A stretch of 64,000 nt of DNA from Aminobacterium mobile DSM 12262 (lineage in GTDB: Bacteria; Synergistota; Synergistia; Synergistales; Aminobacteriaceae), in NCBI RefSeq assembly GCF_000526395.1, contig NZ_JAFZ01000001.1:806001-870000 (forward strand). Reading direction: 5' to 3'. Shown piece by piece: positions 1 through 64,000 of this stretch. Positions within the stretch are counted from its first letter, which is position 1. Every line of letters starts with the position of its first letter. Under the pieces are notes generated by a model. It did not search any database. It saw only the letters and a list, made by a program, of their open reading frames with translations, and was not told the origin of the DNA. A program made the translations under genes and the position numbers.

Positions 1-1
1 T

Positions 2-703
2 ACTCTCATTATACCGGTAGAGATGGGACTCCCTTTTGCGACGTCGGTAATGGAAGAAATAGATACGGCATGTAAGGAGTTGGGGATTGCGGTTATAGGC
101 GGACATACGGAGTTTACCGACCGCTATAAAAAACCTGTAATAGTAGGAACAATGCTAGGTCCAACCTCATATCTTTACCGTGCTACAGATATTCGTCCTG
201 GAGATGGGGTTATTATGACGAAACATGCGGGCCTTGAAGGCATGTCTATTCTTGCCCATGACAGACCAGATCTGTTACAGAGAGTGCTTTCAACTTCAGA
301 GATAGAGACAGTAGCTTCATGGCTCTCATCTGTTTCTATTCTTGAGGATGCACAGACAGTCCGTGATTTGGCCCGCTTTATGCACGACCCTACAGAAGGA
401 GGTCTTTTCGGAGGGCTTGCAGAAATTTGCCGTTTAAGTGGTCTGGGGCTGGAACTTCAGGCAGAGGCGATACTGGTGCACCCTCTTACCCGAAAAGTAC
501 ACAAAACTCTTCAGTTCGATATTTTTCATCTCATATCTTCTGGTGTTCTTGTAGTGGTTGTTCCAGAAGAGCATATATCTACGGCTTTGAAGCGATTTGA
601 AAAACGGAATATTCCATCAGCCTTTATAGGCACCGTAGTAGAAGGGCCTGGAAATTGTCGTTTCGACACCACAGAGGAACTTTGGCGGCTGCTGGATTTA
701 TAA
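2..703 (+). CDS. AIR synthase-related protein (HypE/PurM-like), 5'-truncated by the window
   Basis: The frame is open to the first base, so the N-terminus lies outside the window; the ATG at 23 is internal. The visible 230 or so residues look like the C-terminal part of the AIR synthase-related superfamily (PurM, HypE, ThiL, SelD). Features seen are the motif HDPTEGGLFGG, typical of the C-terminal domain of HypE-like members, a glycine-rich stretch AVIGGHTEF, and a PGDGVIMTKHAG segment. These proteins bind ATP and act on carboxamide or phosphate substrates. The specific substrate cannot be told here, and no hyp genes lie nearby. It ends 14 bases before the downstream peptidase start, so the two are probably co-transcribed. 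Confidence 0.75.
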   Translation, partial: TLIIPVEMGLPFATSVMEEIDTACKELGIAVIGGHTEFTDRYKKPVIVGTMLGPTSYLYRATDIRPGDGVIMTKHAGLEGMSILAHDRPDLLQRVLSTSEIETVASWLSSVSILEDAQTVRDLARFMHDPTEGGLFGGLAEICRLSGLGLELQAEAILVHPLTRKVHKTLQFDIFHLISSGVLVVVVPEEHISTALKRFEKRNIPSAFIGTVVEGPGNCRFDTTEELWRLLDL

Positions 704-717
704 ATAGGAGGGATTTC

Positions 718-1824
718 GTGATAACGGACAATGTTCTCAATAGGACAGAGCGTTTACGACAACAGATGAACTCTATGGGGCTTGATGCCGTTGTTTTGAT
801 GGTTTCTGAAGGAGCCAACTGGCAGAGTGTCTATTACATTTCTGGCTTCAGGGGAAGCAGTTCCGGGGTGGTGGTAACTGAAAAGGACGCATTCCTCATT
901 ACTGACGGGCGCTATCTTTCTCAGGCTTCGGAACAGTCACCCTATACTTTAGTGACGCAGGGATCTCGCACGATGCTTGAAGCTGTATGTGAGCTTTTAA
1001 AGGATCAAAAATGTCATCGAATCGGTGTGGAAAAAGATATAGTCTCCATTAGAAATTTTGAGAAAATGAGCGCTATTATGTCTCTTGTAGAGTGGTATGA
1101 TACCTCCTCTATCCTGCCTCTTCTACGCAGAACAAAAGATTCCTCAGAGGTAGACTCTATTCGAAAGGCTGGACAGATTGCCAGCGATGCATATCGGGAG
1201 GTTTTGGGGCACGTGTCTTTGGGCATGACAGAAAAAGAGTTCGAGGCCCTTCTTGAATATACAGTTAAGAAACTTGGAGCAGAGGGCGGGTGGGGGAACC
1301 ATAACTTTATAGTGGCTTCTGGCGCTCGTAGCGCACTGCCCCATGGAGCACCTACCGACAAGGCCTTTCAGAGCGGGGATTGGGTGACTGTAGATTTTGG
1401 AGCCATGGTGAACGGGTATCTTTCTGACATTACAAGGAACTTTTGTTTGGGAGCTCCCAATGAGAAGGCCAGAGAAATCGAGAGCCTGTTGCTTCGAGCT
1501 CACAGAGAAGCTGCACTGGCCTTGAAACCTGGCGTGAGTGGACGAGATATTGATGCTATCGCACGTCGAATTATTGTCGAAGAGGGGTATGGGGAGCAAT
1601 TCTCTCATGGCCTCGGCCATGCTCTTGGCCTTGAAATTCATGAAAATCCAAGGCTATCTCCTCTCTCTCATGATATTCTTCAGGTTGGCGATGTGGTAAC
1701 AGTAGAGCCTGGCGTCTACTTCCCTGGCGTTGGCGGTATGCGTATTGAAGACGATTACCTTATTACAGAAACAGGAGCAGAGCGGATATCTGGCGATCTT
1801 CAGCAAGAATTAGCAGTTCTTTAG
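718..1824 (+). CDS. M24 family Xaa-Pro aminopeptidase
   Basis: A 368-residue metallopeptidase predicted to remove N-terminal residues preceding proline in the cytoplasm. The start is the GTG at 718, set by AGGAGG at 706-711; an upstream in-frame ATG at 655 lies inside the previous gene. The C-terminal pita-bread domain carries the five dinuclear metal ligands in order: D226 (VDFGA), D237 (LSDITRN), H301 (HGLGHALG), E330 (VEPGVY) and E344 (RIEDD). The N-terminal half is a creatinase-type domain. Length is normal for bacterial PepQ/YpdF-like enzymes. It follows the AIR-synthase-like gene by 14 bases. In a peptide-fermenting organism it would serve dipeptide or oligopeptide use. Family is certain, exact specificity is not. 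Confidence 0.9.
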   Translation: MITDNVLNRTERLRQQMNSMGLDAVVLMVSEGANWQSVYYISGFRGSSSGVVVTEKDAFLITDGRYLSQASEQSPYTLVTQGSRTMLEAVCELLKDQKCHRIGVEKDIVSIRNFEKMSAIMSLVEWYDTSSILPLLRRTKDSSEVDSIRKAGQIASDAYREVLGHVSLGMTEKEFEALLEYTVKKLGAEGGWGNHNFIVASGARSALPHGAPTDKAFQSGDWVTVDFGAMVNGYLSDITRNFCLGAPNEKAREIESLLLRAHREAALALKPGVSGRDIDAIARRIIVEEGYGEQFSHGLGHALGLEIHENPRLSPLSHDILQVGDVVTVEPGVYFPGVGGMRIEDDYLITETGAERISGDLQQELAVL

Positions 1825-1833
1825 TTCGAAAAG

Positions 1834-1921
1834 AATGGAGTTTGGGGAGGGATGGACTTATTCCAAGTTGCTTTTTTAATAAGGCCATAGATATAATGAA
1901 CGTGAATTCTGAAACTCCATT
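1834..1921 (+). promoter_or_regulatory. Rubredoxin promoter flanked by a 10-bp inverted repeat
   Basis: A perfect inverted repeat, AATGGAGTTT at 1834-1843 and AAACTCCATT at 1912-1921, encloses a promoter-like pair: TTGCTT at 1868-1873, an 18-bp gap, and TATAAT at 1892-1897. The second arm runs into TTTT and then the rubredoxin ribosome site AAGGAGG. The repeat could terminate peptidase transcripts, or sequester the region in read-through RNA while the internal promoter drives rubredoxin alone. The elements are visible; their use is inferred. Confidence 0.45.
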
Positions 1922-1939
1922 TTTAAGGAGGGGGACCAT

Positions 1940-2101
1940 ATGGAAAAATATGTCTGCACAGTATGTGGGTATGTGTATGACCCTGCAGAGGGAGACCCTG
2001 ATGGCGGAATTGAACCGGGAACAGCTTTCGAAGATCTTCCTGAAGATTGGGTGTGTCCCGTTTGTGCTGTAGGGAAGGATATGTTCGAGCCAGAAGAATA
2101 G
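1940..2101 (+). CDS. Rubredoxin
   Basis: A 53-residue protein that fits the whole rubredoxin family length. Two CxxC knuckles, CTVCGY near residue 6 and CPVCAV near residue 39, form the single-iron Fe(Cys)4 site. The intervening sequence has the usual [10 protein letters not shown] loop and the aromatic pair F30/W37. The start ATG at 1940 has a very strong AAGGAGGGGG site at 1925-1934. Rubredoxins are small cytoplasmic one-electron carriers, often feeding rubrerythrin or superoxide reductase in anaerobes; no such partner lies next to it. It appears to be transcribed alone, with its own promoter upstream and a terminator-like repeat downstream. Confidence 0.95.
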
Positions 2102-2127
2102 TTTTTCGGCTTGTTTAAAGAAAAGGG

Positions 2128-2212
2128 AAAAGAGAGGGATATGAAATACGCCCCCAAACGTTGTGTTGTGTGCCAACTTTTAGGGAGCTAAACATTTTCC
2201 CTCTCTTTTTTT
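2128..2212 (+). terminator. Probable long-loop terminator after rubredoxin
   Basis: AAAAGAGAGGGA at 2128-2139 is exactly complementary to TCCCTCTCTTTT at 2198-2209, giving a 12-bp stem with a 58-base loop followed by more T residues. The loop is long for an intrinsic terminator, so this is moderate evidence. It ends two bases before the -35 box of the next gene. Confidence 0.45.
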
Positions 2213-2213
2213 C

Positions 2214-2241
2214 TTGACATCTTCCTCCATATCTTTATAAT
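2214..2241 (+). promoter_or_regulatory. Sigma-70-type promoter of the ABC binding protein gene
   Basis: TTGACA at 2214-2219 and TATAAT at 2236-2241, both perfect consensus, are separated by 16 bp. Transcription would begin near 2248, about 67 bases before the start codon at 2315. Confidence 0.8.
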
Positions 2242-2314
2242 GATCCAGTAATGAACATTGGTTACTATTTTTTATTTCATGGAACTAGTGTTTAAAAGAG
2301 GAGGATCAATAATA

Positions 2315-3073
2315 ATGAAAAAATGGTTTGTAATGTGTCTTTCGCTGCTGTTGCTTTTTGTGGGAACTTCAGGTGCTATGGCTGAGTCTGTATTGGATAA
2401 AGATGTAATAGTTGTGGGGACAGAGTCCACATTCCGGCCCTTCGAGTTCCGCAATGTTCAGAACGAGGTTGTTGGCTTTGATATTGATCTGATCAATATG
2501 ATCGCAGAGAAATTGGGAAAAGAAGTAAAGATAGTTGACGCTTCTTTCGATTCTCTTATTCCCTCTCTTTTGACAAAGAAGATCGACATTATAGCTGCCG
2601 GGATGAGCGCTACGCCGGAGCGAGCTAAAAGAGTGGCTTTTTCCGATGTTTATTATATTACCCCTTCCGCTGTAACAGTGAAGACAGAAGTTGAAAACAT
2701 CACTAAAGAAGAAGACCTTTTAGGGAAGATAGCTACGGTTCAGATGGGGACTATCCAGGATGAATACGTATCGAAGCTTGATTTGAAAGAAGTCAAGAGA
2801 TTCTCTAAGACTGACGATGCTTTTCGTGAAGTTCTTCTTGGGCGGGCCGATTTCGCAGTTATAGACGGAACAGTGACGAAGGAAAATTTAAAAGAGAATA
2901 AAGATTTTATAGGGAAGCTTAAAGTTGTTATGCAGCTTCGAATCGATAAAGGTATGGCTCTTGCCATGCGGAAAGACGATCCGACGTTTGCAGAGGCTGT
3001 CAACAAGGTCCTCGCAGATCTCAAAGAGTCTGGTGCCCTTGATGAACTGGAGAAAAAGTGGGTAGAAGAGTAG
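2315..3073 (+). CDS. Amino-acid ABC transporter substrate-binding protein
   Basis: A 252-residue exported solute-binding protein of family 3. The start at 2315 is set by AGGAGG at 2299-2304 and gives a classic signal peptide: KK, a hydrophobic core, then GAMA before ESVLDK. The mature protein opens with GTESTFRPFEF, the polar amino-acid receptor motif, followed by GFDIDLINMIAEKLGK and the D-ASFDSLIPSLLTKKIDII segment conserved in HisJ/GlnH/ArtJ proteins. No permease or ATPase gene adjoins it, so it is an orphan receptor or its partners lie elsewhere. It has its own promoter and a terminator, so it is monocistronic. Ligand is probably a polar amino acid; which one is not visible. Confidence 0.92.
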   Translation: MKKWFVMCLSLLLLFVGTSGAMAESVLDKDVIVVGTESTFRPFEFRNVQNEVVGFDIDLINMIAEKLGKEVKIVDASFDSLIPSLLTKKIDIIAAGMSATPERAKRVAFSDVYYITPSAVTVKTEVENITKEEDLLGKIATVQMGTIQDEYVSKLDLKEVKRFSKTDDAFREVLLGRADFAVIDGTVTKENLKENKDFIGKLKVVMQLRIDKGMALAMRKDDPTFAEAVNKVLADLKESGALDELEKKWVEE

Positions 3074-3145
3074 TGGTAACGGAGTAGGCGCATAGAAGAG
3101 AGAATAAAGTTTTCTTTACACAAGCGTGCATTGAAAGACAAAGGT

Positions 3146-3178
3146 AAAGCCCCTGGCAGAAGCTGTCGGGGGCTTTTT
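3146..3178 (+). terminator. Intrinsic terminator after the binding protein
   Basis: AAAGCCCC and GGGGGCTTT form a GC-rich stem with an inner GCAG/GCTG pairing around AA, followed by TTTTT. It lies 70 bases past the stop codon. Confidence 0.85.
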
Positions 3179-3227
3179 CATGCAGAAAAAATCCACTGTT
3201 TTTGAATTGTGAACATGTATGGTGGCT

Positions 3228-3737
3228 TTATAAATCGTTCTCTATTTCTGAGATGATATGTTGAGCAATATCTAAAAGCTCCGCCTCTGTGAGATTTTTA
3301 CTTTCAAGGTTCAATGTGGTTTGCTGAGGAAGCTGCACGGAAAGAGCGGGCCCTACATGTGGATAGACTTCAAGCAATGCCCTGTATTTCCCCACAGTGA
3401 GAGTGCGATATGTGGCGCCGAATCCAAGAGGGCGATCATCTTTTTCAACGTCTTTTTGCGGTATGTAAAGGTCTCCTGCGCCAGGGCCGGAGAGAAGATT
3501 TATTTCCAAACGTCTCCCGCCGGGAGCAAGGTATGTCCGCTGAAGCCATATGCCATGACTCTTAGAAGAATCTACTAGTTCTTTCGAAAAAAGAGAACCG
3601 CTTGTCCATCCATCCAAGTCTGGAAGGGCAGATGGCAGAGCCCATCCTTTTCCGACGAAAAGAAAAATGGAGAGAAAGAGTAGTAGTATCGTTTCCCACA
3701 TCCTCCTGGCGGATGGAGCTATGAACAAAATTTTCAT
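3228..3737 (-). CDS. Exported protein of unknown function
   Basis: I do not recognise this 169-residue protein. It begins with a basic stretch (SARR) and a hydrophobic run of about 18 residues ending GKGWALPSALP, which looks like a signal peptide with cleavage near ALP. The rest is soluble, with a GPGAG turn and a helical C-terminus (LLDIAQHIISEIEND). The ATG at 3737 has only a weak AGGGG site. A second ATG at 3701 sits directly on AGGAGG with no spacing, so 3737 is preferred. It lies after the AOR operon on the same strand, beyond that operon's terminator. A periplasmic or surface role is inferred only from the signal. Confidence 0.6.
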   Translation of the reverse strand: MKILFIAPSARRMWETILLLFLSIFLFVGKGWALPSALPDLDGWTSGSLFSKELVDSSKSHGIWLQRTYLAPGGRRLEINLLSGPGAGDLYIPQKDVEKDDRPLGFGATYRTLTVGKYRALLEVYPHVGPALSVQLPQQTTLNLESKNLTEAELLDIAQHIISEIENDL

Positions 3738-3803
3738 GGCGAACCCCTACTTTCTTATAGTTTCGCATATACTCAAATACATTGTACGGTAATTTAGGAA
3801 ATG

Positions 3804-3825
3804 AAAAAAGGGGCCCGAAGGCCCC
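3804..3825 (-). terminator. Intrinsic terminator of the AOR operon
   Basis: On the minus strand GGGGCC-TTCG-GGCCCC is followed by six T residues. This is a textbook tetraloop terminator 20 bases past the AOR stop codon. Confidence 0.93.
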
Positions 3826-3844
3826 TCCGTGAATCACAAGTGCT

Positions 3845-5653
3845 CTACAGATATCTTGCTAAGCCAAGCTCTTTGACTTTCCTCTCTGTAGGGACCCCGT
3901 TTTCGTCCCAGCCTCTTGTTTCATAGTAGAGTGGGAGCATTTCATGAAGACGATTGACGCGCCCTTTCATGGGACCTTCAGGGATAGGATCATAGAGGAG
4001 CCGCGGTGGAAGAGTATCGTCTGTTTCGGAAAGGCCTGCCTTCAAATTGAAAATTCGCTCGAGGTTCCAGATCCTTTCGCCGGCTTTCATAAAGGTTTCT
4101 TCCGTGTAATCTACGCCAGTCACGGCGGCGAGTTGAGGGGCTATATCTCCGGCACCAAGGGCGAAGGTAGTAAAAAGGCACATGCCAGAAGAATCCAGAG
4201 CTGCTGTGAGATCTTGAAAAGCTTTCAACCATACGGGTTTGTTCTCTGTTTCTTCAGGGTCTATTTTTTCGGGAGCGCCGAGAATTTCCGGGGATGTCAG
4301 ATAGCCTCGAACGTGACAGCCGCCTCGATTAGAAGTGGCGTACTCTAAGCCCATTCCTTGAAGAGCGCGGGGGTCGTATGCTGGCATCTCTTGCTTTTTT
4401 ACAGTCATGGAAAGTTCTGGATGTCCATATTTTTCAGCAAGCCTCCATGACCCTTCTGCTATTTCGTCTCCAAACCCTCGCCGATATGCCGTATCCTCGG
4501 TAAGGCGAACCATGGCTTCCGCATTGCCGAAGCGAAGATCCCAGCCAGTCTGATCTCGTGAGAGGACTCCCATCTCGTAAAGTTCCATGGCACAAGCTAT
4601 TGTTGATCCCAGAGTGATAGTGTCCATCCCCAGTTCATTGCAGATAAAATTAGCTTTTACTATGGCATCCAAATCGTCAATTCCACACGCCGGACCAAAA
4701 GACCATGTGCTTTCATATTCAGGACCTTCACCTTGGCCGATGTAGGCGCCCCCGCTTTTGGCGACTCGCCCGCATCCAACAGCACATCCCATGCATCCTT
4801 TATTGGTAATAAGATTTTCCTTATTGAAAGTTTCGGCACTTACGCGATCGGCCCCTTCAAAAACGGCCTCCTGAAAGTTTCGGGTAGGCAAGCCACCAGC
4901 AGAATTGATGATGCCTACGAGAACATTGGTGCCAAAAGTGGGCAAGCCTCCAGAAGTGACAGGGTGATCCTTAAGTTTTTTTCGAGCTGCCGCGACAGTT
5001 TCAAAGACTCTGTCTCTATGGGCAACCTGTACGCCTTTCGTTCCTCTCACGACAATAGCCTTCACCATTTTAGAACCCATAACCGCGCCAACTCCCGAGC
5101 GGCCTGCAGCCCTATCCTTTTCGTTCATAATGCAGGCGAACTTTACGAGATTTTCTCCGGCAGGGCCGATACAGGCTACTTTGGCTTCCGAGTCGGTCTC
5201 GTTGAGAAGATCGTCAGTAACTGTATGAACATCTTTCCCCCAATGTTTCGCTGCGTCTCGAATTTCTATGTTATCGTTATAAATATAGATGTAGACAGGA
5301 GCAGAAGCTCTCCCCTCCAGAATGATCATATCGAAACCTGCATATTTGAGCTCGGGACCCCAGAAACCGCCAGAATTAGAGGCGGCGATGGTTCCTGTGA
5401 GAGGACCCTTAGTCACCACATCATATCGGCCTGAGGACGTAGAGAGTGTGCCGGTAAGGGGGCCGGTTGCGAAAATCAATTTGTTCTCTGGGCTGAGAGG
5501 GTCTATTGAAGGGGGCACTTCATCTATGTAATATTTAGTTCCTAACCCCCTCGCTCCAATGTAGTTATGGGCGTCTTCTACCTGGAGAGGCTCGAAAGAA
5601 TAGGTTCTGCGAGAGAGGTCAATGCGCAATACTTTCCCCATCCATCCGTACAT
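3845..5653 (-). CDS. Tungsten-dependent aldehyde ferredoxin oxidoreductase (AOR family)
   Basis: A 602-residue catalytic subunit of the AOR family, which oxidises aldehydes to carboxylic acids with a tungsto-bispterin cofactor and one [4Fe-4S] cluster. The N-terminal domain has the family hallmark [14 protein letters not shown] region. The cluster ligands are visible as C287, C290, C294 ([10 protein letters not shown]) and C492 (SGMCLF). Length matches family norms near 600. The start ATG at 5653 overlaps the ferredoxin stop codon by one base, so the pair is translationally coupled. Context with NuoEFG-like subunits suggests that electrons pass to NAD(H) and ferredoxin rather than to ferredoxin alone. 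The aldehyde substrate is unknown; benzoyl-CoA-reductase BamB is a related alternative but seems less likely. Confidence 0.93.
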
Positions 5654-6132
5654 TATTGTCTCACCTCTTCTTCTATCGCTGCAAATTTGGCAGCATAGGC
5701 CCGTTTCTTTTCCAGATTATCCTTTTCCGCTGGTACGTACTGAAGAGCTTCGGTGGGACAGAATCGTACGCACTGAGGATCGCCTTCACATTCCGTGCAT
5801 TTAAAAGCACTTTTCCCTTCAGGACTATAGGAAATATTGCCGAAGGGACAGGCTATCACACACATACGACATCCAATACACCGTTCAGAGTGTACCTTGA
5901 TGACCCCAGATTGAGGATCTTTTTCCAGAGCGCCTGTTCTGCAAACAGAAGCGCACGGAGCATCTTCGCATTGCAAACAGGTCAACGGGACATGTACTCC
6001 GAGGTCGAATCGAAAGACTTTGATTCGAGCCAAGGCTGGACGACATTCCCCTTCTTGTGACAAGGAGCAGGCTACTTCACAACTGCCACATCCAATACAA
6101 CGATCTGGCGAAATGAGCAGTACTTTCATCAT
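5653..6132 (-). CDS. Four-cluster ferredoxin, AOR electron-transfer subunit
   Basis: A 159-residue ferredoxin-like subunit with Cys motifs for four [4Fe-4S] clusters: [37 protein letters not shown] and [15 protein letters not shown]. This is the HycB/CooF/AorA/BamC architecture used to wire a catalytic subunit to a partner dehydrogenase. The start is ATG 6132, preceded by GGAGGGGG; the upstream in-frame ATG at 6150 overlaps that site, so it is rejected. It ends in a one-base overlap with the AOR gene. It should relay electrons between the tungsten enzyme and the NuoEFG-like proteins encoded just upstream. Confidence 0.92.
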
Positions 6133-6177
6133 TTTCTTTTCCCCCTCCATTCAAAAATGATCAGCACGGAATCCCCG

Positions 6178-6945
6178 TTATTCTTTTGCTGTTTCGAGAA
6201 GGGCCATAGCCCTTGCTTCCATTTTTCGAAGGCATGAAGGACAATATATTCCAACATGTTCCTGTAGCTTTTGATTCATTTGCAGGCATGTTGCTGCTTG
6301 TATCTGCTCTTGTGTAGCGAAAGCCTTACCACATGATTGACATTGGACGAGCTGAAAGGTTTTGCCCCATAGCGTGCGCATTTCCTGCGTATCTATCTTT
6401 TTTATAAAACCGGTAGGACAAACTTCTGCACAAGCACCACATCCTGTGCAGTCTTCAGGAGATGCATGGAAGGCGGGGCCCACTTCTCGTAAGTGGCCAC
6501 GATGGCTGAAGTCCAGGCATCCCACACCTTCTGTTTCGCAGGCCCGGACGCAAAGGCCGCATAGGATACAGTTAGGAGTCGCTGCTTCTGTTGTTTCTTG
6601 AGGCACTTCAAGATCGTATTGAGAACAAAGAGCCAGTAGATCTGGCGTATGAGGAGCTTTTTTTATAAAGAGAGACAGGACGAAACGCCGCAGGTTCCGA
6701 ATTTTTTCCGTATCGGTATAAATCTCCAACCTTTCTGTGGTAATGGGGTAGGAACAGGCCATTACTACGTTTCTTCGTCCACGATGAATGACCTCTACTG
6801 AACAGAGGCGGCAGTTCCCATCAGGAGGAAGCCCCGGATGAAAGCAGAGGGTGGGGATAGGGATATGAGCCATGGTTGCTGCCTCAAGGATAGTGGTTCC
6901 AGGAGCGACATGGAAGGGGGCCCCATTAAACGTTACGGAGATCAT
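6178..6945 (-). CDS. NuoG-N-terminus-like iron-sulfur protein (2Fe-2S plus 4Fe-4S domains)
   Basis: A 255-residue electron-transfer subunit resembling the N-terminal part of NuoG and the small subunit of NAD-linked [FeFe]-hydrogenases or BamI. Residues 1-80 are a plant-type [2Fe-2S] domain with ligands C34, C45, C48 and C63 ([23 protein letters not shown]). Then come [11 protein letters not shown] and [12 protein letters not shown] four-iron motifs. The C-terminal 60 residues have two further CxxC pairs (CQSCGK and CPSCLRK), which could bind zinc or another cluster and are less usual. The start overlaps the NuoF-like stop by four bases (ATGA). It is a middle link in the AOR complex. Confidence 0.88.
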
Positions 6946-8849
6946 GATTTATCCCTCCCTTTTGTTGTGGCTGCACACTCTTCGTGTACGGGGGATATGT
7001 GTATGGCATTAAACCGGCACATGTCCAGACAAGTGCCGCACGTAATGCATTTATCAGCATGGATAACTCGAATGTCCCGATCTTTACCCGTAATAGCTGA
7101 AGCTACGCAATTTGCCTGGCAGGCCCCACATCCAATACATTTGCTTCGTATGATTGAAGGGGTATACATTCTGCTACAGACACCAGCCCGGCAAAAGTGT
7201 TGATTTTCATGCTCTTCATATTCTTCGGGAAAGTACCGAAGGGTAGATAAAACTGGGTTGGATGCAGTCTTTCCCAGTCCGCACAAGGCCGTGTCAGGCA
7301 GAAACTGGGCAATGGTTTTGAGACGCGACGTATCTCCCTTTTCTCCTCGTCCTTCTGTGAGGCGATGGAGGATGGTTTGCATTTCCACAAGCCCCTCTCG
7401 GCAAGGGGCACATTTCCCGCAAGACTCTGTAACTAAAAAATCAATAAAGTATCTGGCTACATCTACCATACATGTGTGATCGTCCATAACGATCATTCCG
7501 CCAGATCCCATCATAGACCCCACCCCTGCAAGGCGATCGAAGTCTACAGGGAGGTCCAATAGGGATTCTGGAATGCACCCTCCAGAAGGGCCGCCTGTCT
7601 GGACGGCTTTGAGGGAGCGATTTTTGAGAATGCCTCCGCCTATATTGAAAATAATGGAGCGGAGGGGGGTTCCCATGGGGACCTCTACAAGCCCGCTATT
7701 TTTTATTTTTCCAACGAGGGAAAAAATTTTGGTTCCAGGACTTGCCTCCGTTCCATATTGGCGGAACCAGGATGCGCCTTTATCTATAATGGCTGGGACA
7801 TTTGCCCATGTCTCCACATTATTCAGCACGGTGGGGTGATCCCAAAGCCCTTTTTCAGTGGATCGGATGTATTTAACTCGGGGAACACCTACACGTCCTT
7901 CGATAGAGGCCATGAGGGCTGTAGATTCTCCACATACAAAAGCTCCCCCTCCCCGGTAGAGTTCTACGTCGAAAGAGAAGCCCGATCCCAGAATATTTTC
8001 ACCCAGCAATCCTGCTTCTCTTGCGTCGCGTATGGCCATTCCCAAGTGCTTTACAGCGAGAGGGTACTCGTTTCGCACATATATAAACCCTTTCTGTGCT
8101 CCAATGGCAAAGGCGCCAATAGTCATACCTTCTATAATGCAGTATGGGTCTCCTTCCATAAGGCTTCGGTCCATAAAAGCTCCCGGATCCCCTTCATCTC
8201 CATTGGCTACAACATAACGAAAGGGATCTTCTGCGTTTCGGGCGGCTTGCCATTTTCTTCCTGTGAGAAATCCCCCTCCGCCACGCCCCCTCAGTCCGGA
8301 ATCTATGATAGTTTGCACAATATGCAGTGGAGTTATGGACAGCGCTTTGGCGAGGCCTTTATAGCCCCCGACGGCAATATAATCGTCAATTTTTTCGGGG
8401 TTGATTGCTCCTGAATGACGAAGGGCGATACGAGTTTGATGAGCATAGAAAGGAACATCTTTATCAGAAATAGCGAATTTCTTGGTATTAGGATCTCGGT
8501 AGAGCAGATGCTTAACAACATTCCCTTTCAGAATTGTTTCTTCCACGATTTCCGGAACGTCTTCCGGGCGAACTTTCTGGTAAAAAATATTTCCAGGCTC
8601 CACAGAGACGAGGGGGCCGTGCTCGCAGAATCCGTGGCAACCAGTGGAGTTAACAGAAATATCCACCTGGAGACATAATCCCCTCTCCAAAGCCTCTTTT
8701 TTGAAGGCTTCATATACTTTTTGACTCCCGTTGGCCAGACAGCCGGTTCCAAAACATATACGTACACATGGCATTGTGCACTTTTCTTTTTTTTGTTGTT
8801 GCAGCAATTGGCAGTAGCTCTCAAGATCAGCAGGTTGAAGGAATTTCAT
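6942..8849 (-). CDS. NuoF-like NADH-binding flavoprotein with N- and C-terminal ferredoxin domains
   Basis: A 635-residue diaphorase subunit. The order is: a thioredoxin-like [2Fe-2S] domain ([10 protein letters not shown] near residue 32, then CHGFCEHGP), the FMN/NADH domain with [16 protein letters not shown] and [14 protein letters not shown], an SLBB fold, the NuoF four-iron motif [12 protein letters not shown], and a C-terminal bacterial ferredoxin with [11 protein letters not shown] and [11 protein letters not shown]. This is the long HydB/HndC/BamH form. It exchanges electrons between NADH and the iron-sulfur wire. An AGGAG site precedes the ATG at 8849, which overlaps the NuoE-like gene by 23 bases. 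Proteins of this build occur in flavin-based electron-bifurcating complexes. That role here is inference. Confidence 0.93.
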
Positions 8850-9342
8850 GGTCCATCTCCTCCAGCATGGTTGCGACTAAGGCAGGCGTCATTTGCCCGT
8901 AGACTTTTTCATTGACCATAATGACAGGCGCCAAAGCACAAGCGCCAAGGCAGTTTACTGTCTCTAATGTAAAGCGTCTGTCTGGCGTTGTCTCTCCTAC
9001 TGAAATATTCAATCTTTTTTCCACTTCGCGGAGAATGAAAGCTCCCCCTCGCAAGTGACAGGCTGTTCCGCCACAAATTCGGATAGTCTTTTCCCCTCGG
9101 GGAGTCAAGCTGAAGGCTTTGTAGAAAGTCCCCATACTATAAACACGGCTTTCTGGAATATTGAGATACGCTGCTGTTTTTTTCATGGCAGAGATAGGCA
9201 GATAACGAAAAGCTTTTTGTATGTCTTGCAGAATAGGCAGCAGAAAACGAGGTTCTCTGGGATAGGAAGAGAGTATGACATCAGTGTCTCTCTCGCCCCG
9301 GTTGGTGTCGTCAGAAGGCAACACTACATTTAGATCTGTCAA
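8827..9342 (-). CDS. NuoE-like thioredoxin-fold 2Fe-2S subunit
   Basis: A 171-residue protein of the NuoE/HndA/BamG family and the first gene of the AOR operon. Cluster ligands are CGGTAC (C-x4-C) and CLGAC (C-x3-C), exactly the family pattern, after a helical N-terminal domain containing the [21 protein letters not shown]-type segment. The start is taken as TTG 9342 because GGGGGG at 9350-9355 is correctly spaced for it; an upstream in-frame TTG at 9363 has no site. It partners the NuoF-like subunit to oxidise or reduce NAD(H). The promoter at 9385-9412 is covered by a palindrome. Confidence 0.9.
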
Positions 9343-9637
9343 TGAAAGTCCCCCCTTCGCCAACTTTCTGACAACTCTTTATATATTGTACAACTACTGG
9401 GGGTTTTGTCATATATTTTTTGTTGGTTGTTTTTACGCAGAATAGTGTAAAACAGGAAGTTTTGAGGGCACTCTCTTCCTTGTACAACAAGGTCAACTCA
9501 TAGTGGGGTAGATTATTCCTTCCTTTTAAAGAAAAAAAAAGGATTTTTTGGAAAAGCACAGTTGACAAAAACATGTTATGATTTTTCAATTGGACAGATG
9601 TAGAAAAATAAGAATAGCTTCTTCGGGAGGAGTTTTT
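9343..9637. promoter_or_regulatory. Divergent control region between the AOR operon and miaB, with two TTGTACAA palindromes
   Basis: On the minus strand a promoter reads ATGACA (9412-9407), a 16-bp gap, and TACAAT (9390-9385). The 8-bp palindrome TTGTACAA at 9386-9393 lies exactly over that -10 box. The same palindrome recurs at 9480-9487, 94 bp away, inside a larger inverted repeat CCTTGT-ACA-ACAAGG (9478-9492). For miaB a TTGACA stands at 9562-9567 but only a poor -10 (TTCAAT) follows at 17 bp. Two identical palindromes, one on the promoter core, look like repressor sites. The regulator is not known. Confidence 0.55.
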
Positions 9638-10963
9638 GTGTACGGTTTTACTTTAAAAGTTTACGGCTGTCAAATGAATGTTTACGACGGCGATAAGTTG
9701 CGAACGGCCTTAATTCAGCAGGGATGGGTGGAAGTTCCTGAAGAAAAGGCTGATCTGGTGATTTTTAATGGTTGTAGCATACGGGCTAAAGCGGAGCATA
9801 AGGTTTGGAGCGAACTGGGGCGATATGGCGAGCAGTGGGACTCTCAACAGAAACCTTATGTAGCTGTAACTGGATGTATTGCCCAGCGTCTAGGTTCCGC
9901 TATGATGGCGCGTTTCCCATGGGTGCGTCTTGTGGGGGGGCCTCGTCATATAGGGGAGTTGCCTGATGGTGTGGCCCGGGTTATGAAGGGAGAAAGAGTT
10001 GTTCTTCTCGACGAGGATCCACGGGCTTTTGTGGATTTGAACGTCCCGCCGATAGAACGGGTTAATCCCTGGAAGGCCTATGTAACCATAGCTCATGGCT
10101 GTGATAATTTTTGTACGTACTGCATAGTTCCCTACGTGAGAGGCCGTTTTGTTTCCAGACCTCCTCAGGCTATACTGGAAGAAGTTCGTGGACTTGTCTC
10201 AGATGGCGTCAAGGAAGTGACTCTTTTGGGACAGAATGTAAACAGCTATGGTCAGGATTTTAAGAACGGATACACCTTCTCGTCTCTTCTGCGAGATGTG
10301 GCGGCCATAGAAACCTTGCCCCTCATTCGCTTTGTCACATCCCATCCAAAGGATTTCACAAAAGACATTGTGGATGTTATGGCGGAAAATCCTGCAAAAA
10401 TATGTCCGTCGATTAATTTACCTATCCAGTCGGGGAGCGACCGTGTTTTGCAGCTTATGAACAGAAAGTATTCTCTTGCCCAATATCGTGAAACGGTCTC
10501 TCTTATTCGTTCAGCCCTTCCAGAAGTAGGCTTGACGAGCGATTTGATTGTGGGGTTCCCAGGGGAGACGGAAGAGGATTTTCAAGCGTCTATCGCTGCT
10601 CTGAAGGAATTCCGTTACGATCTCGTTCATACGGCGGCCTATTCTCCACGGGAGGGGACTGTTGCCGCTGATATGGAAGACCAGATTCCACAAGAGGTAA
10701 AAATGGAGCGGTTGAATATGGTAAACGATCTTCAATCTTCTATAGCCGCAGACATTAACCGTGGCTGTGTGGGGAAAGAATATGTGCTTCTCATAGACGA
10801 TAAAGCTCCGAAAGGGGCGGGGTTAGTGCAAGGTCGAACTCCTTCCGATAAAGTGGTTATCATCGAAGGGCCCCAAAACCTTATAGGTCACTTTGCTAAG
10901 GTGGTTATTACCGGGGCAGAAAATTGGTGTCTTTACGGAGAGGTGCTGGACGTCGTTGACTAG
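9638..10963 (+). CDS. miaB: tRNA-2-methylthio-N6-isopentenyladenosine synthase
   Basis: A 441-residue radical SAM methylthiotransferase that adds a methylthio group to i6A37 of tRNAs reading UNN codons. The start is GTG 9638 with GGGAGGAG at 9625-9632; the ATG at 9578 has no ribosome site. The N-terminal UPF0004 domain carries the auxiliary-cluster cysteines (YGCQMN, GCSIRAKAEHK, TGCIAQR). The radical SAM motif is CDNFCTYCIVPYVRG, followed by LLGQNVNSYG and the QSGSD strand. A C-terminal TRAM domain ends the protein. It heads a long plus-strand operon and overlaps the comEA-like start by eight bases. Confidence 0.95.
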   Translation: MYGFTLKVYGCQMNVYDGDKLRTALIQQGWVEVPEEKADLVIFNGCSIRAKAEHKVWSELGRYGEQWDSQQKPYVAVTGCIAQRLGSAMMARFPWVRLVGGPRHIGELPDGVARVMKGERVVLLDEDPRAFVDLNVPPIERVNPWKAYVTIAHGCDNFCTYCIVPYVRGRFVSRPPQAILEEVRGLVSDGVKEVTLLGQNVNSYGQDFKNGYTFSSLLRDVAAIETLPLIRFVTSHPKDFTKDIVDVMAENPAKICPSINLPIQSGSDRVLQLMNRKYSLAQYRETVSLIRSALPEVGLTSDLIVGFPGETEEDFQASIAALKEFRYDLVHTAAYSPREGTVAADMEDQIPQEVKMERLNMVNDLQSSIAADINRGCVGKEYVLLIDDKAPKGAGLVQGRTPSDKVVIIEGPQNLIGHFAKVVITGAENWCLYGEVLDVVD

Positions 10964-11618
10964 AGATCAAGGGAAGGCTCTACTTTTTTTTGCGGGAGGA
11001 ATACTCTGTCTCCTCCTTGCAGGCTTGTTAATCGTTACTTTTTCAGGACGTTGGCAGGCCGGTGCTCCCACAGTAGTTGCGGGGCCACTTCCCCTTTCAG
11101 TAGAGAAAAAAGATGTACGGAATCTTACAGATCGAGAGGATCTCGAAGGAGTGCATTCCGCTGTTCCGGGGGAAGAGTGGGTTGTTTATATCACGGGCTG
11201 CGTTCAGAAACCTGGAGTTTATCACGTAGCGCCAGGCTCTCGTTTTTACCATGTGGTAGACCTGGCAGGTGGCTTTTCATCGGCGGCAGATCCTGAAAAA
11301 GTTAATTTGGCAACTCGCCTTGAAGATGGAATGCATATCCATATTCCCTCTCAAAGTGAAAAAACGGAGGAAGAGCAGACACCTGCGGCTTCTTTGGGGG
11401 AATTAGCTCCTTCTAATCAGAAGAAAATCGATATTAATCGGGCCTCAGAACAGGAATTAACAGTGTTGCCTGGAGTAGGCCCCAGCACTGCAGCATCCAT
11501 AATTGCCTATCGAGAGGCAAGTGGACTTTTTACATGTGTAGAGGATTTATTACGAGTTCGAGGTATAGGGCCGGTGAAGTTCGAGAAAATTCGTCCCCTT
11601 GTAACGGTTTCTCCATGA
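10956..11618 (+). CDS. comEA: ComEA-like DNA-uptake protein (SLBB plus helix-hairpin-helix)
   Basis: A 220-residue membrane-anchored DNA-binding protein of the natural-transformation machinery. The TTG at 10956 is the likely start; it overlaps the miaB stop and has GGAGAGG at 10937-10943, though the spacing is a little long. An N-terminal transmembrane helix (ALLFFAGGILCLLLAGLLIV) is followed by an SLBB domain (GCVQKPGVYHV) and a C-terminal tandem HhH domain (DINRASEQELTVLPGVGPSTAASII and LLRVRGIGPVKFEKI). ComEA holds incoming double-stranded DNA outside the membrane for ComEC. Its ATGA overlap with comEC supports co-translation. Confidence 0.88.
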   Translation: MTRDQGKALLFFAGGILCLLLAGLLIVTFSGRWQAGAPTVVAGPLPLSVEKKDVRNLTDREDLEGVHSAVPGEEWVVYITGCVQKPGVYHVAPGSRFYHVVDLAGGFSSAADPEKVNLATRLEDGMHIHIPSQSEKTEEEQTPAASLGELAPSNQKKIDINRASEQELTVLPGVGPSTAASIIAYREASGLFTCVEDLLRVRGIGPVKFEKIRPLVTVSP

Positions 11619-13039
11619 CAGTTCTTGGGAGAGCTCCAGTTCTTTGCCCCTTTGCTGGAGTTTGTGTGGCTCTTATTGCACAGGATCTTGGTGTATCTCT
11701 GCCCCTTCTCCCCCTTTTGTCCGTGCTTTCTGCGGGAGCTCTTATTCTTTGTTGGACTGTTGACAGGTCTCCGGGATATTGGGCTTTTTTTGGTGGGATT
11801 ATGGCTATTACGGCTCTAGCCTCCCTTGTTATTTGCCGACGAGTACCAATTTCCACTACGTTCTTACCGCAGGAATATGGCAAATGGAAGGGGTATATAG
11901 TCTCAGAACGTTCCTGGGGAGGACGGAGAGCGGCGCTTGTGAAAACTCCGAAAGGGATCTTTTTAGCAAAGGTCTCCCCTCGAAAAGAACTTGTCGCTGG
12001 CCAGAAAGTGGAGATGGAGGGACGAATTCTTTCCTTGCCCCATTCAGATAAGGGCTCTTTTAGGGAAGATCTCTATTGGCGGGCTCGGGGAGCTGTGGGA
12101 GAGATAATGCCTGCTCGTCTTACCGTTGTTGGGCGGTGTTCTTGGTTTCATGTGGCTCGGTGGCGAAATCTTATTTCGAAGCGTATCCTGTTGACATTGC
12201 CACCCCGTACGCGAGCGTATCTTTTGGCAGCATGGACAGGCATGAAAGATCCAGAACTAAAATCTTTCCATGAGCGGTGGGGAACGAGCCATCTGCTGGC
12301 TGTTTCCGGATTCCATGTAGCTATTTTTGCCGGGGGGATCTCTCTCCTTCTTCGTCGCAGTAAGGGACACGTTTGGGGGACGTCTCTATTTTTGTGGCTT
12401 TATGTTTTTTTAACAGGAGCTGCCGCAAGTGCTGTGAGGGCAGCATTAATGATGCAGATAGCTCTTTTAGGTCACGTTCGTGGCCGTCCGGTACGCCCTT
12501 TAAATTCAGTATCCCTGGCAGGCCTCCTATTACTGCTCTGGCGGCCGTGGTGGTTTTGGGATCTGGGGTGGCGGTTATCTGTGCTTGCAGCCTATATTAT
12601 TGCTGCGGCTCTGGAACGTAATCTTACTCGTGGTTGGCTGCTTTCTGTAGGGCCTTTGATTTGGGGGACCACTCTCCCTTTGGTAGCCACGATCTTTGGA
12701 TCAGTTCCGTTAGCTGGCCTTTTGATCAACCCTATAGCCGGACCTGTATTTGGTTTTCTTTATCCTTTCGCGTCCCTTATGGCTTTACCAGCCCTTGCGG
12801 GTATTCCGGGAGGAAGATGGGTGGCATATGGAGCTGAGGGGCTTTTTATCCTCTGGGAATATGTTGCTGATTTTCTGGCAACCCTTGTCCCGTGGAGAGC
12901 GACCTGGAATCCGTTATGGGACATATTGGCCTTTGGGATGCTTCCCATGATCACAGGTCGGGCTCTTTCCCTTTCATGGAAGAGAACGATGTCAGTCGCT
13001 TTATCATGGCAACTTTTTTCCATACTGTTATGGAGATAA
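11615..13039 (+). CDS. comEC: ComEC/Rec2 DNA channel protein, short form without nuclease domain
   Basis: A 474-residue polytopic membrane protein of the ComEC competence family. The diagnostic segment SHLLAVSGFHVAIF is present near residue 223, with many hydrophobic helices on both sides and an OB-like region before it (residues 90-170). ATG 11615 overlaps the comEA stop (ATGA). Full-length ComEC proteins usually exceed 700 residues and end in a metallo-beta-lactamase-like domain thought to degrade the non-transforming strand. Here the reading frame stops after the channel domain, 57 bp before coaX, and no such domain follows. The missing activity may be encoded elsewhere or absent. Confidence 0.85.
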   Translation: MTVLGRAPVLCPFAGVCVALIAQDLGVSLPLLPLLSVLSAGALILCWTVDRSPGYWAFFGGIMAITALASLVICRRVPISTTFLPQEYGKWKGYIVSERSWGGRRAALVKTPKGIFLAKVSPRKELVAGQKVEMEGRILSLPHSDKGSFREDLYWRARGAVGEIMPARLTVVGRCSWFHVARWRNLISKRILLTLPPRTRAYLLAAWTGMKDPELKSFHERWGTSHLLAVSGFHVAIFAGGISLLLRRSKGHVWGTSLFLWLYVFLTGAAASAVRAALMMQIALLGHVRGRPVRPLNSVSLAGLLLLLWRPWWFWDLGWRLSVLAAYIIAAALERNLTRGWLLSVGPLIWGTTLPLVATIFGSVPLAGLLINPIAGPVFGFLYPFASLMALPALAGIPGGRWVAYGAEGLFILWEYVADFLATLVPWRATWNPLWDILAFGMLPMITGRALSLSWKRTMSVALSWQLFSILLWR

Positions 13040-13096
13040 AATATTATTAAAAGAAAAAACCGAGAGACACATAGATATTTGGGAGGAGGCAGTGGC

Positions 13097-13870
13097 ATGC
13101 TGTTAGTCCTGGATGTAGGAAATACCACAACGGTAGTGGGTATATATAAAGGGGAGGAGCTTTTGGCTCACTGGCGGCTTATTTCAGAACGTCATACCTC
13201 TGATGAGATAGGCATTTATCTCCTTAACTTGCTGAACATAGCTGGAATTAAACCAGAGAATATAAAAGGAGCTATATTATCGAGCGTTGTTCCAGCTTTG
13301 GATGTGGCCATACGAGAGGGAATTTATAATTATTTTCATTTAGATTGTGTCAAGGTCTCTTCAAAATTAGATCTCGGCATGGAAGTTCGTTATGGAGCGC
13401 CTCTGGAAGTAGGTGCCGACCGTCTTGTGAATGCGGTGGCAGGAAAGGCTCGTTATGGAGCGCCCTTGATTGTGGTGGATTTCGGTACGGCCATTACTCT
13501 TGATGTTTTGTCGAAAGATGGCGCCTATCTTGGCGGAACAATTTCACCGGGGCTTATTTCCGGAATGGAGGCTCTCTTTGGCCGTACTGCGAAACTGCCC
13601 CAAGTATCTCTCGAAGCGCCTTCTTGTGTTATTGGGAACAATACGATGGAATCTATTCAGTCGGGGATCATTTATGGGAATGCCGGACTTGTCGATTTCT
13701 TAGCCCGCAAGATATGGGAGGCGTTGGGTGAGACGTGTCTCGTAGTTGCTACTGGAGGCCATTCAGAAGCTATAGGAAAAATATCAGAAGTGATAGGGAA
13801 AGTTGATCCGTGGCTTACTTTGGAAGGATTGCGTATTATATATGAAAGAAACGTGCCAAGTAAAGAATAA
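13097..13870 (+). CDS. coaX: Type III pantothenate kinase
   Basis: A 257-residue ASKHA-fold kinase that phosphorylates pantothenate in the first step of coenzyme A synthesis. The N-terminal phosphate motif LVLDVGNTTTVVG, the GADRLVNAVAG segment, the catalytic DFGTAITLDVL strand and the GGTISPGL motif all match CoaX. ATG 13097 follows AGGAGG at 13084-13089 with seven-base spacing. This type is insensitive to feedback by CoA and needs a monovalent cation, as known for the family. Its 3' end overlaps the dus gene start. Confidence 0.95.
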   Translation: MLLVLDVGNTTTVVGIYKGEELLAHWRLISERHTSDEIGIYLLNLLNIAGIKPENIKGAILSSVVPALDVAIREGIYNYFHLDCVKVSSKLDLGMEVRYGAPLEVGADRLVNAVAGKARYGAPLIVVDFGTAITLDVLSKDGAYLGGTISPGLISGMEALFGRTAKLPQVSLEAPSCVIGNNTMESIQSGIIYGNAGLVDFLARKIWEALGETCLVVATGGHSEAIGKISEVIGKVDPWLTLEGLRIIYERNVPSKE

Positions 13871-14872
13871 AACCTTTGGAGGACTACGAACTATAGGAGG
13901 AATTCCCCTGGATTCTCCTCTTATTTTGGCCCCTCTAGCTGGCGTAACAATTCCGCCGCTCAGGCTCTTTTTTAAAAAAATTGGAGCCGCGGCTGTCCAT
14001 ACAGAAATGGTGAGTTGTTCCGGACTGATACGGGAGAATGAGAAGACGTCTCGTATGCTCTCTATTTGTCCTGGCGAGCAGCCCACAATCTTACAGCTTT
14101 TTGCAGGGGATGTGGAAACGTTAGTTCGAGGAGCAGAGAAGGCCCTTCATAATGCTCCAGACCGCTTCGCAGCCCTAGGCATTAATATGGCATGCCCTAT
14201 GCCGAAAGTGTTGAAAAAAGGGGCGGGTTCCCGATTACTTGAGTTCCCCGACAAGGCTGTATCCATGGTGGAGGAACTGAAAAAAATGGGCCTGCCAGTG
14301 TGGGTAAAAATAAGAATATGTCCCGAGTTTTTACCATATTCGACATCTTATTTTTGTGAGGAACTTCTTCGTGCAGGTGCTGATAATATATGTCTCCATG
14401 GTCGGACTCCTGCACAGCGATATTCTGGAACGGCAAATAGAGAAAAAATAGCTGAAATAGCCCATTCTTTCCCCGGGTATATAAGCGCGAGTGGAGATGT
14501 TTTTTCGGTAGAAGACGTAGAAAAGTATCTCGAAGCAGGGTGTGTTACGGTTTTTATTGCCCGAGGAGCACTGAAAGATCCCTTTATCTTCCCTCAAACA
14601 CTGGCAGCTTTGGGCTTTTCGGTGGATAATAGATTGTTATGTCCCTCCATTGATTTAAAAATATCCATGATGGTTGAATTGGGGGATCATATTGCAGAAG
14701 AGACCAGTCCAAGACTGGCTGAAATATTAGTAAAGCGGCTTCTCTCAGGTATGTTTAAAGGAACCCCAGGAATAGCTGAATTCCGACGGGAGAGCGCCGG
14801 CATTCATGGCTGGAAGGAAATGAAACAACTGATGGGCAGCTGCGGGCACTATCTTGAAAGGAGAGAAGTAAT

Positions 14873-14888
<16 letters not shown>
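13842..14888 (+). CDS. dus: tRNA-dihydrouridine synthase
   Basis: A 348-residue FMN enzyme that reduces uridines in the tRNA D-loop. The TIM barrel begins PLILAPLAGVT, and the catalytic cysteine is in INMACPMPKVLKKGAGS, the DusB-type signature. Further motifs are VWVKIRI, the FMN-phosphate strand (ICLHGRTPAQRYSG) and ISASGDVFS, followed by a helical C-terminal domain. ATG 13842 overlaps coaX by 29 bases; an earlier in-frame ATG at 13803 would overlap further. Its 3' end overlaps lysS by 16 bases. Subfamily assignment among Dus types is not certain. Confidence 0.9.
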
Positions 14889-18429
<3,541 letters not shown>

Positions 18430-18440
18430 GAGGATTGATG

Positions 18441-18734
18441 ATGGCTGTCGAGGCAGAAGATATCAGGCATGTAGCTGCGCTCGCCCGATTGGAGATCAGC
18501 GAAGAAGAGGTTAAAGCCATGCATCAGCATTTTGAAAAAATTATGGCTTACTTCAATCGACTTAGCGAACTGGATCTTCAGGGTATAGATGCATTTGCCT
18601 TAAAGGTAGATGAAGAGATTCCCTGGAGAGAAGATGTAGAGATAGACAGCTCCGTGAGAGAAGAGGCTCTTAACGAAGCTCCTTATCGTCATGGAGACTT
18701 TTTCAGAGTCCCCCGGATAGTAGAGGAGGAGTAA
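18441..18734 (+). CDS. gatC: Asp/Glu-tRNA amidotransferase subunit C
   Basis: A 97-residue subunit that clamps GatA and GatB. It shows the family pattern VAALARLEISEEEV near the N-terminus and a C-terminal VPRIVEEE. Three starts are possible (18435 TTG, 18438 and 18441 ATG); 18441 has the best spacing from AGGAGG at 18428-18433. It is the first gene of gatCAB. Presence of the complex implies that Gln-tRNA and/or Asn-tRNA are made by transamidation in this organism. Confidence 0.93.
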   Translation: MAVEAEDIRHVAALARLEISEEEVKAMHQHFEKIMAYFNRLSELDLQGIDAFALKVDEEIPWREDVEIDSSVREEALNEAPYRHGDFFRVPRIVEEE

Positions 18735-18735
18735 G

Positions 18736-20205
18736 ATGGAACTCTATGAACTTTCAGCTGCTCGAATTGCTTCAGGTATTTCGTCGGGCGATTTTTCTGC
18801 CAGCGACGTCTTTGAAGCGTGTCTGAACCGGGCGCGGTCTCTGGAGACTCACATATCTGCTCTTTTGACGGTCACGGAAGAAGAGGGACGATGTAAGGCA
18901 AAAGAAATAGATGAGGCACGGGCTGCGGGGAAAGAACTGGCTCCTTTGGCAGGGGTTCCCTTCGTTTTGAAAGACAATATGTGTACTCGAGGTATTCCTA
19001 CCACTTGTGCCAGCAAGATTCTTGGCCAGTGGAAGCCCCCCTATAATGCAGCTGTTTTTGACTTTCTGAACGAGGCGGGAGCCGTGCTTTTGGGGAAAGC
19101 AAATCTCGATGAATTTGCCATGGGAGGCACAACAGAAAACTCTATTTACGGCCCAACATCTAATCCGTGGGATTACGAGAGAGTTCCAGGAGGAAGCTCT
19201 GGGGGAAGTGCCGCGGCTGTGGCGGCTGGGTATGTGCCTTTTGCCCTGGGAAGCGATACAGGAGGGTCTATTCGTCAGCCTGCCTCTTTTTGCGGAGTAT
19301 ATGGGTTTAAACCTACCTACGGCCTTGTAAGCCGATGGGGGCTCATAGCGTTTGCTTCCTCCCTTGACCAGATCGGCCCCTTTACGCGAACAGCGGAAGA
19401 TATAGCTCTTATTCTCAATACCATAGGAAAGAGCGACGAAAGAGATTCCACCTGTAGCCGACGCCCTCGGCCAGACTACACGGGCGCTCTTTGCGCAGAG
19501 TCATTAGCTGGTAAAAAAATAGGCGTGGTTAAAGAGCTTGAAGGATATGCATTGCATCCGGACATTCGCGCGACCTTCGATACAACTTTGGCTTTCTGCA
19601 AAGAATCAGGGGCGGAGATAGTGGAAATATCCCTCCCCACTACGATCGGGTATGGGCTTGCCTGCTACTATATTTTAGCGCCGGCTGAAGCCAGTTCCAA
19701 CTTAGCGAGATTTGACGGCGTCCGCTACGGTCTTTCTACAGAGGCTGACTCTCTTATCGACCTCTACATGAAAACAAGGGCTGAAGGCTTTGGCCCTGAA
19801 GTAAAACGCCGGATTCTTGTAGGCACGTATGTCTTAAGTTCGGGATATTATGATGCCTACTATCTTGTGGCTCAGAAGGTTCGCCAGCTGATTACCCAGG
19901 AATTTAAGTCGGCATTTGGCAGTGTGGACACTGTCTTGTTGCCAACAGCACCGACCTCTGCTTTCAAGAAGGGCTCCTTTGAAGATGACCCAATCCAAAT
20001 GTACCTTACAGATGTCTTTACGTTGCCAGTGAACTTGGCAGGTCTTCCAGCTCTTTCCCTCAATGGAGGGTATACGTCGGAAGGTCTTCCCATAGGCATG
20101 CAGTTCATAGCTCCGCGATGGGCGGAAGAGAGCCTTCTGTCTATTGCATCTGTTCATGAAAAAACCTTTGGTGCGGCTCCTATTGCCAAGGGAGGTGCTC
20201 GTTAA
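18736..20205 (+). CDS. gatA: Asp/Glu-tRNA amidotransferase subunit A (amidase)
   Basis: A 489-residue amidase-signature enzyme that releases ammonia from glutamine for the transamidation. The Ser-cisSer-Lys triad is visible: the lysine in VPFVLKDNM, and the serines in PGGSSGGSAAAVAAG and GSDTGGSIRQPA. The GAM(GG)TTENS-like loop NLDEFAMGGTTENS is also present. ATG 18736 has GAGGAGGAG upstream and lies one base past the gatC stop. Its TAA overlaps the gatB ATG by one base. Confidence 0.97.
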   Translation: MELYELSAARIASGISSGDFSASDVFEACLNRARSLETHISALLTVTEEEGRCKAKEIDEARAAGKELAPLAGVPFVLKDNMCTRGIPTTCASKILGQWKPPYNAAVFDFLNEAGAVLLGKANLDEFAMGGTTENSIYGPTSNPWDYERVPGGSSGGSAAAVAAGYVPFALGSDTGGSIRQPASFCGVYGFKPTYGLVSRWGLIAFASSLDQIGPFTRTAEDIALILNTIGKSDERDSTCSRRPRPDYTGALCAESLAGKKIGVVKELEGYALHPDIRATFDTTLAFCKESGAEIVEISLPTTIGYGLACYYILAPAEASSNLARFDGVRYGLSTEADSLIDLYMKTRAEGFGPEVKRRILVGTYVLSSGYYDAYYLVAQKVRQLITQEFKSAFGSVDTVLLPTAPTSAFKKGSFEDDPIQMYLTDVFTLPVNLAGLPALSLNGGYTSEGLPIGMQFIAPRWAEESLLSIASVHEKTFGAAPIAKGGAR

Positions 20206-21677
20206 TGTCTAAACTAACTTTTACCCCGGTTATCGGTCTTGAAATTCACGTGCAGCTCGCTACGAAGACAAAAATATTCTGCTCTTGCTCTACGGATTAT
20301 ATTGGGGCGGTTCCTAACACGAATGTATGCCCAGCTTGTCTTGGGTTGCCTGGTTCTCTTCCCTCCTTGAACGGGAAAGCTGTGGAATATGGAGTAAGGG
20401 CTGGTCTGGCCTTAAATTGCACAATACGGGAAGCCACGCGGTTCCATCGTAAAAACTATTTTTATGCAGACCTACCTAAAGCCTATCAGATTAGCCAGTA
20501 CGACCTTCCCATAGCGGAGAAGGGGTATGTTGAGATAACGACTGAGGAAGGCGGCCCTCATAAGATACGGATCACACGTCTCCATCTGGAGGAAGACGCC
20601 GGAAAGCTTGTGCATGAAGCTACAGACGGCCGACTGGCTGGAGCCGATCAGTCTTTCGTGGACTATAACAGGGGAGGCGTTCCTCTAGCGGAAATAGTTT
20701 CTGAACCAGATCTTCGTTCGGCAGCAGAGGCTAAAGAGTATGTATCAAGACTCAGACAACTTGTGAGATATCTTGAAGTGTCTGATGGCGATATGGAGAA
20801 GGGCTCGTTGCGGGTAGACGCCAACATATCGGTGAAGTGTTCCGACGGTCGTTGGGGCGATAGAGCCGAGGTAAAGAACCTCAACTCCCTGCGGGCTTTG
20901 GAACGGGCCTTGGAATATGAATTTAAACGTCAAAGCCAGCTTTTGGCTGAAGGGAAGACTATTGTTCAGGAGACCCGCCATTGGAACGACGTAGATGGAG
21001 TGACAATGGCGACGAGAAGCAAGGAAGAGGCTCATGATTATCGCTATTTCCCTGAGCCTGACTTGCCACCTCTCATTCTTCCCAAAGGTTTTGTGGAGAA
21101 GATCAAGAGCACATTGCCCGAGCTTCCATGGGAAAAAGTGGAGCGGTTCAAAAAAGAATATGAGCTTTCGGATGTTGACGCTATGATTCTTTCAGAACAT
21201 GTGGCCCTTGCCGACTTCTATGAAGCCTGTGTTCGTGCTGGAGCGACTCCTGCCCGAGCAGCGAATTGGGTCAGGACAGAAGTGCTTAGAATTTTGAACG
21301 ACAAGAAAATAGAGCTTGCTGATTTCCCTGTAGCTCCTGAAATTTTAGCGAAGATTATCGCTAAAGTTGATGATAATAAAATTTCTACAACGGCAGCTCG
21401 AGAAGTTCTCGACACGATGGTGGACCGGCGTCTCTCTTTGGAGAAGGCGATGGAGGCCTGTGGTGTTCAGGAAGGCGGCATAACAGGGGCTCAGCTTGAA
21501 GAGATGGTTCAATCTGTGTTGGATAACAATAGTGATGTGGTGGAAGTTATCCGAAGCGGAGAGGACAAAAAGGGCAAGAAAAAGAAGTTTCTCCAAGGGC
21601 TTGTTATGAAAGAAGCTCGAGGGCAGGCGGATCCGAAGGATGTTGTTTCGGCTCTTGAGAAATTGCTTGGAATATAG
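20205..21677 (+). CDS. gatB: Asp/Glu-tRNA amidotransferase subunit B
   Basis: A 490-residue tRNA-binding and kinase-like subunit that activates the mischarged Glu or Asp. The signature VIGLEIHVQLATKTKIFC opens the protein, with zinc cysteines in CSCSTD and CPACLGLPG. The cradle domain contains GSLRVDANIS and the YRYFPEPDLPP motif. The C-terminal YqeY-like tail ends QADPKDVVSALEKLL. It is the last gene of the long operon and is followed by a strong terminator. Confidence 0.97.
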   Translation: MSKLTFTPVIGLEIHVQLATKTKIFCSCSTDYIGAVPNTNVCPACLGLPGSLPSLNGKAVEYGVRAGLALNCTIREATRFHRKNYFYADLPKAYQISQYDLPIAEKGYVEITTEEGGPHKIRITRLHLEEDAGKLVHEATDGRLAGADQSFVDYNRGGVPLAEIVSEPDLRSAAEAKEYVSRLRQLVRYLEVSDGDMEKGSLRVDANISVKCSDGRWGDRAEVKNLNSLRALERALEYEFKRQSQLLAEGKTIVQETRHWNDVDGVTMATRSKEEAHDYRYFPEPDLPPLILPKGFVEKIKSTLPELPWEKVERFKKEYELSDVDAMILSEHVALADFYEACVRAGATPARAANWVRTEVLRILNDKKIELADFPVAPEILAKIIAKVDDNKISTTAAREVLDTMVDRRLSLEKAMEACGVQEGGITGAQLEEMVQSVLDNNSDVVEVIRSGEDKKGKKKKFLQGLVMKEARGQADPKDVVSALEKLLGI

Positions 21678-21687
21678 CGTTGTGTTT

Positions 21688-21716
21688 GGGCAGGGTATGT
21701 GTTCCCTGCCCTTTGT
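21688..21716 (+). terminator. Intrinsic terminator after gatB
   Basis: GGGCAGGG (21688-21695) pairs with CCCTGCCC (21704-21711) around an eight-base loop and is followed by TTTGTTTT. Confidence 0.92.
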
Positions 21717-21720
21717 TTTA

Positions 21721-21749
21721 TTGACTATCGAATCGGCTATGCGTAAGAT
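21721..21749 (+). promoter_or_regulatory. Promoter of the EF-G-like gene
   Basis: TTGACT at 21721-21726, a 17-bp gap, and TAAGAT at 21744-21749, directly after the gatB terminator. The predicted leader to the ATG at 21842 is about 85 bases. Confidence 0.65.
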
Positions 21750-21841
21750 AAGACAGTATCATTTCAAGACTATAAAACAGCCTGAATGCTGGCCATTGAA
21801 CGCTGTGGCAGTAGGGGGCATATTTGAGGAGGTAGTAGGGT

Positions 21842-23923
21842 ATGGGAACGCGCAAACCTGAAGACATCAGAAGTATTGCCATTGTAGCTCACGGTGGAGC
21901 CGGCAAGACGTCCTTGGTGGAGGCTATGCTCTTTTCCAACGGCGATATCTCCCGAATGGGGACCATCGAAGGCGGCAACACCGTTGCAGATTTTGGTGCA
22001 GAAGAGCAGAAACGGCAGATTTCTATCAACACCGCTCTGGTAACCTTGGATCGTAAGAACAAGAGACTCTATCTTCTCGACACACCAGGTTTCGCTGACT
22101 TTATAGGCGAGATGCGTTCCGCTATGCGAGTATCTGACGCGGCATTAACAGTCGTAAGCGGTCTCCATGGTGTAGAAGTGCAGACTGGAAAGGCCTTTGA
22201 GTTTGCAGAAGATTTTGAGATCCCTGTAGTTTTCTTTGTAAGTAAGCTCGATCGTGAAAATTCTGATTTTTCTAGAACTGTAGCGGATATAAAAGAACAG
22301 TTGAGCGAAAAAGCAGCTCCTTTTTTTCTCCCAGTGGGAGAAGAGCTTTCTTTCAATGGTCTTGTAGATATACTGAAGCAGAAAGCGTACCTTTATAAAA
22401 ATGACGGTTCAGGTTCTTTCTCTGAAAGTGATGTTCCCTCAGAGATGGCTGACGAAGTGGCTTCTTTGAGAGAGTCTCTTGTAGAGTCGATTGTGGAAGC
22501 CGACGACGAACTCATGATGAAGTATCTGGAAGGGGAAGAAATATCCAGCGATGAACTTATGGCTGCTGCAAGAAAGGCAATACGAGAACGGCACATTTTC
22601 CCCATCCTCCCTGGCTCTGGAACGGCCAATATCGGTGCTCACCAGCTCCTTGATTTTCTAGCGGATATGCTTCCCTCCCCCCTCGAGTCTCATCACAGAA
22701 AGGCTATGGTAGGGGAAGAAGAAGTAGAAATACAGGCAAGTCTGGATACGCCCTTTTCAGGACTTTGCTTTAAAGTAATGGTAGACCCTTATGTCGGTAA
22801 GCTCTCGTATATCAGAGTTTTTTCAGGCCACTTGGCCAGCGATGGAATTCTTTATGACGTGAATAGAGATGAAGAAGAGCGCATCAGCTCTTTTAAATTC
22901 ATGAAGGGGAAAGATGGAACAGACGAAAAAGAAATTATTGTGGGTGATATTGTAGCCATTCCGAAACTTCATAGCACCCAAGTTGGCGACACAGTAAGCG
23001 TAAAAAGCCAGAATATCCAGTTCCCCCCCATTAATTTCCCTAAACCTGTTTATAGCGTTGCAGTGTTGGCCAAGAGCCGCGCTGATGAGGATAAACTTTC
23101 CAACGCCCTTCATAAAATTCTTGAGGAAGATCCAGTCCTTACCTTCGAAAAGAACCCGGAAACTGGCGATAACGTTTTGTCGGGTATGGGCGACATGCAT
23201 ATAGATATTGTTCTTTCTCGCATACGTGAGCGTTACGGAGTTGAACTCGAAACGAAAACGCCCCAGGTTCCTTATAGAGAGACAATACGGAAAAAAGCTG
23301 AAGCTCAGGGGAAATATAAAAAGCAGACTGGCGGCCGTGGGCAGTATGGAGACGTCCATATTCGTTACTTGCCCCTAGAGAGAGGAGCCGGGTTTGTTTT
23401 TGAAGATAAAATTGTAGGCGGTGCTGTGCCCAAAGGGTATATCCCCGCAGTGGAGAAGGGGCTTAGAGAAGCTCTGTCGAAAGGTCCTTTAGCGGGATTC
23501 CCCACGGTAGATTTTCAGGCCGAGCTTTTCTTTGGTTCCTATCACGAAGTGGATAGCTCTGAAATGGCCTTTAAAATTGCAGCATCCATGTCTTTCAAGA
23601 AAGGAATTCTTGAAGCGAACCCAGTACTTCTTGAACCCATTATGGTTGTGGAAGTTATAGTTCCCGAAGAGTACCTTGGTGATGTTATGGGCGACCTTAA
23701 CAGTCGTCGCGGCCGAATATTAGGTATAGACAGCCACGGACGCTTGCAGGTCGTGAGAGCCCAGGTTCCTCTTGCGGAGATGTTTAAATACGCTATTGTC
23801 CTTCGCTCCATGACATCTGGTCGAGGAACATTCTCTATGGAGTACGACCATTATGAGGAAGTTCCGGGGGATGTTGCGAAAAAGGTTATTGCTGAGCACA
23901 AGCAGGAAGAGGAAGAAGAATAA
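21842..23923 (+). CDS. Elongation factor G-like GTPase (EF-G paralogue)
   Basis: A 693-residue translational GTPase with the five-domain EF-G layout. The GTP-binding motifs differ from canonical EF-G: G1 is AHGGAGKTS instead of AHIDAGKT, and G4 is SKLDRE instead of NKMDR, while G3 (LDTPGFADF) is normal. Domain IV has the GGRGQYGDVHI segment and domain V ends with the SMTSGRGTF loop. These substitutions mark the divergent EF-G-like subfamily found beside a regular EF-G. Such paralogues are linked to recycling or stress functions rather than standard translocation; its job here is unknown. It has its own promoter, an AGGAGG site and a strong terminator. Confidence 0.9.
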   Translation: MGTRKPEDIRSIAIVAHGGAGKTSLVEAMLFSNGDISRMGTIEGGNTVADFGAEEQKRQISINTALVTLDRKNKRLYLLDTPGFADFIGEMRSAMRVSDAALTVVSGLHGVEVQTGKAFEFAEDFEIPVVFFVSKLDRENSDFSRTVADIKEQLSEKAAPFFLPVGEELSFNGLVDILKQKAYLYKNDGSGSFSESDVPSEMADEVASLRESLVESIVEADDELMMKYLEGEEISSDELMAAARKAIRERHIFPILPGSGTANIGAHQLLDFLADMLPSPLESHHRKAMVGEEEVEIQASLDTPFSGLCFKVMVDPYVGKLSYIRVFSGHLASDGILYDVNRDEEERISSFKFMKGKDGTDEKEIIVGDIVAIPKLHSTQVGDTVSVKSQNIQFPPINFPKPVYSVAVLAKSRADEDKLSNALHKILEEDPVLTFEKNPETGDNVLSGMGDMHIDIVLSRIRERYGVELETKTPQVPYRETIRKKAEAQGKYKKQTGGRGQYGDVHIRYLPLERGAGFVFEDKIVGGAVPKGYIPAVEKGLREALSKGPLAGFPTVDFQAELFFGSYHEVDSSEMAFKIAASMSFKKGILEANPVLLEPIMVVEVIVPEEYLGDVMGDLNSRRGRILGIDSHGRLQVVRAQVPLAEMFKYAIVLRSMTSGRGTFSMEYDHYEEVPGDVAKKVIAEHKQEEEEE

Positions 23924-23953
23924 TAAGAAGCATAGAATATGGAATGTAGAAAT

Positions 23954-23990
23954 AAACCAGAAGGGGCCTCAACGAGGCCCCTTCTGGTTT
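23954..23990. terminator. 17-bp perfect hairpin, bidirectional terminator
   Basis: The arms 23954-23970 (AAACCAGAAGGGGCCTC) and 23974-23990 are perfectly complementary around AAC, and their A/T-rich ends give a short U tract on either strand. It separates the convergent EF-G-like gene and the nfn operon. Confidence 0.88.
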
Positions 23991-24032
23991 ATGTACATTA
24001 ATAAATGTGCGGAGGTATGCCAAGACACAGAG

Positions 24033-24248
24033 CTAACGGTTCTTCTGATCTTCCGAGAAGAACTTCCACATAGTCGCCTCTGCTTTTTCAGGGCTAAGAA
24101 CACCTTCTGACATGACATGTTTCCATGCCCGTTCAGTTAAGGAACCAATATAGCGATCAAAATCGGCGTTCAGGCGCTTTGCTGCTATTTCTAAAGTTTC
24201 TTTACGAAACATTTCCCATTTAGCCGCTTTTCTCTCGTCTATAGACAT
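24033..24248 (-). CDS. Small helical protein of unknown function in the nfn operon
   Basis: A 71-residue, highly charged protein that I do not recognise. It is predicted to be helical throughout (DERKAAKWEMFRKETLEIAAKRL, then ERAWKHVMSEGV), with no cysteine, signal or membrane segment. A textbook AAGGAGG site with nine-base spacing precedes ATG 24248, which argues strongly that it is a real gene. It lies 30 bases after the gltA-like nfnB gene on the same strand, so it is probably the third cistron of that operon. It might be a small partner of the flavoprotein complex or unrelated to it. Confidence 0.75.
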   Translation of the reverse strand: MSIDERKAAKWEMFRKETLEIAAKRLNADFDRYIGSLTERAWKHVMSEGVLSPEKAEATMWKFFSEDQKNR

Positions 24249-24278
24249 CTTAGCGTCCCTCCTTTGTATATGCTGACG

Positions 24279-25697
24279 TTACTTTTTTTCTCCTGCTTTT
24301 TTTGTGGAAATATATTCGTCGATGGCTACAGCCGCTTTCTTTCCTGCGCCCATGGCCAATATGACGGTTGCGGCTCCGGTAACAATATCTCCACCAGCAA
24401 AAACCCAGTCTGGGTCTGCTTGCCCTGTCTCTTCATCGGCTTCAATGTATCCCTTCTTATTGAGCTTCAGTTCAGGGAAAGCGTTGAGCAAGACTTTATT
24501 GGGGCCTTGTCCAATAGCTTCAATAATAGTATCGGCCTCAAGGGTAAACTCACTGCCGGCAACGGGCTGAGGACGGCGACGGCCAGAAGCGTCAGGTTCG
24601 CCAAGTTCCATGCGGATACACTTGACTCCCACCAGGTTGCCCTTGTCGTCTCCTACGTACTCTACAGGGTTTGTAAGCCAGTTGAATACGACGCCTTCCT
24701 CTACGGCGTGATGGTACTCTTCAATACGGGCAGGAAGCTCTTCAAGAGAGCGGCGATAAACCACCTGCACGTTCTTCGCGCCGAGACGAAGAGCGGAACG
24801 GGCAGCATCCATAGCCACGTTTCCGCCACCTACGACAACCACTTTCTCTGACTCTTTCACAGGGGTGTCGTATTTAGGAAATTCATATCCATGCATTAAA
24901 TTGATTCGGGTCAAGTACTCACTGGCAGAATACACGCCATTCAAGCTTGTTCCAGCAATTCCCATGAAATGAGGAGTTCCTGCTCCGGATGCAATGTACA
25001 TGGCATCGTAATTATCACGAATTTCTTCAATGGTAACGCTCCGTCCTACGACGGTATTCGTCTGAATCTCTACGCCTAAAGCCTTAATGTTCTCAATCTC
25101 ACGGCGTACGATAGCTTTAGGAAGACGGAACTCAGGAATGCCATACATGAGAACTCCGCCTGCGGCATGCAATGCCTCAAAAACAGTTACTTTATATCCC
25201 ATTTTTGCCAAATCGCCAGCAACTGTCAAACTGGAAGGGCCAGAACCTACAACCGCCACTTTCCCTTTCGTCTGAGGTACGACCTTAGGTGGCTCTTTGC
25301 TGCCATGCTCAGCTTTCCAGTCGGCTATAAAACGCTCCATTTTACCGATAGAGACAGGATCATATCCCTTTATTTTCCCTACAGTGCAAACGCCTTCACA
25401 CTGCTTTTCCTGAGGGCAGACACGTCCGCACACTGCAGGAAGGTTTGTGTACTGGGTAATAATCTCATACGATTCTTCCAGATTTTTTTCTCTAATAGCT
25501 TTAAGGAAAGCTGGGATATTAATGGAGACTGGGCACCCTTTAATACACGGAGCATTCTTGCACTGAAGGCACCGAGAGCTTTCTGCTACAGCCTCTTCAA
25601 TGCTATAACCTATAACAACATCATTAAAATTCTTAATCCGTTCCTCTGGTGATTGCTCGGGAACGGGCAGTCTTTTAGGAGCAATATTCAACGCCAT
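24279..25697 (-). CDS. GltA-like flavoprotein: NfnB / sulfide dehydrogenase alpha subunit
   Basis: A 472-residue FAD/NADPH iron-sulfur flavoprotein homologous to the glutamate synthase small subunit. The N-terminal two [4Fe-4S] cluster region has CLQCKNAPCIKGCP and CGRVCPQEKQCEGVC. It is followed by an FAD dinucleotide fold (GSGPSSLTVAGDL), an NADPH fold (VVGGGNVAMDAARSALR), and the final FAD motif DWVFAGGDIVTGAATVILA. Paired with the upstream subunit (three bases apart) it forms NfnAB, which couples NADH, NADPH and ferredoxin by electron bifurcation, or the related SudAB sulfide dehydrogenase. The two cannot be told apart here. No glutamate synthase large subunit is present. Confidence 0.92.
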   Translation of the reverse strand: MALNIAPKRLPVPEQSPEERIKNFNDVVIGYSIEEAVAESSRCLQCKNAPCIKGCPVSINIPAFLKAIREKNLEESYEIITQYTNLPAVCGRVCPQEKQCEGVCTVGKIKGYDPVSIGKMERFIADWKAEHGSKEPPKVVPQTKGKVAVVGSGPSSLTVAGDLAKMGYKVTVFEALHAAGGVLMYGIPEFRLPKAIVRREIENIKALGVEIQTNTVVGRSVTIEEIRDNYDAMYIASGAGTPHFMGIAGTSLNGVYSASEYLTRINLMHGYEFPKYDTPVKESEKVVVVGGGNVAMDAARSALRLGAKNVQVVYRRSLEELPARIEEYHHAVEEGVVFNWLTNPVEYVGDDKGNLVGVKCIRMELGEPDASGRRRPQPVAGSEFTLEADTIIEAIGQGPNKVLLNAFPELKLNKKGYIEADEETGQADPDWVFAGGDIVTGAATVILAMGAGKKAAVAIDEYISTKKAGEKK

Positions 25698-25700
25698 TTC

Positions 25701-26534
25701 CTATTCACCCATTTCAGCCTGAAATTTTTCCAAAGACATTTTTTCCTCGTCTTTGTACTGTCGCAGACGGTTCATGAACTCGTTCCAGTTCACGCCCCAA
25801 CCATCGAACTCTGGCCCGTCGACACAGGCAAATCGGATCTGGTCGTTGATTGTTACTCTGCAGCCACCGCACATACCAGTTCCATCGATCATGATGGGGT
25901 TGAGTGAGACGAAAATGGGAATGTTCAATTCTTTCGCTTTGAAAGAAGCGAATTTCATCATGATAGAAGGACCAACGGCCCAAGCCTGGTCGATCTTCTC
26001 GCCACGCTCTGACAAGAGAGCCATGGCATCAGTAACCACACCCTTCATTCCTGCAGAGCCATCATCGGTAGTGATAATGAGTTCATCAGAGACTTGCTCG
26101 CACTCTTCCTTCATGATTACAAGGTCTTTATTCCGTCCGCCAAGGATGGTAATAACCTTGTTTCCCGCTTCCTTCAAAGCGCGGATAATGGGGAAGAGAG
26201 CCGCAATTCCTACTCCGCCACCAATGCCAAGCACTGTTCCATAATGCTTGATCTCGCTAGGAGTGCCCAGAGGTCCGAGAATATCAGAGAGAGAATCTCC
26301 CTCGTTCAATTCGGCAAACTCTGCTGTCGTCTTCCCTACAATCTGGAAGATCATCCTGATGAGCCCTTTCTCTCTGTCAAAATCAGCTACTGTGAGAGGA
26401 ATCCGCTCACCTTTTGGGTTCGTTCTAATAATAACGAACTGTCCGGGCTGGACATGTCGCGCTACCCTTGGAGCCTCGACCCATACGTCGAACTCCTTCG
26501 GTACGACAAGCTTTTTGGAGACTATTTTGTACAC
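25701..26534 (-). CDS. NfnA / sulfide dehydrogenase beta subunit (ferredoxin-NADP reductase-like)
   Basis: A 277-residue FAD-binding subunit of the PyrK/NfnA/SudB family. The start is GTG 26534, set by AGGAGG at 26541-26547; the upstream ATG at 26606 has no site. The FAD motif is GERIPLTVADFD and the nucleotide fold is GIGGGVGIAALFPI. The C-terminal [2Fe-2S] ligands are in GTGMCGGCRVTI and FACVDGPEFDGW. It is the first gene of the operon and partners the GltA-like subunit in shuttling electrons between NADH, NADPH and ferredoxin. A TTGACA lies upstream on the minus strand near 26637-26642 without a clear -10. Confidence 0.92.
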   Translation of the reverse strand: MYKIVSKKLVVPKEFDVWVEAPRVARHVQPGQFVIIRTNPKGERIPLTVADFDREKGLIRMIFQIVGKTTAEFAELNEGDSLSDILGPLGTPSEIKHYGTVLGIGGGVGIAALFPIIRALKEAGNKVITILGGRNKDLVIMKEECEQVSDELIITTDDGSAGMKGVVTDAMALLSERGEKIDQAWAVGPSIMMKFASFKAKELNIPIFVSLNPIMIDGTGMCGGCRVTINDQIRFACVDGPEFDGWGVNWNEFMNRLRQYKDEEKMSLEKFQAEMGE

Positions 26535-26737
26535 TTTGTTTCCTCCTCGTTGTATCGAAGATGTACTGGGGGTAAATTTATTTGGGGTTGTGTTATCCAC
26601 TCTCATCTCGATACCTTATATGTTATATTTATTTTGTCAATATAAATTATGCCACGAATCCTTCCTACTATACCTCAAGTTTTTTGCTATTTTGCACAAG
26701 GAAAAACATTACCCCCTACTTTATCCAAATGCAAGAA

Positions 26738-26783
26738 TTGACGAATCAGGGGGAGGGATGTAATATACCTATAGAGGGTATAT
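26738..26783 (+). promoter_or_regulatory. Glutaredoxin promoter overlapped by an inverted-repeat operator
   Basis: TTGACG (26738-26743), exactly 17 bp, then TAATAT (26761-26766). The inverted repeat ATATACC (26763-26769), seven bases, GGTATAT (26777-26783) covers the -10 and start site. This is where a repressor would block initiation. The ATACC...GGTAT pattern resembles sites of the CsoR/CstR repressor family, which sense copper or persulfide; that link is a guess from pattern. Confidence 0.6.
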
Positions 26784-26808
26784 CCTTCAAGAAAAGGAGG
26801 AAAACAAA

Positions 26809-27045
26809 ATGATTAAAGTATATTCCACTCCCACATGCCCCTGGTGCACAAAAGCCAAAGAATATCTTACTTCAAAAGGGATGATTTTTGAAGTAATTGA
26901 TGTCTCCCAAAATAGGGAGGCGGCTATGGATATGGTACGAAAGACTGGCCAGATGGGAGTTCCAGTGGTGCAGTTTGATGAGAAGTATATTGTGGGGTTT
27001 GACCGACAGGCTATCGACGAAGAAATTGAAAAACTAAAGGCATAG
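26809..27045 (+). CDS. Glutaredoxin-like protein (NrdH type)
   Basis: A 78-residue thioredoxin-fold redoxin with active site TCPWC at residues 10-14, the cis-proline in GVPVVQF, and the C-terminal GFD(R) turn. These small redoxins reduce disulfides in ribonucleotide reductase or other partners. AAAAGGAGG with eight-base spacing precedes ATG 26809. It is alone on its transcript, behind a promoter that carries a palindrome, so it may be induced by thiol, metal or sulfur stress. NrdH versus a general glutaredoxin cannot be settled from sequence alone. Confidence 0.92.
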   Translation: MIKVYSTPTCPWCTKAKEYLTSKGMIFEVIDVSQNREAAMDMVRKTGQMGVPVVQFDEKYIVGFDRQAIDEEIEKLKA

Positions 27046-27153
27046 CTTGCATTTCTTCAACTCTCCCATATCTGTCTTTTATACTTTCCCATAGCTTTGA
27101 GGTGAGAAAGAGTATAAAATTCTTACAGAGTTCAGATATAGGGAGGTCATAAA

Positions 27154-28554
27154 ATGAAACCCTTGCTTCAGCTCCATTTAGGAGCTGCTCTAGGTTCCCA
27201 TCTTGTTTCGGGAGGAGCAACGTTTCAGGAACTTCAGAACCTTTCGTCTCGCCTTAGACAGGCGGCTCAACAGATAAAGGAGCGATCTCGTGACGGTTTG
27301 CAGGGCACGGGATGGCTCCTTTTACCTTACTCTGATCCTACAGAGGTAATGAAAGTGGGAAGATCCCTCGCTTCTTTTGATGCGTTGATACAGATAGGGA
27401 TTGGCGGATCAGCGTTAGGGAATCAAATGCTTCATTCTGCTCTTTTGCCCCCGTATTGGAACGAAATTTGTCATGAAAAAGGGAGGCCTCGTTTCTATAT
27501 TTCCGATAATGTAGATTCTCTTGAGAACATGACTATGTGGAAGTGTGTGGATCCTAAACGTACTGCTTTGATTGTAGCAAGCAAGTCGGGCTCTACTGCT
27601 GAGACTATGGCAAACTTCCTCTTTTCCTGGGAACGTTTGGAAAGGGCTGTGGGAAAAGAAGAAGCAGCCAGGCAGACAGTAGTGATTACCGATCTGAAAG
27701 AGAGTCTGCTGAAGGATTTTGCTCTGGAGCAAGGCTGTCTTACGTTAGAGCTTCCTTCCACTGTTGGAGGCCGTTACTCTGTTCTTTCCCCGGTGGGGTT
27801 GCTTTCTGCCGCTGCTCTTGGAATAGATGTGCCAGCCCTTCTTTGCGGGGCCCGCGAAATGGCGCAGTCTCTCGTCGATCTGGAGGGAATGGAACAGAAT
27901 CCAGCCTGGGTTTTTGCGGGACTCACTTGGCTTCATTATCTCAGAGGAAGGAATATGATTGCTTTTATTCCATATCTTGACGGACTCGCCATGTTCAGTG
28001 ACTGGTTCGCTCAACTTTGGGGGGAGAGCCTGGGGAAGGCAGGAAGAGGGTCTACCCCCATTAAGGCTCTTGGAACTATCGATCAACATTCCCAGCTTCA
28101 GTTATACACGGAAGGGCCAGATGACAAATTATATGTATTAGTACATGTGAAGCATGTGGATGAGGATATTACAATTCCTCTCTCTAAAGATAAAAGCCTG
28201 TCTTCTCTTTCATATCTTTTCAATCAGTCAATGAATCGGCTACGGGATGTAGAGCAGCTCTCCACAGCTTCCGCCCTCATTAAGGCAGGGCGTCCGGTTC
28301 TTTGGGTGGAGATACCGAAACTTGATGCGAAGCATCTTGGAGGGCTTATCTATTTCTTCGAGTTTGCCACAGCTCTTACTGGCGGGGTGATGGATGTAAA
28401 TCCTTTCGATCAGCCAGGAGTAGAGCAAGGGAAACATTATACATACGGTTTGATGGAGAGGCCAGGCTATCAGTCTTTCGCAGAAGAAGCCCGCGGTTTT
28501 TCCGCATTGCTTTCTCAACGTACGATCGCCATCCCATCGCAGGAAAAGTGTTAG
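27154..28554 (+). CDS. pgi: Glucose-6-phosphate isomerase
   Basis: A 466-residue SIS-fold isomerase that interconverts glucose-6-phosphate and fructose-6-phosphate. It shows IGIGGSALGNQ, the phosphate-binding ASKSGSTAETM signature, STVGGRYSVLSPVGL, and the C-terminal NPFDQPGVEQGKHYTYG stretch with the catalytic lysine. This is the shorter bacterial form. GGGAGG six bases before ATG 27154 supports the start. A 135-base gap follows before sufC, with no clear terminator. Confidence 0.95.
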   Translation: MKPLLQLHLGAALGSHLVSGGATFQELQNLSSRLRQAAQQIKERSRDGLQGTGWLLLPYSDPTEVMKVGRSLASFDALIQIGIGGSALGNQMLHSALLPPYWNEICHEKGRPRFYISDNVDSLENMTMWKCVDPKRTALIVASKSGSTAETMANFLFSWERLERAVGKEEAARQTVVITDLKESLLKDFALEQGCLTLELPSTVGGRYSVLSPVGLLSAAALGIDVPALLCGAREMAQSLVDLEGMEQNPAWVFAGLTWLHYLRGRNMIAFIPYLDGLAMFSDWFAQLWGESLGKAGRGSTPIKALGTIDQHSQLQLYTEGPDDKLYVLVHVKHVDEDITIPLSKDKSLSSLSYLFNQSMNRLRDVEQLSTASALIKAGRPVLWVEIPKLDAKHLGGLIYFFEFATALTGGVMDVNPFDQPGVEQGKHYTYGLMERPGYQSFAEEARGFSALLSQRTIAIPSQEKC

Positions 28555-28689
28555 AATACAGGGCAGATTAGAGACTATATAAAACATAAAAACTTAACCC
28601 CGGCTGGATGGGAATCCTGGTGGGCTTGCAGACTGTAGATTATGTAAAAGGAAGAATAAGTAAAGCTGAATAGAAGGGATTGGGGAAGT

Positions 28690-29430
28690 ATGGATACGTC
28701 TCTCCTGAACGTACATTCCATAACAGTTCGTCGGGGAAATGCGACGATACTGAGGGATTTAAGCCTCCGCGTAGAGGCTGGAGAAGTGACAGGTGTATTA
28801 GGTCGAAATGGAGCAGGGAAGTCGACCCTCGCCTATGCGCTGATGGGGGTGCCAGACTATATTCCGGCTAAAGGGACTATTTTTTTCCAGGGCCAGGATA
28901 TTACCCAGTGGGCTATTACCGAGCGTGCCAGAGCAGGTATAACGTTGGCGTGGCAGCTCCCAGCAAGATATGAGGGTATTACAATTCGAGACTATCTTCG
29001 CACGGGAGCAAAAAGTTGTTCAGAACGAGATCTGGAAGAAGCCATGTCTTTTATTCAAATGAATTCTTCTTTTCTGGATCGCTGTATAGATAAGAGCCTT
29101 TCAGGGGGGGAGCGGAAACGCATAGAACTTGCCTCCATTTATTTAATGAAACCTCAACTGGCTATTTTGGATGAACCGGATTCAGGGGTGGATTTGCTCG
29201 CTTTGCGGGAGGTTATGGGGCTTTTGCGTCTCTTGGCAGATGGTGGAAGTGGCGTAATGGTGATTACCCACCGGGAAGATGTGGCGGCAGGTTGTGACCG
29301 ATCATACCTTATGTGCGATGGCCGAATTATATTGGAAGGCAGTGCCTCAGCTGTAAAACGCTATTTTATGTCTCAGTGCCGCCCTTGTGACGGATGTGAA
29401 GAGCAGGTGATTCGCCGTGGCAAAGATTAG
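28690..29430 (+). CDS. sufC: SufC-type ABC ATPase of a minimal SUF/SMS system
   Basis: A 246-residue cytoplasmic ABC ATPase. Walker A is GRNGAGKST near residue 38, the signature LSGGERKRIELA near 137 and Walker B LAILDEPDSGVDL near 157. The ERKR after the signature and DEPDSGVD (not DEPTSALD) are SufC hallmarks. SufC drives iron-sulfur cluster assembly on its SufB/SufD partner. It overlaps the following sufB-like gene by 14 bases. An unusual cysteine-containing tail (QCRPCDGCEEQ) follows the domain. No sufS, sufU, sufE or sufA adjoins it. Confidence 0.92.
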   Translation: MDTSLLNVHSITVRRGNATILRDLSLRVEAGEVTGVLGRNGAGKSTLAYALMGVPDYIPAKGTIFFQGQDITQWAITERARAGITLAWQLPARYEGITIRDYLRTGAKSCSERDLEEAMSFIQMNSSFLDRCIDKSLSGGERKRIELASIYLMKPQLAILDEPDSGVDLLALREVMGLLRLLADGGSGVMVITHREDVAAGCDRSYLMCDGRIILEGSASAVKRYFMSQCRPCDGCEEQVIRRGKD

Positions 29431-30364
29431 CGAAGAGTTTCAAGAGATCCTTTCTATTGCTGCCCAATCTCCCAACCATGGCTATTTCAACCATCGCAAA
29501 GGAGCGTATGCCTTTATTCAAGCGAATAAAGTTGTTGACTATCATGAAATAGAAGGAGTCCATATTGAGGCTTACGAAACAGACGATGGAGTAAAGGCCT
29601 TTATTGAGATAGAAGAAGGGACGCAGGTGAAAGAGCCTGTTCATCTCTGTTTTGGCGATGTCCGCAAAGATGGGCGGCAGGTTATCGTAAGTCATATTGT
29701 AGTAGGCCGCGGGGCGAAGGTGGAGTTTTTAGCTCACTGTGTGTTCCCTCATGCAGAAAAATTCCTTCACGCCATGGAAGGCCTTGTGGAGGTAGGGGAG
29801 GGAGCGGATGTTGCTTATAGAGAGCTCCATTTTCACGGACCGAAGAGCCAGATGGACGTTCGGCCTGTAACGAAAGTGACAGTTCAGAATGGCGGCCGGT
29901 ACGTAAATGATTTTACGTTAGTAGAAGGGCAGATCGGTACCCTTGATATTAAGATCGATATAGATGCTGTTGGAGAGGGGAGCCATGTAGAGCTTACCTC
30001 AAAGGTCTATGGGAAACATGATGATCAAGTTAAAATTCAGGATGTTGTAAAATTGTCTGGACAGAATAGTTCGGCGCTTATTAAGACTCGTACCGTTTTG
30101 AAGGATCACAGTAGAGGGAGTTTCCTTGGCATGATTGATGGGGCGGCTTCAGGTGCGAAAGGCCATGTTGATTGCACGGAAGTGATTCAAGGTCACGCTG
30201 TGGCCGATGCTTCTCCTGTGGTGCGAGCATCTCACCCGGAAGCGGAAGTGACCCATGAGGCAGCTATAGGTCGAATTGCCGACGATAAAATAGTCGGACT
30301 TATGGCGAAAGGGCTTTCGGCGGACGAAGCTATAGACATGATTGTCTCTGGTTTGTTGAAGTAG
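29417..30364 (+). CDS. sufB: SufB/SufD-family scaffold protein of a minimal SUF/SMS system
   Basis: A 315-residue right-handed beta-helix protein of the SufBD family, shorter than the SufB (about 470) and SufD (about 420) of full operons. GTG 29417 begins inside sufC. Conserved C-terminal features are GMIDGAASGAKGHVDCTEVIQG (with C254), the ASPVVRASHPEAEVTHEAAIGRI block and the final GLMAKGLSADEAIDMIVSGLL. With SufC it makes the two-gene system regarded as an early form of SUF. The cysteine in VDCTE is a plausible cluster ligand. Confidence 0.9.
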   Translation: MAKISEEFQEILSIAAQSPNHGYFNHRKGAYAFIQANKVVDYHEIEGVHIEAYETDDGVKAFIEIEEGTQVKEPVHLCFGDVRKDGRQVIVSHIVVGRGAKVEFLAHCVFPHAEKFLHAMEGLVEVGEGADVAYRELHFHGPKSQMDVRPVTKVTVQNGGRYVNDFTLVEGQIGTLDIKIDIDAVGEGSHVELTSKVYGKHDDQVKIQDVVKLSGQNSSALIKTRTVLKDHSRGSFLGMIDGAASGAKGHVDCTEVIQGHAVADASPVVRASHPEAEVTHEAAIGRIADDKIVGLMAKGLSADEAIDMIVSGLLK

Positions 30365-30393
30365 AGACACCCGATTAAAAAAATAATAGATGA

Positions 30394-30426
30394 GGGAGAA
30401 GCTTCGTATGTGAGCTCCTCCCTTTT
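30394..30426. terminator. Bidirectional terminator between sufB and ttcA-like genes
   Basis: GGGAGAAGCT (30394-30403) pairs with AGCTCCTCCC (30413-30422) with one A-C mismatch on the plus transcript and a G-U wobble on the minus transcript. TTTTCTTT follows on plus; a T-rich run follows on minus. Confidence 0.8.
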
Positions 30427-30567
30427 CTTTGTCTTCTTGGCGACTCGTACTCAGCCTTCCCCTATTCTCCATTTTGTAAGCGTGGCACAAAATTACGGAC
30501 CAAGTGTTTCGCTATCTGCCTTCCCCTTTTGCTCCAACTCACCTCAACAGGTCTCGGGGGGGCTCTA

Positions 30568-31329
30568 TCAGTCTTCCTCTTTTTCCTTTTGCCATATGTC
30601 GGAAGAACGTATTGAGGAGAGGGCGTGAAGAATATTGACTTTGATCCACGGAGCTTCTTTCTCAAGCTCCCCAATGAGAGAGCGGGTGCGGCTTCTCTGA
30701 GTATCTAGAGAAAAAGGACAAACTTCTTGAACGACAGGCAGATTGAGTCGCACCGCTTCACTGCGCAACTCTTCCTCACCTACGTAGATGAGGGGCCTGA
30801 TGACCCAGACGTTTGTTCGACTTTGCCAGAAGCGAGGTTGAAAACATTTGAATCGGCCAGTTTGAAATAAGTTCATAAGCACAGTCTCTGCCACATCGTC
30901 AAGATTGTGCCCTAAAGCCAGAACGTTATATCCTTTATCTTGAGCTACGGAACTGATAATTCCTCGTCTAAGGTTTGCACAAAAACTGCAGGGAGATTTT
31001 TCGTCCCTGTTTTTTATTATTTCCGATATAGGGTAGAGAGTGATAAAATGATCTACTTCTAAAGAGTGGCAAAAGTTGGTTAGAGGCTTGGTGTCTAAAT
31101 GTCCCCCGGAAATATCTACTGTGCAAGCGGCGAGGTCGAAATGGCGAGGTGATCGTTTCCTGAACAACGCGAGGGCTGTGAGCAACATGAGACTGTCTTT
31201 TCCTCCAGAGAGTCCCACCATTATTTTATCCCCATCGTTGATCATGGAGTAATCCCCTAGCGCTTTGCCGATTCTTTTCCTGATAGTCGGTTGTATTTTT
31301 AGTTCTTTATCCTTTATTCCTTGAATCAT
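30568..31329 (-). CDS. TtcA-family tRNA 2-thiocytidine synthetase
   Basis: A 253-residue PP-loop ATPase. The ATP pyrophosphatase motif is GLSGGKDSLML near residue 39. The CSFCANLRRG pair plus the later cysteine in QEVCPFS match the TtcA iron-sulfur thiolation site, and ALGHNLDDVAETVLMNL is the family's PP-loop follow-up. TtcA inserts sulfur at C32 of some tRNAs. It reads toward sufB, and the two share a terminator. TilS is excluded by the CxxC and the lack of the lysidine C-terminal domains. Confidence 0.88.
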   Translation of the reverse strand: MIQGIKDKELKIQPTIRKRIGKALGDYSMINDGDKIMVGLSGGKDSLMLLTALALFRKRSPRHFDLAACTVDISGGHLDTKPLTNFCHSLEVDHFITLYPISEIIKNRDEKSPCSFCANLRRGIISSVAQDKGYNVLALGHNLDDVAETVLMNLFQTGRFKCFQPRFWQSRTNVWVIRPLIYVGEEELRSEAVRLNLPVVQEVCPFSLDTQRSRTRSLIGELEKEAPWIKVNILHALSSIRSSDIWQKEKEED

Positions 31330-31406
31330 CTGTAAATTTGTGCCTCTCTTTATAAAATAAGTTATAATTAGGGCTGAAGTCCCAACTGTATGGAAGATAG
31401 AAGTAC

Positions 31407-31450
31407 GGTATAGTTTTGCGAAAACAACTAAACTATACCATAGCTATGGT
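31407..31450 (+). promoter_or_regulatory. Two overlapping palindromes upstream of the response regulator
   Basis: GGTATAGTTT (31407-31416) and AAACTATACC (31430-31439) form a perfect 10-bp inverted repeat with a 13-base centre. Its right end overlaps a perfect 14-bp palindrome ACCATAGCTATGGT (31437-31450). They sit 36 bases before the ATG at 31486 and downstream of a TATAAT at 31363-31368 (weak -35 TTGTGC, 19-bp gap). They could be dimer sites for autoregulation, or a leader hairpin. Confidence 0.55.
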
Positions 31451-31485
31451 GAAATGATTTTAAAAGAGTACGTGGAGGTGGAGCT

Positions 31486-32178
31486 ATGGATCCGATACGC
31501 CTGGTTATCGCGGATGACCATCGACTCTTTCGAGATGGCGTCAAAAAGTTGTTAGAGCTGGAGTCGGATATAGAGGTGATCGGTGAAGCTGGAGATGGGG
31601 AAGAGGCGCTGAAGGTGGTCCGAGACAGGGAGCCAGATGTGCTTCTCTTCGACATTAATATGCCCAAAATCGATGGGATTCAGCTCGTGAGGGAGCTGAA
31701 CAGTTATCCCCATAATATTAAGTACGTGGCTGTGAGCGCTTACGATGATGAAGATAGCCTGTCGGCTCTTTCTTCAGCTGGAGTTTTGGGATTTGTTTTG
31801 AAAGCGTCTGGGCGAGTAGAACTTTTGTCGGCTATCCGATCGGCCAACAGAAACCAGCCTTACGTAGATCCTCGCGTTGCAGGAAAGCTGCTCACTTCTT
31901 TCTCACGGCGTAAAGAGGAGAACGACCAGCTTTATGAACTGACACCCCGAGAAAAAGAGATATTATACTGGCTGTCTCAAGGGTTGAGTAATGCTGAAGT
32001 GGCTTCTAAGATGGTGCTTTCAGAAAAAACAGTGAAGAACCATGTAAGTCACGTTCTTAAGAAACTAGACTTACGGGACCGCACGCAAGCGGCTATTCTT
32101 GCGTGGAGAATTGGGTTTGCCCAGCTGCAACCGGAATCATTACGCCAAATCATTGGTGGCAGTATAGGAGAAAAATAA
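31486..32178 (+). CDS. NarL/LuxR-family response regulator (orphan)
   Basis: A 230-residue two-component regulator. The receiver domain has the acidic pair DD at 10-11, phospho-acceptor D56 in LLFDINMP, the switch serine in AVSAYD and K in FVLKAS. The C-terminal LuxR-type helix-turn-helix reads LTPREKEILYWLSQGLSNAEVASKMVLSEKTVKNHVSHVLKKL. No histidine kinase lies nearby, so its input is unknown. GGAGGTGG precedes ATG 31486. Upstream palindromes suggest that it may bind its own promoter. The convergent neighbour is fliD, which gives no firm link. Confidence 0.93.
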   Translation: MDPIRLVIADDHRLFRDGVKKLLELESDIEVIGEAGDGEEALKVVRDREPDVLLFDINMPKIDGIQLVRELNSYPHNIKYVAVSAYDDEDSLSALSSAGVLGFVLKASGRVELLSAIRSANRNQPYVDPRVAGKLLTSFSRRKEENDQLYELTPREKEILYWLSQGLSNAEVASKMVLSEKTVKNHVSHVLKKLDLRDRTQAAILAWRIGFAQLQPESLRQIIGGSIGEK

Positions 32179-32190
32179 AAAAATTCATAA

Positions 32191-32273
32191 AAAGGAGAGG
32201 CTTTTTGTTCAGCGCCCCAAAAGCTGGACATGGAATCCAGCATGTAGAGGTGCGCTTCATTTGCCTCTCCTTT
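32191..32273. terminator. Large nested-hairpin terminator between response regulator and fliD
   Basis: The outer stem AAAGGAGAGGC (32191-32201) pairs with GCCTCTCCTTT (32263-32273). Inside are AGCGC (32211-32215) with GCGCT (32252-32256), and GCTGGA (32223-32228) with TCCAGC (32236-32241). U-rich runs follow on both strands. It works for convergent genes as a bidirectional terminator, but the three stacked stems are more elaborate than needed. Confidence 0.65.
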
Positions 32274-32300
32274 GTCCTTTTTGCTTTTTATCCTATTCCT

Positions 32301-34340
32301 TTATTTGTTGTTTTGTTGCATCCCAAGCTGAGAAGAGATCCCAGATATCCACGAAAGCTGCTGTTGAAGCTGAGCCAGCCTTTTTTCAGCATCAGTGTAT
32401 TGTTTGTAAATGCGCTTCTGCCTAACGGCGAGCTGTTTATCGAAGTTTGAGATGCGTTTGTCAAGAGAAGAGATCTGATCTTCCCAGAACTTGATTTGGC
32501 TCGGGATTCTTCCCTTAGGTTTCGATGTCCCCCCTACGGCGACTGTGGAGGAGCTGACACATCCTTCCATAGTGGCGTCTAATCGCTTCATGACGGTGGT
32601 CATGAAGGTCTGAACTGCCTCAGGGTCCCTTTTCATGGCTTCCATAAATTTATCTGTATTAAACTCTAACTTACCGCTTTTACCAAAGTTGGCCTTTTCT
32701 GTGGAAATACCTAACTGGGAAAGGCGGGTATAGGGATCGTTCATCCCTAAAACTCCCAACACTCCACTGAGGTCGGAGACGGACGCCTGTTTCCCGCTTC
32801 CGGCAGCGATGACAAGTCGATCCTCGCTCACCCGAGCTGTGGCCAGGGGAGGGGAGTATGGTTCTCCTTCAGAGTTATATCGTAAGTCATGAGCATTATT
32901 GATGCGGTCGGCTACGTCTTGGAGGGTATCCTCCGGCTTCACTGCAATAGCTACGCCGCGGTCTCCCACAGAGAGAGTGAAGGATGTATCGTTGGTGAGA
33001 CCTTCTTCTTTAAGAGTCCCTAAAACAGCCTGACTGCCTGTCCTCTTTGTAAAGGGAATGAGGGCCGGGTTTCCTAAATCGTAGCGCAATTGACTTTTAA
33101 TTTGCCAAAGGGTGGAGTCTCCATGGAGCTTTCCCCATTTGCGCTCAAAATCAGACTTAGGATTTTTAACAAGCTCCTCGGAGAGGCGGATATTAATCCA
33201 GTCCATAATTTCATTATAGGCTTTGACGAACTCTTGAGTTGACGTAACGGCTTTTTCCGCATCAAGAGATATGTCCATGGTCACTTTACCAGGCCCGTTG
33301 ATAGAGAGGGTTACCCCTTCAAGAACGTCATTCACAGTATTGCTCGAACGGGTAATCTTCATCCCATCCACTATGAATTCGGCATCCTGAGCGGCAATAT
33401 AGTGGTCGACATCATTGGCATTAAGTCCAAGTACATTCAAAACCTGGGCGCTATCTCCCTGATCAAGTGTGTAGACGTTAGCGTTAACTGTATACGATAC
33501 CTTGTATTTTGACCCTTCTGCCGGTTTATTCCCGCCATCAATCCACGTTATTTTGTTACTTCCTTGCTCCACTGTGAAATCTGTACCTTCCACATAGGTC
33601 GTTTCACCTTGAGCCACAACAAGCTTGCCGTTGGCAGGGGCCTGTTTATCGAAAGAAAAATCCAGAAGGTCGGGGTCCCCGTCAGCCCCTCGTGTGATTG
33701 TGGATGAAAAAGTTTTCTCACCCAACCCCGTTTCGGGGCTCTCCAGGATAATCCTGTTATCTACAATACGAGCCGTTATCCCCAAAGCTTCTCCTTTGGG
33801 CTGTCCATCTGCATCTAGTGTTATATCTGTAGCCTTGTTAATTTTATCCACTACTTTTTGGAGGGAATCCGAGGATGAGACATCTATTTGGGCTCGTTTC
33901 CCTCCAATAGAAATATAAAAGGTCTCGTCTGCTGTAAGTCCGGCATCAGCCATGGTCCCTTTAATTTGAGAGCTGAATCGAGTCTCCCGCGTCGCTTTTT
34001 GTAATATTTCGATCTCGTGGCGACTGATAGCTGCTTTAGACGAAACCTCTGCCGTAACAATTGCGTTACTGTTGGCCCCTCCGCTTAGAACAATAAATTC
34101 AGCCTGTTTGCTGCTGTAAGTGCTCTCAAGTTTTAGGGGGGATAACGCCGTACTTGCTTGTTTAATAGAGGCGGAGAGCTCTTTGTAGAGCCCAATTTTG
34201 AGTTCCAGTGTATCTTTTTGCTGGAGCCACACCTCTCCGGGCTTCTTCGCCTTTTCCATAACTTTATCGAGCATTGCTCCCCAATCTATACCTGTAGCAA
34301 CTCCAGGCATTGTAAAGAGTGGATCGTTCGAACTAGCCAT
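32301..34340 (-). CDS. fliD: Flagellar filament cap protein FliD (HAP2)
   Basis: A 679-residue flagellar cap protein that folds exported flagellin at the filament tip. The N-terminus reads PGVATGIDWGAMLDKVMEKAKKP, the FliD variant of the (V)xGLxSGxDxxxxVxxLM motif. The core has repeated beta-rich flagellin-hook-like segments (FYISIGGKRAQIDVSSSDSL at about residue 140 and FTLSVGDRGVAIAVKPEDTL near 450), and the C-terminus is a coiled coil (DQISSLDKRISNFDKQLAVRQKRIYKQY). It has no signal peptide because it uses the flagellar type III route. GGAGG precedes ATG 34340. It stands alone, with no fliS or fliC beside it. Confidence 0.93.
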   Translation of the reverse strand: MASSNDPLFTMPGVATGIDWGAMLDKVMEKAKKPGEVWLQQKDTLELKIGLYKELSASIKQASTALSPLKLESTYSSKQAEFIVLSGGANSNAIVTAEVSSKAAISRHEIEILQKATRETRFSSQIKGTMADAGLTADETFYISIGGKRAQIDVSSSDSLQKVVDKINKATDITLDADGQPKGEALGITARIVDNRIILESPETGLGEKTFSSTITRGADGDPDLLDFSFDKQAPANGKLVVAQGETTYVEGTDFTVEQGSNKITWIDGGNKPAEGSKYKVSYTVNANVYTLDQGDSAQVLNVLGLNANDVDHYIAAQDAEFIVDGMKITRSSNTVNDVLEGVTLSINGPGKVTMDISLDAEKAVTSTQEFVKAYNEIMDWINIRLSEELVKNPKSDFERKWGKLHGDSTLWQIKSQLRYDLGNPALIPFTKRTGSQAVLGTLKEEGLTNDTSFTLSVGDRGVAIAVKPEDTLQDVADRINNAHDLRYNSEGEPYSPPLATARVSEDRLVIAAGSGKQASVSDLSGVLGVLGMNDPYTRLSQLGISTEKANFGKSGKLEFNTDKFMEAMKRDPEAVQTFMTTVMKRLDATMEGCVSSSTVAVGGTSKPKGRIPSQIKFWEDQISSLDKRISNFDKQLAVRQKRIYKQYTDAEKRLAQLQQQLSWISGISSQLGMQQNNK

Positions 34341-34491
34341 AGCGTATCCTCCTTACTCTGTATGATCCTTTATATTAATTATCGGACAAAGAGGTGAATG
34401 TCTTGATAGAATTTTTGCACCACATATTCGGGGTTTCTCCTCTCATCGTGGTAGAATAACGTTTTAAGAAGGTTTTGAAGGGGCTGGTCCC

Positions 34492-35067
34492 ATGATTGGA
34501 GTTATACAAAAAGAGCTGCAAGAGGCTATATGCGTTAAAAAGGCGGCATTGGCTCTATCCGAAAAGGTTGAAAAAGCAGCTAATATCCTCATACAATCTC
34601 TCTCCCATGGTGGAACAATATTTCTTTGTGGCAACGGAGGATCTGCTGCTGACGCTCAACATTTAGCGGCAGAGCTGGTTGGCCGTTTTGAGAGGAACCG
34701 CAGGGCTTTGCCAGCTATGGCTTTGACGGTAGATACAAGCATTATGACGGCAGTTGCCAACGACTTTGGGTACGAGGAGATTTTTGTGAGGCAACTTGAA
34801 GGCTTGGCTGAGCCGGGAGATGTGTTAGTGGGCATCTCTACCAGCGGCCGAAGTTCCAATGTGGTAAGAGCCATGAAGTGGGGGCGTGAAAATAACCTCG
34901 AAACTATTGGAATGACTGGCGAGAAGGGTGGAGACATGGTGCCTTTTTCCTCTGTCCTGTTAGCGGCTCCTTCCCCACACACTCCCCGCATTCAGGAACT
35001 CCATATCACATGGGGACATATTCTATGCAAATTAGTAGAGGAGGCTTTATTCCCTCATGAACCATGA
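34492..35067 (+). CDS. gmhA: Phosphoheptose isomerase
   Basis: A 191-residue SIS-domain enzyme that converts sedoheptulose-7-phosphate to D-glycero-D-manno-heptose-7-phosphate, the entry step to heptose for lipopolysaccharide or S-layer glycans. Signature segments are FLCGNGGSAADAQHLAAELVGRF, ALTVDTSIMTAVANDFGYE, GISTSGRSSNVVRA and the HITWGHILCKLVE helix. A GAAGGGG site precedes ATG 34492. Its 3' end overlaps the nucleotidyltransferase gene by 11 bases. It starts an eight-gene plus-strand run. Confidence 0.95.
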   Translation: MIGVIQKELQEAICVKKAALALSEKVEKAANILIQSLSHGGTIFLCGNGGSAADAQHLAAELVGRFERNRRALPAMALTVDTSIMTAVANDFGYEEIFVRQLEGLAEPGDVLVGISTSGRSSNVVRAMKWGRENNLETIGMTGEKGGDMVPFSSVLLAAPSPHTPRIQELHITWGHILCKLVEEALFPHEP

Positions 35068-35791
35068 ATTGGCTGTAATTCTGGCAGGAGGTCTCGGCAC
35101 TCGTCTGCGATCTGTTGTTTCGGACTGCCCAAAGGCCCTTGCTCCTATTCAGGGTAAACCTTTTCTTCATTGGTTGCTTTCTTTCCTTTCGCGCAGAGGG
35201 ATTGGTGAATGTCTTTTGCTTTTAGGCTATAAAGCCGAGCAAATTATGGAATACTGTGGAGATGGAAGGGCCTGGGGGCTCTCTATAAATTACAGCCTCG
35301 AGCCAGCACCTCTGGATAAAGGGGGGGCTTTGCGTTTCGCTCTTCCGCAGATACACCACGATGATTTCCTTTTCCTGAACGGAGATACAATTCTGGATGT
35401 GGATATTCCGTCTATGTTCTCTACAAGCCGAGAACGTGGGTCTCATGTGCTTATAGGGCTTAGAAAAGGGCCGTCTATAGAGAGGATGGATCCAGTGGAG
35501 ATCGATGGGGCGGGGAAAGTATTGCGCTTTGGGGATGTTACTATTCCTGCCGATGAAAGAGGAGAATGGTTTGTGAACGGTGGAGTATATGTAGTCAAGA
35601 AACACGTGGTAGAATCTCTTCCAGAAGGGCGTCTTTCTTGGGAGAAACAGGTTTTGCCGACGCTCTTGCGAAAAAAGCAGCCAGTTCATTCTCTCCAGTC
35701 CAGAGGATATTTTATCGACATTGGAGTTCCAGAAGATTATCAGAGAGCACAAGAAGAAATTCCTCGTTTTGTAGCCTCTCTGAAGGCTTAA
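35057..35791 (+). CDS. Heptose-1-phosphate nucleotidyltransferase-like (HddC type)
   Basis: A 244-residue sugar-nucleotide transferase. The catalytic N-terminal motif AVILAGGLGTRLRSVVSDCPKAL is complete, with the metal-binding FLNGDTILDV near residue 114. Family members use GTP, CTP, UTP or ATP; in context with gmhA and gmhB the likely role is activation of heptose-1-phosphate to a GDP- or ADP-heptose. The substrate is inferred from neighbours alone. An anomeric kinase (HddA or HldE) is not in the window. It is followed after 14 bases by an SDR epimerase. Confidence 0.85.
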   Translation: MNHELAVILAGGLGTRLRSVVSDCPKALAPIQGKPFLHWLLSFLSRRGIGECLLLLGYKAEQIMEYCGDGRAWGLSINYSLEPAPLDKGGALRFALPQIHHDDFLFLNGDTILDVDIPSMFSTSRERGSHVLIGLRKGPSIERMDPVEIDGAGKVLRFGDVTIPADERGEWFVNGGVYVVKKHVVESLPEGRLSWEKQVLPTLLRKKQPVHSLQSRGYFIDIGVPEDYQRAQEEIPRFVASLKA

Positions 35792-35805
35792 AGAAGGTGT
35801 TGTGA

Positions 35806-36771
35806 ATGTCTACAAAAATTTTTATTACGGGAATTGGCGGTTTTATAGGAAGCCATCTTTCGGAATTTCTGGCACGTCAGGGCTTCGAGGTCTGGGGCTC
35901 TTATTTTCGCCCCACCAACGATATGAGCGTCCCTCGCCAGCATGCGAAAGGTCTTTTCAATATTGATCTCCGGCAACGGGATCATCTGGAAGAAGCCTTG
36001 AATATTGTTCGTCCGCACGTAATTTACCATTTGGCGGCTCAGAGCTATCCCATGGCTTCCTACAAACAACCTGAATATACAGTAGAGTCTAATATAATAG
36101 GAACTCTCAATCTCTTCGAAACAATGCTCAAGCTCGATCTTCATGAGGCGAGGGTTCTGCTCGCTTCTTCCACGGCTGCTTACGGCTTCATTGATCCATC
36201 TGAGGCGCCAGTTACGGAGGATCAGCCGTTCCGCCCAGCTCATGTGTATGGTATGTCTAAGGCTGGTCAAGATTTGTTAGGGTATACCTACTTTAAGACT
36301 CATGGCCTTGACATTATCCGGATGCGGATCGGGAATTGCGTTGGAAGGCGACGGAGGGGAGAGGTCGTTTCCGATTTTACCATGCGCCGAGCCCAGATAG
36401 ATTTGGACCTTATTCCTCCGAAGTTCAGAGTGGGGAATCTTTATACGAAGCGGGCTTTCCTTGATGTGCGAGACGCGGTAGAAGGCTTTCTGGCCTTGCA
36501 GAAAAAAGGGAAAAGCGGAGAAGCGTATAATATTTCTGGCGCTGAAGCCGTTTCTATGCAGCACCTCCTTGACGTGGTGTTACAGGGTTGTGAGAAAAAT
36601 GTCCACGTTGTGGAAGACCCAGAACTGGTTCGAGCTGTTGACGAGCTTATTTATTGGAATGACCTTTCCAAAATAAAGAAAGATACAGGCTGGTTTCCTT
36701 GCCGGAAGCTCGAAGAAACAGTTGTGGATATGATCGATTGGTGGAAAGGCGTTTTACCTTGCGGGCGTTAG
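35806..36771 (+). CDS. Extended SDR nucleotide-sugar epimerase/dehydratase
   Basis: A 321-residue NAD(P)-dependent enzyme. The Rossmann motif is TGIGGFIGSHLSEFL, with catalytic S/T in ASSTAAYG and YGMSK. HLAAQSYPMASYKQPEYTVESNIIGTLNL resembles GDP-mannose 4,6-dehydratases. Given the heptose genes around it, a GDP-heptose 4,6-dehydratase or C-epimerase making a deoxy- or altered heptose for a surface glycan is a reasonable idea. The sequence alone does not prove it. Confidence 0.85.
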   Translation: MSTKIFITGIGGFIGSHLSEFLARQGFEVWGSYFRPTNDMSVPRQHAKGLFNIDLRQRDHLEEALNIVRPHVIYHLAAQSYPMASYKQPEYTVESNIIGTLNLFETMLKLDLHEARVLLASSTAAYGFIDPSEAPVTEDQPFRPAHVYGMSKAGQDLLGYTYFKTHGLDIIRMRIGNCVGRRRRGEVVSDFTMRRAQIDLDLIPPKFRVGNLYTKRAFLDVRDAVEGFLALQKKGKSGEAYNISGAEAVSMQHLLDVVLQGCEKNVHVVEDPELVRAVDELIYWNDLSKIKKDTGWFPCRKLEETVVDMIDWWKGVLPCGR

Positions 36772-36787
36772 AGGGAGGAAACAAATA

Positions 36788-37381
36788 TTGATAATAACCA
36801 TTGACGGAAAAGAACTAGAGCTGAATTTAGATGATAAAGAGCTCCTATTGAAAGAGGTACAGCAACGGCTTCTGGACAAGGGGCGGATTCTTCACTCTAT
36901 TAAAGTGGACGGAGAAGAGGTTGAAGAGGACGTTTTTCTTTCCTGTCAAGGGGTGGAGACAGTTGATTTTTTAAGTACCTCCATTCGCCAATGTGTATTG
37001 GAATCTCTGGAGAGTGCAGAATCTTATTTCCCTGCCCTGTTGAATGGCATGGAACGCATCGTGGAGTTTCTCGAGGGAGAAGAAACGGATAAGGCGTTAA
37101 AGAGCCTCCAGCAGGGGATAGAGGGAATTGGGTGGTTGCTGCATACTATGCGGAACTCTCAATTCTTGCTCGGCGCTGAGGATAAAGATCTTGGAGATGG
37201 AAAGCTTAAAGAGACCTGGGCACACCTTGAGGGGGCGTTGAAAAAGGCATCTCTAGCTTTGGAGAAGGCGCAGATGCTGGAACTAGCATATATTATCCGG
37301 AATGAAGTTATACCTCTTCTTGACGGACTGTCACCGTACATAGAGGGACTTCTTTCCTTAGCTCGCAGTGCCATACAATAA
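36788..37381 (+). CDS. Unknown protein inside the heptose cluster
   Basis: I do not recognise this 197-residue protein. It begins at TTG 36788 with GGGAGGA about eight bases upstream. Residues 1-55 look like a small beta-rich domain (IITIDGKELELNLDDKEL, then HSIKVDGEEVEEDVF). Residues 60-197 are long amphipathic helices, acidic and cysteine-poor, without signal or membrane segment. It sits between the SDR gene and gmhB with short spacing, so it is part of the operon. It may be a structural or regulatory accessory of glycan synthesis, or a bystander. Confidence 0.7.
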   Translation: MIITIDGKELELNLDDKELLLKEVQQRLLDKGRILHSIKVDGEEVEEDVFLSCQGVETVDFLSTSIRQCVLESLESAESYFPALLNGMERIVEFLEGEETDKALKSLQQGIEGIGWLLHTMRNSQFLLGAEDKDLGDGKLKETWAHLEGALKKASLALEKAQMLELAYIIRNEVIPLLDGLSPYIEGLLSLARSAIQ

Positions 37382-37385
37382 TCTT

Positions 37386-37952
37386 ATGAAGCCGGCGGTT
37401 TTTCTGGACAGGGATGGCACTTTAATAGAGCATGTTCCGTATCTGTCTGAAATGAGTCAAATTAAGCTTGTGCCTCATGCTGTTGATGCTTTAAAAATTT
37501 TAAGAGATATAGGTTTTAGCATTGTAGTTATTTCTAATCAGAGCGGCGTTGCCAGAGGATATTTTGATGAACCCTTCGTTCAGGCTTGTCATAAAGAAAT
37601 TGAACGTATGCTTGAGGATGAAGGTGCCTCCATTGATGGATATTATTATTGCCCCCACCATCCCCTTTTTGGGACTCCTCCGTATAAGAAACAGTGTCTT
37701 TGTCGGAAGCCGTCCCCTGGCCTGGTTATGCAGGCGGTGAGGGACTTGGCATTGAACCTTTCCTTGAGTTGGGTTGTGGGAGATAACGAACCGGATCTGC
37801 TTTTATCTCAAAATGTAGGATGTCCTTTCATATTGGTTCGAACTGGATATGGCAGAACGATGGAAGAGAAGAGTAACGGAGACCTGCCAACAGGAACAGT
37901 CGTGGATGGACTGTACGAGGCTGCCCTCTATATACAGTATCTCTGCGAGTGA
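37386..37952 (+). CDS. gmhB: D,D-heptose 1,7-bisphosphate phosphatase
   Basis: A 188-residue HAD phosphatase. DxD motif FLDRDGTL near residue 6, motif II VISNQSG, the zinc loop CPHHP...CLCRKPSPG and motif IV VGDNEPDLLLS match GmhB, which removes the C7 phosphate of heptose-1,7-bisphosphate. An earlier in-frame ATG at 37368 overlaps the preceding gene. ATG 37386 gives the usual MKPAVFLDRDG start, though neither has a good ribosome site. It shares the cluster with gmhA. Members of the family can also act on histidinol phosphate. Confidence 0.9.
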   Translation: MKPAVFLDRDGTLIEHVPYLSEMSQIKLVPHAVDALKILRDIGFSIVVISNQSGVARGYFDEPFVQACHKEIERMLEDEGASIDGYYYCPHHPLFGTPPYKKQCLCRKPSPGLVMQAVRDLALNLSLSWVVGDNEPDLLLSQNVGCPFILVRTGYGRTMEEKSNGDLPTGTVVDGLYEAALYIQYLCE

Positions 37953-38000
37953 GATTCAAAGAGGGGTATGAAAAAGGACCCCATGAGAGGTGTGTAACTT

Positions 38001-39056
38001 TTGACATTACGAAAAGGACTTGTCATCTTTTTAACATTGACTTTCGGCGTGAGCGCTATAGTCCTTCTTTCAAGTGTGGACGAGGAGACAGTTAAAATGC
38101 TCCTTTCCGCAAAGAAAATAGCGCTGCTTATGGCTCTCGCCCTCGTATTTTGCGCATGGTGTTTTGATGCGTTACGGTTTTGTGCTATCGCCAGAGCTGC
38201 GTCTGAAAAAGTGACTTTTCGCCTTGGGGTTATACTTACATGGCTTCACTACTTCGGCTGTGCAGTCACGCCAATGCAGAGCGGGGGCGGCCCCTTTCAG
38301 GTTTTTGTGCTTTACAAACATAAGATGCCTATTGGCAAAGGAGTCGCAATTACCCTTACCCGCACTCTATTAACCCTTTTGTTGCTTGGAATTGTGGTGC
38401 CCATCTCCCTCATTCTTGTCCCTGATTTTTTGGGAGAGGGTCTTTTTTTAAAGAGCATATTTACCTATGTGGCTATTTTTGTAACAGTATCTTGGCTCTT
38501 GGTAGTTCTCAGCTTGACTCGCCCAAAACTTATGAAAAAGTGGGGGCAAATACTGACTCTTTGGCTGAAAAAAATTGGTCTGGTTAGACCTCGAAAAGTG
38601 CTTTGCATTGTTCGTCGAGTGAATCACGAGATCGATAATTACAACGAGAATTTTAGGCTGTTCTTCTCGTCGGGCCTTCCTTACTTTCTTCAAGCCATAT
38701 TTTTCTCGGCGCTGCACCTGGTCTGCCTTTTCTCTGTCCTCCCCTGTCTCATTTGGGCTGTAGGCCTGCCGGTAAATTATCTCCAGGCCTTTATGACTCA
38801 GGCCGTGTTCATGTTCGTCCTTTACTTTATCCCGACTCCGGGAGCGAGCGGTGTAGCCGAAGGTGGAGGAGCGGCTCTTTTTGGATTGTTGGTTCCATGG
38901 AATATTGCAGGCATTATGGCAATTCTATGGCGTTTTTTTACAGAATACCTGGCTATAGGGATGGGTACTATTGTGGCTATCCGATTGCTAGGTTGGGGCA
39001 CGAGCGAGCAAATATTTAAAGAAGAAAGCGAGAAGTGTTCTCATCATGACGCATAA
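38001..39056 (+). CDS. Lysylphosphatidylglycerol synthase-TM / YbhN-family membrane protein
   Basis: A 351-residue polytopic inner-membrane protein with about eight hydrophobic helices. Features of the LPG_synthase_TM family are RAASEKVTFRLGV, TPMQSGGGPFQVFVLY and IPTPGASGVAEGGGAALF. Such proteins occur beside glycan or lipid genes and are proposed flippases. There is no aminoacyl-transferase domain, so it is not MprF itself. The start is TTG 38001 with GAGAGG upstream. It overlaps the methyltransferase gene by 11 bases, suggesting a lipid- or glycolipid-related pair. Confidence 0.82.
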   Translation: MTLRKGLVIFLTLTFGVSAIVLLSSVDEETVKMLLSAKKIALLMALALVFCAWCFDALRFCAIARAASEKVTFRLGVILTWLHYFGCAVTPMQSGGGPFQVFVLYKHKMPIGKGVAITLTRTLLTLLLLGIVVPISLILVPDFLGEGLFLKSIFTYVAIFVTVSWLLVVLSLTRPKLMKKWGQILTLWLKKIGLVRPRKVLCIVRRVNHEIDNYNENFRLFFSSGLPYFLQAIFFSALHLVCLFSVLPCLIWAVGLPVNYLQAFMTQAVFMFVLYFIPTPGASGVAEGGGAALFGLLVPWNIAGIMAILWRFFTEYLAIGMGTIVAIRLLGWGTSEQIFKEESEKCSHHDA

Positions 39057-39609
39057 CTCATTTCGCGCCAAAGTTTTCCATTTACGAGGGGGGCTGTGGA
39101 CAGGACTGTATCTCCTCATCCTCTTAGGGGCTCGACCTGTTTGGGGAAGAGTTCTTCCTTCCCTTCTGCTTGTGGCGATAGGGCAATTCTTACGATTTTG
39201 GGCTGTGGGATGTATTCAGAAATATCGTGGAGAACAAGTCAAAGCCGACCAGCTCGTTACGTGGGGGCCCTACGCTCTGGTACGAAATCCCCTTTACGTA
39301 GGGAACGGCCTTATAGGTCTGGGATGGGCCGTATTAGCAGGGCCTTGGGTTGTGGCGCTCTTCCTCTTCTCTTTTGCGCTCATATATGGAATCTGGATTG
39401 TGCCCTATGAAGAGAGCTTTCTTCGAGACAAGTTTGGTGAGCGATATGACGAATATTGCCAAGAGACAGGGCGTTTTTTCCCTGTCGCATGGCCGGAGGA
39501 TCGCTTAAGAGGACCATATAACTGGGCGACGGTGTGGAAAAGTGAGCGACACTCTCTTTGGGTAACAATAGCTGGAACAGTGGTTTTATTATCTCGTTTC
39601 CGGTGGTGA
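39046..39609 (+). CDS. Isoprenylcysteine/phospholipid methyltransferase-like membrane protein
   Basis: A 187-residue membrane protein of the ICMT/PEMT superfamily. The SAM-binding motif VTWGPYALVRNPLYVGN and the C-terminal EESFLRDKFGERYDEYCQETGRFFP are diagnostic. Four or so membrane helices are visible. In bacteria these enzymes methylate lipid-like or small hydrophobic substrates; prenyl-protein methylation is unlikely. The 11-base overlap with the YbhN-like gene suggests linked action on a membrane lipid. The substrate is unknown. Confidence 0.83.
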   Translation: MTHNSFRAKVFHLRGGLWTGLYLLILLGARPVWGRVLPSLLLVAIGQFLRFWAVGCIQKYRGEQVKADQLVTWGPYALVRNPLYVGNGLIGLGWAVLAGPWVVALFLFSFALIYGIWIVPYEESFLRDKFGERYDEYCQETGRFFPVAWPEDRLRGPYNWATVWKSERHSLWVTIAGTVVLLSRFRW

Positions 39610-39618
39610 TAAAGAGTC

Positions 39619-40140
39619 ATGAAGGTTGTGCAAAGATATGGAGAGATACCGGGAAAACAGTGGAGTCTCCTCGCTTCTCCTCTAGGGAACTGGATAGTGG
39701 AGTGGTGTGATGATGGTGTTATTTCTCTTTCGCCTAACGGCAAAAAAGAGTCGGTTTTTTCTCACGCTGTACCACCTGCATGGATAACTGAGGCATGGAA
39801 AGCTTTTTGGGAGGGGAACCCCTTCTACATTAACCTCTGCCAAATCGCCCCTCTAGGAACCTTTAGCATGAGAGTATTGGAGATAACATCATGTATTCCA
39901 AGGGGAGAGGTGAGAACCTACCAGGAGATAGCTTCCTTGGCAGGAAATTCTTATGGCGCTCGTGCGGCAGGAAATGCTCTCCGGCGAAATCCCTGGCCTC
40001 TTTTTGTCCCCTGCCATCGAGTTATACGTAAAGATGGAAGACTCGGTGGGTACGCCGGCCCCAGCGGCACGGATTTAAAACGCCGCCTCCTTCAATATGA
40101 AATGGTGCCTGGTTTGAAAAACAGCCACTGCTCGTCCTGA
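39619..40140 (+). CDS. ogt: Methylated-DNA--protein-cysteine methyltransferase
   Basis: A 173-residue suicide repair protein that removes O6-alkyl groups from guanine. The acceptor cysteine is in VPCHRVIRKDGRLGGYAG, and the DNA-binding helix with arginine finger is in YGARAAGNALRRNP. The N-terminal domain is divergent but of normal length. It follows the methyltransferase gene by nine bases. Its last codons form one arm of a hairpin that ends the convergent SDR transcript. Confidence 0.93.
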   Translation: MKVVQRYGEIPGKQWSLLASPLGNWIVEWCDDGVISLSPNGKKESVFSHAVPPAWITEAWKAFWEGNPFYINLCQIAPLGTFSMRVLEITSCIPRGEVRTYQEIASLAGNSYGARAAGNALRRNPWPLFVPCHRVIRKDGRLGGYAGPSGTDLKRRLLQYEMVPGLKNSHCSS

Positions 40141-40159
40141 TAACGGAGAACAGTGGCTG
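40122..40159 (-). terminator. Minus-strand terminator overlapping the ogt 3' end
   Basis: CAGCCACTG (40122-40130) and CAGTGGCTG (40151-40159) are complementary. Read on the minus strand the hairpin is followed by TTTTTC, so it would end the SDR transcript coming from 40242. The loop is 20 bases. Confidence 0.65.
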
Positions 40160-40171
40160 AAAACGTAAGGT

Positions 40172-40207
40172 TATTTATTTCTCAGTAGGTATTTTCATAG
40201 TCGCGCC
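40172..40207 (-). repeat. Degenerate copy of the SDR gene's 3' end
   Basis: This stretch repeats the segment at 40239-40274 with a 67-bp offset and roughly 75-80% identity. On the minus strand it would encode ATMKIPTEK followed by TAA, against DAMEVPIEK and TAA for the real gene. Stop codons follow upstream in that frame, so only the tail survives. It looks like the remnant of a tandem duplicate. Confidence 0.55.
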
Positions 40208-40241
40208 GCAACAGCGAGATTTGGCCGTTAAATGCTACTAT

Positions 40242-41027
40242 TTATTTCTCAATGGGTACTTCCATAGCATCGGAGGATTCTGGTAAAATTTGCCCTCCAT
40301 CAACGACAATAGTCTGCCCTGTAATAAATTTCGCCAGGTCAGAGGCTAAAAAGACCATGGCGTTTCCTATATCTTCAGGTTTTCCTAAAAATCCGAGAGG
40401 AATAGATTTCTTCATGGTGTTATAGTATTCCTCTCCCATACTGAGCAGCCCTTCAGTCTCAATGTTCCCTGGCTGCACGGCATTGATCCTGATGCCGTAT
40501 CGGGCAAGCTCTATTGCGGCAGACCGCATAAATCCGAGCTGGGCGGCTTTAGTTGCCCCATAGTGACTCCATCCAGTATATCCAGTAACGGGGCCTGTAA
40601 TGGAAGATGTAATAACAATATTGCCGCCCCCCTGCTTTTTCATATAGGGAATACACTCTTTAACAGCCAAGAACATCCCCTTCACATTAACTGTATTGAT
40701 ATAATCCCATTCCTCTTCTGACATGTTCTCTATAAGGGACATGGGGAATATTCCTGCATTGCTGCAGAGAATGTCTATTTTCCCATGCCTTTCTATTGCA
40801 GTATCTACCATATTCTTAATATCAGCGGCTTTACTTATATCAGCGACTATATAGGAGATAGCGCCGAAATTCGATAGCTCTTTAACTGTGTTCTGGAGAT
40901 CTTTTTCTGTCCGACCTGTGATGATAACAGTAGCTCCATGATTTAAAAAGGTTTTTGCTATCCCTTTTCCAATACCTTTGCTAGCTCCAGTGACAACCGC
41001 GAATGCCCCTTCGAGAAGACGCTCCAC
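40242..41027 (-). CDS. Short-chain dehydrogenase/reductase (FabG-like)
   Basis: A 261-residue classical SDR. Motifs are TGASKGIGKGIAK for NAD(P), CSNAGIFP, the catalytic serine in TSSITG and YGATK, and the C-terminal ITGQTIVVDGGQ. The start is GTG 41027 with AAGGAG upstream; the ATG at 41045 overlaps that site. The substrate could be a 3-oxoacyl thioester, sugar or alcohol. It is divergent from the secondary alcohol dehydrogenase gene, so a shared carbonyl metabolism is possible. The tail EVPIEK extends beyond the usual end, and a degenerate copy of it lies 67 bp downstream. Confidence 0.88.
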   Translation of the reverse strand: MERLLEGAFAVVTGASKGIGKGIAKTFLNHGATVIITGRTEKDLQNTVKELSNFGAISYIVADISKAADIKNMVDTAIERHGKIDILCSNAGIFPMSLIENMSEEEWDYINTVNVKGMFLAVKECIPYMKKQGGGNIVITSSITGPVTGYTGWSHYGATKAAQLGFMRSAAIELARYGIRINAVQPGNIETEGLLSMGEEYYNTMKKSIPLGFLGKPEDIGNAMVFLASDLAKFITGQTIVVDGGQILPESSDAMEVPIEK

Positions 41028-41072
41028 TAAAATCGCTCCTTCCATAGTTTTGATAATTTATTCACATATAAA

Positions 41073-41101
41073 AGTATAGCATAAATTTGAATAAAAGTTA
41101 A
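41073..41101 (-). promoter_or_regulatory. Promoter of the SDR gene
   Basis: On the minus strand TTAACT (41101-41096), 17 bp, TATACT (41078-41073). It lies 46 bases before GTG 41027 in a very AT-rich divergent region. Confidence 0.5.
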
Positions 41102-41218
41102 AGGAAAATACAATACAAATCACAAAAATTCCAATGCACAGCGTAGAAAAAATTGAGCATAGAATATAGAACAAAGAAAACATTTTATATAAAAAGATAA
41201 TAAAAATATTTATTTTTA

Positions 41219-41246
41219 TTGCCAATATATATTTTTTTGTTATAAT
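41219..41246 (+). promoter_or_regulatory. Promoter of the secondary alcohol dehydrogenase gene
   Basis: TTGCCA at 41219-41224, a 16-bp gap, and a perfect TATAAT at 41241-41246. The leader to ATG 41324 is about 70 bases. The rest of the divergent region 41102-41218 is AT-rich, and I see no further site in it. Confidence 0.65.
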
Positions 41247-41323
41247 GACACATGGGGTTGTGTGAATGTAGTAACGATTTCATGAAGTTGAGAGGTGTTA
41301 AATCTAGGAAGGAGGATTACGTT

Positions 41324-42385
41324 ATGAAGGGGTTTGCTATGTTGGGAATTGGTAAAACAGGTTGGATTGATAAGGACAAGCCAGTTGCCGGTCCTTATGA
41401 CGCTATAGTCCGTCCTATCGCTGTTTCTCCGTGTACATCAGATATCCACACCGTTTTTGAGGGTGCGATTGGAGACAGAAGAGATATGATACTCGGGCAC
41501 GAAGCAGTTGGGGTTGTGACGGAGGTTGGGGCGGAAGTCAAGGATTTCAAGCCTGGAGACAGGGTTATTGTTCCTGCCATTACTCCTGATTGGCGTTCCA
41601 TTGCTGTACAGAGAGGCTTTCCTCAGCACTCGAATGGTCTTCTTGCCGGATGGAAATTTTCTAACTTCAAAGATGGAGTTTTTGCGGAGTTCTTCCATGT
41701 AAACGATGCTGATATGAATCTTGCATTGCTACCTGATAGCGTTTCCTCCAAAGCTGCTGTTATGATTACTGATATGGTAACCACCGGATTTCATGGAGTA
41801 GAGCTGGCGCAGATTGGGTTTGGAATGAGCGTTGCCGTTTTAGGCATTGGGCCAGTGGGGCTTATGGCAGTAGCTGGATCCGCCCTTGCTGGCGCTGGAC
41901 GTATTTTTGCGGTAGGAAGCCGGCCCAAGTGCGTAGAAGTTGCCAAAGCCTATGGCGCTACAGACATTATTAATTACCGAAATGGAGATATTGTAGAACA
42001 GATTATGGAGCTCACCAATGGAGAAGGCGTGGACAGAGTTGTTGTAGCCGCCCCTGGAATTGATATGATCAAGAAGGGCGTTAAGATGGCAAAACCTGGC
42101 TCTGTCATTTCTAATGTTAACTATTATGGAGAAGGGGAAGACCTGTTAATCCCTCGGTTGGAGTGGGGATGTGGCATGGCCCACAAAACTATCAGAGGCG
42201 GCCTGTGCCCTGGAGGACGGGTTCGTATGGAGCGTTTGGCCTCCCTCGTTGAACATGGTCGGTTAGATCCGTCCCTGTTGCTTACTCATGAGTTTAAGAG
42301 TTTCGATAAAATGGAGGAAGCCCTTCTCCTTATGAAGGATAAACCAAAAGATCTCATTAAGCCTATCGTAGTTCTGGAAGATTAG
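41324..42385 (+). CDS. NADP-type zinc secondary-alcohol dehydrogenase
   Basis: A 353-residue medium-chain dehydrogenase closely resembling the Thermoanaerobacter brockii secondary alcohol dehydrogenase as I remember it. It opens MKGFAMLGIGKTGWI and holds the catalytic zinc ligands Cys in VSPCTSDIH, His/Glu in LGHEAVG and Asp in MITDMVTTGFHG. The nucleotide fold is VLGIGPVGLMAVAG, with GSRPKC at the NADP phosphate position. It probably reduces ketones or acetaldehyde-like carbonyls with NADPH during fermentation. ATG 41324 follows GGAGG; an upstream ATG at 41252 has no site. A strong terminator follows. Confidence 0.94.
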   Translation: MKGFAMLGIGKTGWIDKDKPVAGPYDAIVRPIAVSPCTSDIHTVFEGAIGDRRDMILGHEAVGVVTEVGAEVKDFKPGDRVIVPAITPDWRSIAVQRGFPQHSNGLLAGWKFSNFKDGVFAEFFHVNDADMNLALLPDSVSSKAAVMITDMVTTGFHGVELAQIGFGMSVAVLGIGPVGLMAVAGSALAGAGRIFAVGSRPKCVEVAKAYGATDIINYRNGDIVEQIMELTNGEGVDRVVVAAPGIDMIKKGVKMAKPGSVISNVNYYGEGEDLLIPRLEWGCGMAHKTIRGGLCPGGRVRMERLASLVEHGRLDPSLLLTHEFKSFDKMEEALLLMKDKPKDLIKPIVVLED

Positions 42386-42403
42386 AACTGAATTTATACT
42401 GAA

Positions 42404-42437
42404 AGTGGGGGCGTTTATTGGCCCCCACTCTTTTTTT
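42404..42437 (+). terminator. Intrinsic terminator after the alcohol dehydrogenase
   Basis: AGTGGGGGC (42404-42412) and GCCCCCACT (42421-42429) around an eight-base loop, then C and seven T residues. Confidence 0.95.
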
Positions 42438-43680
42438 ACATCCGAAGTAAGTATCCTCCGAAAAGTCGCTGCCATGTATCGTCGTAAATCTTTTTTGGGG
42501 GGACGGGTTTTCGTGCCAACCCTTCCGTTATGGCGGCCTGCGCTACAGCTTCCGCCACCCGCGGGGCCGTTTCGTCTGAGAACAGGTCTGGCAGAAGGTG
42601 TCGCTCGTTCAGACGCCGTTTGTCTACTTCGCTTGCTACAGCTTGAGCAGCTGCGATGAGAATATTTTTATTCAGCCCTGTAGCGCGAACGTCCAGCAAT
42701 CCCCGTACAAGGCCTGGGTAAATATAGAGGTTTGGCATGGCGTTATAGGCTGCTGTCGTCAATCCCATAGCGATAATAGATGCCCCGGCAGCCTCAGCTT
42801 CCTCCCACGTGATCTCCGGCGTAGGCATGGACAAGGCGAAAATAATGGGTTTTTTGTTCATGGTTTTGATGAAACTGGGTGGGAGTGTTCCTCGAGAGGA
42901 AAGGCCGACATACACGTCAGAACCTTTTATGGCCTCTTCCAGCCCGCCACGAAGTTTTTCAGGATTGGTGCGCTCTGACATATTTTGCTGTATGTGATTC
43001 ATAAAAGGATTGTTTGCCCCAAGAATTCCCTTGCTGTTCAGAACTATTACGTTGGGAACACCCACGTAAAGAAGCATATCTGCCACCGCTATTCCCGCAG
43101 CGCCAGCTCCTTGTATAACCACTTTGATTTCAGTTATTTTTTTACCCACCACGGCCAGCGCATTGGTGAGAGCGGCCAGGACTACAGCTGCCGTGCCCTG
43201 CTGATCGTCGGAAAAGACAGGGATCTCAATGGATTGCAGCGCTTTTACAATATCGAAAGTGGCAGGGCTTGAGATATCTTCAATGTCAATAGCTCCAAAA
43301 GAAGGGGCTATGTGGCGGGCAAACTCTATAATCTCGTCTGTTTTATGAGTTTCGATACACATAGGAATGGCGCTAATATCTCCAAAGTTTTTGAAGAGAA
43401 GGCTTTTCCCTTCCATAACAGGAAGGGCCGCATGTGGCCCAATATCGCCCATGCCTAGCACGGCCGTTCCGTCAGAAATAATGGCGAGCCTGTTCCCTCT
43501 CCCTGTATATTCATAGGTTCGGTCATGATCTTCCTGAATCTCTAAAGCAGGGTAAACGCTTCCTTGCGCATAGGCTATAGCCAGATCGTCCTCGTTCCGA
43601 ATGTTGATAGTCGGGTACGTCTTTACTTTCCCGCGAGCTCTTCGATGAAGCTCCAATGCTTTCTGTCTATCGACAGACAC
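42436..43680 (-). CDS. Malic-enzyme family protein with altered substrate motifs
   Basis: A 414-residue protein of the short bacterial malic enzyme family, which oxidatively decarboxylates malate to pyruvate. It keeps the core SDGTAVLGMGDIGP, ALPVMEGKSLLFK (catalytic lysine), the metal residues in IDIEDIS and FSDDQQGTA, and the nucleotide fold VIQGAGAAGIA. Two usually strict motifs differ: AYTPGVA is AYAQGSV near residue 36, and ALANPxPE is ALSMPTPE with M285 in place of the substrate-binding asparagine. It may use a different acid, or be a weak malic enzyme. GTG 43680 follows a GGGGGG run. Confidence 0.85.
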   Translation of the reverse strand: MSVDRQKALELHRRARGKVKTYPTINIRNEDDLAIAYAQGSVYPALEIQEDHDRTYEYTGRGNRLAIISDGTAVLGMGDIGPHAALPVMEGKSLLFKNFGDISAIPMCIETHKTDEIIEFARHIAPSFGAIDIEDISSPATFDIVKALQSIEIPVFSDDQQGTAAVVLAALTNALAVVGKKITEIKVVIQGAGAAGIAVADMLLYVGVPNVIVLNSKGILGANNPFMNHIQQNMSERTNPEKLRGGLEEAIKGSDVYVGLSSRGTLPPSFIKTMNKKPIIFALSMPTPEITWEEAEAAGASIIAMGLTTAAYNAMPNLYIYPGLVRGLLDVRATGLNKNILIAAAQAVASEVDKRRLNERHLLPDLFSDETAPRVAEAVAQAAITEGLARKPVPPKKIYDDTWQRLFGGYLLRM

Positions 43681-43707
43681 AACAATCCCCCCCTCAGTGG
43701 GCGTCTT

Positions 43708-44265
43708 TTATTCTTTGAATAAAGGCAAAAGAGCCTTGAATTCCGGAGTTCCAGACCTCTTCATCAGCTGATAAATCACGGTCTCTGTAGGAACAACAAG
43801 AGCACCTGCCTGAATCATAGTCTGCAAAGCCATCTCATGATTATCATTCTTTCTACTGCCGCAGGCATCGGCTGCAAGCCAAACCGAGAATCCATTCCTC
43901 AATAAGTCCATAGCTGTGGCTAAAACGCAGATATGACTTTCTATACCCCAAAGGACAACTTGTTTCCGTTTATGCCACTCTAATTCTTTCACAAAACCTT
44001 CTTCATCGCAGCAAGAAAAGTGAGTTTTTTCGAAAGCGGGAGCGTGACCTTCAAGGACTTCCAAAATATCACTGTCTGTTCTGCCGAGCCCTTTCGGGTA
44101 TTGTTCCGTATAGACGAGGGGGATCTTGAATACAGCAGCCGTCTGAAGGAGACGGAGAGTATTGGCTTTCACCTCACGATCGTTGGATATAGCTGGAAGA
44201 AGTCGTTCCTGGATATCTATGAATAGGAAGAGGGTTTCCTGACAGGATAGTTTAGAGAGATTCAT
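43708..44265 (-). CDS. Isochorismatase/nicotinamidase-family hydrolase
   Basis: A 185-residue cysteine hydrolase. The triad is visible as D in LFIDIQERLL, K in HKRKQVVLWG and C in GIESHICVLATAMDLL. The cis-peptide GIESH is characteristic of the YcaC-like/isochorismatase-like branch. The start at ATG 44265 has AAGGAGG upstream; the ATG at 44343 does not. It follows on the minus strand upstream of the malic-enzyme-like gene with 28 bases between, so the two may be co-transcribed. The substrate is unknown. Confidence 0.88.
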   Translation of the reverse strand: MNLSKLSCQETLFLFIDIQERLLPAISNDREVKANTLRLLQTAAVFKIPLVYTEQYPKGLGRTDSDILEVLEGHAPAFEKTHFSCCDEEGFVKELEWHKRKQVVLWGIESHICVLATAMDLLRNGFSVWLAADACGSRKNDNHEMALQTMIQAGALVVPTETVIYQLMKRSGTPEFKALLPLFKE

Positions 44266-44398
44266 CTTATTCCTCCTTAATATTGGAATTTTTCTCTTGT
44301 ACCATAAAAAATATTGTAATATAACTCGTGTAATCAGACACACTTTATGTTATGCTTCTCCTCAATAACGTTTGATTTGTACTTTTGGAGGTACTCGA

Positions 44399-45040
44399 AT
44401 GACAAAGCCTCAGGGCGAAAAAAATAACAACGGATCTGAACAGTGGACGGTGCGCGATGTTTTGGTAGCCATGTCTGGTAAGGGATATCCGGCCTATCTG
44501 CTGAAGTTTATAACAGACATACAGCTTTGGATGGAAGATATTCTGTCTGGAGAGGAATGTAAAGAAAGCGAAAGAGATATTTTGATGCCGTACCTAGAGG
44601 AACCCTTCGAGGTGGATATGGATAATTTGTACTCCCGCCTCGAATGGATAGATCAGTTCGCCGACTTGATTCCGTCTACGCGAAAACCTTCGGGACATTG
44701 TGATGCGGTAGTGTTGGCATTAGGGCCAGCTCAGTTTGAGGATGGAATTCGCATGGCTATTGACTATGCCTCTCTTTTTGGCCGTGAGGTGTGTCAGCGT
44801 GTCTGGCTTGTGAGCGATAGCTATATGATTAGCGACCTTCTTCGTTATTCGGCCCATATTAAGGCTCTTTTCAATCAGGGGATCGTGTTCCGCTTTGTTA
44901 TGGTAACCCCATGGGGATGGACAGAAATCCCTATAGGAGAGGAGACACATCCAGGCGGTCGCTTGAACTGGAGGAACCTCCGCAAGGGGTCTCAGGAGGC
45001 TTCAAATGGCCCGAATGGTGAAGACGATCGGGCTCGATAA
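44399..45040 (+). CDS. Unknown cytoplasmic protein
   Basis: I do not recognise this 213-residue protein. ATG 44399 follows GGAGG at good spacing; an upstream ATG at 44372 is less likely. It starts with a polar, disordered-looking stretch (KPQGEKNNNGSEQ), then a mixed alpha/beta body with CDAVVLALGPAQFEDGIRMA and RVWLVSDSYMI strands that suggest a Rossmann-like or universal-stress-like fold, and a basic, disordered C-terminus. No signal or membrane segment. It stops six bases before the -35 box of the tRNA-Pro gene. Confidence 0.72.
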   Translation: MTKPQGEKNNNGSEQWTVRDVLVAMSGKGYPAYLLKFITDIQLWMEDILSGEECKESERDILMPYLEEPFEVDMDNLYSRLEWIDQFADLIPSTRKPSGHCDAVVLALGPAQFEDGIRMAIDYASLFGREVCQRVWLVSDSYMISDLLRYSAHIKALFNQGIVFRFVMVTPWGWTEIPIGEETHPGGRLNWRNLRKGSQEASNGPNGEDDRAR

Positions 45041-45045
45041 GGGGT

Positions 45046-45074
45046 TTGACTGGCTGATCTCTGCGTGATACAAT
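45046..45074 (+). promoter_or_regulatory. tRNA-Pro promoter
   Basis: TTGACT (45046-45051), 17 bp, TACAAT (45069-45074), ending nine bases before the mature tRNA. Confidence 0.75.
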
Positions 45075-45083
45075 CTCGCCGTT

Positions 45084-45161
<78 letters not shown>

Positions 45162-45174
45162 TAAATAAAAATAG

Positions 45175-45204
45175 ATCCTGGCTGATATGGCCAGGATTTT
45201 TTTT
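45175..45204 (+). terminator. Intrinsic terminator after tRNA-Pro
   Basis: ATCCTGGC (45175-45182) pairs with GCCAGGAT (45190-45197), followed by seven more T residues. Confidence 0.93.
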
Positions 45205-45220
45205 AAGGGAAAAATTTAAA

Positions 45221-45249
45221 TTGACTAATGCTGACTATTTTGCTAAAAT
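45221..45249 (+). promoter_or_regulatory. smpB-ssrA promoter
   Basis: TTGACT (45221-45226), exactly 17 bp, TAAAAT (45244-45249). The start site would fall near 45256, so the leader is only about 14 bases and rules out the in-frame ATG at 45255 as a start. Confidence 0.75.
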
Positions 45250-45269
45250 CCGCAATGGAGGGAAATATT

Positions 45270-45731
45270 TTGGCTATCGATAAAATTGCGGTTAATAGAA
45301 AGGCACGCCATGATTACTTTATCCTCGATACTTTTGAGTGCGGTATTGTACTTACAGGTACCGAAATAAAGTCTGTGCGTGCGGGTAGAGTAAATTTAAA
45401 AGACAGTTTTGCTATGATCCGCAACGGAGAACTTTGGCTTATAGGAGTGCATATTTCCCCTTACGAAAAAGGAAGTTACTATAACCATGAACCTGAACGA
45501 GATCGAAAGCTATTGGTGCATAGAGCTGAGATTGTTCGGTTAAATAGTAAGGTTCGCGAAAAAGGTTTAACCCTCGTACCCTTGTCTCTCTATATGAAAA
45601 ATGGACGGCATGCTAAAGTTGAACTGGCTTTGGCGAAGGGTAAGGCCGAACACGATAAGCGTGATGCCATTGCTGAGAAAGATGCAAAACGGGCGATGGC
45701 CCGGGCTATCAGGCGTGATGGAAGAGATTAA
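45270..45731 (+). CDS. smpB: SsrA-binding protein
   Basis: A 153-residue tmRNA partner in trans-translation. It shows KIAVNRKARHDYFILDTFECGIVLTGTEIKS and the segment LIGVHISPYEKGSYYNHEPERDRKLL, then a lysine-rich C-terminal tail that enters the mRNA channel. The start is TTG 45270 with GGAGGG at 45257-45262. Upstream in-frame ATGs at 45228 and 45255 are excluded by the promoter and site positions. Its TAA ends one base before tmRNA, so RNA processing must separate mRNA from ssrA if they share a transcript. Confidence 0.95.
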   Translation: MAIDKIAVNRKARHDYFILDTFECGIVLTGTEIKSVRAGRVNLKDSFAMIRNGELWLIGVHISPYEKGSYYNHEPERDRKLLVHRAEIVRLNSKVREKGLTLVPLSLYMKNGRHAKVELALAKGKAEHDKRDAIAEKDAKRAMARAIRRDGRD

Positions 45732-46083
45732 GGGGGCGACTGGTTTCGACGGCAAGATGGAGGGTCTGGAAGAGCGAGTCGAGGACTCCGCAACCTCGCT
45801 AAACGGCGGAACAACAATAAACGTCAACAATAATAATTACGCACTGGCTGCTTAGTTCAGCCACGTCTTCAGTAGATCAGTCACCGGTCTGCTGAAAGGC
45901 GTCACAATAAGGTGAATGCCTCGCGGAGAGTGTCTCTGGCTTTGCGAGAAAGACAAGGGGGCTTGGGAGCGCAGAATCCTGTTCCTGGGAGTCTGCATCC
46001 GACACTAAATCAGGAACTACACTCGTAGGGCTTCCATGGCTGGCCCTTGTCGGACGGGGGTTCGATTCCCCCCGCCTCCACCA
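45732..46083 (+). ncRNA. ssrA: Transfer-messenger RNA (tmRNA)
   Basis: A 352-base one-piece tmRNA. The 5' end GGGGGCGACTGGTTTCGACG and the 3' end TTCGATTCCC...CGCCTCCACCA form the alanyl-tRNA-like domain with encoded CCA. The tag reading frame ends at TAG 45853-45855 and encodes a tag ending NVNNNNYALAA, perhaps starting at GGA 45808 or ACA 45811. It rescues stalled ribosomes and marks products for ClpXP-type proteolysis through the ALAA end. The 5' end touches the smpB stop codon. The 3' end is a frequent target for integrating islands, and the gene content becomes accessory just after it. Confidence 0.96.
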
Positions 46084-46095
46084 ATTATAAAAGAC

Positions 46096-46138
46096 AAACC
46101 CGTCTCTTTGGGGTATTCCCAGGGTGGCGGGTTTTCTC
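46096..46138 (+). terminator. Terminator after ssrA
   Basis: AAACCCG (46096-46102) pairs with CGGGTTT (46128-46134), with an inner GGGG/CCC pairing, followed by T-rich sequence. Confidence 0.8.
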
Positions 46139-46188
46139 TTTCTTCTCTCTGCACCGCCTGGTAGTTAAATGGCTTCCTTGGGAAGCTT

Positions 46189-46899
46189 TCACTCAAAGCT
46201 GCGCCCTTGACCTTCCTCTTCATAGGTTACTCCGTCACGGATGTGATAAATGCGCTTAAAGGTGGGGATTATTTTTTCATCGTGGGTAACCACAATAACG
46301 GCAGTCTCGAACCTTTGGGCCATATCGTTCAAGATTCTGATGACCGCCAGCGCACGCTCGCTATCAAGTGGGGCAGTCGGTTCATCGGCCAATATTACCG
46401 GCGGGCGATTGACCAAGCCGCGTGCAATGGCTACTCGTTGTTGTTCTCCGCCAGAGAGTTGAGAGGGCATGGCCTTGGCGCGGTGCTCCACATCAAGCGC
46501 TTTTAACAATTCTATTGCTTGTTGACGCGCTTCGGCGTTAGGTTTCCCCGCCAGCATAGGCAGCAGGGCAACGTTGTCGGTAACATCTAGGAAAGGAATC
46601 AGATATGGCGCTTGAAATACAAAGCCGATACGGTCTCGACGTAGCGCGCGAAGATCTTTGATTTTCCAGCCATCGTGATAAATAACATCATCCCCGAGCA
46701 TCATTTGCCCGGCAGTCGGCTCTATCACAGCCCCTAAACATTTAAGCAACGTGCTCTTGCCGGAACCTGAAGGTCCAATCAGCCCAACAACTTCGCCTGG
46801 CGCAACATGCATGTTTACCATCTTCAATGCGTCTACAGCAGTATCGCCACTCCCATAGCGTTTTCTTAACCCCGAGATGCGAACGCCTTTACCCGTCAT
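46189..46899 (-). CDS. ABC transporter ATPase (DevA/LolD/MacB type)
   Basis: A 236-residue ATP-binding subunit of a MacB/LolCDE-like transporter. Walker A GPSGSGKSTLL near residue 42, Q-loop VFQAPYLIPFL, signature LSGGEQQRVAIARGL, Walker B VILADEPTAPLD and the switch histidine in VVTHDEK are present. The usual DEPTGNLD is DEPTAPLD here. It lies two bases after the permease gene in a tetR-HlyD-permease-ATPase operon, the layout of DevBCA exporters. It powers a periplasm-spanning efflux unit whose substrate is unknown. Confidence 0.93.
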   Translation of the reverse strand: MTGKGVRISGLRKRYGSGDTAVDALKMVNMHVAPGEVVGLIGPSGSGKSTLLKCLGAVIEPTAGQMMLGDDVIYHDGWKIKDLRALRRDRIGFVFQAPYLIPFLDVTDNVALLPMLAGKPNAEARQQAIELLKALDVEHRAKAMPSQLSGGEQQRVAIARGLVNRPPVILADEPTAPLDSERALAVIRILNDMAQRFETAVIVVTHDEKIIPTFKRIYHIRDGVTYEEEGQGRSFE

Positions 46900-46901
46900 A
46901 T

Positions 46902-48113
46902 TTAACCTCCTATGGCTTCAGCCGGATCGACCTTAAGAGCGACACGAATGGCTATAATGCTCGACAGAATGCAGATCATAATCACGGCGATAAAACCAAG
47001 GACTGAATCGAGAGGCTCTAGCAGCACATATTTGGGGAAAATAGGTGCCATCAACAGGGTCGCCGAGATCTTCCCAACCACAAAACCGATCAAGCCCAGC
47101 GCGATGGACTGTTGTACGATCAAACCGATAATGGTGCGATTCTTTGTGCCGATCAGTTTCAACACTGCGATTTCTCTTATTTTCCCAAGTGTCAGCGTGT
47201 AGATGATGAAGGCGACAATAACCGAGCTCACAATCGAAAGAATCACAAGGAACATCGCAATTTGCTTTGCCGAGGTGGCGATCAGCTTGCCGACAAGAAT
47301 TTCCTCCATCTGATCTCGAGTGTAGACCGTCAAGCGCTTCCAGCGTCGGATCGATTCAGCCACTTCTTCTGGAGCATGGCCTGTTTCAATCCGAACTAAA
47401 ATCGCATTGACGTAGGGGTTGGTACTTTGCGAGGCAATAACCGTATCAAGTAAACCAGGCATTCCAGGCTGGTTAAAAGCTGGATTTTCAGCTGTGCGTC
47501 GGCGCTGTTCTCGGATGGCGTCATTGTCTTTTAAAAACTGGGCTTCTTGGGCATCTTTAAGCGGGATAAACACCATCGGATCACCATTAGAAGAAACCAT
47601 CCTCCTGGTCAGGCCGACCACGGTGTATTGGTTACGACGGATCTGGATATGTTCACCAAGTTTAAATCCCGAGGCGATATCAGCAACGGCCTCGTAATGG
47701 CTCCGAGTGATCTGACGTCCTGCTACAAGATAGGGTGGCCAGCCCGGCGTTCCTGCTTCTCCAGGTGTGACGCCGGTAACCATGACGCGCACATCTCTTT
47801 CTTCTTTGCTTTTGCGCACCTGCATAGTGAAATAGGTGATGTTCGCTGTCTGTTTCACTCCCGGCATGCCTCGTATCTCGCGCCAGATGTCGTCGTAGAT
47901 GCTTGATGATTCAGCATAAGGACCAAGCGTGTCTTTCTGTACTACCCAGAGATCAGCACCGCTGTTGTCGAGCAGCACCTTAGCGTCATCCACCATGCCA
48001 CGATAGATGCCGGCCATGGATAATGTAACGCCAATCAGGAGTCCAAGTCCCATGGCGGTAAAGACGAACTTTCCCCAAGAGTGCATGATATCTCGCCCTG
48101 CCAAACTGATCAT
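46902..48113 (-). CDS. ABC transporter permease (FtsX/DevC-like)
   Basis: A 403-residue MacB/FtsX-type permease. There is one N-terminal membrane helix (FVFTAMGLGLLIGVTLSMAGIYRG), a periplasmic domain of about 220 residues (LWVVQKDTLGPYAESS...) and three C-terminal helices (near 290, 335 and 370) ending LKVDPAEAIGG, a classic FtsX-family ending. The GPYAESS segment recalls DevC proteins. It works with the adjacent ATPase and membrane-fusion protein. The start overlaps the HlyD-like stop by four bases (ATGA). Confidence 0.9.
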   Translation of the reverse strand: MISLAGRDIMHSWGKFVFTAMGLGLLIGVTLSMAGIYRGMVDDAKVLLDNSGADLWVVQKDTLGPYAESSSIYDDIWREIRGMPGVKQTANITYFTMQVRKSKEERDVRVMVTGVTPGEAGTPGWPPYLVAGRQITRSHYEAVADIASGFKLGEHIQIRRNQYTVVGLTRRMVSSNGDPMVFIPLKDAQEAQFLKDNDAIREQRRRTAENPAFNQPGMPGLLDTVIASQSTNPYVNAILVRIETGHAPEEVAESIRRWKRLTVYTRDQMEEILVGKLIATSAKQIAMFLVILSIVSSVIVAFIIYTLTLGKIREIAVLKLIGTKNRTIIGLIVQQSIALGLIGFVVGKISATLLMAPIFPKYVLLEPLDSVLGFIAVIMICILSSIIAIRVALKVDPAEAIGG

Positions 48114-49261
48114 TGCGTTACCCCCGGGATATGATCAACGATGCGAATTCGGCGGCGTTCGTTCAATGCGTTTTCGCTATAGATCACTACCTGGTCACCA
48201 ATCTTGAGCCCTTCTTGTACCTGTACGAGGCCCTCCAAATCAGCGATTCCTAGTGAAACTGGAGTAAAACGAAGGTCACCATTTATGACTTGCCACACGC
48301 CTAATTTGCCATCAATATGATGAATGGCGGCGTTAGGGACAACTGGAGTTTCCGCAAGCGTTGGTAATGTAATCGTGACTTCGGCCAGTTCGCCGATTGG
48401 CGGCATAGGATCGGGAATGTGGTCGAATACAACTTTGGCCAATACTTCCTCAGTTACCACATCTGCCAATGGCTCGACTCGCAGAACACGCCCTGTTTGC
48501 AGTTCACCTGCCTGGGAACGCAATGTGATCTGGGCTGATAAACCGGCGGCAAGACCTCGCGCACGAATTTGATCGAAGCGGACGTTGACCCACAGTGAGT
48601 ACGGGTCGATCAATTCCACGACAGCTTGACCAGCAACTACGGTGGTTCCTGGATCGGCATTACGTGAAATAATCAATCCGTCAACTGGTGCAATCAGAGA
48701 CAAATTACTGCGCTGCGCCTCTAGTGCCTCCCGCTCGGCACGTACACGGGAAAGCTCCTCACGTGCTGCAGTTAGCGCTGTTTCCGCAACCAACAGCTCT
48801 TGTCGTTTAGTGTCTGCTATCTCCTCACTGGCGAAACCCGCTTTAAGTAACTGCTCGTAACGTAAAGCCTGTGTTTTGGCATAATCCTTACGTACCTGCG
48901 TTTCACTTAAGAGAGCCGTTGCTCGCTTCAGGGTGGCATTTTGAGCCTTAATACGCTCATCAAGATCCACCGGATCCATTTCGCCAAGCGCTTGTCCCGC
49001 CTTGACATGTTCACCTACGTGTACATCCAAACGTTCGACCCGGCCCGCGAACGTTGGGCCAATCTTGTAGGTGTAACGAGCCTCAATGGTTCCAATACCG
49101 AATAGAGCAGGAGAGAGGCTCTTATTCTCGACTGTGGCCAACACAATTGATACTGGAGCAAGTGGCCCCGAACGCAAGGCCACATAGACAAAAAGCGCAA
49201 ATAGAGGCACAAGTACAGCTATCAGTGCCAGTGTGCGTATTTGGAAAGGCAATTTTTTCAT
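48110..49261 (-). CDS. HlyD/DevB-family membrane fusion protein
   Basis: A 383-residue periplasmic adaptor. An N-terminal membrane anchor (IRTLALIAVLVPLFALFVYVAL) is followed by a lipoyl half-motif (GRVERLDVHVGEHVKAGQALGEMD), a coiled-coil hairpin (residues 105-175) and the second lipoyl half (LIAPVDGLIISRNADPGTTVVAGQ), then beta-barrel and membrane-proximal domains. It bridges the ABC permease to an outer-membrane channel, which fits a two-membrane cell. No TolC gene is in the window. It overlaps tetR by four bases. Confidence 0.92.
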   Translation of the reverse strand: MKKLPFQIRTLALIAVLVPLFALFVYVALRSGPLAPVSIVLATVENKSLSPALFGIGTIEARYTYKIGPTFAGRVERLDVHVGEHVKAGQALGEMDPVDLDERIKAQNATLKRATALLSETQVRKDYAKTQALRYEQLLKAGFASEEIADTKRQELLVAETALTAAREELSRVRAEREALEAQRSNLSLIAPVDGLIISRNADPGTTVVAGQAVVELIDPYSLWVNVRFDQIRARGLAAGLSAQITLRSQAGELQTGRVLRVEPLADVVTEEVLAKVVFDHIPDPMPPIGELAEVTITLPTLAETPVVPNAAIHHIDGKLGVWQVINGDLRFTPVSLGIADLEGLVQVQEGLKIGDQVVIYSENALNERRRIRIVDHIPGVTQ

Positions 49262-49866
49262 AGTGTATTCCTAATGCCTCGCTGGTAGATGCCAAAAACT
49301 TTTGGTGCATTGCGGCGCATATGGCTCACATCTCCAGCTATTAACGATTGCATGACCAACCCTTGAATAGAGCCTACGAAAAGTGTAGCTGCAGCTTCGC
49401 TATCAAGCTTCCCGTCAAGCTCTCCACAGTTTTTACCTTGTTCAAAGAAATGATTGAGGCGCTCTTTATAACGCATGGTAAGCGTTTGTGCCATCTGCTT
49501 GGGAACGGTTTCTTCAGAACGTTGCAATTCACAAAATAGCATACGTGGAATACCAGGATGCTCTGTTATAAAGTCCACATGTGCCATAAACATGCTTTCA
49601 AGAGCGGCGAGAGGAGAGGCTTTTGCGTGTACCGCCTTGTCGATGCGAGACATTAATCGCTCGGCTACCCATTCCATAACTGCTCGTAAGATGGCATCCT
49701 TGTTGGGGAAATAACGAAAAAGTGCACCTTGAGTCAATCCCATGTGTTTGGCTATGGCGGCTGTGGTAATTTCGCTCGGATTTTGTTCGCCAGCCAACTC
49801 GATCACCGCTTCTACCGTCATCACCCGTCGTTTCTCTCCCGAAAGATATTTGCTTGATGAGCTCAT
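49258..49866 (-). CDS. TetR-family repressor of the efflux operon
   Basis: A 202-residue regulator. The N-terminal helix-turn-helix reads PSEITTAAIAKHMGLTQGALFRYFPNKDAILRAV, and the C-terminal part is an all-helical ligand domain. The start is ATG 49866 because GGAGG is spaced correctly; the upstream ATG at 49878 overlaps that site. It is the first gene of the exporter operon, whose promoter holds a perfect palindrome. That fits autoregulation with release by a transported compound. Confidence 0.93.
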   Translation of the reverse strand: MSSSSKYLSGEKRRVMTVEAVIELAGEQNPSEITTAAIAKHMGLTQGALFRYFPNKDAILRAVMEWVAERLMSRIDKAVHAKASPLAALESMFMAHVDFITEHPGIPRMLFCELQRSEETVPKQMAQTLTMRYKERLNHFFEQGKNCGELDGKLDSEAAATLFVGSIQGLVMQSLIAGDVSHMRRNAPKVFGIYQRGIRNTL

Positions 49867-49883
49867 GTAAACCTCCATAAAAA

Positions 49884-49927
49884 AGTAATTAATTACTATT
49901 TTTTATCATGAAGGGGGGATTTGTCAA
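49884..49927 (-). promoter_or_regulatory. Promoter and TetR operator of the efflux operon
   Basis: On the minus strand TTGACA (49927-49922), 16 bp, TAAAAA (49905-49900). Directly downstream is the perfect 14-bp palindrome AGTAATTAATTACT (49884-49897), over the expected transcription start. It ends 18 bases before ATG 49866. Confidence 0.75.
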
Positions 49928-50321
49928 GCGTTTTTTAAACCTATTGTTGCTGGAGGGTGGCCTTCTTTGCGATCTGCTCCGCACCTTTTTCAGCACATTT
50001 CCATTTCTTTCAGTCAGCGGCATAGCATTTTGAGCACGGTGTATAGCCTTTTGCTTTTGCTTCCCAAAGTAAAACTTTCGATTTTTGTGAGATCGAACCG
50101 TTCTTGGCTTCAAGAGTTGGTGTCGATATGTGGACTTTCAGTCGAGCTTTATGGCAATATTATTAGGTTTATTGTGGTGTTGCGCGATTATTTTTTGATT
50201 CAGCTTTCTCAAATCCCCTCGTCTCACCGGATAGAGCTTTGTTGTTGATTAAGGTCGTGCGATAATCTTTGCAATAGCGTTTTTTTGTTAGGCGTCTTTT
50301 GCAAACGAGGGGTGGGGCAAT
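49928..50321. other. Spacer with a possible decayed gene tail
   Basis: No convincing gene. On the minus strand near 50010-50160 a start-less open stretch reads ...SKVLLWEAKAKGYTPCSKC before a stop. That recalls the cysteine tail of small Ada-like or nuclease-associated metal-binding domains, so it may be a gene remnant. I see no terminator or clear promoter. Confidence 0.25.
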
Positions 50322-50429
50322 ATGGATTCTAAAGATAAGGTATGGGCGCATGTTCTAAACTTGGAAGATCTCGACGGTAGATTCCCTACCAGTAGTGCAG
50401 AATCCACGCACGTAAGAAGGTTTTCATGA
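50322..50429 (+). CDS. Possible 35-residue leader or small protein coupled to the radical SAM gene
   Basis: A short frame from ATG 50322 to TGA 50427-50429. A GAGGGGTGGGG purine run precedes the ATG. The stop overlaps the next gene's ATG (ATGA at 50426-50429), which is typical of translational coupling. The peptide begins MDSKDKVWAHVLNLEDL, is soluble and has no recognised domain. It may only deliver ribosomes to the radical SAM start, which has no strong site of its own. Confidence 0.42.
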   Translation: MDSKDKVWAHVLNLEDLDGRFPTSSAESTHVRRFS

Positions 50430-51169
50430 TTATTCGGGAGATACACGCCAAGAGCATTCTTTCAGCCTCAAAAATTTACCCTTATGTCATTAACCCCTAT
50501 GTCGGCTGCCAACATGCCTGTACATACTGCTATGCCCGGTATATGAAAAAGTTCACTGGTCACAAGGAACCATGGGGTACGTTCGTTGACGTGAAGGTCA
50601 ATGCTGCAGAGTTGCTGCAAAAAGAAATACGCAAGAAAAAGAAGGCGACAGTTTGGATCAGCGGTGTCTGTGACCCATATCAGCCCTTAGAGAAACGGTA
50701 CGAGCTCACCAGGCAATGCTTGCAGATATTGTTTCGCGAAGATTGGCCCGTGGTGATCCAGACCCGATCTCCTTTGGTTCTTAGAGATATGGATATACTC
50801 AAAGAAGCAAAAAACGTGGAAGTAGGGCTTACTATAACAACTGCAAATGACGATATAAGAAAATTGTTTGAGCCTGCCGCGCCATCTATACCAGAGCGAA
50901 TCAACGCTCTTATTGAATTACATCGGCAGGGAATCCGGACCTATGCAATGATTGCCCCGATTCTTCCAGGTGCGGAAAAACTGATTAATCTGCTGACAGA
51001 GGCTGTTGACTACATTTTGGTGGATCGCATGAACTACCACTATGCGGATTTTGTCTACAAAAAATACAGTTTGGAAGAGTATATGACGGAGGAATTTTTC
51101 GCTCGGGTAAGCCAGCAAATCAAGTCAGATTGCTTCCGTTTGGGTATTGAGTGCTCGGTAGTTTTCTAA
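50426..51169 (+). CDS. Radical SAM protein of the SPL/Rv2578c-like group
   Basis: A 247-residue radical SAM enzyme. The cluster motif is C28-x3-C32-x2-C35 in NPYVGCQHACTYCYARYM. WISGVCDPYQPLEKRYELTRQCL and QTRSPLVLRD follow, as in spore-photoproduct-lyase-related proteins. Such proteins are widespread in non-sporulating anaerobes with unknown substrates. A DNA-repair function is possible but not shown. The start overlaps the mini-ORF stop. Confidence 0.88.
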   Translation: MIIREIHAKSILSASKIYPYVINPYVGCQHACTYCYARYMKKFTGHKEPWGTFVDVKVNAAELLQKEIRKKKKATVWISGVCDPYQPLEKRYELTRQCLQILFREDWPVVIQTRSPLVLRDMDILKEAKNVEVGLTITTANDDIRKLFEPAAPSIPERINALIELHRQGIRTYAMIAPILPGAEKLINLLTEAVDYILVDRMNYHYADFVYKKYSLEEYMTEEFFARVSQQIKSDCFRLGIECSVVF

Positions 51170-51322
51170 GGAATGCCCGATCATAGTAGTTGCGTGTACT
51201 TACTACAGGCACTTTTGCTGTTTGGGTGTTCGCACTCATTTGGTCAGAATTGCATAGGCAATCCGTTCTTTATATATAAAATGTTTTTGTTATTGAAATC
51301 TCTTTTTTTTTAAATTATTATT

Positions 51323-51341
51323 GATATTGATTATCGTTATC
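51323..51341 (+). promoter_or_regulatory. Fur-box-like operator before the rhodanese gene
   Basis: GATATTGATTATCGTTATC matches the 19-bp Fur consensus GATAATGATAATCATTATC at 16 of 19 positions. It lies 28 bases before TTG 51369, in an AT-rich promoter region, where an iron-loaded repressor would block transcription. Confidence 0.6.
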
Positions 51342-51368
51342 TAAGTACTTATAAAAGGAGGTTTTGTT

Positions 51369-51764
51369 TTGAAGACCATCGAAGAGGCAGTTGCGGTTTA
51401 TTTTCAAGATCTTAAAAAAGGATGCAATAATCTTATCAGTTGCGACCAGTTGAAAGAGCTTATGAGTAGAGAAGATGTTTATATTCTTGATATTCGGAAG
51501 CCAGAGGATTTTGAAAAAGAACATCTGGAAGGCGCTATCAATGTTTTTTGGAGTGAGGTAGGAGATCATCTGGATGAAATTCCGAAAGATAAAAAGGTGG
51601 TTGTCTGTTGCTATTCAGGTCAATCTGCAGGGCAAGTCGTGTCTCTTATGAGGTTGTTAGGTTATAATGCGTGCTCTCTAAAGGGTGGTATGCAATGTGA
51701 TTTGACCTACCTACCTTTAGAAGCACATTGCTGTGACATACAAACAGAGACGTGTTCGTCTTGA
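51369..51764 (+). CDS. Rhodanese-like sulfurtransferase
   Basis: A 131-residue single-domain rhodanese. The active-site loop is VVCCYSGQSAGQV, with the catalytic cysteine opening CYSGQS; upstream DVYILDIRKPEDFEKEHLEGAINV is the CH2A motif. Extra cysteines at the N-terminal side (GCNNLISC) and C-terminus (HCCDIQTETC) are unusual and could bind metal or relay persulfide. TTG 51369 is preceded by AAAAGGAGG. The Fur-like site suggests iron-dependent control, perhaps for sulfur supply to iron-sulfur clusters. Confidence 0.9.
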   Translation: MKTIEEAVAVYFQDLKKGCNNLISCDQLKELMSREDVYILDIRKPEDFEKEHLEGAINVFWSEVGDHLDEIPKDKKVVVCCYSGQSAGQVVSLMRLLGYNACSLKGGMQCDLTYLPLEAHCCDIQTETCSS

Positions 51765-52115
51765 GGCATTTAGATATATTTCTCCGTGGGAGAAATGAAT
51801 AAACACATTGTTCAGCACCTCAATGTTAATCAATAGCTAAGTAATTTGAGAGGAATGGGTTCGACACTTCGGTGCTTAGGCGCTTGGGTACCATCGGGCT
51901 CATTCCTTTTTTATTTGTTTATAGCCCATCTTTCTGCCTCGCCGGAAATAACTTGAGGTACAATATATATTAATTTGCATATTTGGTGCGTGTTTACGTC
52001 TTTGCCATGTGATTATGCCTTTATCACGTGCTCGTGCCTGTGGCGGCCTGGACAAAAATATGCGTAAGAAGAGGCTGAGAATGTAAAATCCTCAGCTATA
52101 ATTCAAAGAGAAACC
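51765..52115. other. Spacer between the rhodanese and sbcD-region genes
   Basis: It holds a small hairpin TTTCTCC-GT-GGGAGAAA at about 51778, the structured terminator at 51851-51912, and a TATAAT at 52096-52101 that may serve the small ORF and sbcDC, next to the inverted repeat GCTGAG (52074-52079)/CTCAGC (52091-52096). No gene is visible. Confidence 0.4.
51851..51912 (+). terminator. Branched hairpin terminator after the rhodanese gene
   Basis: AGGAATG (51851-51857) pairs with CATTCCT (51901-51907), followed by TTTTTT. The 43-base interior contains a second hairpin, ACAC-TTCG-GTGC-like at 51864-51875, and GGTACC. The closing stem plus T tract indicates an intrinsic terminator; the interior suggests extra structure. 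Confidence 0.6.
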
Positions 52116-52295
52116 GTGGCTGGTCCCGTTGGGGCGGTGCTGGCGGTTTCTTTAGTACTGTTTGTGGTGGCATATTCGACTGACTCGATTACTCTGGCAG
52201 CTTCAGCTACCTTGGCCGCGACGGCTTTGTCAGCAGTTTCAGCCGCATCAGCAGAAGAGACTATTTCAATTACTTCACAGGAGGAAGCCCAATGA
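52116..52295 (+). CDS. Possible 59-residue membrane protein coupled to sbcD
   Basis: A frame from GTG 52116 to TGA 52293-52295 whose stop overlaps the sbcD ATG (ATGA). It encodes one hydrophobic helix (GAVLAVSLVLFVVAY) followed by an alanine/serine-rich stretch and the acidic end TSQEEAQ. The ribosome site is weak (AAAGAGA). The AGGAGG that serves sbcD lies inside its 3' end. The overlap and protein-like composition support a real small gene, but the alanine-rich part could be chance. No family is recognised. Confidence 0.4.
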   Translation: MAGPVGAVLAVSLVLFVVAYSTDSITLAASATLAATALSAVSAASAEETISITSQEEAQ

Positions 52296-53533
52296 AGATT
52301 CTCCATACATCAGACTGGCACCTGGGACGCTCCCTTTACGGGCGCAAACGCTACGACGAGTTTGCCCAATTTCTAGACTGGCTCGGCACAACTATCGAAG
52401 CCGAAAATGTCGATGCACTGCTTGTCGCCGGAGATGTTTTTGACACGAGCACCCCCAGCAACCGCGCTCAGGAGCTTTACTACAACTTTCTCTGCACAGT
52501 CTCCCGTTCCTGCTGCCGGCACGTTGTCATCATTGCGGGAAACCACGATTCCCCCTCCTTTCTGAATGCCCCCAAAGAGATTCTCAAGGCCCTGAACGTC
52601 CACGTTGTGGGTTCCATAACAGATAACCCTGAAGACGAAATTATCGTACTGAGAGATAGGACCCAAAAGCCGGAAGCCATCGTCTGTGCGGTTCCGTACC
52701 TTCGGGATAAAGATATTCGCGTTGTCGAGGCTGGCGAAACAATTAAAGACAAGAATGACAAGCTCATCGAAGGCGTTGCAAATCACTATGAAGTCGTCTG
52801 CCACATCGCAGAGCAAAAGCGCGCCGAACTCAAGGAGAGTAGCGACATAGACATTCCTATCATCGCTATGGGGCACCTTTTTACGGTCGGGGGCGCAACG
52901 GTGGACGGAGACGGTGTCAGAGAGTTATACGTCGGTTCTCTGGCTCATGTGGCGGCCGACCGCTTCCCTCCATCCATCGACTATTTTGCGCTGGGACATC
53001 TCCACGTCCCTCAGCGTGTGGGAAATACTGATCACCTCCGTTACTGTGGCTCTCCCATCCCTATGGGCTACGGTGAGGCCCGTCAAAATAAAAGGGTGAT
53101 TATTGTTGACTTCAACAGCACGATGCCAGACGTTCGGGACATTCAGGTTCCGTGCTTTCAGCCTTTGGAACGCATCGTGGGTTCCCTTGATGAAATAGAG
53201 TCGAGAATTGAGGAACTTAAGGGACAGGGCAGCTTTGCGTGGCTTGAGATCGACTATACGGGCACGAGCATCGTGGGGAATCTGCGGGAGGTCATGGAAG
53301 AGGCCATCTTGGGCAGTTCCATGGAAATTAGGCGAATAAAAAACAGGCAGGTTATGGAAAATGCCACTCTGGCTCTTGAGGAAAACGAGACCCTCGACGA
53401 TCTGACAGTGAACGACATTTTTGAACGCTGCCTCGACGATCACGATGTTCCTCAGGAAGAGCGGGAAGAGCTTGTCACAGCGTACAACGAAATAGTCAGG
53501 TCTCTTTATGAAGACGACGTTAATGCGGAATAA
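52292..53533 (+). CDS. sbcD: Exonuclease SbcD (Mre11-type nuclease)
   Basis: A 413-residue calcineurin-like phosphoesterase that, with SbcC, opens hairpins and resects DNA ends. Metal motifs are HTSDWHLGRSLYG near residue 5, VAGDVFDTSTPSN near 50, IIAGNHDSPSF near 80, MGHLFTVGG and LGHLHVPQRVG. The C-terminal part contains the SbcC-binding region. AGGAGG lies six bases before ATG 52292. It is followed by sbcC after 11 bases. GC content is higher than in the later helicase region. Confidence 0.96.
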   Translation: MKILHTSDWHLGRSLYGRKRYDEFAQFLDWLGTTIEAENVDALLVAGDVFDTSTPSNRAQELYYNFLCTVSRSCCRHVVIIAGNHDSPSFLNAPKEILKALNVHVVGSITDNPEDEIIVLRDRTQKPEAIVCAVPYLRDKDIRVVEAGETIKDKNDKLIEGVANHYEVVCHIAEQKRAELKESSDIDIPIIAMGHLFTVGGATVDGDGVRELYVGSLAHVAADRFPPSIDYFALGHLHVPQRVGNTDHLRYCGSPIPMGYGEARQNKRVIIVDFNSTMPDVRDIQVPCFQPLERIVGSLDEIESRIEELKGQGSFAWLEIDYTGTSIVGNLREVMEEAILGSSMEIRRIKNRQVMENATLALEENETLDDLTVNDIFERCLDDHDVPQEEREELVTAYNEIVRSLYEDDVNAE

Positions 53534-53544
53534 GAGGGCTGGAC

Positions 53545-56500
53545 ATGAAAATTCTTGAACTCCGATTTAAAAACCTGAACTCTCTCTACGGAGAGTGGCG
53601 AATCGATTTTACAGATCCAGCGTATATGACGCACGGCATCTTTGCGATCACGGGGCCGACGGGCGCCGGCAAATCCACCATCCTTGACGCAATCTGCCTG
53701 GCTTTGTACGGGGCAACTCCTCGACTCGGGCGGATCACAAAGAGCGGCAACGAAATCATGTCTCGTCAGACGGCGGAGTGCTTTGCAGAGGTTGTTTTCG
53801 AATCTCAGGCAGGGCGTTTTCGTTGTTTCTGGGAGCAGCATCGCGCCCACGGTAAGATTGATGGAAACCTCGTCGATGCACATCATGAGATCAGCGAAGT
53901 GAAAGACGATGGGCCAGGCACAGTTATCGAGTCGAAAAAAAGCCTGGTTCCGGGCGTTATTGTAGATAAAATTGGAATGGATTTCGACCGTTTCACCAGG
54001 TCGGTTCTCCTTGCGCAGGGCAGCTTCGATACCTTCCTGAAGGCCAACCCGGAGCAGAAGTCAGAAATACTTGAACAGATAACTGGCACCGAGATTTATT
54101 CTGAAATTTCACGACGTGTCCAGAAGCGTCATAGTAGCGAAAAAGATGCGTTAGGCCTGCTGGAAGCCGAGGCTTCTGGCATTGAACTTCTCACTCCCGA
54201 GCGGGAATGCGAGATTGGGCACGAGATAGCCGAAAAACGAGAAGAAGAGACCACCCTCGCCGCTCAACGGGAGGAGACGGAGCGCGCCCTTTTGTGGCTG
54301 AAGGATATAGAAACACTTCATGGAGAGATCGCTTCTCTCGCTGAGGAATCCGCAAAGCTCGCATCCGAAATGGAAAAGTTCCAACCGGAGCGAGAGCGCC
54401 TTGACCATGCCCAGAAAGCGGCCGAACTTGACGGCGAATATGCCAGACTGGCAGAGGTTCGGAAGGTTCAGAGCGATGATAGCGCCTCGTTGGAAAAGCT
54501 GGAAGAGGAGCTTCCCGGGCTTGAGGGTTCCTTTAAAGAGTGTGAAGAGAGCTTGAAAAAAGCAGAGCAGCAGACCCAAAAGGCCAAAGAAGAGCTGAAC
54601 CAAGAGGTTCCTCTTATTAAAAATGTGCGTTTGCTCGACCAAAATCTCGCCCTGAAAGGGGAAGACGTGGAATCGTGCACCAAGAAGTGTACGGGGATTG
54701 CCGAGGCGATTGAGGCAAAGGAGAAGGAGAGGGGGGTAAAGGAAGCGGAACACAGTAGAGCCGGTGAAAAGTTGAAAGGTGTTCATGAATACCTTGAGAC
54801 CCACTCCGAAGATGAGTGGCTGGTAAGCGGTTTGACGGGAATAGAAGAGCAGTTGACCTATCTTCTTGACAAAAAGAAGGCCGTGACCCAGAAAGAGGCG
54901 GAGGTACGACAAGTTCAGGCAGACCGTGTCACCTGTTGCGAAAGGCTGGCGGAGTGTGTCAGAAAGAATGACGTTCTCAAAAAGCAGGTTGAAGAGACTG
55001 TCAAGGCTCACGAAGAGACGCAAAAAGAGCTTGAAACTCTCTTGGCAGGGCGGTTACTTCGAGAATATCGCGCCGAAAAAGAAGCCCTGCTGCGTGAAAT
55101 GAACCTCCTCAAAAAGATAGCGCAACTTGAAGATTACAGAGCCCAACTTGAGGACGGCAAACCGTGCCCACTCTGTGGAGCTACGGCCCATCCCTATGCT
55201 GAGGGGAATATTCCTCTCCCCGATGGAACGCAGAAAAGGATCAATGAGCTGACGGGGCTTATAGAAGCGGCAGAAGCTTTGGGCGAGGACGTAAAAGAGC
55301 GTGAAGCAGCTGAGCGGGAGTCCACGAGCAAACTAAAAGAGTTGGAAAGCGATGTTCGGCTCGTTACACAAGAGAAGGAAAGGGCAGAAAAAGATCTCTC
55401 AGACTTGAATGAGACGCTACAAAAGATGAGAGACGACTATGAGCGCTTAAAGGTAACTATATCAGAGAAACTGCACCCCCTCGGCGTCGATCTCACATCA
55501 GAGACAGACATCTCTTCATTGCGTGGGGCGTTGCACGAACGGCTTGAAGCATTGCAGACCCATGTCGATGAGAAGGAAAAAGTAGAAAGAGAGCTCTTTC
55601 AGCTTGAAAAGACGTTGGGTAAGCTTGATGGTGAAATTGAGACGCAGAAGATGGATTTGGCAGAGAAAAAGCAGGCCTTACAGTCGGCTCAAGATGGATA
55701 TACGAGCGCAATGGCTGAGCGCCAGAATCTCTACGGAGATAAAGACCCCGACAAAGAAGAAGAGCGTATGAGCCAACAGATTGCCAAGGCTGAGGAGGCT
55801 GAGAGAGAGGCACGAAATCGGCTTAACCTAGCGCAACAGATGCTGACCGCAACGAAGGCAAGCATAGAGTCGCTCAGTACGAAGATTGGGGAGAGAGCGT
55901 CGCTGCTTGACGAGCTCGAATCGGCGTTTCATATCTCTTTGCATGCGGGTGGGTTCTGCGACGAGGCGCGGTTCCTGCAGGCTCGCCTTACATCTTCGGA
56001 ACGGGCGGCGCTGGCAAACAGGGCAAGGAGCCTCGACAACCGGCAGACGGAACTCAAGGCCAAAGAGGAAGACCGCAAAGAGCGTTTGGCGGCTGAAATT
56101 GCCAAAAAGGTGACAGATGAGGGGCGTGAAGAGCTTGAGCCCCAATTTAGGGAGTGGGAAGAAAAACTGAGGCTTCTTCGTGACGTTATTGCGGGGTTGA
56201 AGCAGCAGCTTGCCTTGAACAGCCAGGCCAAAGAGCGCATGAAAGAGAAGCAGGGGGCTATTGAAGAGCAGAAAAAAAAGTGCAATCGGTGGGCTAAACT
56301 GCATAGCCTGATAGGGTCGTCAGATGGCAAAAAGTATCGGAATTTTGCGCAGGGGCAGACCTTCAAATTGATGGTGTCTCATGCCAATCGGCAGCTTGCC
56401 AAAATGACAGATCGCTACCTTTTGATACAAAATGAGGAACAACCGCTGGAGCTTGATGTTATCGACAACTACCAGGCGGGGGAGGTCAGATCGACGAAAA

Positions 56501-56802
56501 ACCTCTCTGGTGGAGAAACCTTTATTGTGAGCCTTAACCTGGCCCTTGGACTCTCGAAGATGGCGAGTCAGAAGGTGAGGGTCGATTCTCTCTTTCTGGA
56601 CGAAGGGTTTGGAACGTTAGATGAAGATGCCTTGGAAACCGCTCTCGAAACCTTAGCTGGCTTGCAGCAGGAAGGAAAGCTGATCGGCGTGATTTCACAT
56701 GTATCCGCGCTGCGAGAGAGGATCAGCACGCAGATTGAGGTGGAGCCGGTGTCGGGTGGGAAGAGCAGACTGACGGGCCCGGGATGTTGCGAGGGCGCGT
56801 AG
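53545..56802 (+). CDS. sbcC: Exonuclease SbcC (Rad50-type ATPase)
   Basis: A 1085-residue SMC-like ATPase. Walker A is GPTGAGKSTILDAI near residue 37. Long coiled coils (about 180-540 and 570-920) flank the zinc hook CPLCGATAHP at residues 541-550. The C-terminal half has the signature NLSGGETFIVSLNLALGLS and Walker B LFLDEGFGTLD. The complex processes palindromes and double-strand ends; in islands it can also act against foreign DNA. The length is typical. Confidence 0.96.
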   Translation: MKILELRFKNLNSLYGEWRIDFTDPAYMTHGIFAITGPTGAGKSTILDAICLALYGATPRLGRITKSGNEIMSRQTAECFAEVVFESQAGRFRCFWEQHRAHGKIDGNLVDAHHEISEVKDDGPGTVIESKKSLVPGVIVDKIGMDFDRFTRSVLLAQGSFDTFLKANPEQKSEILEQITGTEIYSEISRRVQKRHSSEKDALGLLEAEASGIELLTPERECEIGHEIAEKREEETTLAAQREETERALLWLKDIETLHGEIASLAEESAKLASEMEKFQPERERLDHAQKAAELDGEYARLAEVRKVQSDDSASLEKLEEELPGLEGSFKECEESLKKAEQQTQKAKEELNQEVPLIKNVRLLDQNLALKGEDVESCTKKCTGIAEAIEAKEKERGVKEAEHSRAGEKLKGVHEYLETHSEDEWLVSGLTGIEEQLTYLLDKKKAVTQKEAEVRQVQADRVTCCERLAECVRKNDVLKKQVEETVKAHEETQKELETLLAGRLLREYRAEKEALLREMNLLKKIAQLEDYRAQLEDGKPCPLCGATAHPYAEGNIPLPDGTQKRINELTGLIEAAEALGEDVKEREAAERESTSKLKELESDVRLVTQEKERAEKDLSDLNETLQKMRDDYERLKVTISEKLHPLGVDLTSETDISSLRGALHERLEALQTHVDEKEKVERELFQLEKTLGKLDGEIETQKMDLAEKKQALQSAQDGYTSAMAERQNLYGDKDPDKEEERMSQQIAKAEEAEREARNRLNLAQQMLTATKASIESLSTKIGERASLLDELESAFHISLHAGGFCDEARFLQARLTSSERAALANRARSLDNRQTELKAKEEDRKERLAAEIAKKVTDEGREELEPQFREWEEKLRLLRDVIAGLKQQLALNSQAKERMKEKQGAIEEQKKKCNRWAKLHSLIGSSDGKKYRNFAQGQTFKLMVSHANRQLAKMTDRYLLIQNEEQPLELDVIDNYQAGEVRSTKNLSGGETFIVSLNLALGLSKMASQKVRVDSLFLDEGFGTLDEDALETALETLAGLQQEGKLIGVISHVSALRERISTQIEVEPVSGGKSRLTGPGCCEGA

Positions 56803-56893
56803 GGCTGCTATAAAGGCTATGGAAGAGGCCGAAGTGGCTTTTTAGTAGATAATGCAGGCGTTACCGGTCTGCTTGAAGTTAAAAAACAAAAGA

Positions 56894-56933
56894 GAAGGAG
56901 TGGATCTCGATAAGGGGCTGTTCCTTCTTTTTT
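56894..56933 (+). terminator. Possible weak terminator after sbcC
   Basis: GAAGGA (56894-56899) can pair with TCCTTC (56922-56927), extended by A-T pairs and followed by TTTTTT. The loop is 22 bases, and it lies 90 bases beyond the stop. Confidence 0.4.
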
Positions 56934-56940
56934 AGTTTTT

Positions 56941-57393
56941 GCTGCTCATGAAATGGCTTCTACGAGCCACAAAACTTTTTGCTGATCGTATATAAGCCAC
57001 AAATTCCCTTGCTGCTCATAAAAAGAAATATACGAACTGCAAAGTATCGCTTTTATTCAGGGAAACCATTCTGCTCAAAATATAAGCGCAGAAAAATTCC
57101 CGTACCTCTTCGCCCTTACCTGCGAAATAATTTTCTAAATGTCGCTTGCCTCGAAAACTTCAAAGAGAAGTTTCCTTTTCAGGCTTCCCCATGCTTTAAA
57201 TTTTTGTACTGAAATCCCCAAAGAGAAAACTTCCTTTCATGATTACTTTTCCCACTCAAAACTCCAAAAACTTTTCACTTTTTGTTTTTTCAATGCCACG
57301 AGCACACTTATACATATAGAGAGACTCTATTTTTTAAAAATATTGGCGAGTTTGAGCGTCGGGAATTTTTTGAGCAGCATGTCGAGCCACAGT
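56941..57393 (+). repeat. Iteron-like repeat cluster and AT-rich region, probable replication origin
   Basis: A bipartite motif, GCTGCTCAT-like then (T/A)CGAGCCACAAA-like, recurs upstream of the rep-like gene. The first half appears at 56941, 56981 (GCTGATCGT), 57011, 57071 (CTGCTCAAA) and inverted at 57371-57378 (TGAGCAGC). The second half appears at 56962, 56992, 57032, 57082 and 57382. Between them lies an AT-rich tract with a separate 21-base imperfect direct repeat (57161-57181 and 57219-57239, CAAAGAGAA...TTCCTTT). This resembles plasmid or phage iterons beside a DNA-unwinding element. The rest of 56803-57577 holds no gene. Confidence 0.55.
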
Positions 57394-57577
57394 TCGGGCA
57401 GATATAGGCCCGAGCTTCAGATCCAACATCAAATTGAATCACAGGCCGAATGTAGATTCGAATTGCTTAAACCGCCTGAACTGCTTGAACGCCGGAAATA
57501 TTTCAAGCTCACGGAGAGTTTCTCGTGGCTGCATTGTCTCAGTTACGTGGCAATTCATTAGAAAGAGGGGAAGTTTT

Positions 57578-58483
57578 GTGGCAGACCAGACACTTCTAAA
57601 CGACACTCGTGATTTTTGGTGGACGTGTGTAGACCGGTGCGTCATTCGTGATAAAGACCTTTCTCCTATCGACAAAACCGTTTACGCCGTTCTTTGCAGC
57701 TTTGCGTCTACGTATGAGAGAAAATGTTTTCCTAAAGTGGCAACAATTGCCGCATATGCGAGGTGTTCCGTGCGCTCCACTCAAGAGAGCTTAAAACGAC
57801 TGCAATCGAAAAAATATTTGAGGAGAACTCCTCGATACAAAAATAAGCGTCAGCTCTCTTCGGAATATACACTCATTGGCCACCGAGCGAGAAATGCATC
57901 TCCTACAAGGGCGCATGACGTACACCAGGGGGGTGCGCCAAAGGCAGTGGCGGAACTAGAATCACTTGAACTAGATACTTCTCTTTCAGAGAAGAGAGAA
58001 AAATTCTCTCCAGAAGCGCGTCCTTCAGGTGGCTTGTACGGAACATCAAACGCAAAATCCCAACCAACCGCTTCCACGCAATATATTCCTAAAGCGACAG
58101 TGGAACTGGAAGAAGTTCCTCAAGTAATGCGTGCAACGGTGGAGTATTTCCTACTCAAAACGGGAAGGAAGGAAATTACCCCACAAGAACTTTCCGCACT
58201 CAAAGTCCTCGAGAAAATTCATGTACCCGCACGTGTGAACCATGAGATCGCAAGGGCGGTGGCACGATATGAAAAGCTGAACCGTCCGCTCCACAGCCTG
58301 ACTCTTGAATACATTTACGAAAGCTTGAAATATCAAACATCGAGGCGAAAGGGCGAGTCTGAAACTCAAGAGGTTTCCACATCTGAAGATCCATATGAAA
58401 AGCAACGATCGGCCGACTTGAAAGAGTGGGAGGCCAGGCGGCAGGAGGCCTTGATTGAAAAATACGGAGGTGAGTTGCCATGA
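57578..58483 (+). CDS. HTH-domain replication-organiser-like protein
   Basis: A 301-residue protein starting at GTG 57578 behind AGAGGGGAAG; an upstream in-frame ATG at 57434 is inside the repeat leader. Residues 25-95 are a winged helix-turn-helix of the HTH_36 type (LSPIDKTVYAVLCSFAS, then FPKVATIAAYARCSVRSTQESLKRLQSKKYLRR). The middle is polar and probably disordered, and the C-terminal 90 residues are helical, ending in a charged WEARRQEALIEKYGG. Phage and plasmid initiators or replisome organisers with this head are commonly followed by a DnaC-like loader, as here (ATGA overlap). Binding to the upstream iterons is inferred. Confidence 0.75.
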   Translation: MADQTLLNDTRDFWWTCVDRCVIRDKDLSPIDKTVYAVLCSFASTYERKCFPKVATIAAYARCSVRSTQESLKRLQSKKYLRRTPRYKNKRQLSSEYTLIGHRARNASPTRAHDVHQGGAPKAVAELESLELDTSLSEKREKFSPEARPSGGLYGTSNAKSQPTASTQYIPKATVELEEVPQVMRATVEYFLLKTGRKEITPQELSALKVLEKIHVPARVNHEIARAVARYEKLNRPLHSLTLEYIYESLKYQTSRRKGESETQEVSTSEDPYEKQRSADLKEWEARRQEALIEKYGGELP

Positions 58484-59331
58484 CAAAACGAGTTCTCTCG
58501 TATGTGCGGCGACTTTTCAAAAATCCATCTATAACGAAATCGGATTTATATGGCTCCATGGGAGATTTCATACAGGCTGAAGAGCAGCAACGGTTCTGTG
58601 CCAAATGTCCGGGAATCACATTGTGTAAATATAAGGGGCTCCGATGGTCGATTTCAGTGAAAAAAATCTTTAGACGGCAGATTATTGTAGCTGAGGTGGG
58701 GAATTGTGTGAATCGCCAGAGGGAAAAACGGCAGCGAGAAACGGAACAACTCATTCGGGCGAGCAAGATCCCAGAGGCCATGAAACGCTGCACTTTCGGT
58801 ACGTTCATAACGGCCGGAGACCCCATGATCAGGACGGCGAAGGGGTTGGCAATGGCGAGTGTGGAAGACGGCGCCTCCTTAATTCTGGGTGGAGGAACTG
58901 GCGTGGGGAAGACCCATCTTGCCATCGCTATGGTGCAAAAAACGGTCAGTCGAGGGAAGGCGGCTCTATTCGTTCCGGTGGTGGATTTGCTCGACGAAAT
59001 TCGGTCAGGCTACAATGAAGGAACCGCAGACGCGATTCAACAGGTGGTGAAGGATGCGGATTGCGTGGCTCTCGACGATTTGGGGGCGCAGCGGTCTACA
59101 AGCTGGGTAAGCGAGAGGCTTTTTTCTGTTATCGACGCGCGATACAGGTCGGGGAAACAGACGATCATTACCACGAATGCGTGCTCTATGTCGCAGCTTG
59201 AGAAGATGTTGGGGGAAAGAGGGCAGCGGATTGTTTCACGGTTGGCAGAGATGGCGCAGCCTCTGTTTATCAAGGCCCGGGATTTCAGAACACGCAAAAA
59301 TGTGCAGCAGCGCCTTCCTGTTGGGAAGTAG
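58480..59331 (+). CDS. DnaC/DnaI-like helicase loader ATPase
   Basis: A 283-residue AAA+ protein. An N-terminal zinc-type cysteine set, C40, C43, C49 and C76, recalls DnaI. Walker A is GGGTGVGKTH (137-146), Walker B CVALDDLGAQ, sensor 1 IITTNAC and an arginine-rich RIVSRLAEMAQ near the end. It most likely loads the host replicative helicase at the origin recognised by the preceding protein. The IstB transposase helper is a related alternative, but no transposase is adjacent. The start overlaps the upstream stop (ATGA). Confidence 0.85.
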   Translation: MTKRVLSYVRRLFKNPSITKSDLYGSMGDFIQAEEQQRFCAKCPGITLCKYKGLRWSISVKKIFRRQIIVAEVGNCVNRQREKRQRETEQLIRASKIPEAMKRCTFGTFITAGDPMIRTAKGLAMASVEDGASLILGGGTGVGKTHLAIAMVQKTVSRGKAALFVPVVDLLDEIRSGYNEGTADAIQQVVKDADCVALDDLGAQRSTSWVSERLFSVIDARYRSGKQTIITTNACSMSQLEKMLGERGQRIVSRLAEMAQPLFIKARDFRTRKNVQQRLPVGK

Positions 59332-59350
59332 CGGTATGGTTTGTTTTAAA

Positions 59351-59784
59351 TCATGCAATGGTGGGGGCGGGGTGTGAAAATGGCGTTTCAGCTTTAATAT
59401 CTATACCGAGTTCTTGCGCAATTGCAACTTGAAGCATCAAACTATAATTTTTGATTCCCGCTTCTTTGGCGGCACGATCCATCCATGCGGGTATTGCAAG
59501 CGTCTTTTTTACGCTGTACTCTTTTATAGACGCGCGAATGAGTGGCATCCAAACCTCGATAAGAACATAAGCAGCGCCCTTTCTTTTAATAGATGATGGA
59601 GTGGGGATTGGTTCCCCATCGACTTCCATGCCGTAGATATGTAGCCCCAACGCCTCTTTTGCGCATTTGATAGCATCTGTTTCGTCTTTACTTACCGTAA
59701 CGCACCCAGGCAAATCGGGGGATGTTACTCCCACTTGATTTTCTTCATAGTGAAAAGTGCTGAGTAAATATAGCGGTCTGCCAT
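59351..59784 (-). pseudogene. hicB: HicB antitoxin gene, frameshifted near its start
   Basis: The native start appears to be ATG 59784 with AGAGGAGG upstream and opens MADRYIYSALF, a typical HicB beginning. After 19 codons this frame stops. The HicB sequence continues one frame back as HYEENQVGVTSPDLPGCV, so a single T (A on plus) seems missing from the four-base run at 59753-59756. The remaining open frame starts at GTG 59734 (127 residues). It has the HicB core DLPGCVTVSKDETDAIKCAKEALG and a C-terminal ribbon-helix-helix (VKKTLAIPAWMDRAAKEAGIKN). A sequencing error in the run is an alternative. Confidence 0.75.
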
Positions 59785-59814
59785 TGTCTTATTCCTCCTC
59801 TGGGGAAGGAATCA

Positions 59815-60015
59815 TTACTTGAGTCGTATTCCTGCTTGTTTCTCAATACTTTTTAGTAAGGCTCCTGAAATATCTTTCTCTGGATGTTTTACCGTAACGT
59901 TCCCTTTTTTGTGAGGGTGTTTTAATTGGACAGGATCTCCAATGGAAGCAACCTTCTCCCATCCTTTTGCTTTCAGTATGGCAATGTTTTCTCTTGATGA
60001 TATCGTACGACCCAA
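59815..60015 (-). CDS. hicA: HicA-like toxin with altered active site
   Basis: A 66-residue double-stranded-RNA-binding-fold protein upstream of hicB with a 30-base gap, the standard hicAB order. The family features SSRENIAILKAKGWEKV and LKHPHKKGNVTVKHPEKDIS, and the tail LKSIEKQAGI, are clear. The catalytic GSH of HicA toxins is replaced by GDP at residues 26-28 (SIGDPVQLKHP), so the mRNA-cleaving histidine is missing. TTG 60015 is used with AAAGGTGG upstream. The toxin is probably inactive. Confidence 0.82.
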   Translation of the reverse strand: MGRTISSRENIAILKAKGWEKVASIGDPVQLKHPHKKGNVTVKHPEKDISGALLKSIEKQAGIRLK

Positions 60016-60040
60016 TCCACAGCCACCTTTTTGGTACTCT

Positions 60041-60117
60041 TATTGCAATGCATCAACACGTATTGTCAATACATATTAATACTTTACAATACATTTTGAT
60101 ACTTTTTAATACGTACC
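60041..60117 (-). promoter_or_regulatory. hicAB promoter with five 10-bp phased repeats
   Basis: On the minus strand TTGACA (60069-60064), 17 bp, GCAATA (60046-60041). On the plus strand AATAC begins at 60068, 60078, 60088 and 60108, and GATAC at 60098: five units at exactly 10-bp spacing. The first unit is also half of the palindrome GTATTG-T-CAATAC (60060-60072), which covers the -35 box. Same-face repeats one helical turn apart fit cooperative binding by ribbon-helix-helix dimers such as HicB. Confidence 0.7.
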
Positions 60118-60540
60118 AAAATGAGGCATGATTTGCTATATTCCTACCTTTGAGAGGACTATAGTTCTGACATAATGTAAATTTAATTTGAGCTAGAGTT
60201 AGGGAACGTGACCATATTTCAATTGCAGATGCCCTGGGAATTGTCGATCTGGAAAGCGAATATCTCTTCCACGCTCTGGCGCACATTGGCGTATACATAC
60301 ATAAAAAGCTTTTGGGACTGGCGAAAAATTGTTCATCGAAGCCTCCTTGGGCTGGATATCCAGTAACCTCATGTTTGTAAAGTGAACCCGTATGTATTTA
60401 CGTATATTTATTAAACTCAACACCAAAAACAGAAAGATGGTACAATTTTATTGGTTTTAATAGTGGTATAAATTTTTATAGTTTGTTAATGTCTCTCCTG
60501 AATTTAAGAAAACTTATTTTTATATGCATTACACCTTAAT
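60118..60540. other. Spacer with a possible gene remnant
   Basis: AT-rich. An open stretch on plus from 60192 to 60380 lacks any in-frame ATG or GTG start but reads protein-like (ISIADALGIVDLESEYLFHALAHIG). It might be the remains of a disrupted gene; I cannot name a family. Otherwise nothing is seen before the helicase promoter. Confidence 0.2.
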
Positions 60541-60570
60541 TTGACCGACATACTTTCTTTTTCCTATTTT
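60541..60570 (+). promoter_or_regulatory. Probable promoter of the PLD-helicase gene
   Basis: TTGACC (60541-60546), 18 bp, TATTTT (60565-60570), 32 bases before ATG 60602; a GAGGGGAG ribosome site follows. Confidence 0.45.
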
Positions 60571-60601
60571 ATGTATCTAAGAAGAATAGAGGGGAGTAGA
60601 A

Positions 60602-63600
60602 ATGGATTCTGATCTTTCGTTTATTACCAATGAAAAAGATCAAAGCCTTAAAGAACGATTTAAAATAGTGATTAAAAGCACAGATTTCTTTGATTGTTTA
60701 GTTGGCTACTTTTATTCAAGTGGTTTCTACGCAATTTATCCTTCCTTGGAAAGTACCCAGAAAATAAGAATCCTTATTGGCATCAACACAAATAGGCGAA
60801 CTTTCGACATGATGGAGGAAGCCAATAAATCAACGCAGCAACTGTTTGATTTCTCACATGCTGAAACCAAGCAGGAATTTGAAAATCTTGTACAAAAAGA
60901 AATGGACGGATGTCAAGATAACAGGAAGGTAGAAGAGGGGGTACAGAAATTTATAGAATGGATTAAAATAGGCAAACTTGAGATTCGGGCCTATCCATCA
61001 CAAAACATTCATGCCAAACTCTATATAATGACATTTAAAGAAGACGATAGAGATACGGGACGTGTAATTACAGGATCAAGCAACTTTACTCAAGCAGGCT
61101 TAGTTGATAATTTAGAATTTAACGTAGAGCTCAAAAACAGAAGTGATTATGATTTTGCGAAAAAGAAGTTTGACCAATTATGGGCTGATTCTGTTGATGT
61201 TAACGAAAAATATGTTCAAACTGTTCAAAATAAAACGTGGCTGACTAAAAACATTACACCCTATCAGTTGTATCTAAAATTTCTTTATGAATACTTCAAA
61301 GATGAACTTAATCAAACTGACGAAGTCTTTGTAAAGTATTTACCAGAAGGCTTTAAAAGACTCGAATACCAAGAACAAGCTGTTTTGAACGCCAAGAAGA
61401 TTTTGCTGCAATATGGAGGCGTTTTTATCTCCGATGTCGTAGGTCTTGGTAAAACATATATTTCTGCCATGCTTGCAGGTCAATTAGATGGCAGAACTCT
61501 TGTTATTGCTCCCCCTGTACTTATAGAAAAATCCAACCCTGGGTCGTGGCCCAATGTCTTTTCTGATTTTAAGGTATCTGCCGATTATGAATCTATAGGG
61601 AAGCTGGATGATTTACTTCAAAGAGGCACTGATAAATATACAAATATTATTATTGATGAGGCTCATCGCTTTAGAACTGAAGCAACGGTAACGTATGAAA
61701 AACTTGCAGAAATTTGTCGGGGGAAAAGAGTTATTTTAGTTACAGCAACCCCTTACAATAACTCTCCTAAGGATATACTCAGCCTGCTCAAACTATTCCA
61801 GAAAACGAAAAAAAGCACGATTCCTAATGTACCTGATTTAGAAGCGTTCTTTACTAATCTTGATAAAAAACTAAAAAAATTGGATCGGAAAGAAGATTAT
61901 GAAGAATATATAGAAACAGTAAAAGAGAATGCTCGGGAAATACGAGACAAAGTTTTGAAGTATCTCATGGTTCGTCGTACACGAACAGAAATAGTAAATT
62001 ACTTCCCTCGGGATATAGAACAACAAGGGCTGAAATTCCCTAAAGTGTCCAAGCCGGAGCCTCTCTTTTATGAACTTGACGAGAAAGAAGACAAAGTCTT
62101 TAATGAAACTATAAATCTAATTGCCAATCAATTTAGATACGCTCGATATATGCCCTTACTCTATTACAAAGGTAAACTTAGTCAGCTAGAGAAGCAATCT
62201 CAGCGTAATATGGGACGTTTTATGAAAATTCTCCTCGTTAAGCGTTTGGAAAGCAGTTTTTTTGCCTTTAGAAATACTGGGCAGAGATTTCTTCATTCCT
62301 ATGAGATGTTCTTGAAGGAATTAAACAATGGTCATGTCTATGTCAGTAAGAAACATATAAATAAAATTTTTGAACTATTAGAAAATGATGATGATGTAGC
62401 TATCCAAAAATTGATTGATGAAGGCAAGGCAGATGGGTATGACAGTAACGATTTTAGTGAGCAACTTAAAGTAGATTTGGAACATGATCGCGATATTCTT
62501 ATAAGAATTAAAAAATTGTGGGAACAGATAGATAGAGATCCGAAGCTTTTAAAATTCAAAGAAGAATTATCAACAAATAAAGTTTTGAAAAAAAACCATC
62601 TTATCATTTTCACAGAATCTAAAGAAACAGCTAACTATCTGTATGAAAATCTTAATGAAGAATATTCTGGAGAAATTCTTTTATTTACCGGTGATTCTGG
62701 GGAAAACGTTCGAGATAAAGTAATAGCGAATTTTGACGCTCGTGCCCGTGTTAGAAAAGATGATTATCGTATATTGATATCGACAGAGGTCCTCTCTGAG
62801 GGTGTCAATTTACATAGGTCGAACGTTGTTATTAATTATGATATTCCTTGGAATCCAACGCGAATGATGCAGAGAGTTGGCCGAATTAATAGGGTTGATA
62901 CCCCCTTTAACTCTATTTACACTTTTAATTTTTTCCCTACAACGCAATCTAACGACCAAATCAAGCTCAAAGAAGCTGCGGAATGCAAGATTAATGCTTT
63001 TTTGACACTTCTTGGCGGTGATGCAGAACTTTTAACTGAAGGTGAGCCTGTAGGATCCCATGAGTTGTTTGACCGCTTAACCTCGTCGAAAACTTTGGAG
63101 GGCGAAGAGGAAAATGAAGAAAGTGAACTTAAATATCTGCAAGTTATTCGCGAAATCAGAGAAGGATCCCCTGACCTTTTTGAAAAGATAAAGCACCTGC
63201 CTAAAAAAGCTCGCACTGCAAAGCGAAATGCCGAATTTGATAGATCTCTTATAACTTATTTTTGTCGAGGAAAATTGCAGAAATTTTTTGTTTCTCGAGA
63301 TAAAGAAGAAGCTAGGGAATTAGATTTTATGGCAGCAGCTAAATTGTTAGAAAGCACTCCAGATGAAAAAAAGAAGGATATTCCACGTGATTTTTATGAT
63401 TTGCTAGATAAAAACAAAACTGCTTTTGTTGCAGCTACAACAGATGAGGTTGTTAAGCCACAGAGCAGGGGAAGAGATAATTCAACTAAAATTATTCAAG
63501 TATTAAAAGCGACGTTGCATAGTACTCAAAGATTTACTGAAGATCAAGAAGCTTACATTGCAAGAATAATTACACAATTAGCAGAAGGTGGCTTACCTAA

Positions 63601-63790
63601 ACAAACTATAAAAAATACATGGAAGGCATTACAGAATCTGAAAAACGAAAGCCTAAATCCATTTAAAGTTTTGGCGGTACTTCAGTCTAATATTTCTGAA
63701 CGATTGCTTGAGAGTCATTATGCAGAAGATAAATCTACTGTTCTGGGGAAACGGGAAGTAATATTGTCTTTATACTTGGCAGGTGAATAA
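60602..63790 (+). CDS. PLD-nuclease/SNF2-helicase fusion protein (candidate defence protein)
   Basis: A 1062-residue two-part enzyme. Residues 1-200 are a phospholipase-D-like domain with HAKLY at 137-141 and GSSNFTQAGL at 158-167, the half-motif of PLD-family nucleases. Residues 250-800 are a SNF2-type SF2 motor: GLGKT (281-285), DEAH (352-355), TATPYNNSP, LIFTESKETANYL, STEVLSEGVNLHRSNVVINYD and the arginine fingers in QRVGRINR. The C-terminal 230 residues are helical and unassigned. DNA here is clearly more AT-rich than sbcDC. The following gene looks like a type IIG methylase-nuclease, so the pair probably defends against phage or plasmids. DISARM separates related domains into different proteins. 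Confidence 0.9.
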   Translation: MDSDLSFITNEKDQSLKERFKIVIKSTDFFDCLVGYFYSSGFYAIYPSLESTQKIRILIGINTNRRTFDMMEEANKSTQQLFDFSHAETKQEFENLVQKEMDGCQDNRKVEEGVQKFIEWIKIGKLEIRAYPSQNIHAKLYIMTFKEDDRDTGRVITGSSNFTQAGLVDNLEFNVELKNRSDYDFAKKKFDQLWADSVDVNEKYVQTVQNKTWLTKNITPYQLYLKFLYEYFKDELNQTDEVFVKYLPEGFKRLEYQEQAVLNAKKILLQYGGVFISDVVGLGKTYISAMLAGQLDGRTLVIAPPVLIEKSNPGSWPNVFSDFKVSADYESIGKLDDLLQRGTDKYTNIIIDEAHRFRTEATVTYEKLAEICRGKRVILVTATPYNNSPKDILSLLKLFQKTKKSTIPNVPDLEAFFTNLDKKLKKLDRKEDYEEYIETVKENAREIRDKVLKYLMVRRTRTEIVNYFPRDIEQQGLKFPKVSKPEPLFYELDEKEDKVFNETINLIANQFRYARYMPLLYYKGKLSQLEKQSQRNMGRFMKILLVKRLESSFFAFRNTGQRFLHSYEMFLKELNNGHVYVSKKHINKIFELLENDDDVAIQKLIDEGKADGYDSNDFSEQLKVDLEHDRDILIRIKKLWEQIDRDPKLLKFKEELSTNKVLKKNHLIIFTESKETANYLYENLNEEYSGEILLFTGDSGENVRDKVIANFDARARVRKDDYRILISTEVLSEGVNLHRSNVVINYDIPWNPTRMMQRVGRINRVDTPFNSIYTFNFFPTTQSNDQIKLKEAAECKINAFLTLLGGDAELLTEGEPVGSHELFDRLTSSKTLEGEEENEESELKYLQVIREIREGSPDLFEKIKHLPKKARTAKRNAEFDRSLITYFCRGKLQKFFVSRDKEEARELDFMAAAKLLESTPDEKKKDIPRDFYDLLDKNKTAFVAATTDEVVKPQSRGRDNSTKIIQVLKATLHSTQRFTEDQEAYIARIITQLAEGGLPKQTIKNTWKALQNLKNESLNPFKVLAVLQSNISERLLESHYAEDKSTVLGKREVILSLYLAGE

Positions 63791-63792
63791 AC

Positions 63793-64000
63793 GTGAATAA
63801 CGAACAAGCTCGGGAAATTCTAAAAACAACGTTTGAAAATGCGTTTAACAAAGATAATTTTATAGTTTTTATCAAAAATCTTCTAAATAGAATAGAGGAA
63901 GCTCCTTTTACTTATCAAGGTAATTATATTCCTGACGCCTATAAACAATACATCAAAAAATTTGAACGAATAGGCAAATATAGTGATAGAAAACATAGTA
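63793..64000 (+). CDS. Start of a probable type IIG restriction-methylase (3'-truncated by the window)
   Basis: Only 69 residues are visible, from GTG 63793, two bases after the helicase stop, with AGGTGA upstream. The opening (EQAREILKTTFENAFN, FIKNLLNRIEE, then YIPDAYKQYIKKFERIGKYSD) resembles, from memory, the N-terminal nuclease region of large Eco57I-like class IIG enzymes that combine endonuclease, adenine methyltransferase and target recognition. No catalytic motif is yet reached, so this is a family guess. Tight spacing indicates an operon with the PLD-helicase. Confidence 0.5.
   Translation, partial: MNNEQAREILKTTFENAFNKDNFIVFIKNLLNRIEEAPFTYQGNYIPDAYKQYIKKFERIGKYSDRKHS

Follow-up and report, generated by a model that had tools for sequence, protein, structure and literature searches.

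A PLD nuclease-SNF2 helicase fusion and its partner N6-adenine methylase from Aminobacterium mobile: a predicted two-gene restriction-modification system

The window, i.e., the whole 64,000-nucleotide stretch analyzed here (positions 806001 to 870000 of contig C1 in the 2.1-Mb genome of Aminobacterium mobile DSM 12262, referred to below as G000), stops inside a two-gene unit (Table 1). The first gene codes for a fusion of a PLD-like nuclease domain with an SNF2 motor. The second one, read as an open reading frame (ORF) with a GTG start codon at 63793, begins 2 bp past the stop codon of the first, leaving the intergenic slot between the two empty in this locus. The earlier note on this DNA had taken the second gene for one of the Eco57I type, and its complete ORF of 1,134 codons does match the Eco57I family in Pfam (1.7e-39).

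The block that holds the pair has a GC content of 31 to 37%, compared with 47 to 52% in the flanks. The methylase end overlaps by 4 bp the gene for a 240-aa protein (L002:9195-9917), which contains a short CKSD tandem repeat and has no match in Pfam, NCBIfam, PADLOC, or PHROGs. It is followed by a gene for an AIG2/GGACT protein and then by a Gabija pair (L002:10534-13826, corresponding to G000 C1:874533-877825) that lies in the same low-GC block, ∼4.7 kb past the methylase start, and encodes GajA (625 aa; PADLOC, 495 bits) and GajB (477 aa; 342 bits). The AT-rich setting suggested earlier is confirmed, with Gabija as a defense neighbor. The GC content rises again, to 47 to 50%, at what we take, by sequence recognition, to be the DUF488 and flavodiiron genes. 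A second Aminobacterium genome with the pair has the same two neighbor genes, at 76% DNA identity, and a different gene in place of Gabija downstream. A promoter scan returned 51 candidates, with 50 expected from shuffling.

Table 1. Coordinates of the two-gene unit and of spare target recognition domains (TRDs) in distant relatives; positions without a prefix are those of the window
Feature	Position	Strand	Evidence
PLD-SNF2 protein, 1,062 aa, predicted restriction protein (translocase and nuclease)	60602..63790	+	Pfam, AlphaFold2 model, structural neighbors
PLD (HKD-type) nuclease domain at the N terminus, with a single half site (~residues 1-200)	60602..61201	+	PLDc_2 and RE_NgoFVII; H137/K139/N161/E172 invariant
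HAKLY (HxK) motif, residues 137-141	61010..61024	+	H, K, Y invariant in 97/97 listed homologues
GSSNFT motif, residues 158-163	61073..61090	+	G158, N161 in 97/97, S160 in 96/97 listed homologues
Walker A GLGKT, residues 281-285	61442..61456	+	DVVGLGK 278-284 invariant in 97/97 listed homologues
DEAH box (motif II), residues 352-355	61655..61666	+	D, E, H invariant in 97/97 listed homologues
Second RecA lobe (Helicase_C), residues 655-765	62564..62896	+	Pfam 1.4e-20
Helicase C-terminal region, residues 820-1062	63059..63787	+	Conserved, without Pfam family, alpha/beta in model
N6-adenine methylase, 1,134 aa, including a specificity domain	63793..64000, on to ~67197 (G000 C1:869793-873197; L002:5794-9198)	+	Eco57I, TaqI_C, PADLOC
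Spare TRD, L018	11838-15503		Inverted repeat 1,236 nt, 97%
Spare TRD, L109	13615-16082		Inverted repeat 291 nt, 98%; serine recombinase adjoining
Spare TRD, L119	13652-16078		Inverted repeat 304 nt, 88%; serine recombinase adjoining
Spare TRD, L113	13714-16282		Inverted repeat ~100 nt, 97-100%; serine recombinase (by sequence reading)
Spare TRD, L185	7572-10008		Inverted repeat 272 nt, 71-75%; serine recombinase adjoining

In the PLD-SNF2 protein, Pfam recognizes PLDc_2 (residues 50-194, 3.5e-10) and RE_NgoFVII (116-205, 7e-8), both of the PLD type, followed by SNF2-rel_dom (327-491) and Helicase_C (655-765). This agrees with the earlier description of a PLD half site and an SNF2 motor on a single polypeptide, and the HAKLY, GSSNFT, GLGKT, and DEAH motifs all lie where that description placed them. 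The PLD residues His137, Lys139, Asn161, and Glu172, as well as those of Walker A and the DEAH box, are invariant in all 97 listed helicase sequences. Each chain carries one PLD half site. The PLD domains of SauUSI and NgoAVII dimerize to form a single composite site (PMC7913695, PMC4267653) and, by the precedent of these two and of BfiI, dimerization is plausible here as well. The AlphaFold2 model of the protein (pLDDT 83) has RapA as its best structural neighbor and SauUSI (7clg) at rank 10; the TM-scores are low, presumably because the domain arrangement differs. The lack of a recognized domain in the C-terminal part, also pointed out in the earlier note, extends over ∼240 residues without a Pfam match. 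This region is nevertheless conserved, with a mean identity of 57% in 695 homologue pairs (whole helicases average 67%), and is mostly modelled with confidence.

The methylase matches TaqI_C (3.8e-12) in addition to Eco57I, contains an NPPY motif at residues 720-723 that is retained in 72 of its 74 homologues, and aligns over its full length with the PADLOC model REase_MTase_IIG (PDLC03596; 1,879 bits). The earlier description of this protein as “IIG-like” is correct as regards an N6-adenine methylase with an NPPY motif and a specificity domain but not as regards a conserved PD-(D/E)XK nuclease. In the alignment of the 74 homologues, no conserved D...(D/E)xK dyad is present in the N-terminal domain: Asp71 is kept in 61 sequences, the Glu and Lys positions vary, and no (D/E)xK follows Asp71 in register. 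Accordingly, “IIG-like” is best read as a family name rather than as a demonstrated nuclease. Judging from this non-conservation, the N-terminal nuclease of the methylase may have been lost; in the distant relative L020, an LDLVVYEVK stretch could be its remnant. The AlphaFold2 model of the homologue L025 resembles CamA, M.BseCI, BrxX, and MmeI, of which MmeI, a nuclease-methylase, aligns along most of the model length. The N-terminal domain of the methylase is predicted to have its strands and helices in an order compatible with a nuclease-like core. Given that the methylase has no conserved nuclease dyad, the PLD domain is probably the nuclease of the pair.

The helicase and the methylase are encoded in the same 5 of the 188 genomes of the phylum (G000, G030, G049, G052, and G170) and are adjacent in all five; in one Aminobacterium congener, neither gene finds a match at an E value of 1e-60. 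A scan of bacterial and archaeal genomes gave at least 80 helicase loci with 52 to 80% identity. Going by their record titles, the matches listed with this architecture span more than 25 phyla and include archaea, although many of these records are metagenome-assembled genomes, so that single phylum assignments may be wrong. Counted over loci with at least 2 kb of downstream sequence, the methylase is the next gene downstream on the same strand in 84 of the 87 listed loci, distant ones included, and in all 73 testable close homologue loci among the matches listed, with just a remnant of it in one (L046). The conservation of the gene pair in many genomes that the earlier note called for is thus seen: the neighbor is a methylase, and close helicases without this partner were not found among these loci. 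The three loci of 87 with another arrangement belong to relatives with 26 to 34% identity, in which the methylase is sometimes upstream, extra genes are sometimes present, or the methylase was not found (L112 and L123); the family in its wider sense is thus more diverse. Helicase and methylase genes lie within 30 bp of each other in 52 of the 90 listed loci. In the reverse search, whose contigs mostly duplicate those of the helicase scan, methylases with the same N-terminal half adjoin the helicase wherever the contig extends far enough upstream, except at L141. Decayed copies lie at L141:8779-12486, where the methylase and a C-terminal remnant of the helicase are left, and at L046:11186-12729, where the helicase is kept with only a C-terminal remnant of the methylase, which lies behind a Bro-N gene.

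As the pairing recurs in more than 70 loci, it is not a matter of chance. The protein distance matrices of helicases and methylases are correlated (r=0.91, 69 loci; none of 2,000 permutations reaches this value), with shared ancestry contributing to the correlation. Flanking genes gave scattered PADLOC matches, any one family appearing in at most 3 of 110, and these are not counted here as evidence of defense enrichment. Across the matches listed, which cover over 25 phyla of bacteria and archaea, the two genes are almost always found together. The pair may well be mobile, with this distribution, its position in a low-GC block with Gabija, and its absence from one congener all counted as support.

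Conservation is uneven along the methylase. In 695 locus pairs with a mean helicase identity of 67%, methylase identity is 61 to 70% in residues 1-440 and 63% in residues 520-660, and it drops to 34% in residues 700-830 and to 24% in the TRD. Similarly, the two Aminobacterium methylases are 67 to 92% identical in each 60-residue block, except for residues 961-1080, where identity is 30 to 33%. By these comparisons, the recognition domain is evidently swapped between loci. Five distant relatives carry a second, inverted TRD-bearing fragment directly downstream, linked to the first by inverted repeats (Table 1). In four of them, the two copies are almost identical as far as the TRD, beyond which identity drops to 15 to 45%; the copy in L113 is not cleanly alignable. 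Such invertible spare TRDs point to phase-variable specificity in these relatives. Swapped or invertible TRDs are the pattern expected if a single, exchangeable recognition domain aims the system. In the window's own locus, the downstream genes that were read contain no spare TRD.

The same gene order has been reported in the Lactococcus plasmid pLd8 (orf33/orf34/orf35) and its homologue pJM1F, in which a PLD+SNF2 helicase is followed by a methylase with TaqI_C that is listed as “type IIG” in REBASE (PMC6098607). In 2018, the pLd8 authors inferred that the PLD domain replaces the missing nuclease and likened the arrangement to DISARM (PMC6098607). The idea is therefore not new, since such a pair and the inference drawn from it were already in print as a remark; no paper treating the two-gene family as a system was found in the open-licence literature, where the related reports deal mainly with BREX-related, Dnd, and YprA systems. 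Compared with the window pair, the PLD-SNF2 protein of pJM1F is ∼26% identical and its methylase is 33 to 35% identical over three quarters of the length; a further difference lies in the inverted TRD and the invertase of pJM1F.

Restriction by a PLD nuclease combined with an SF2 motor has precedents in SauUSI (PMC7913695) and in CglI and NgoAVII (PMC4267653). The Type IV enzyme SauUSI similarly combines the PLD nuclease and the SF2 motor in a single chain, acting as a PLD dimer with ATP-driven translocation (PMC7913695). However, SauUSI contains an SRA target domain of its own, and the DNA it cuts is methylated, whereas the motor chain of the window pair has no recognized TRD and comes nearly always with a methylase gene. 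CglI and NgoAVII are ATP-dependent restriction-modification systems with a methylase gene and a PLD nuclease dimer powered by an SF2 ATPase (PMC4267653), but their PLD and motor are separate proteins, the site is read by a B3 domain, and methylation is left to a separate C5 enzyme. The division of labor in Type III systems (Mod/Res, as in EcoP15I) is found here, too: two genes, one for a methylase with the TRD and the other for a protein with motor and nuclease. The window pair is nevertheless no Type III member, as it has a PLD domain instead of the PD-(D/E)XK of Res, an SNF2-like motor, and an Eco57I/TaqI-type methylase with NPPY in place of a DPPY-type Mod. Its layout is closer to that of a Type III Mod and Res built of other parts than to a compact DISARM, the system with which the earlier note compared it.

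Taken together, the two genes very probably form an ATP-dependent restriction-modification system that works like Type III against unmarked (phage) DNA. Both enzymes with their motifs, the near-obligatory linkage, and the variable recognition domain can be read from the sequences; from these we infer site-specific methylation, complex formation, translocation, PLD dimerization, cutting, and protection against phage, as follows. The methylase would read a short target via its C-terminal TRD and methylate adenine in the host DNA. At an unmodified target, it would recruit or license the PLD-SNF2 protein, probably through its conserved N-terminal ∼440 residues. The SNF2 motor would then travel along the duplex, driven by ATP, until two PLD half sites meet and cut both strands. 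The core of the earlier interpretation, a defense pair, is thus supported, with the corrections given above.

A self-sufficient Type IIG methylase, with the PLD-SNF2 protein being an independent defense or repair helicase that is adjacent by chance, is an improbable alternative. It is in line with the PADLOC score of 1,879 bits, the presence of methylase and TRD in one chain (Eco57I and TaqI_C), which is a Type IIG trait, the nuclease-compatible fold order predicted for the N-terminal domain, and the alignment of the model with most of MmeI. However, a Type IIG enzyme would carry its nuclease in the same chain, where the 74 homologues show, by the measure of conservation, no such dyad, and a chance neighborhood is at odds with the 73 of 73 listed close loci and with the r value of 0.91. 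The pair might also work mainly as an epigenetic switch, a phase-variable methylase with weak or no restriction. Invertible TRD cassettes and recombinases in several distant relatives fit this view, but all 97 listed helicases keep the residues of the nuclease and the ATPase unchanged, which would not persist without use, and the window locus lacks a spare TRD in the downstream genes read, which leaves this option with hardly any likelihood.

The pair is also unlikely to be a reduced form of DISARM, BREX, or a BREX-related (BR) Type 2 system that blocks phage by means other than sequence-specific restriction-modification and with the help of further host or accessory proteins. The appeal of this view lies in weak matches to the DrmD, DrmMI, PglX, and BrxHI/II models and in the Type 2 BR systems, where an HKD nuclease at the N terminus of a Swi2/Snf2 helicase, a trait also present here, is combined with an N6-adenine methylase and an RM-like mode has been proposed (PMC12839542). 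Those systems are centered, however, on a DUF499 ATPase and include DUF3780, whereas the window pair is complete alone, and in several genomes the pair stands by itself; DUF499 (PF04465) is absent from all five genomes of the phylum with the pair, and DUF3780 had no Pfam match among the window's neighbors. Class 1 DISARM shares an SNF2 helicase (DrmD), a PLD protein (DrmC), and the DrmMI methylase as parts, but these are separate proteins and are joined by DrmA and DrmB, neither of which is among the scanned neighbors in G000 or evident on reading the ORFs that flank the pair in G030. The helicase is not a DrmD ortholog by score, reaching 138 bits with NF038317, the curated cut-off being 610. 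Likewise, the methylase reaches 85 bits with the PglX models of BREX, against a cut-off of 500, and PglZ and BrxC-like genes are missing near the pair in G000, with none evident in G030.

If the two-gene restriction-modification reading is true, many “Type IIG” proteins provide the recognition half in an ATP-dependent system of two proteins, and defense counts mislabel such methylases and overlook the cutter. The pair would then form a bridge between Type III systems, SauUSI, and the BREX-related HKD helicases, and its one conserved motor with freely varying recognition domains would make for a simple test design.

In 36 of the 90 listed loci with a measured distance, the helicase and methylase genes are over 400 bp apart; one of these loci (L060) owes this to a split helicase frame. 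Among the 38 intervening proteins scanned, 15 contain SLFN_AlbA_2 and 6 contain Bro-N; YhcG/DUF1016, HepT-like, NTP transferase, and Fic families are represented by two proteins each, and AbiEii, NYN, DUF3800, DUF559, DUF4062, and TumE by one each. No literature was found on such accessory genes in Type I loci. It is conceivable, as a tentative generalization, that the family makes up a widespread, undescribed class of ATP-dependent restriction-modification systems, in which one universal PLD-SNF2 cutter is given new targets through exchange or inversion of the TRD of its partner methylase and the intergenic space serves as a slot where interchangeable back-up genes can dock (Schlafen-like AlbA_2, Bro-N, Fic, MNT-HepT, YhcG, and AbiEii).

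Several other genes surround the pair. A 433-aa MBL-fold protein (L002:14572-15873) with weak similarity to LmuA and Avs1a is encoded on the minus strand at the right-hand margin of the low-GC block. Upstream of the pair, a HicB-like antitoxin is encoded on the minus strand at 59351-59734, and the adjacent bases resemble a HicA toxin gene. The region 57434-59331 encodes a primosomal-type protein and a DnaC-like helicase loader (PHROG, 188 bits), possibly a remnant of a phage or another element; the same primosomal and DnaC-like genes are present in the congener G031 (L136:17312-19001).
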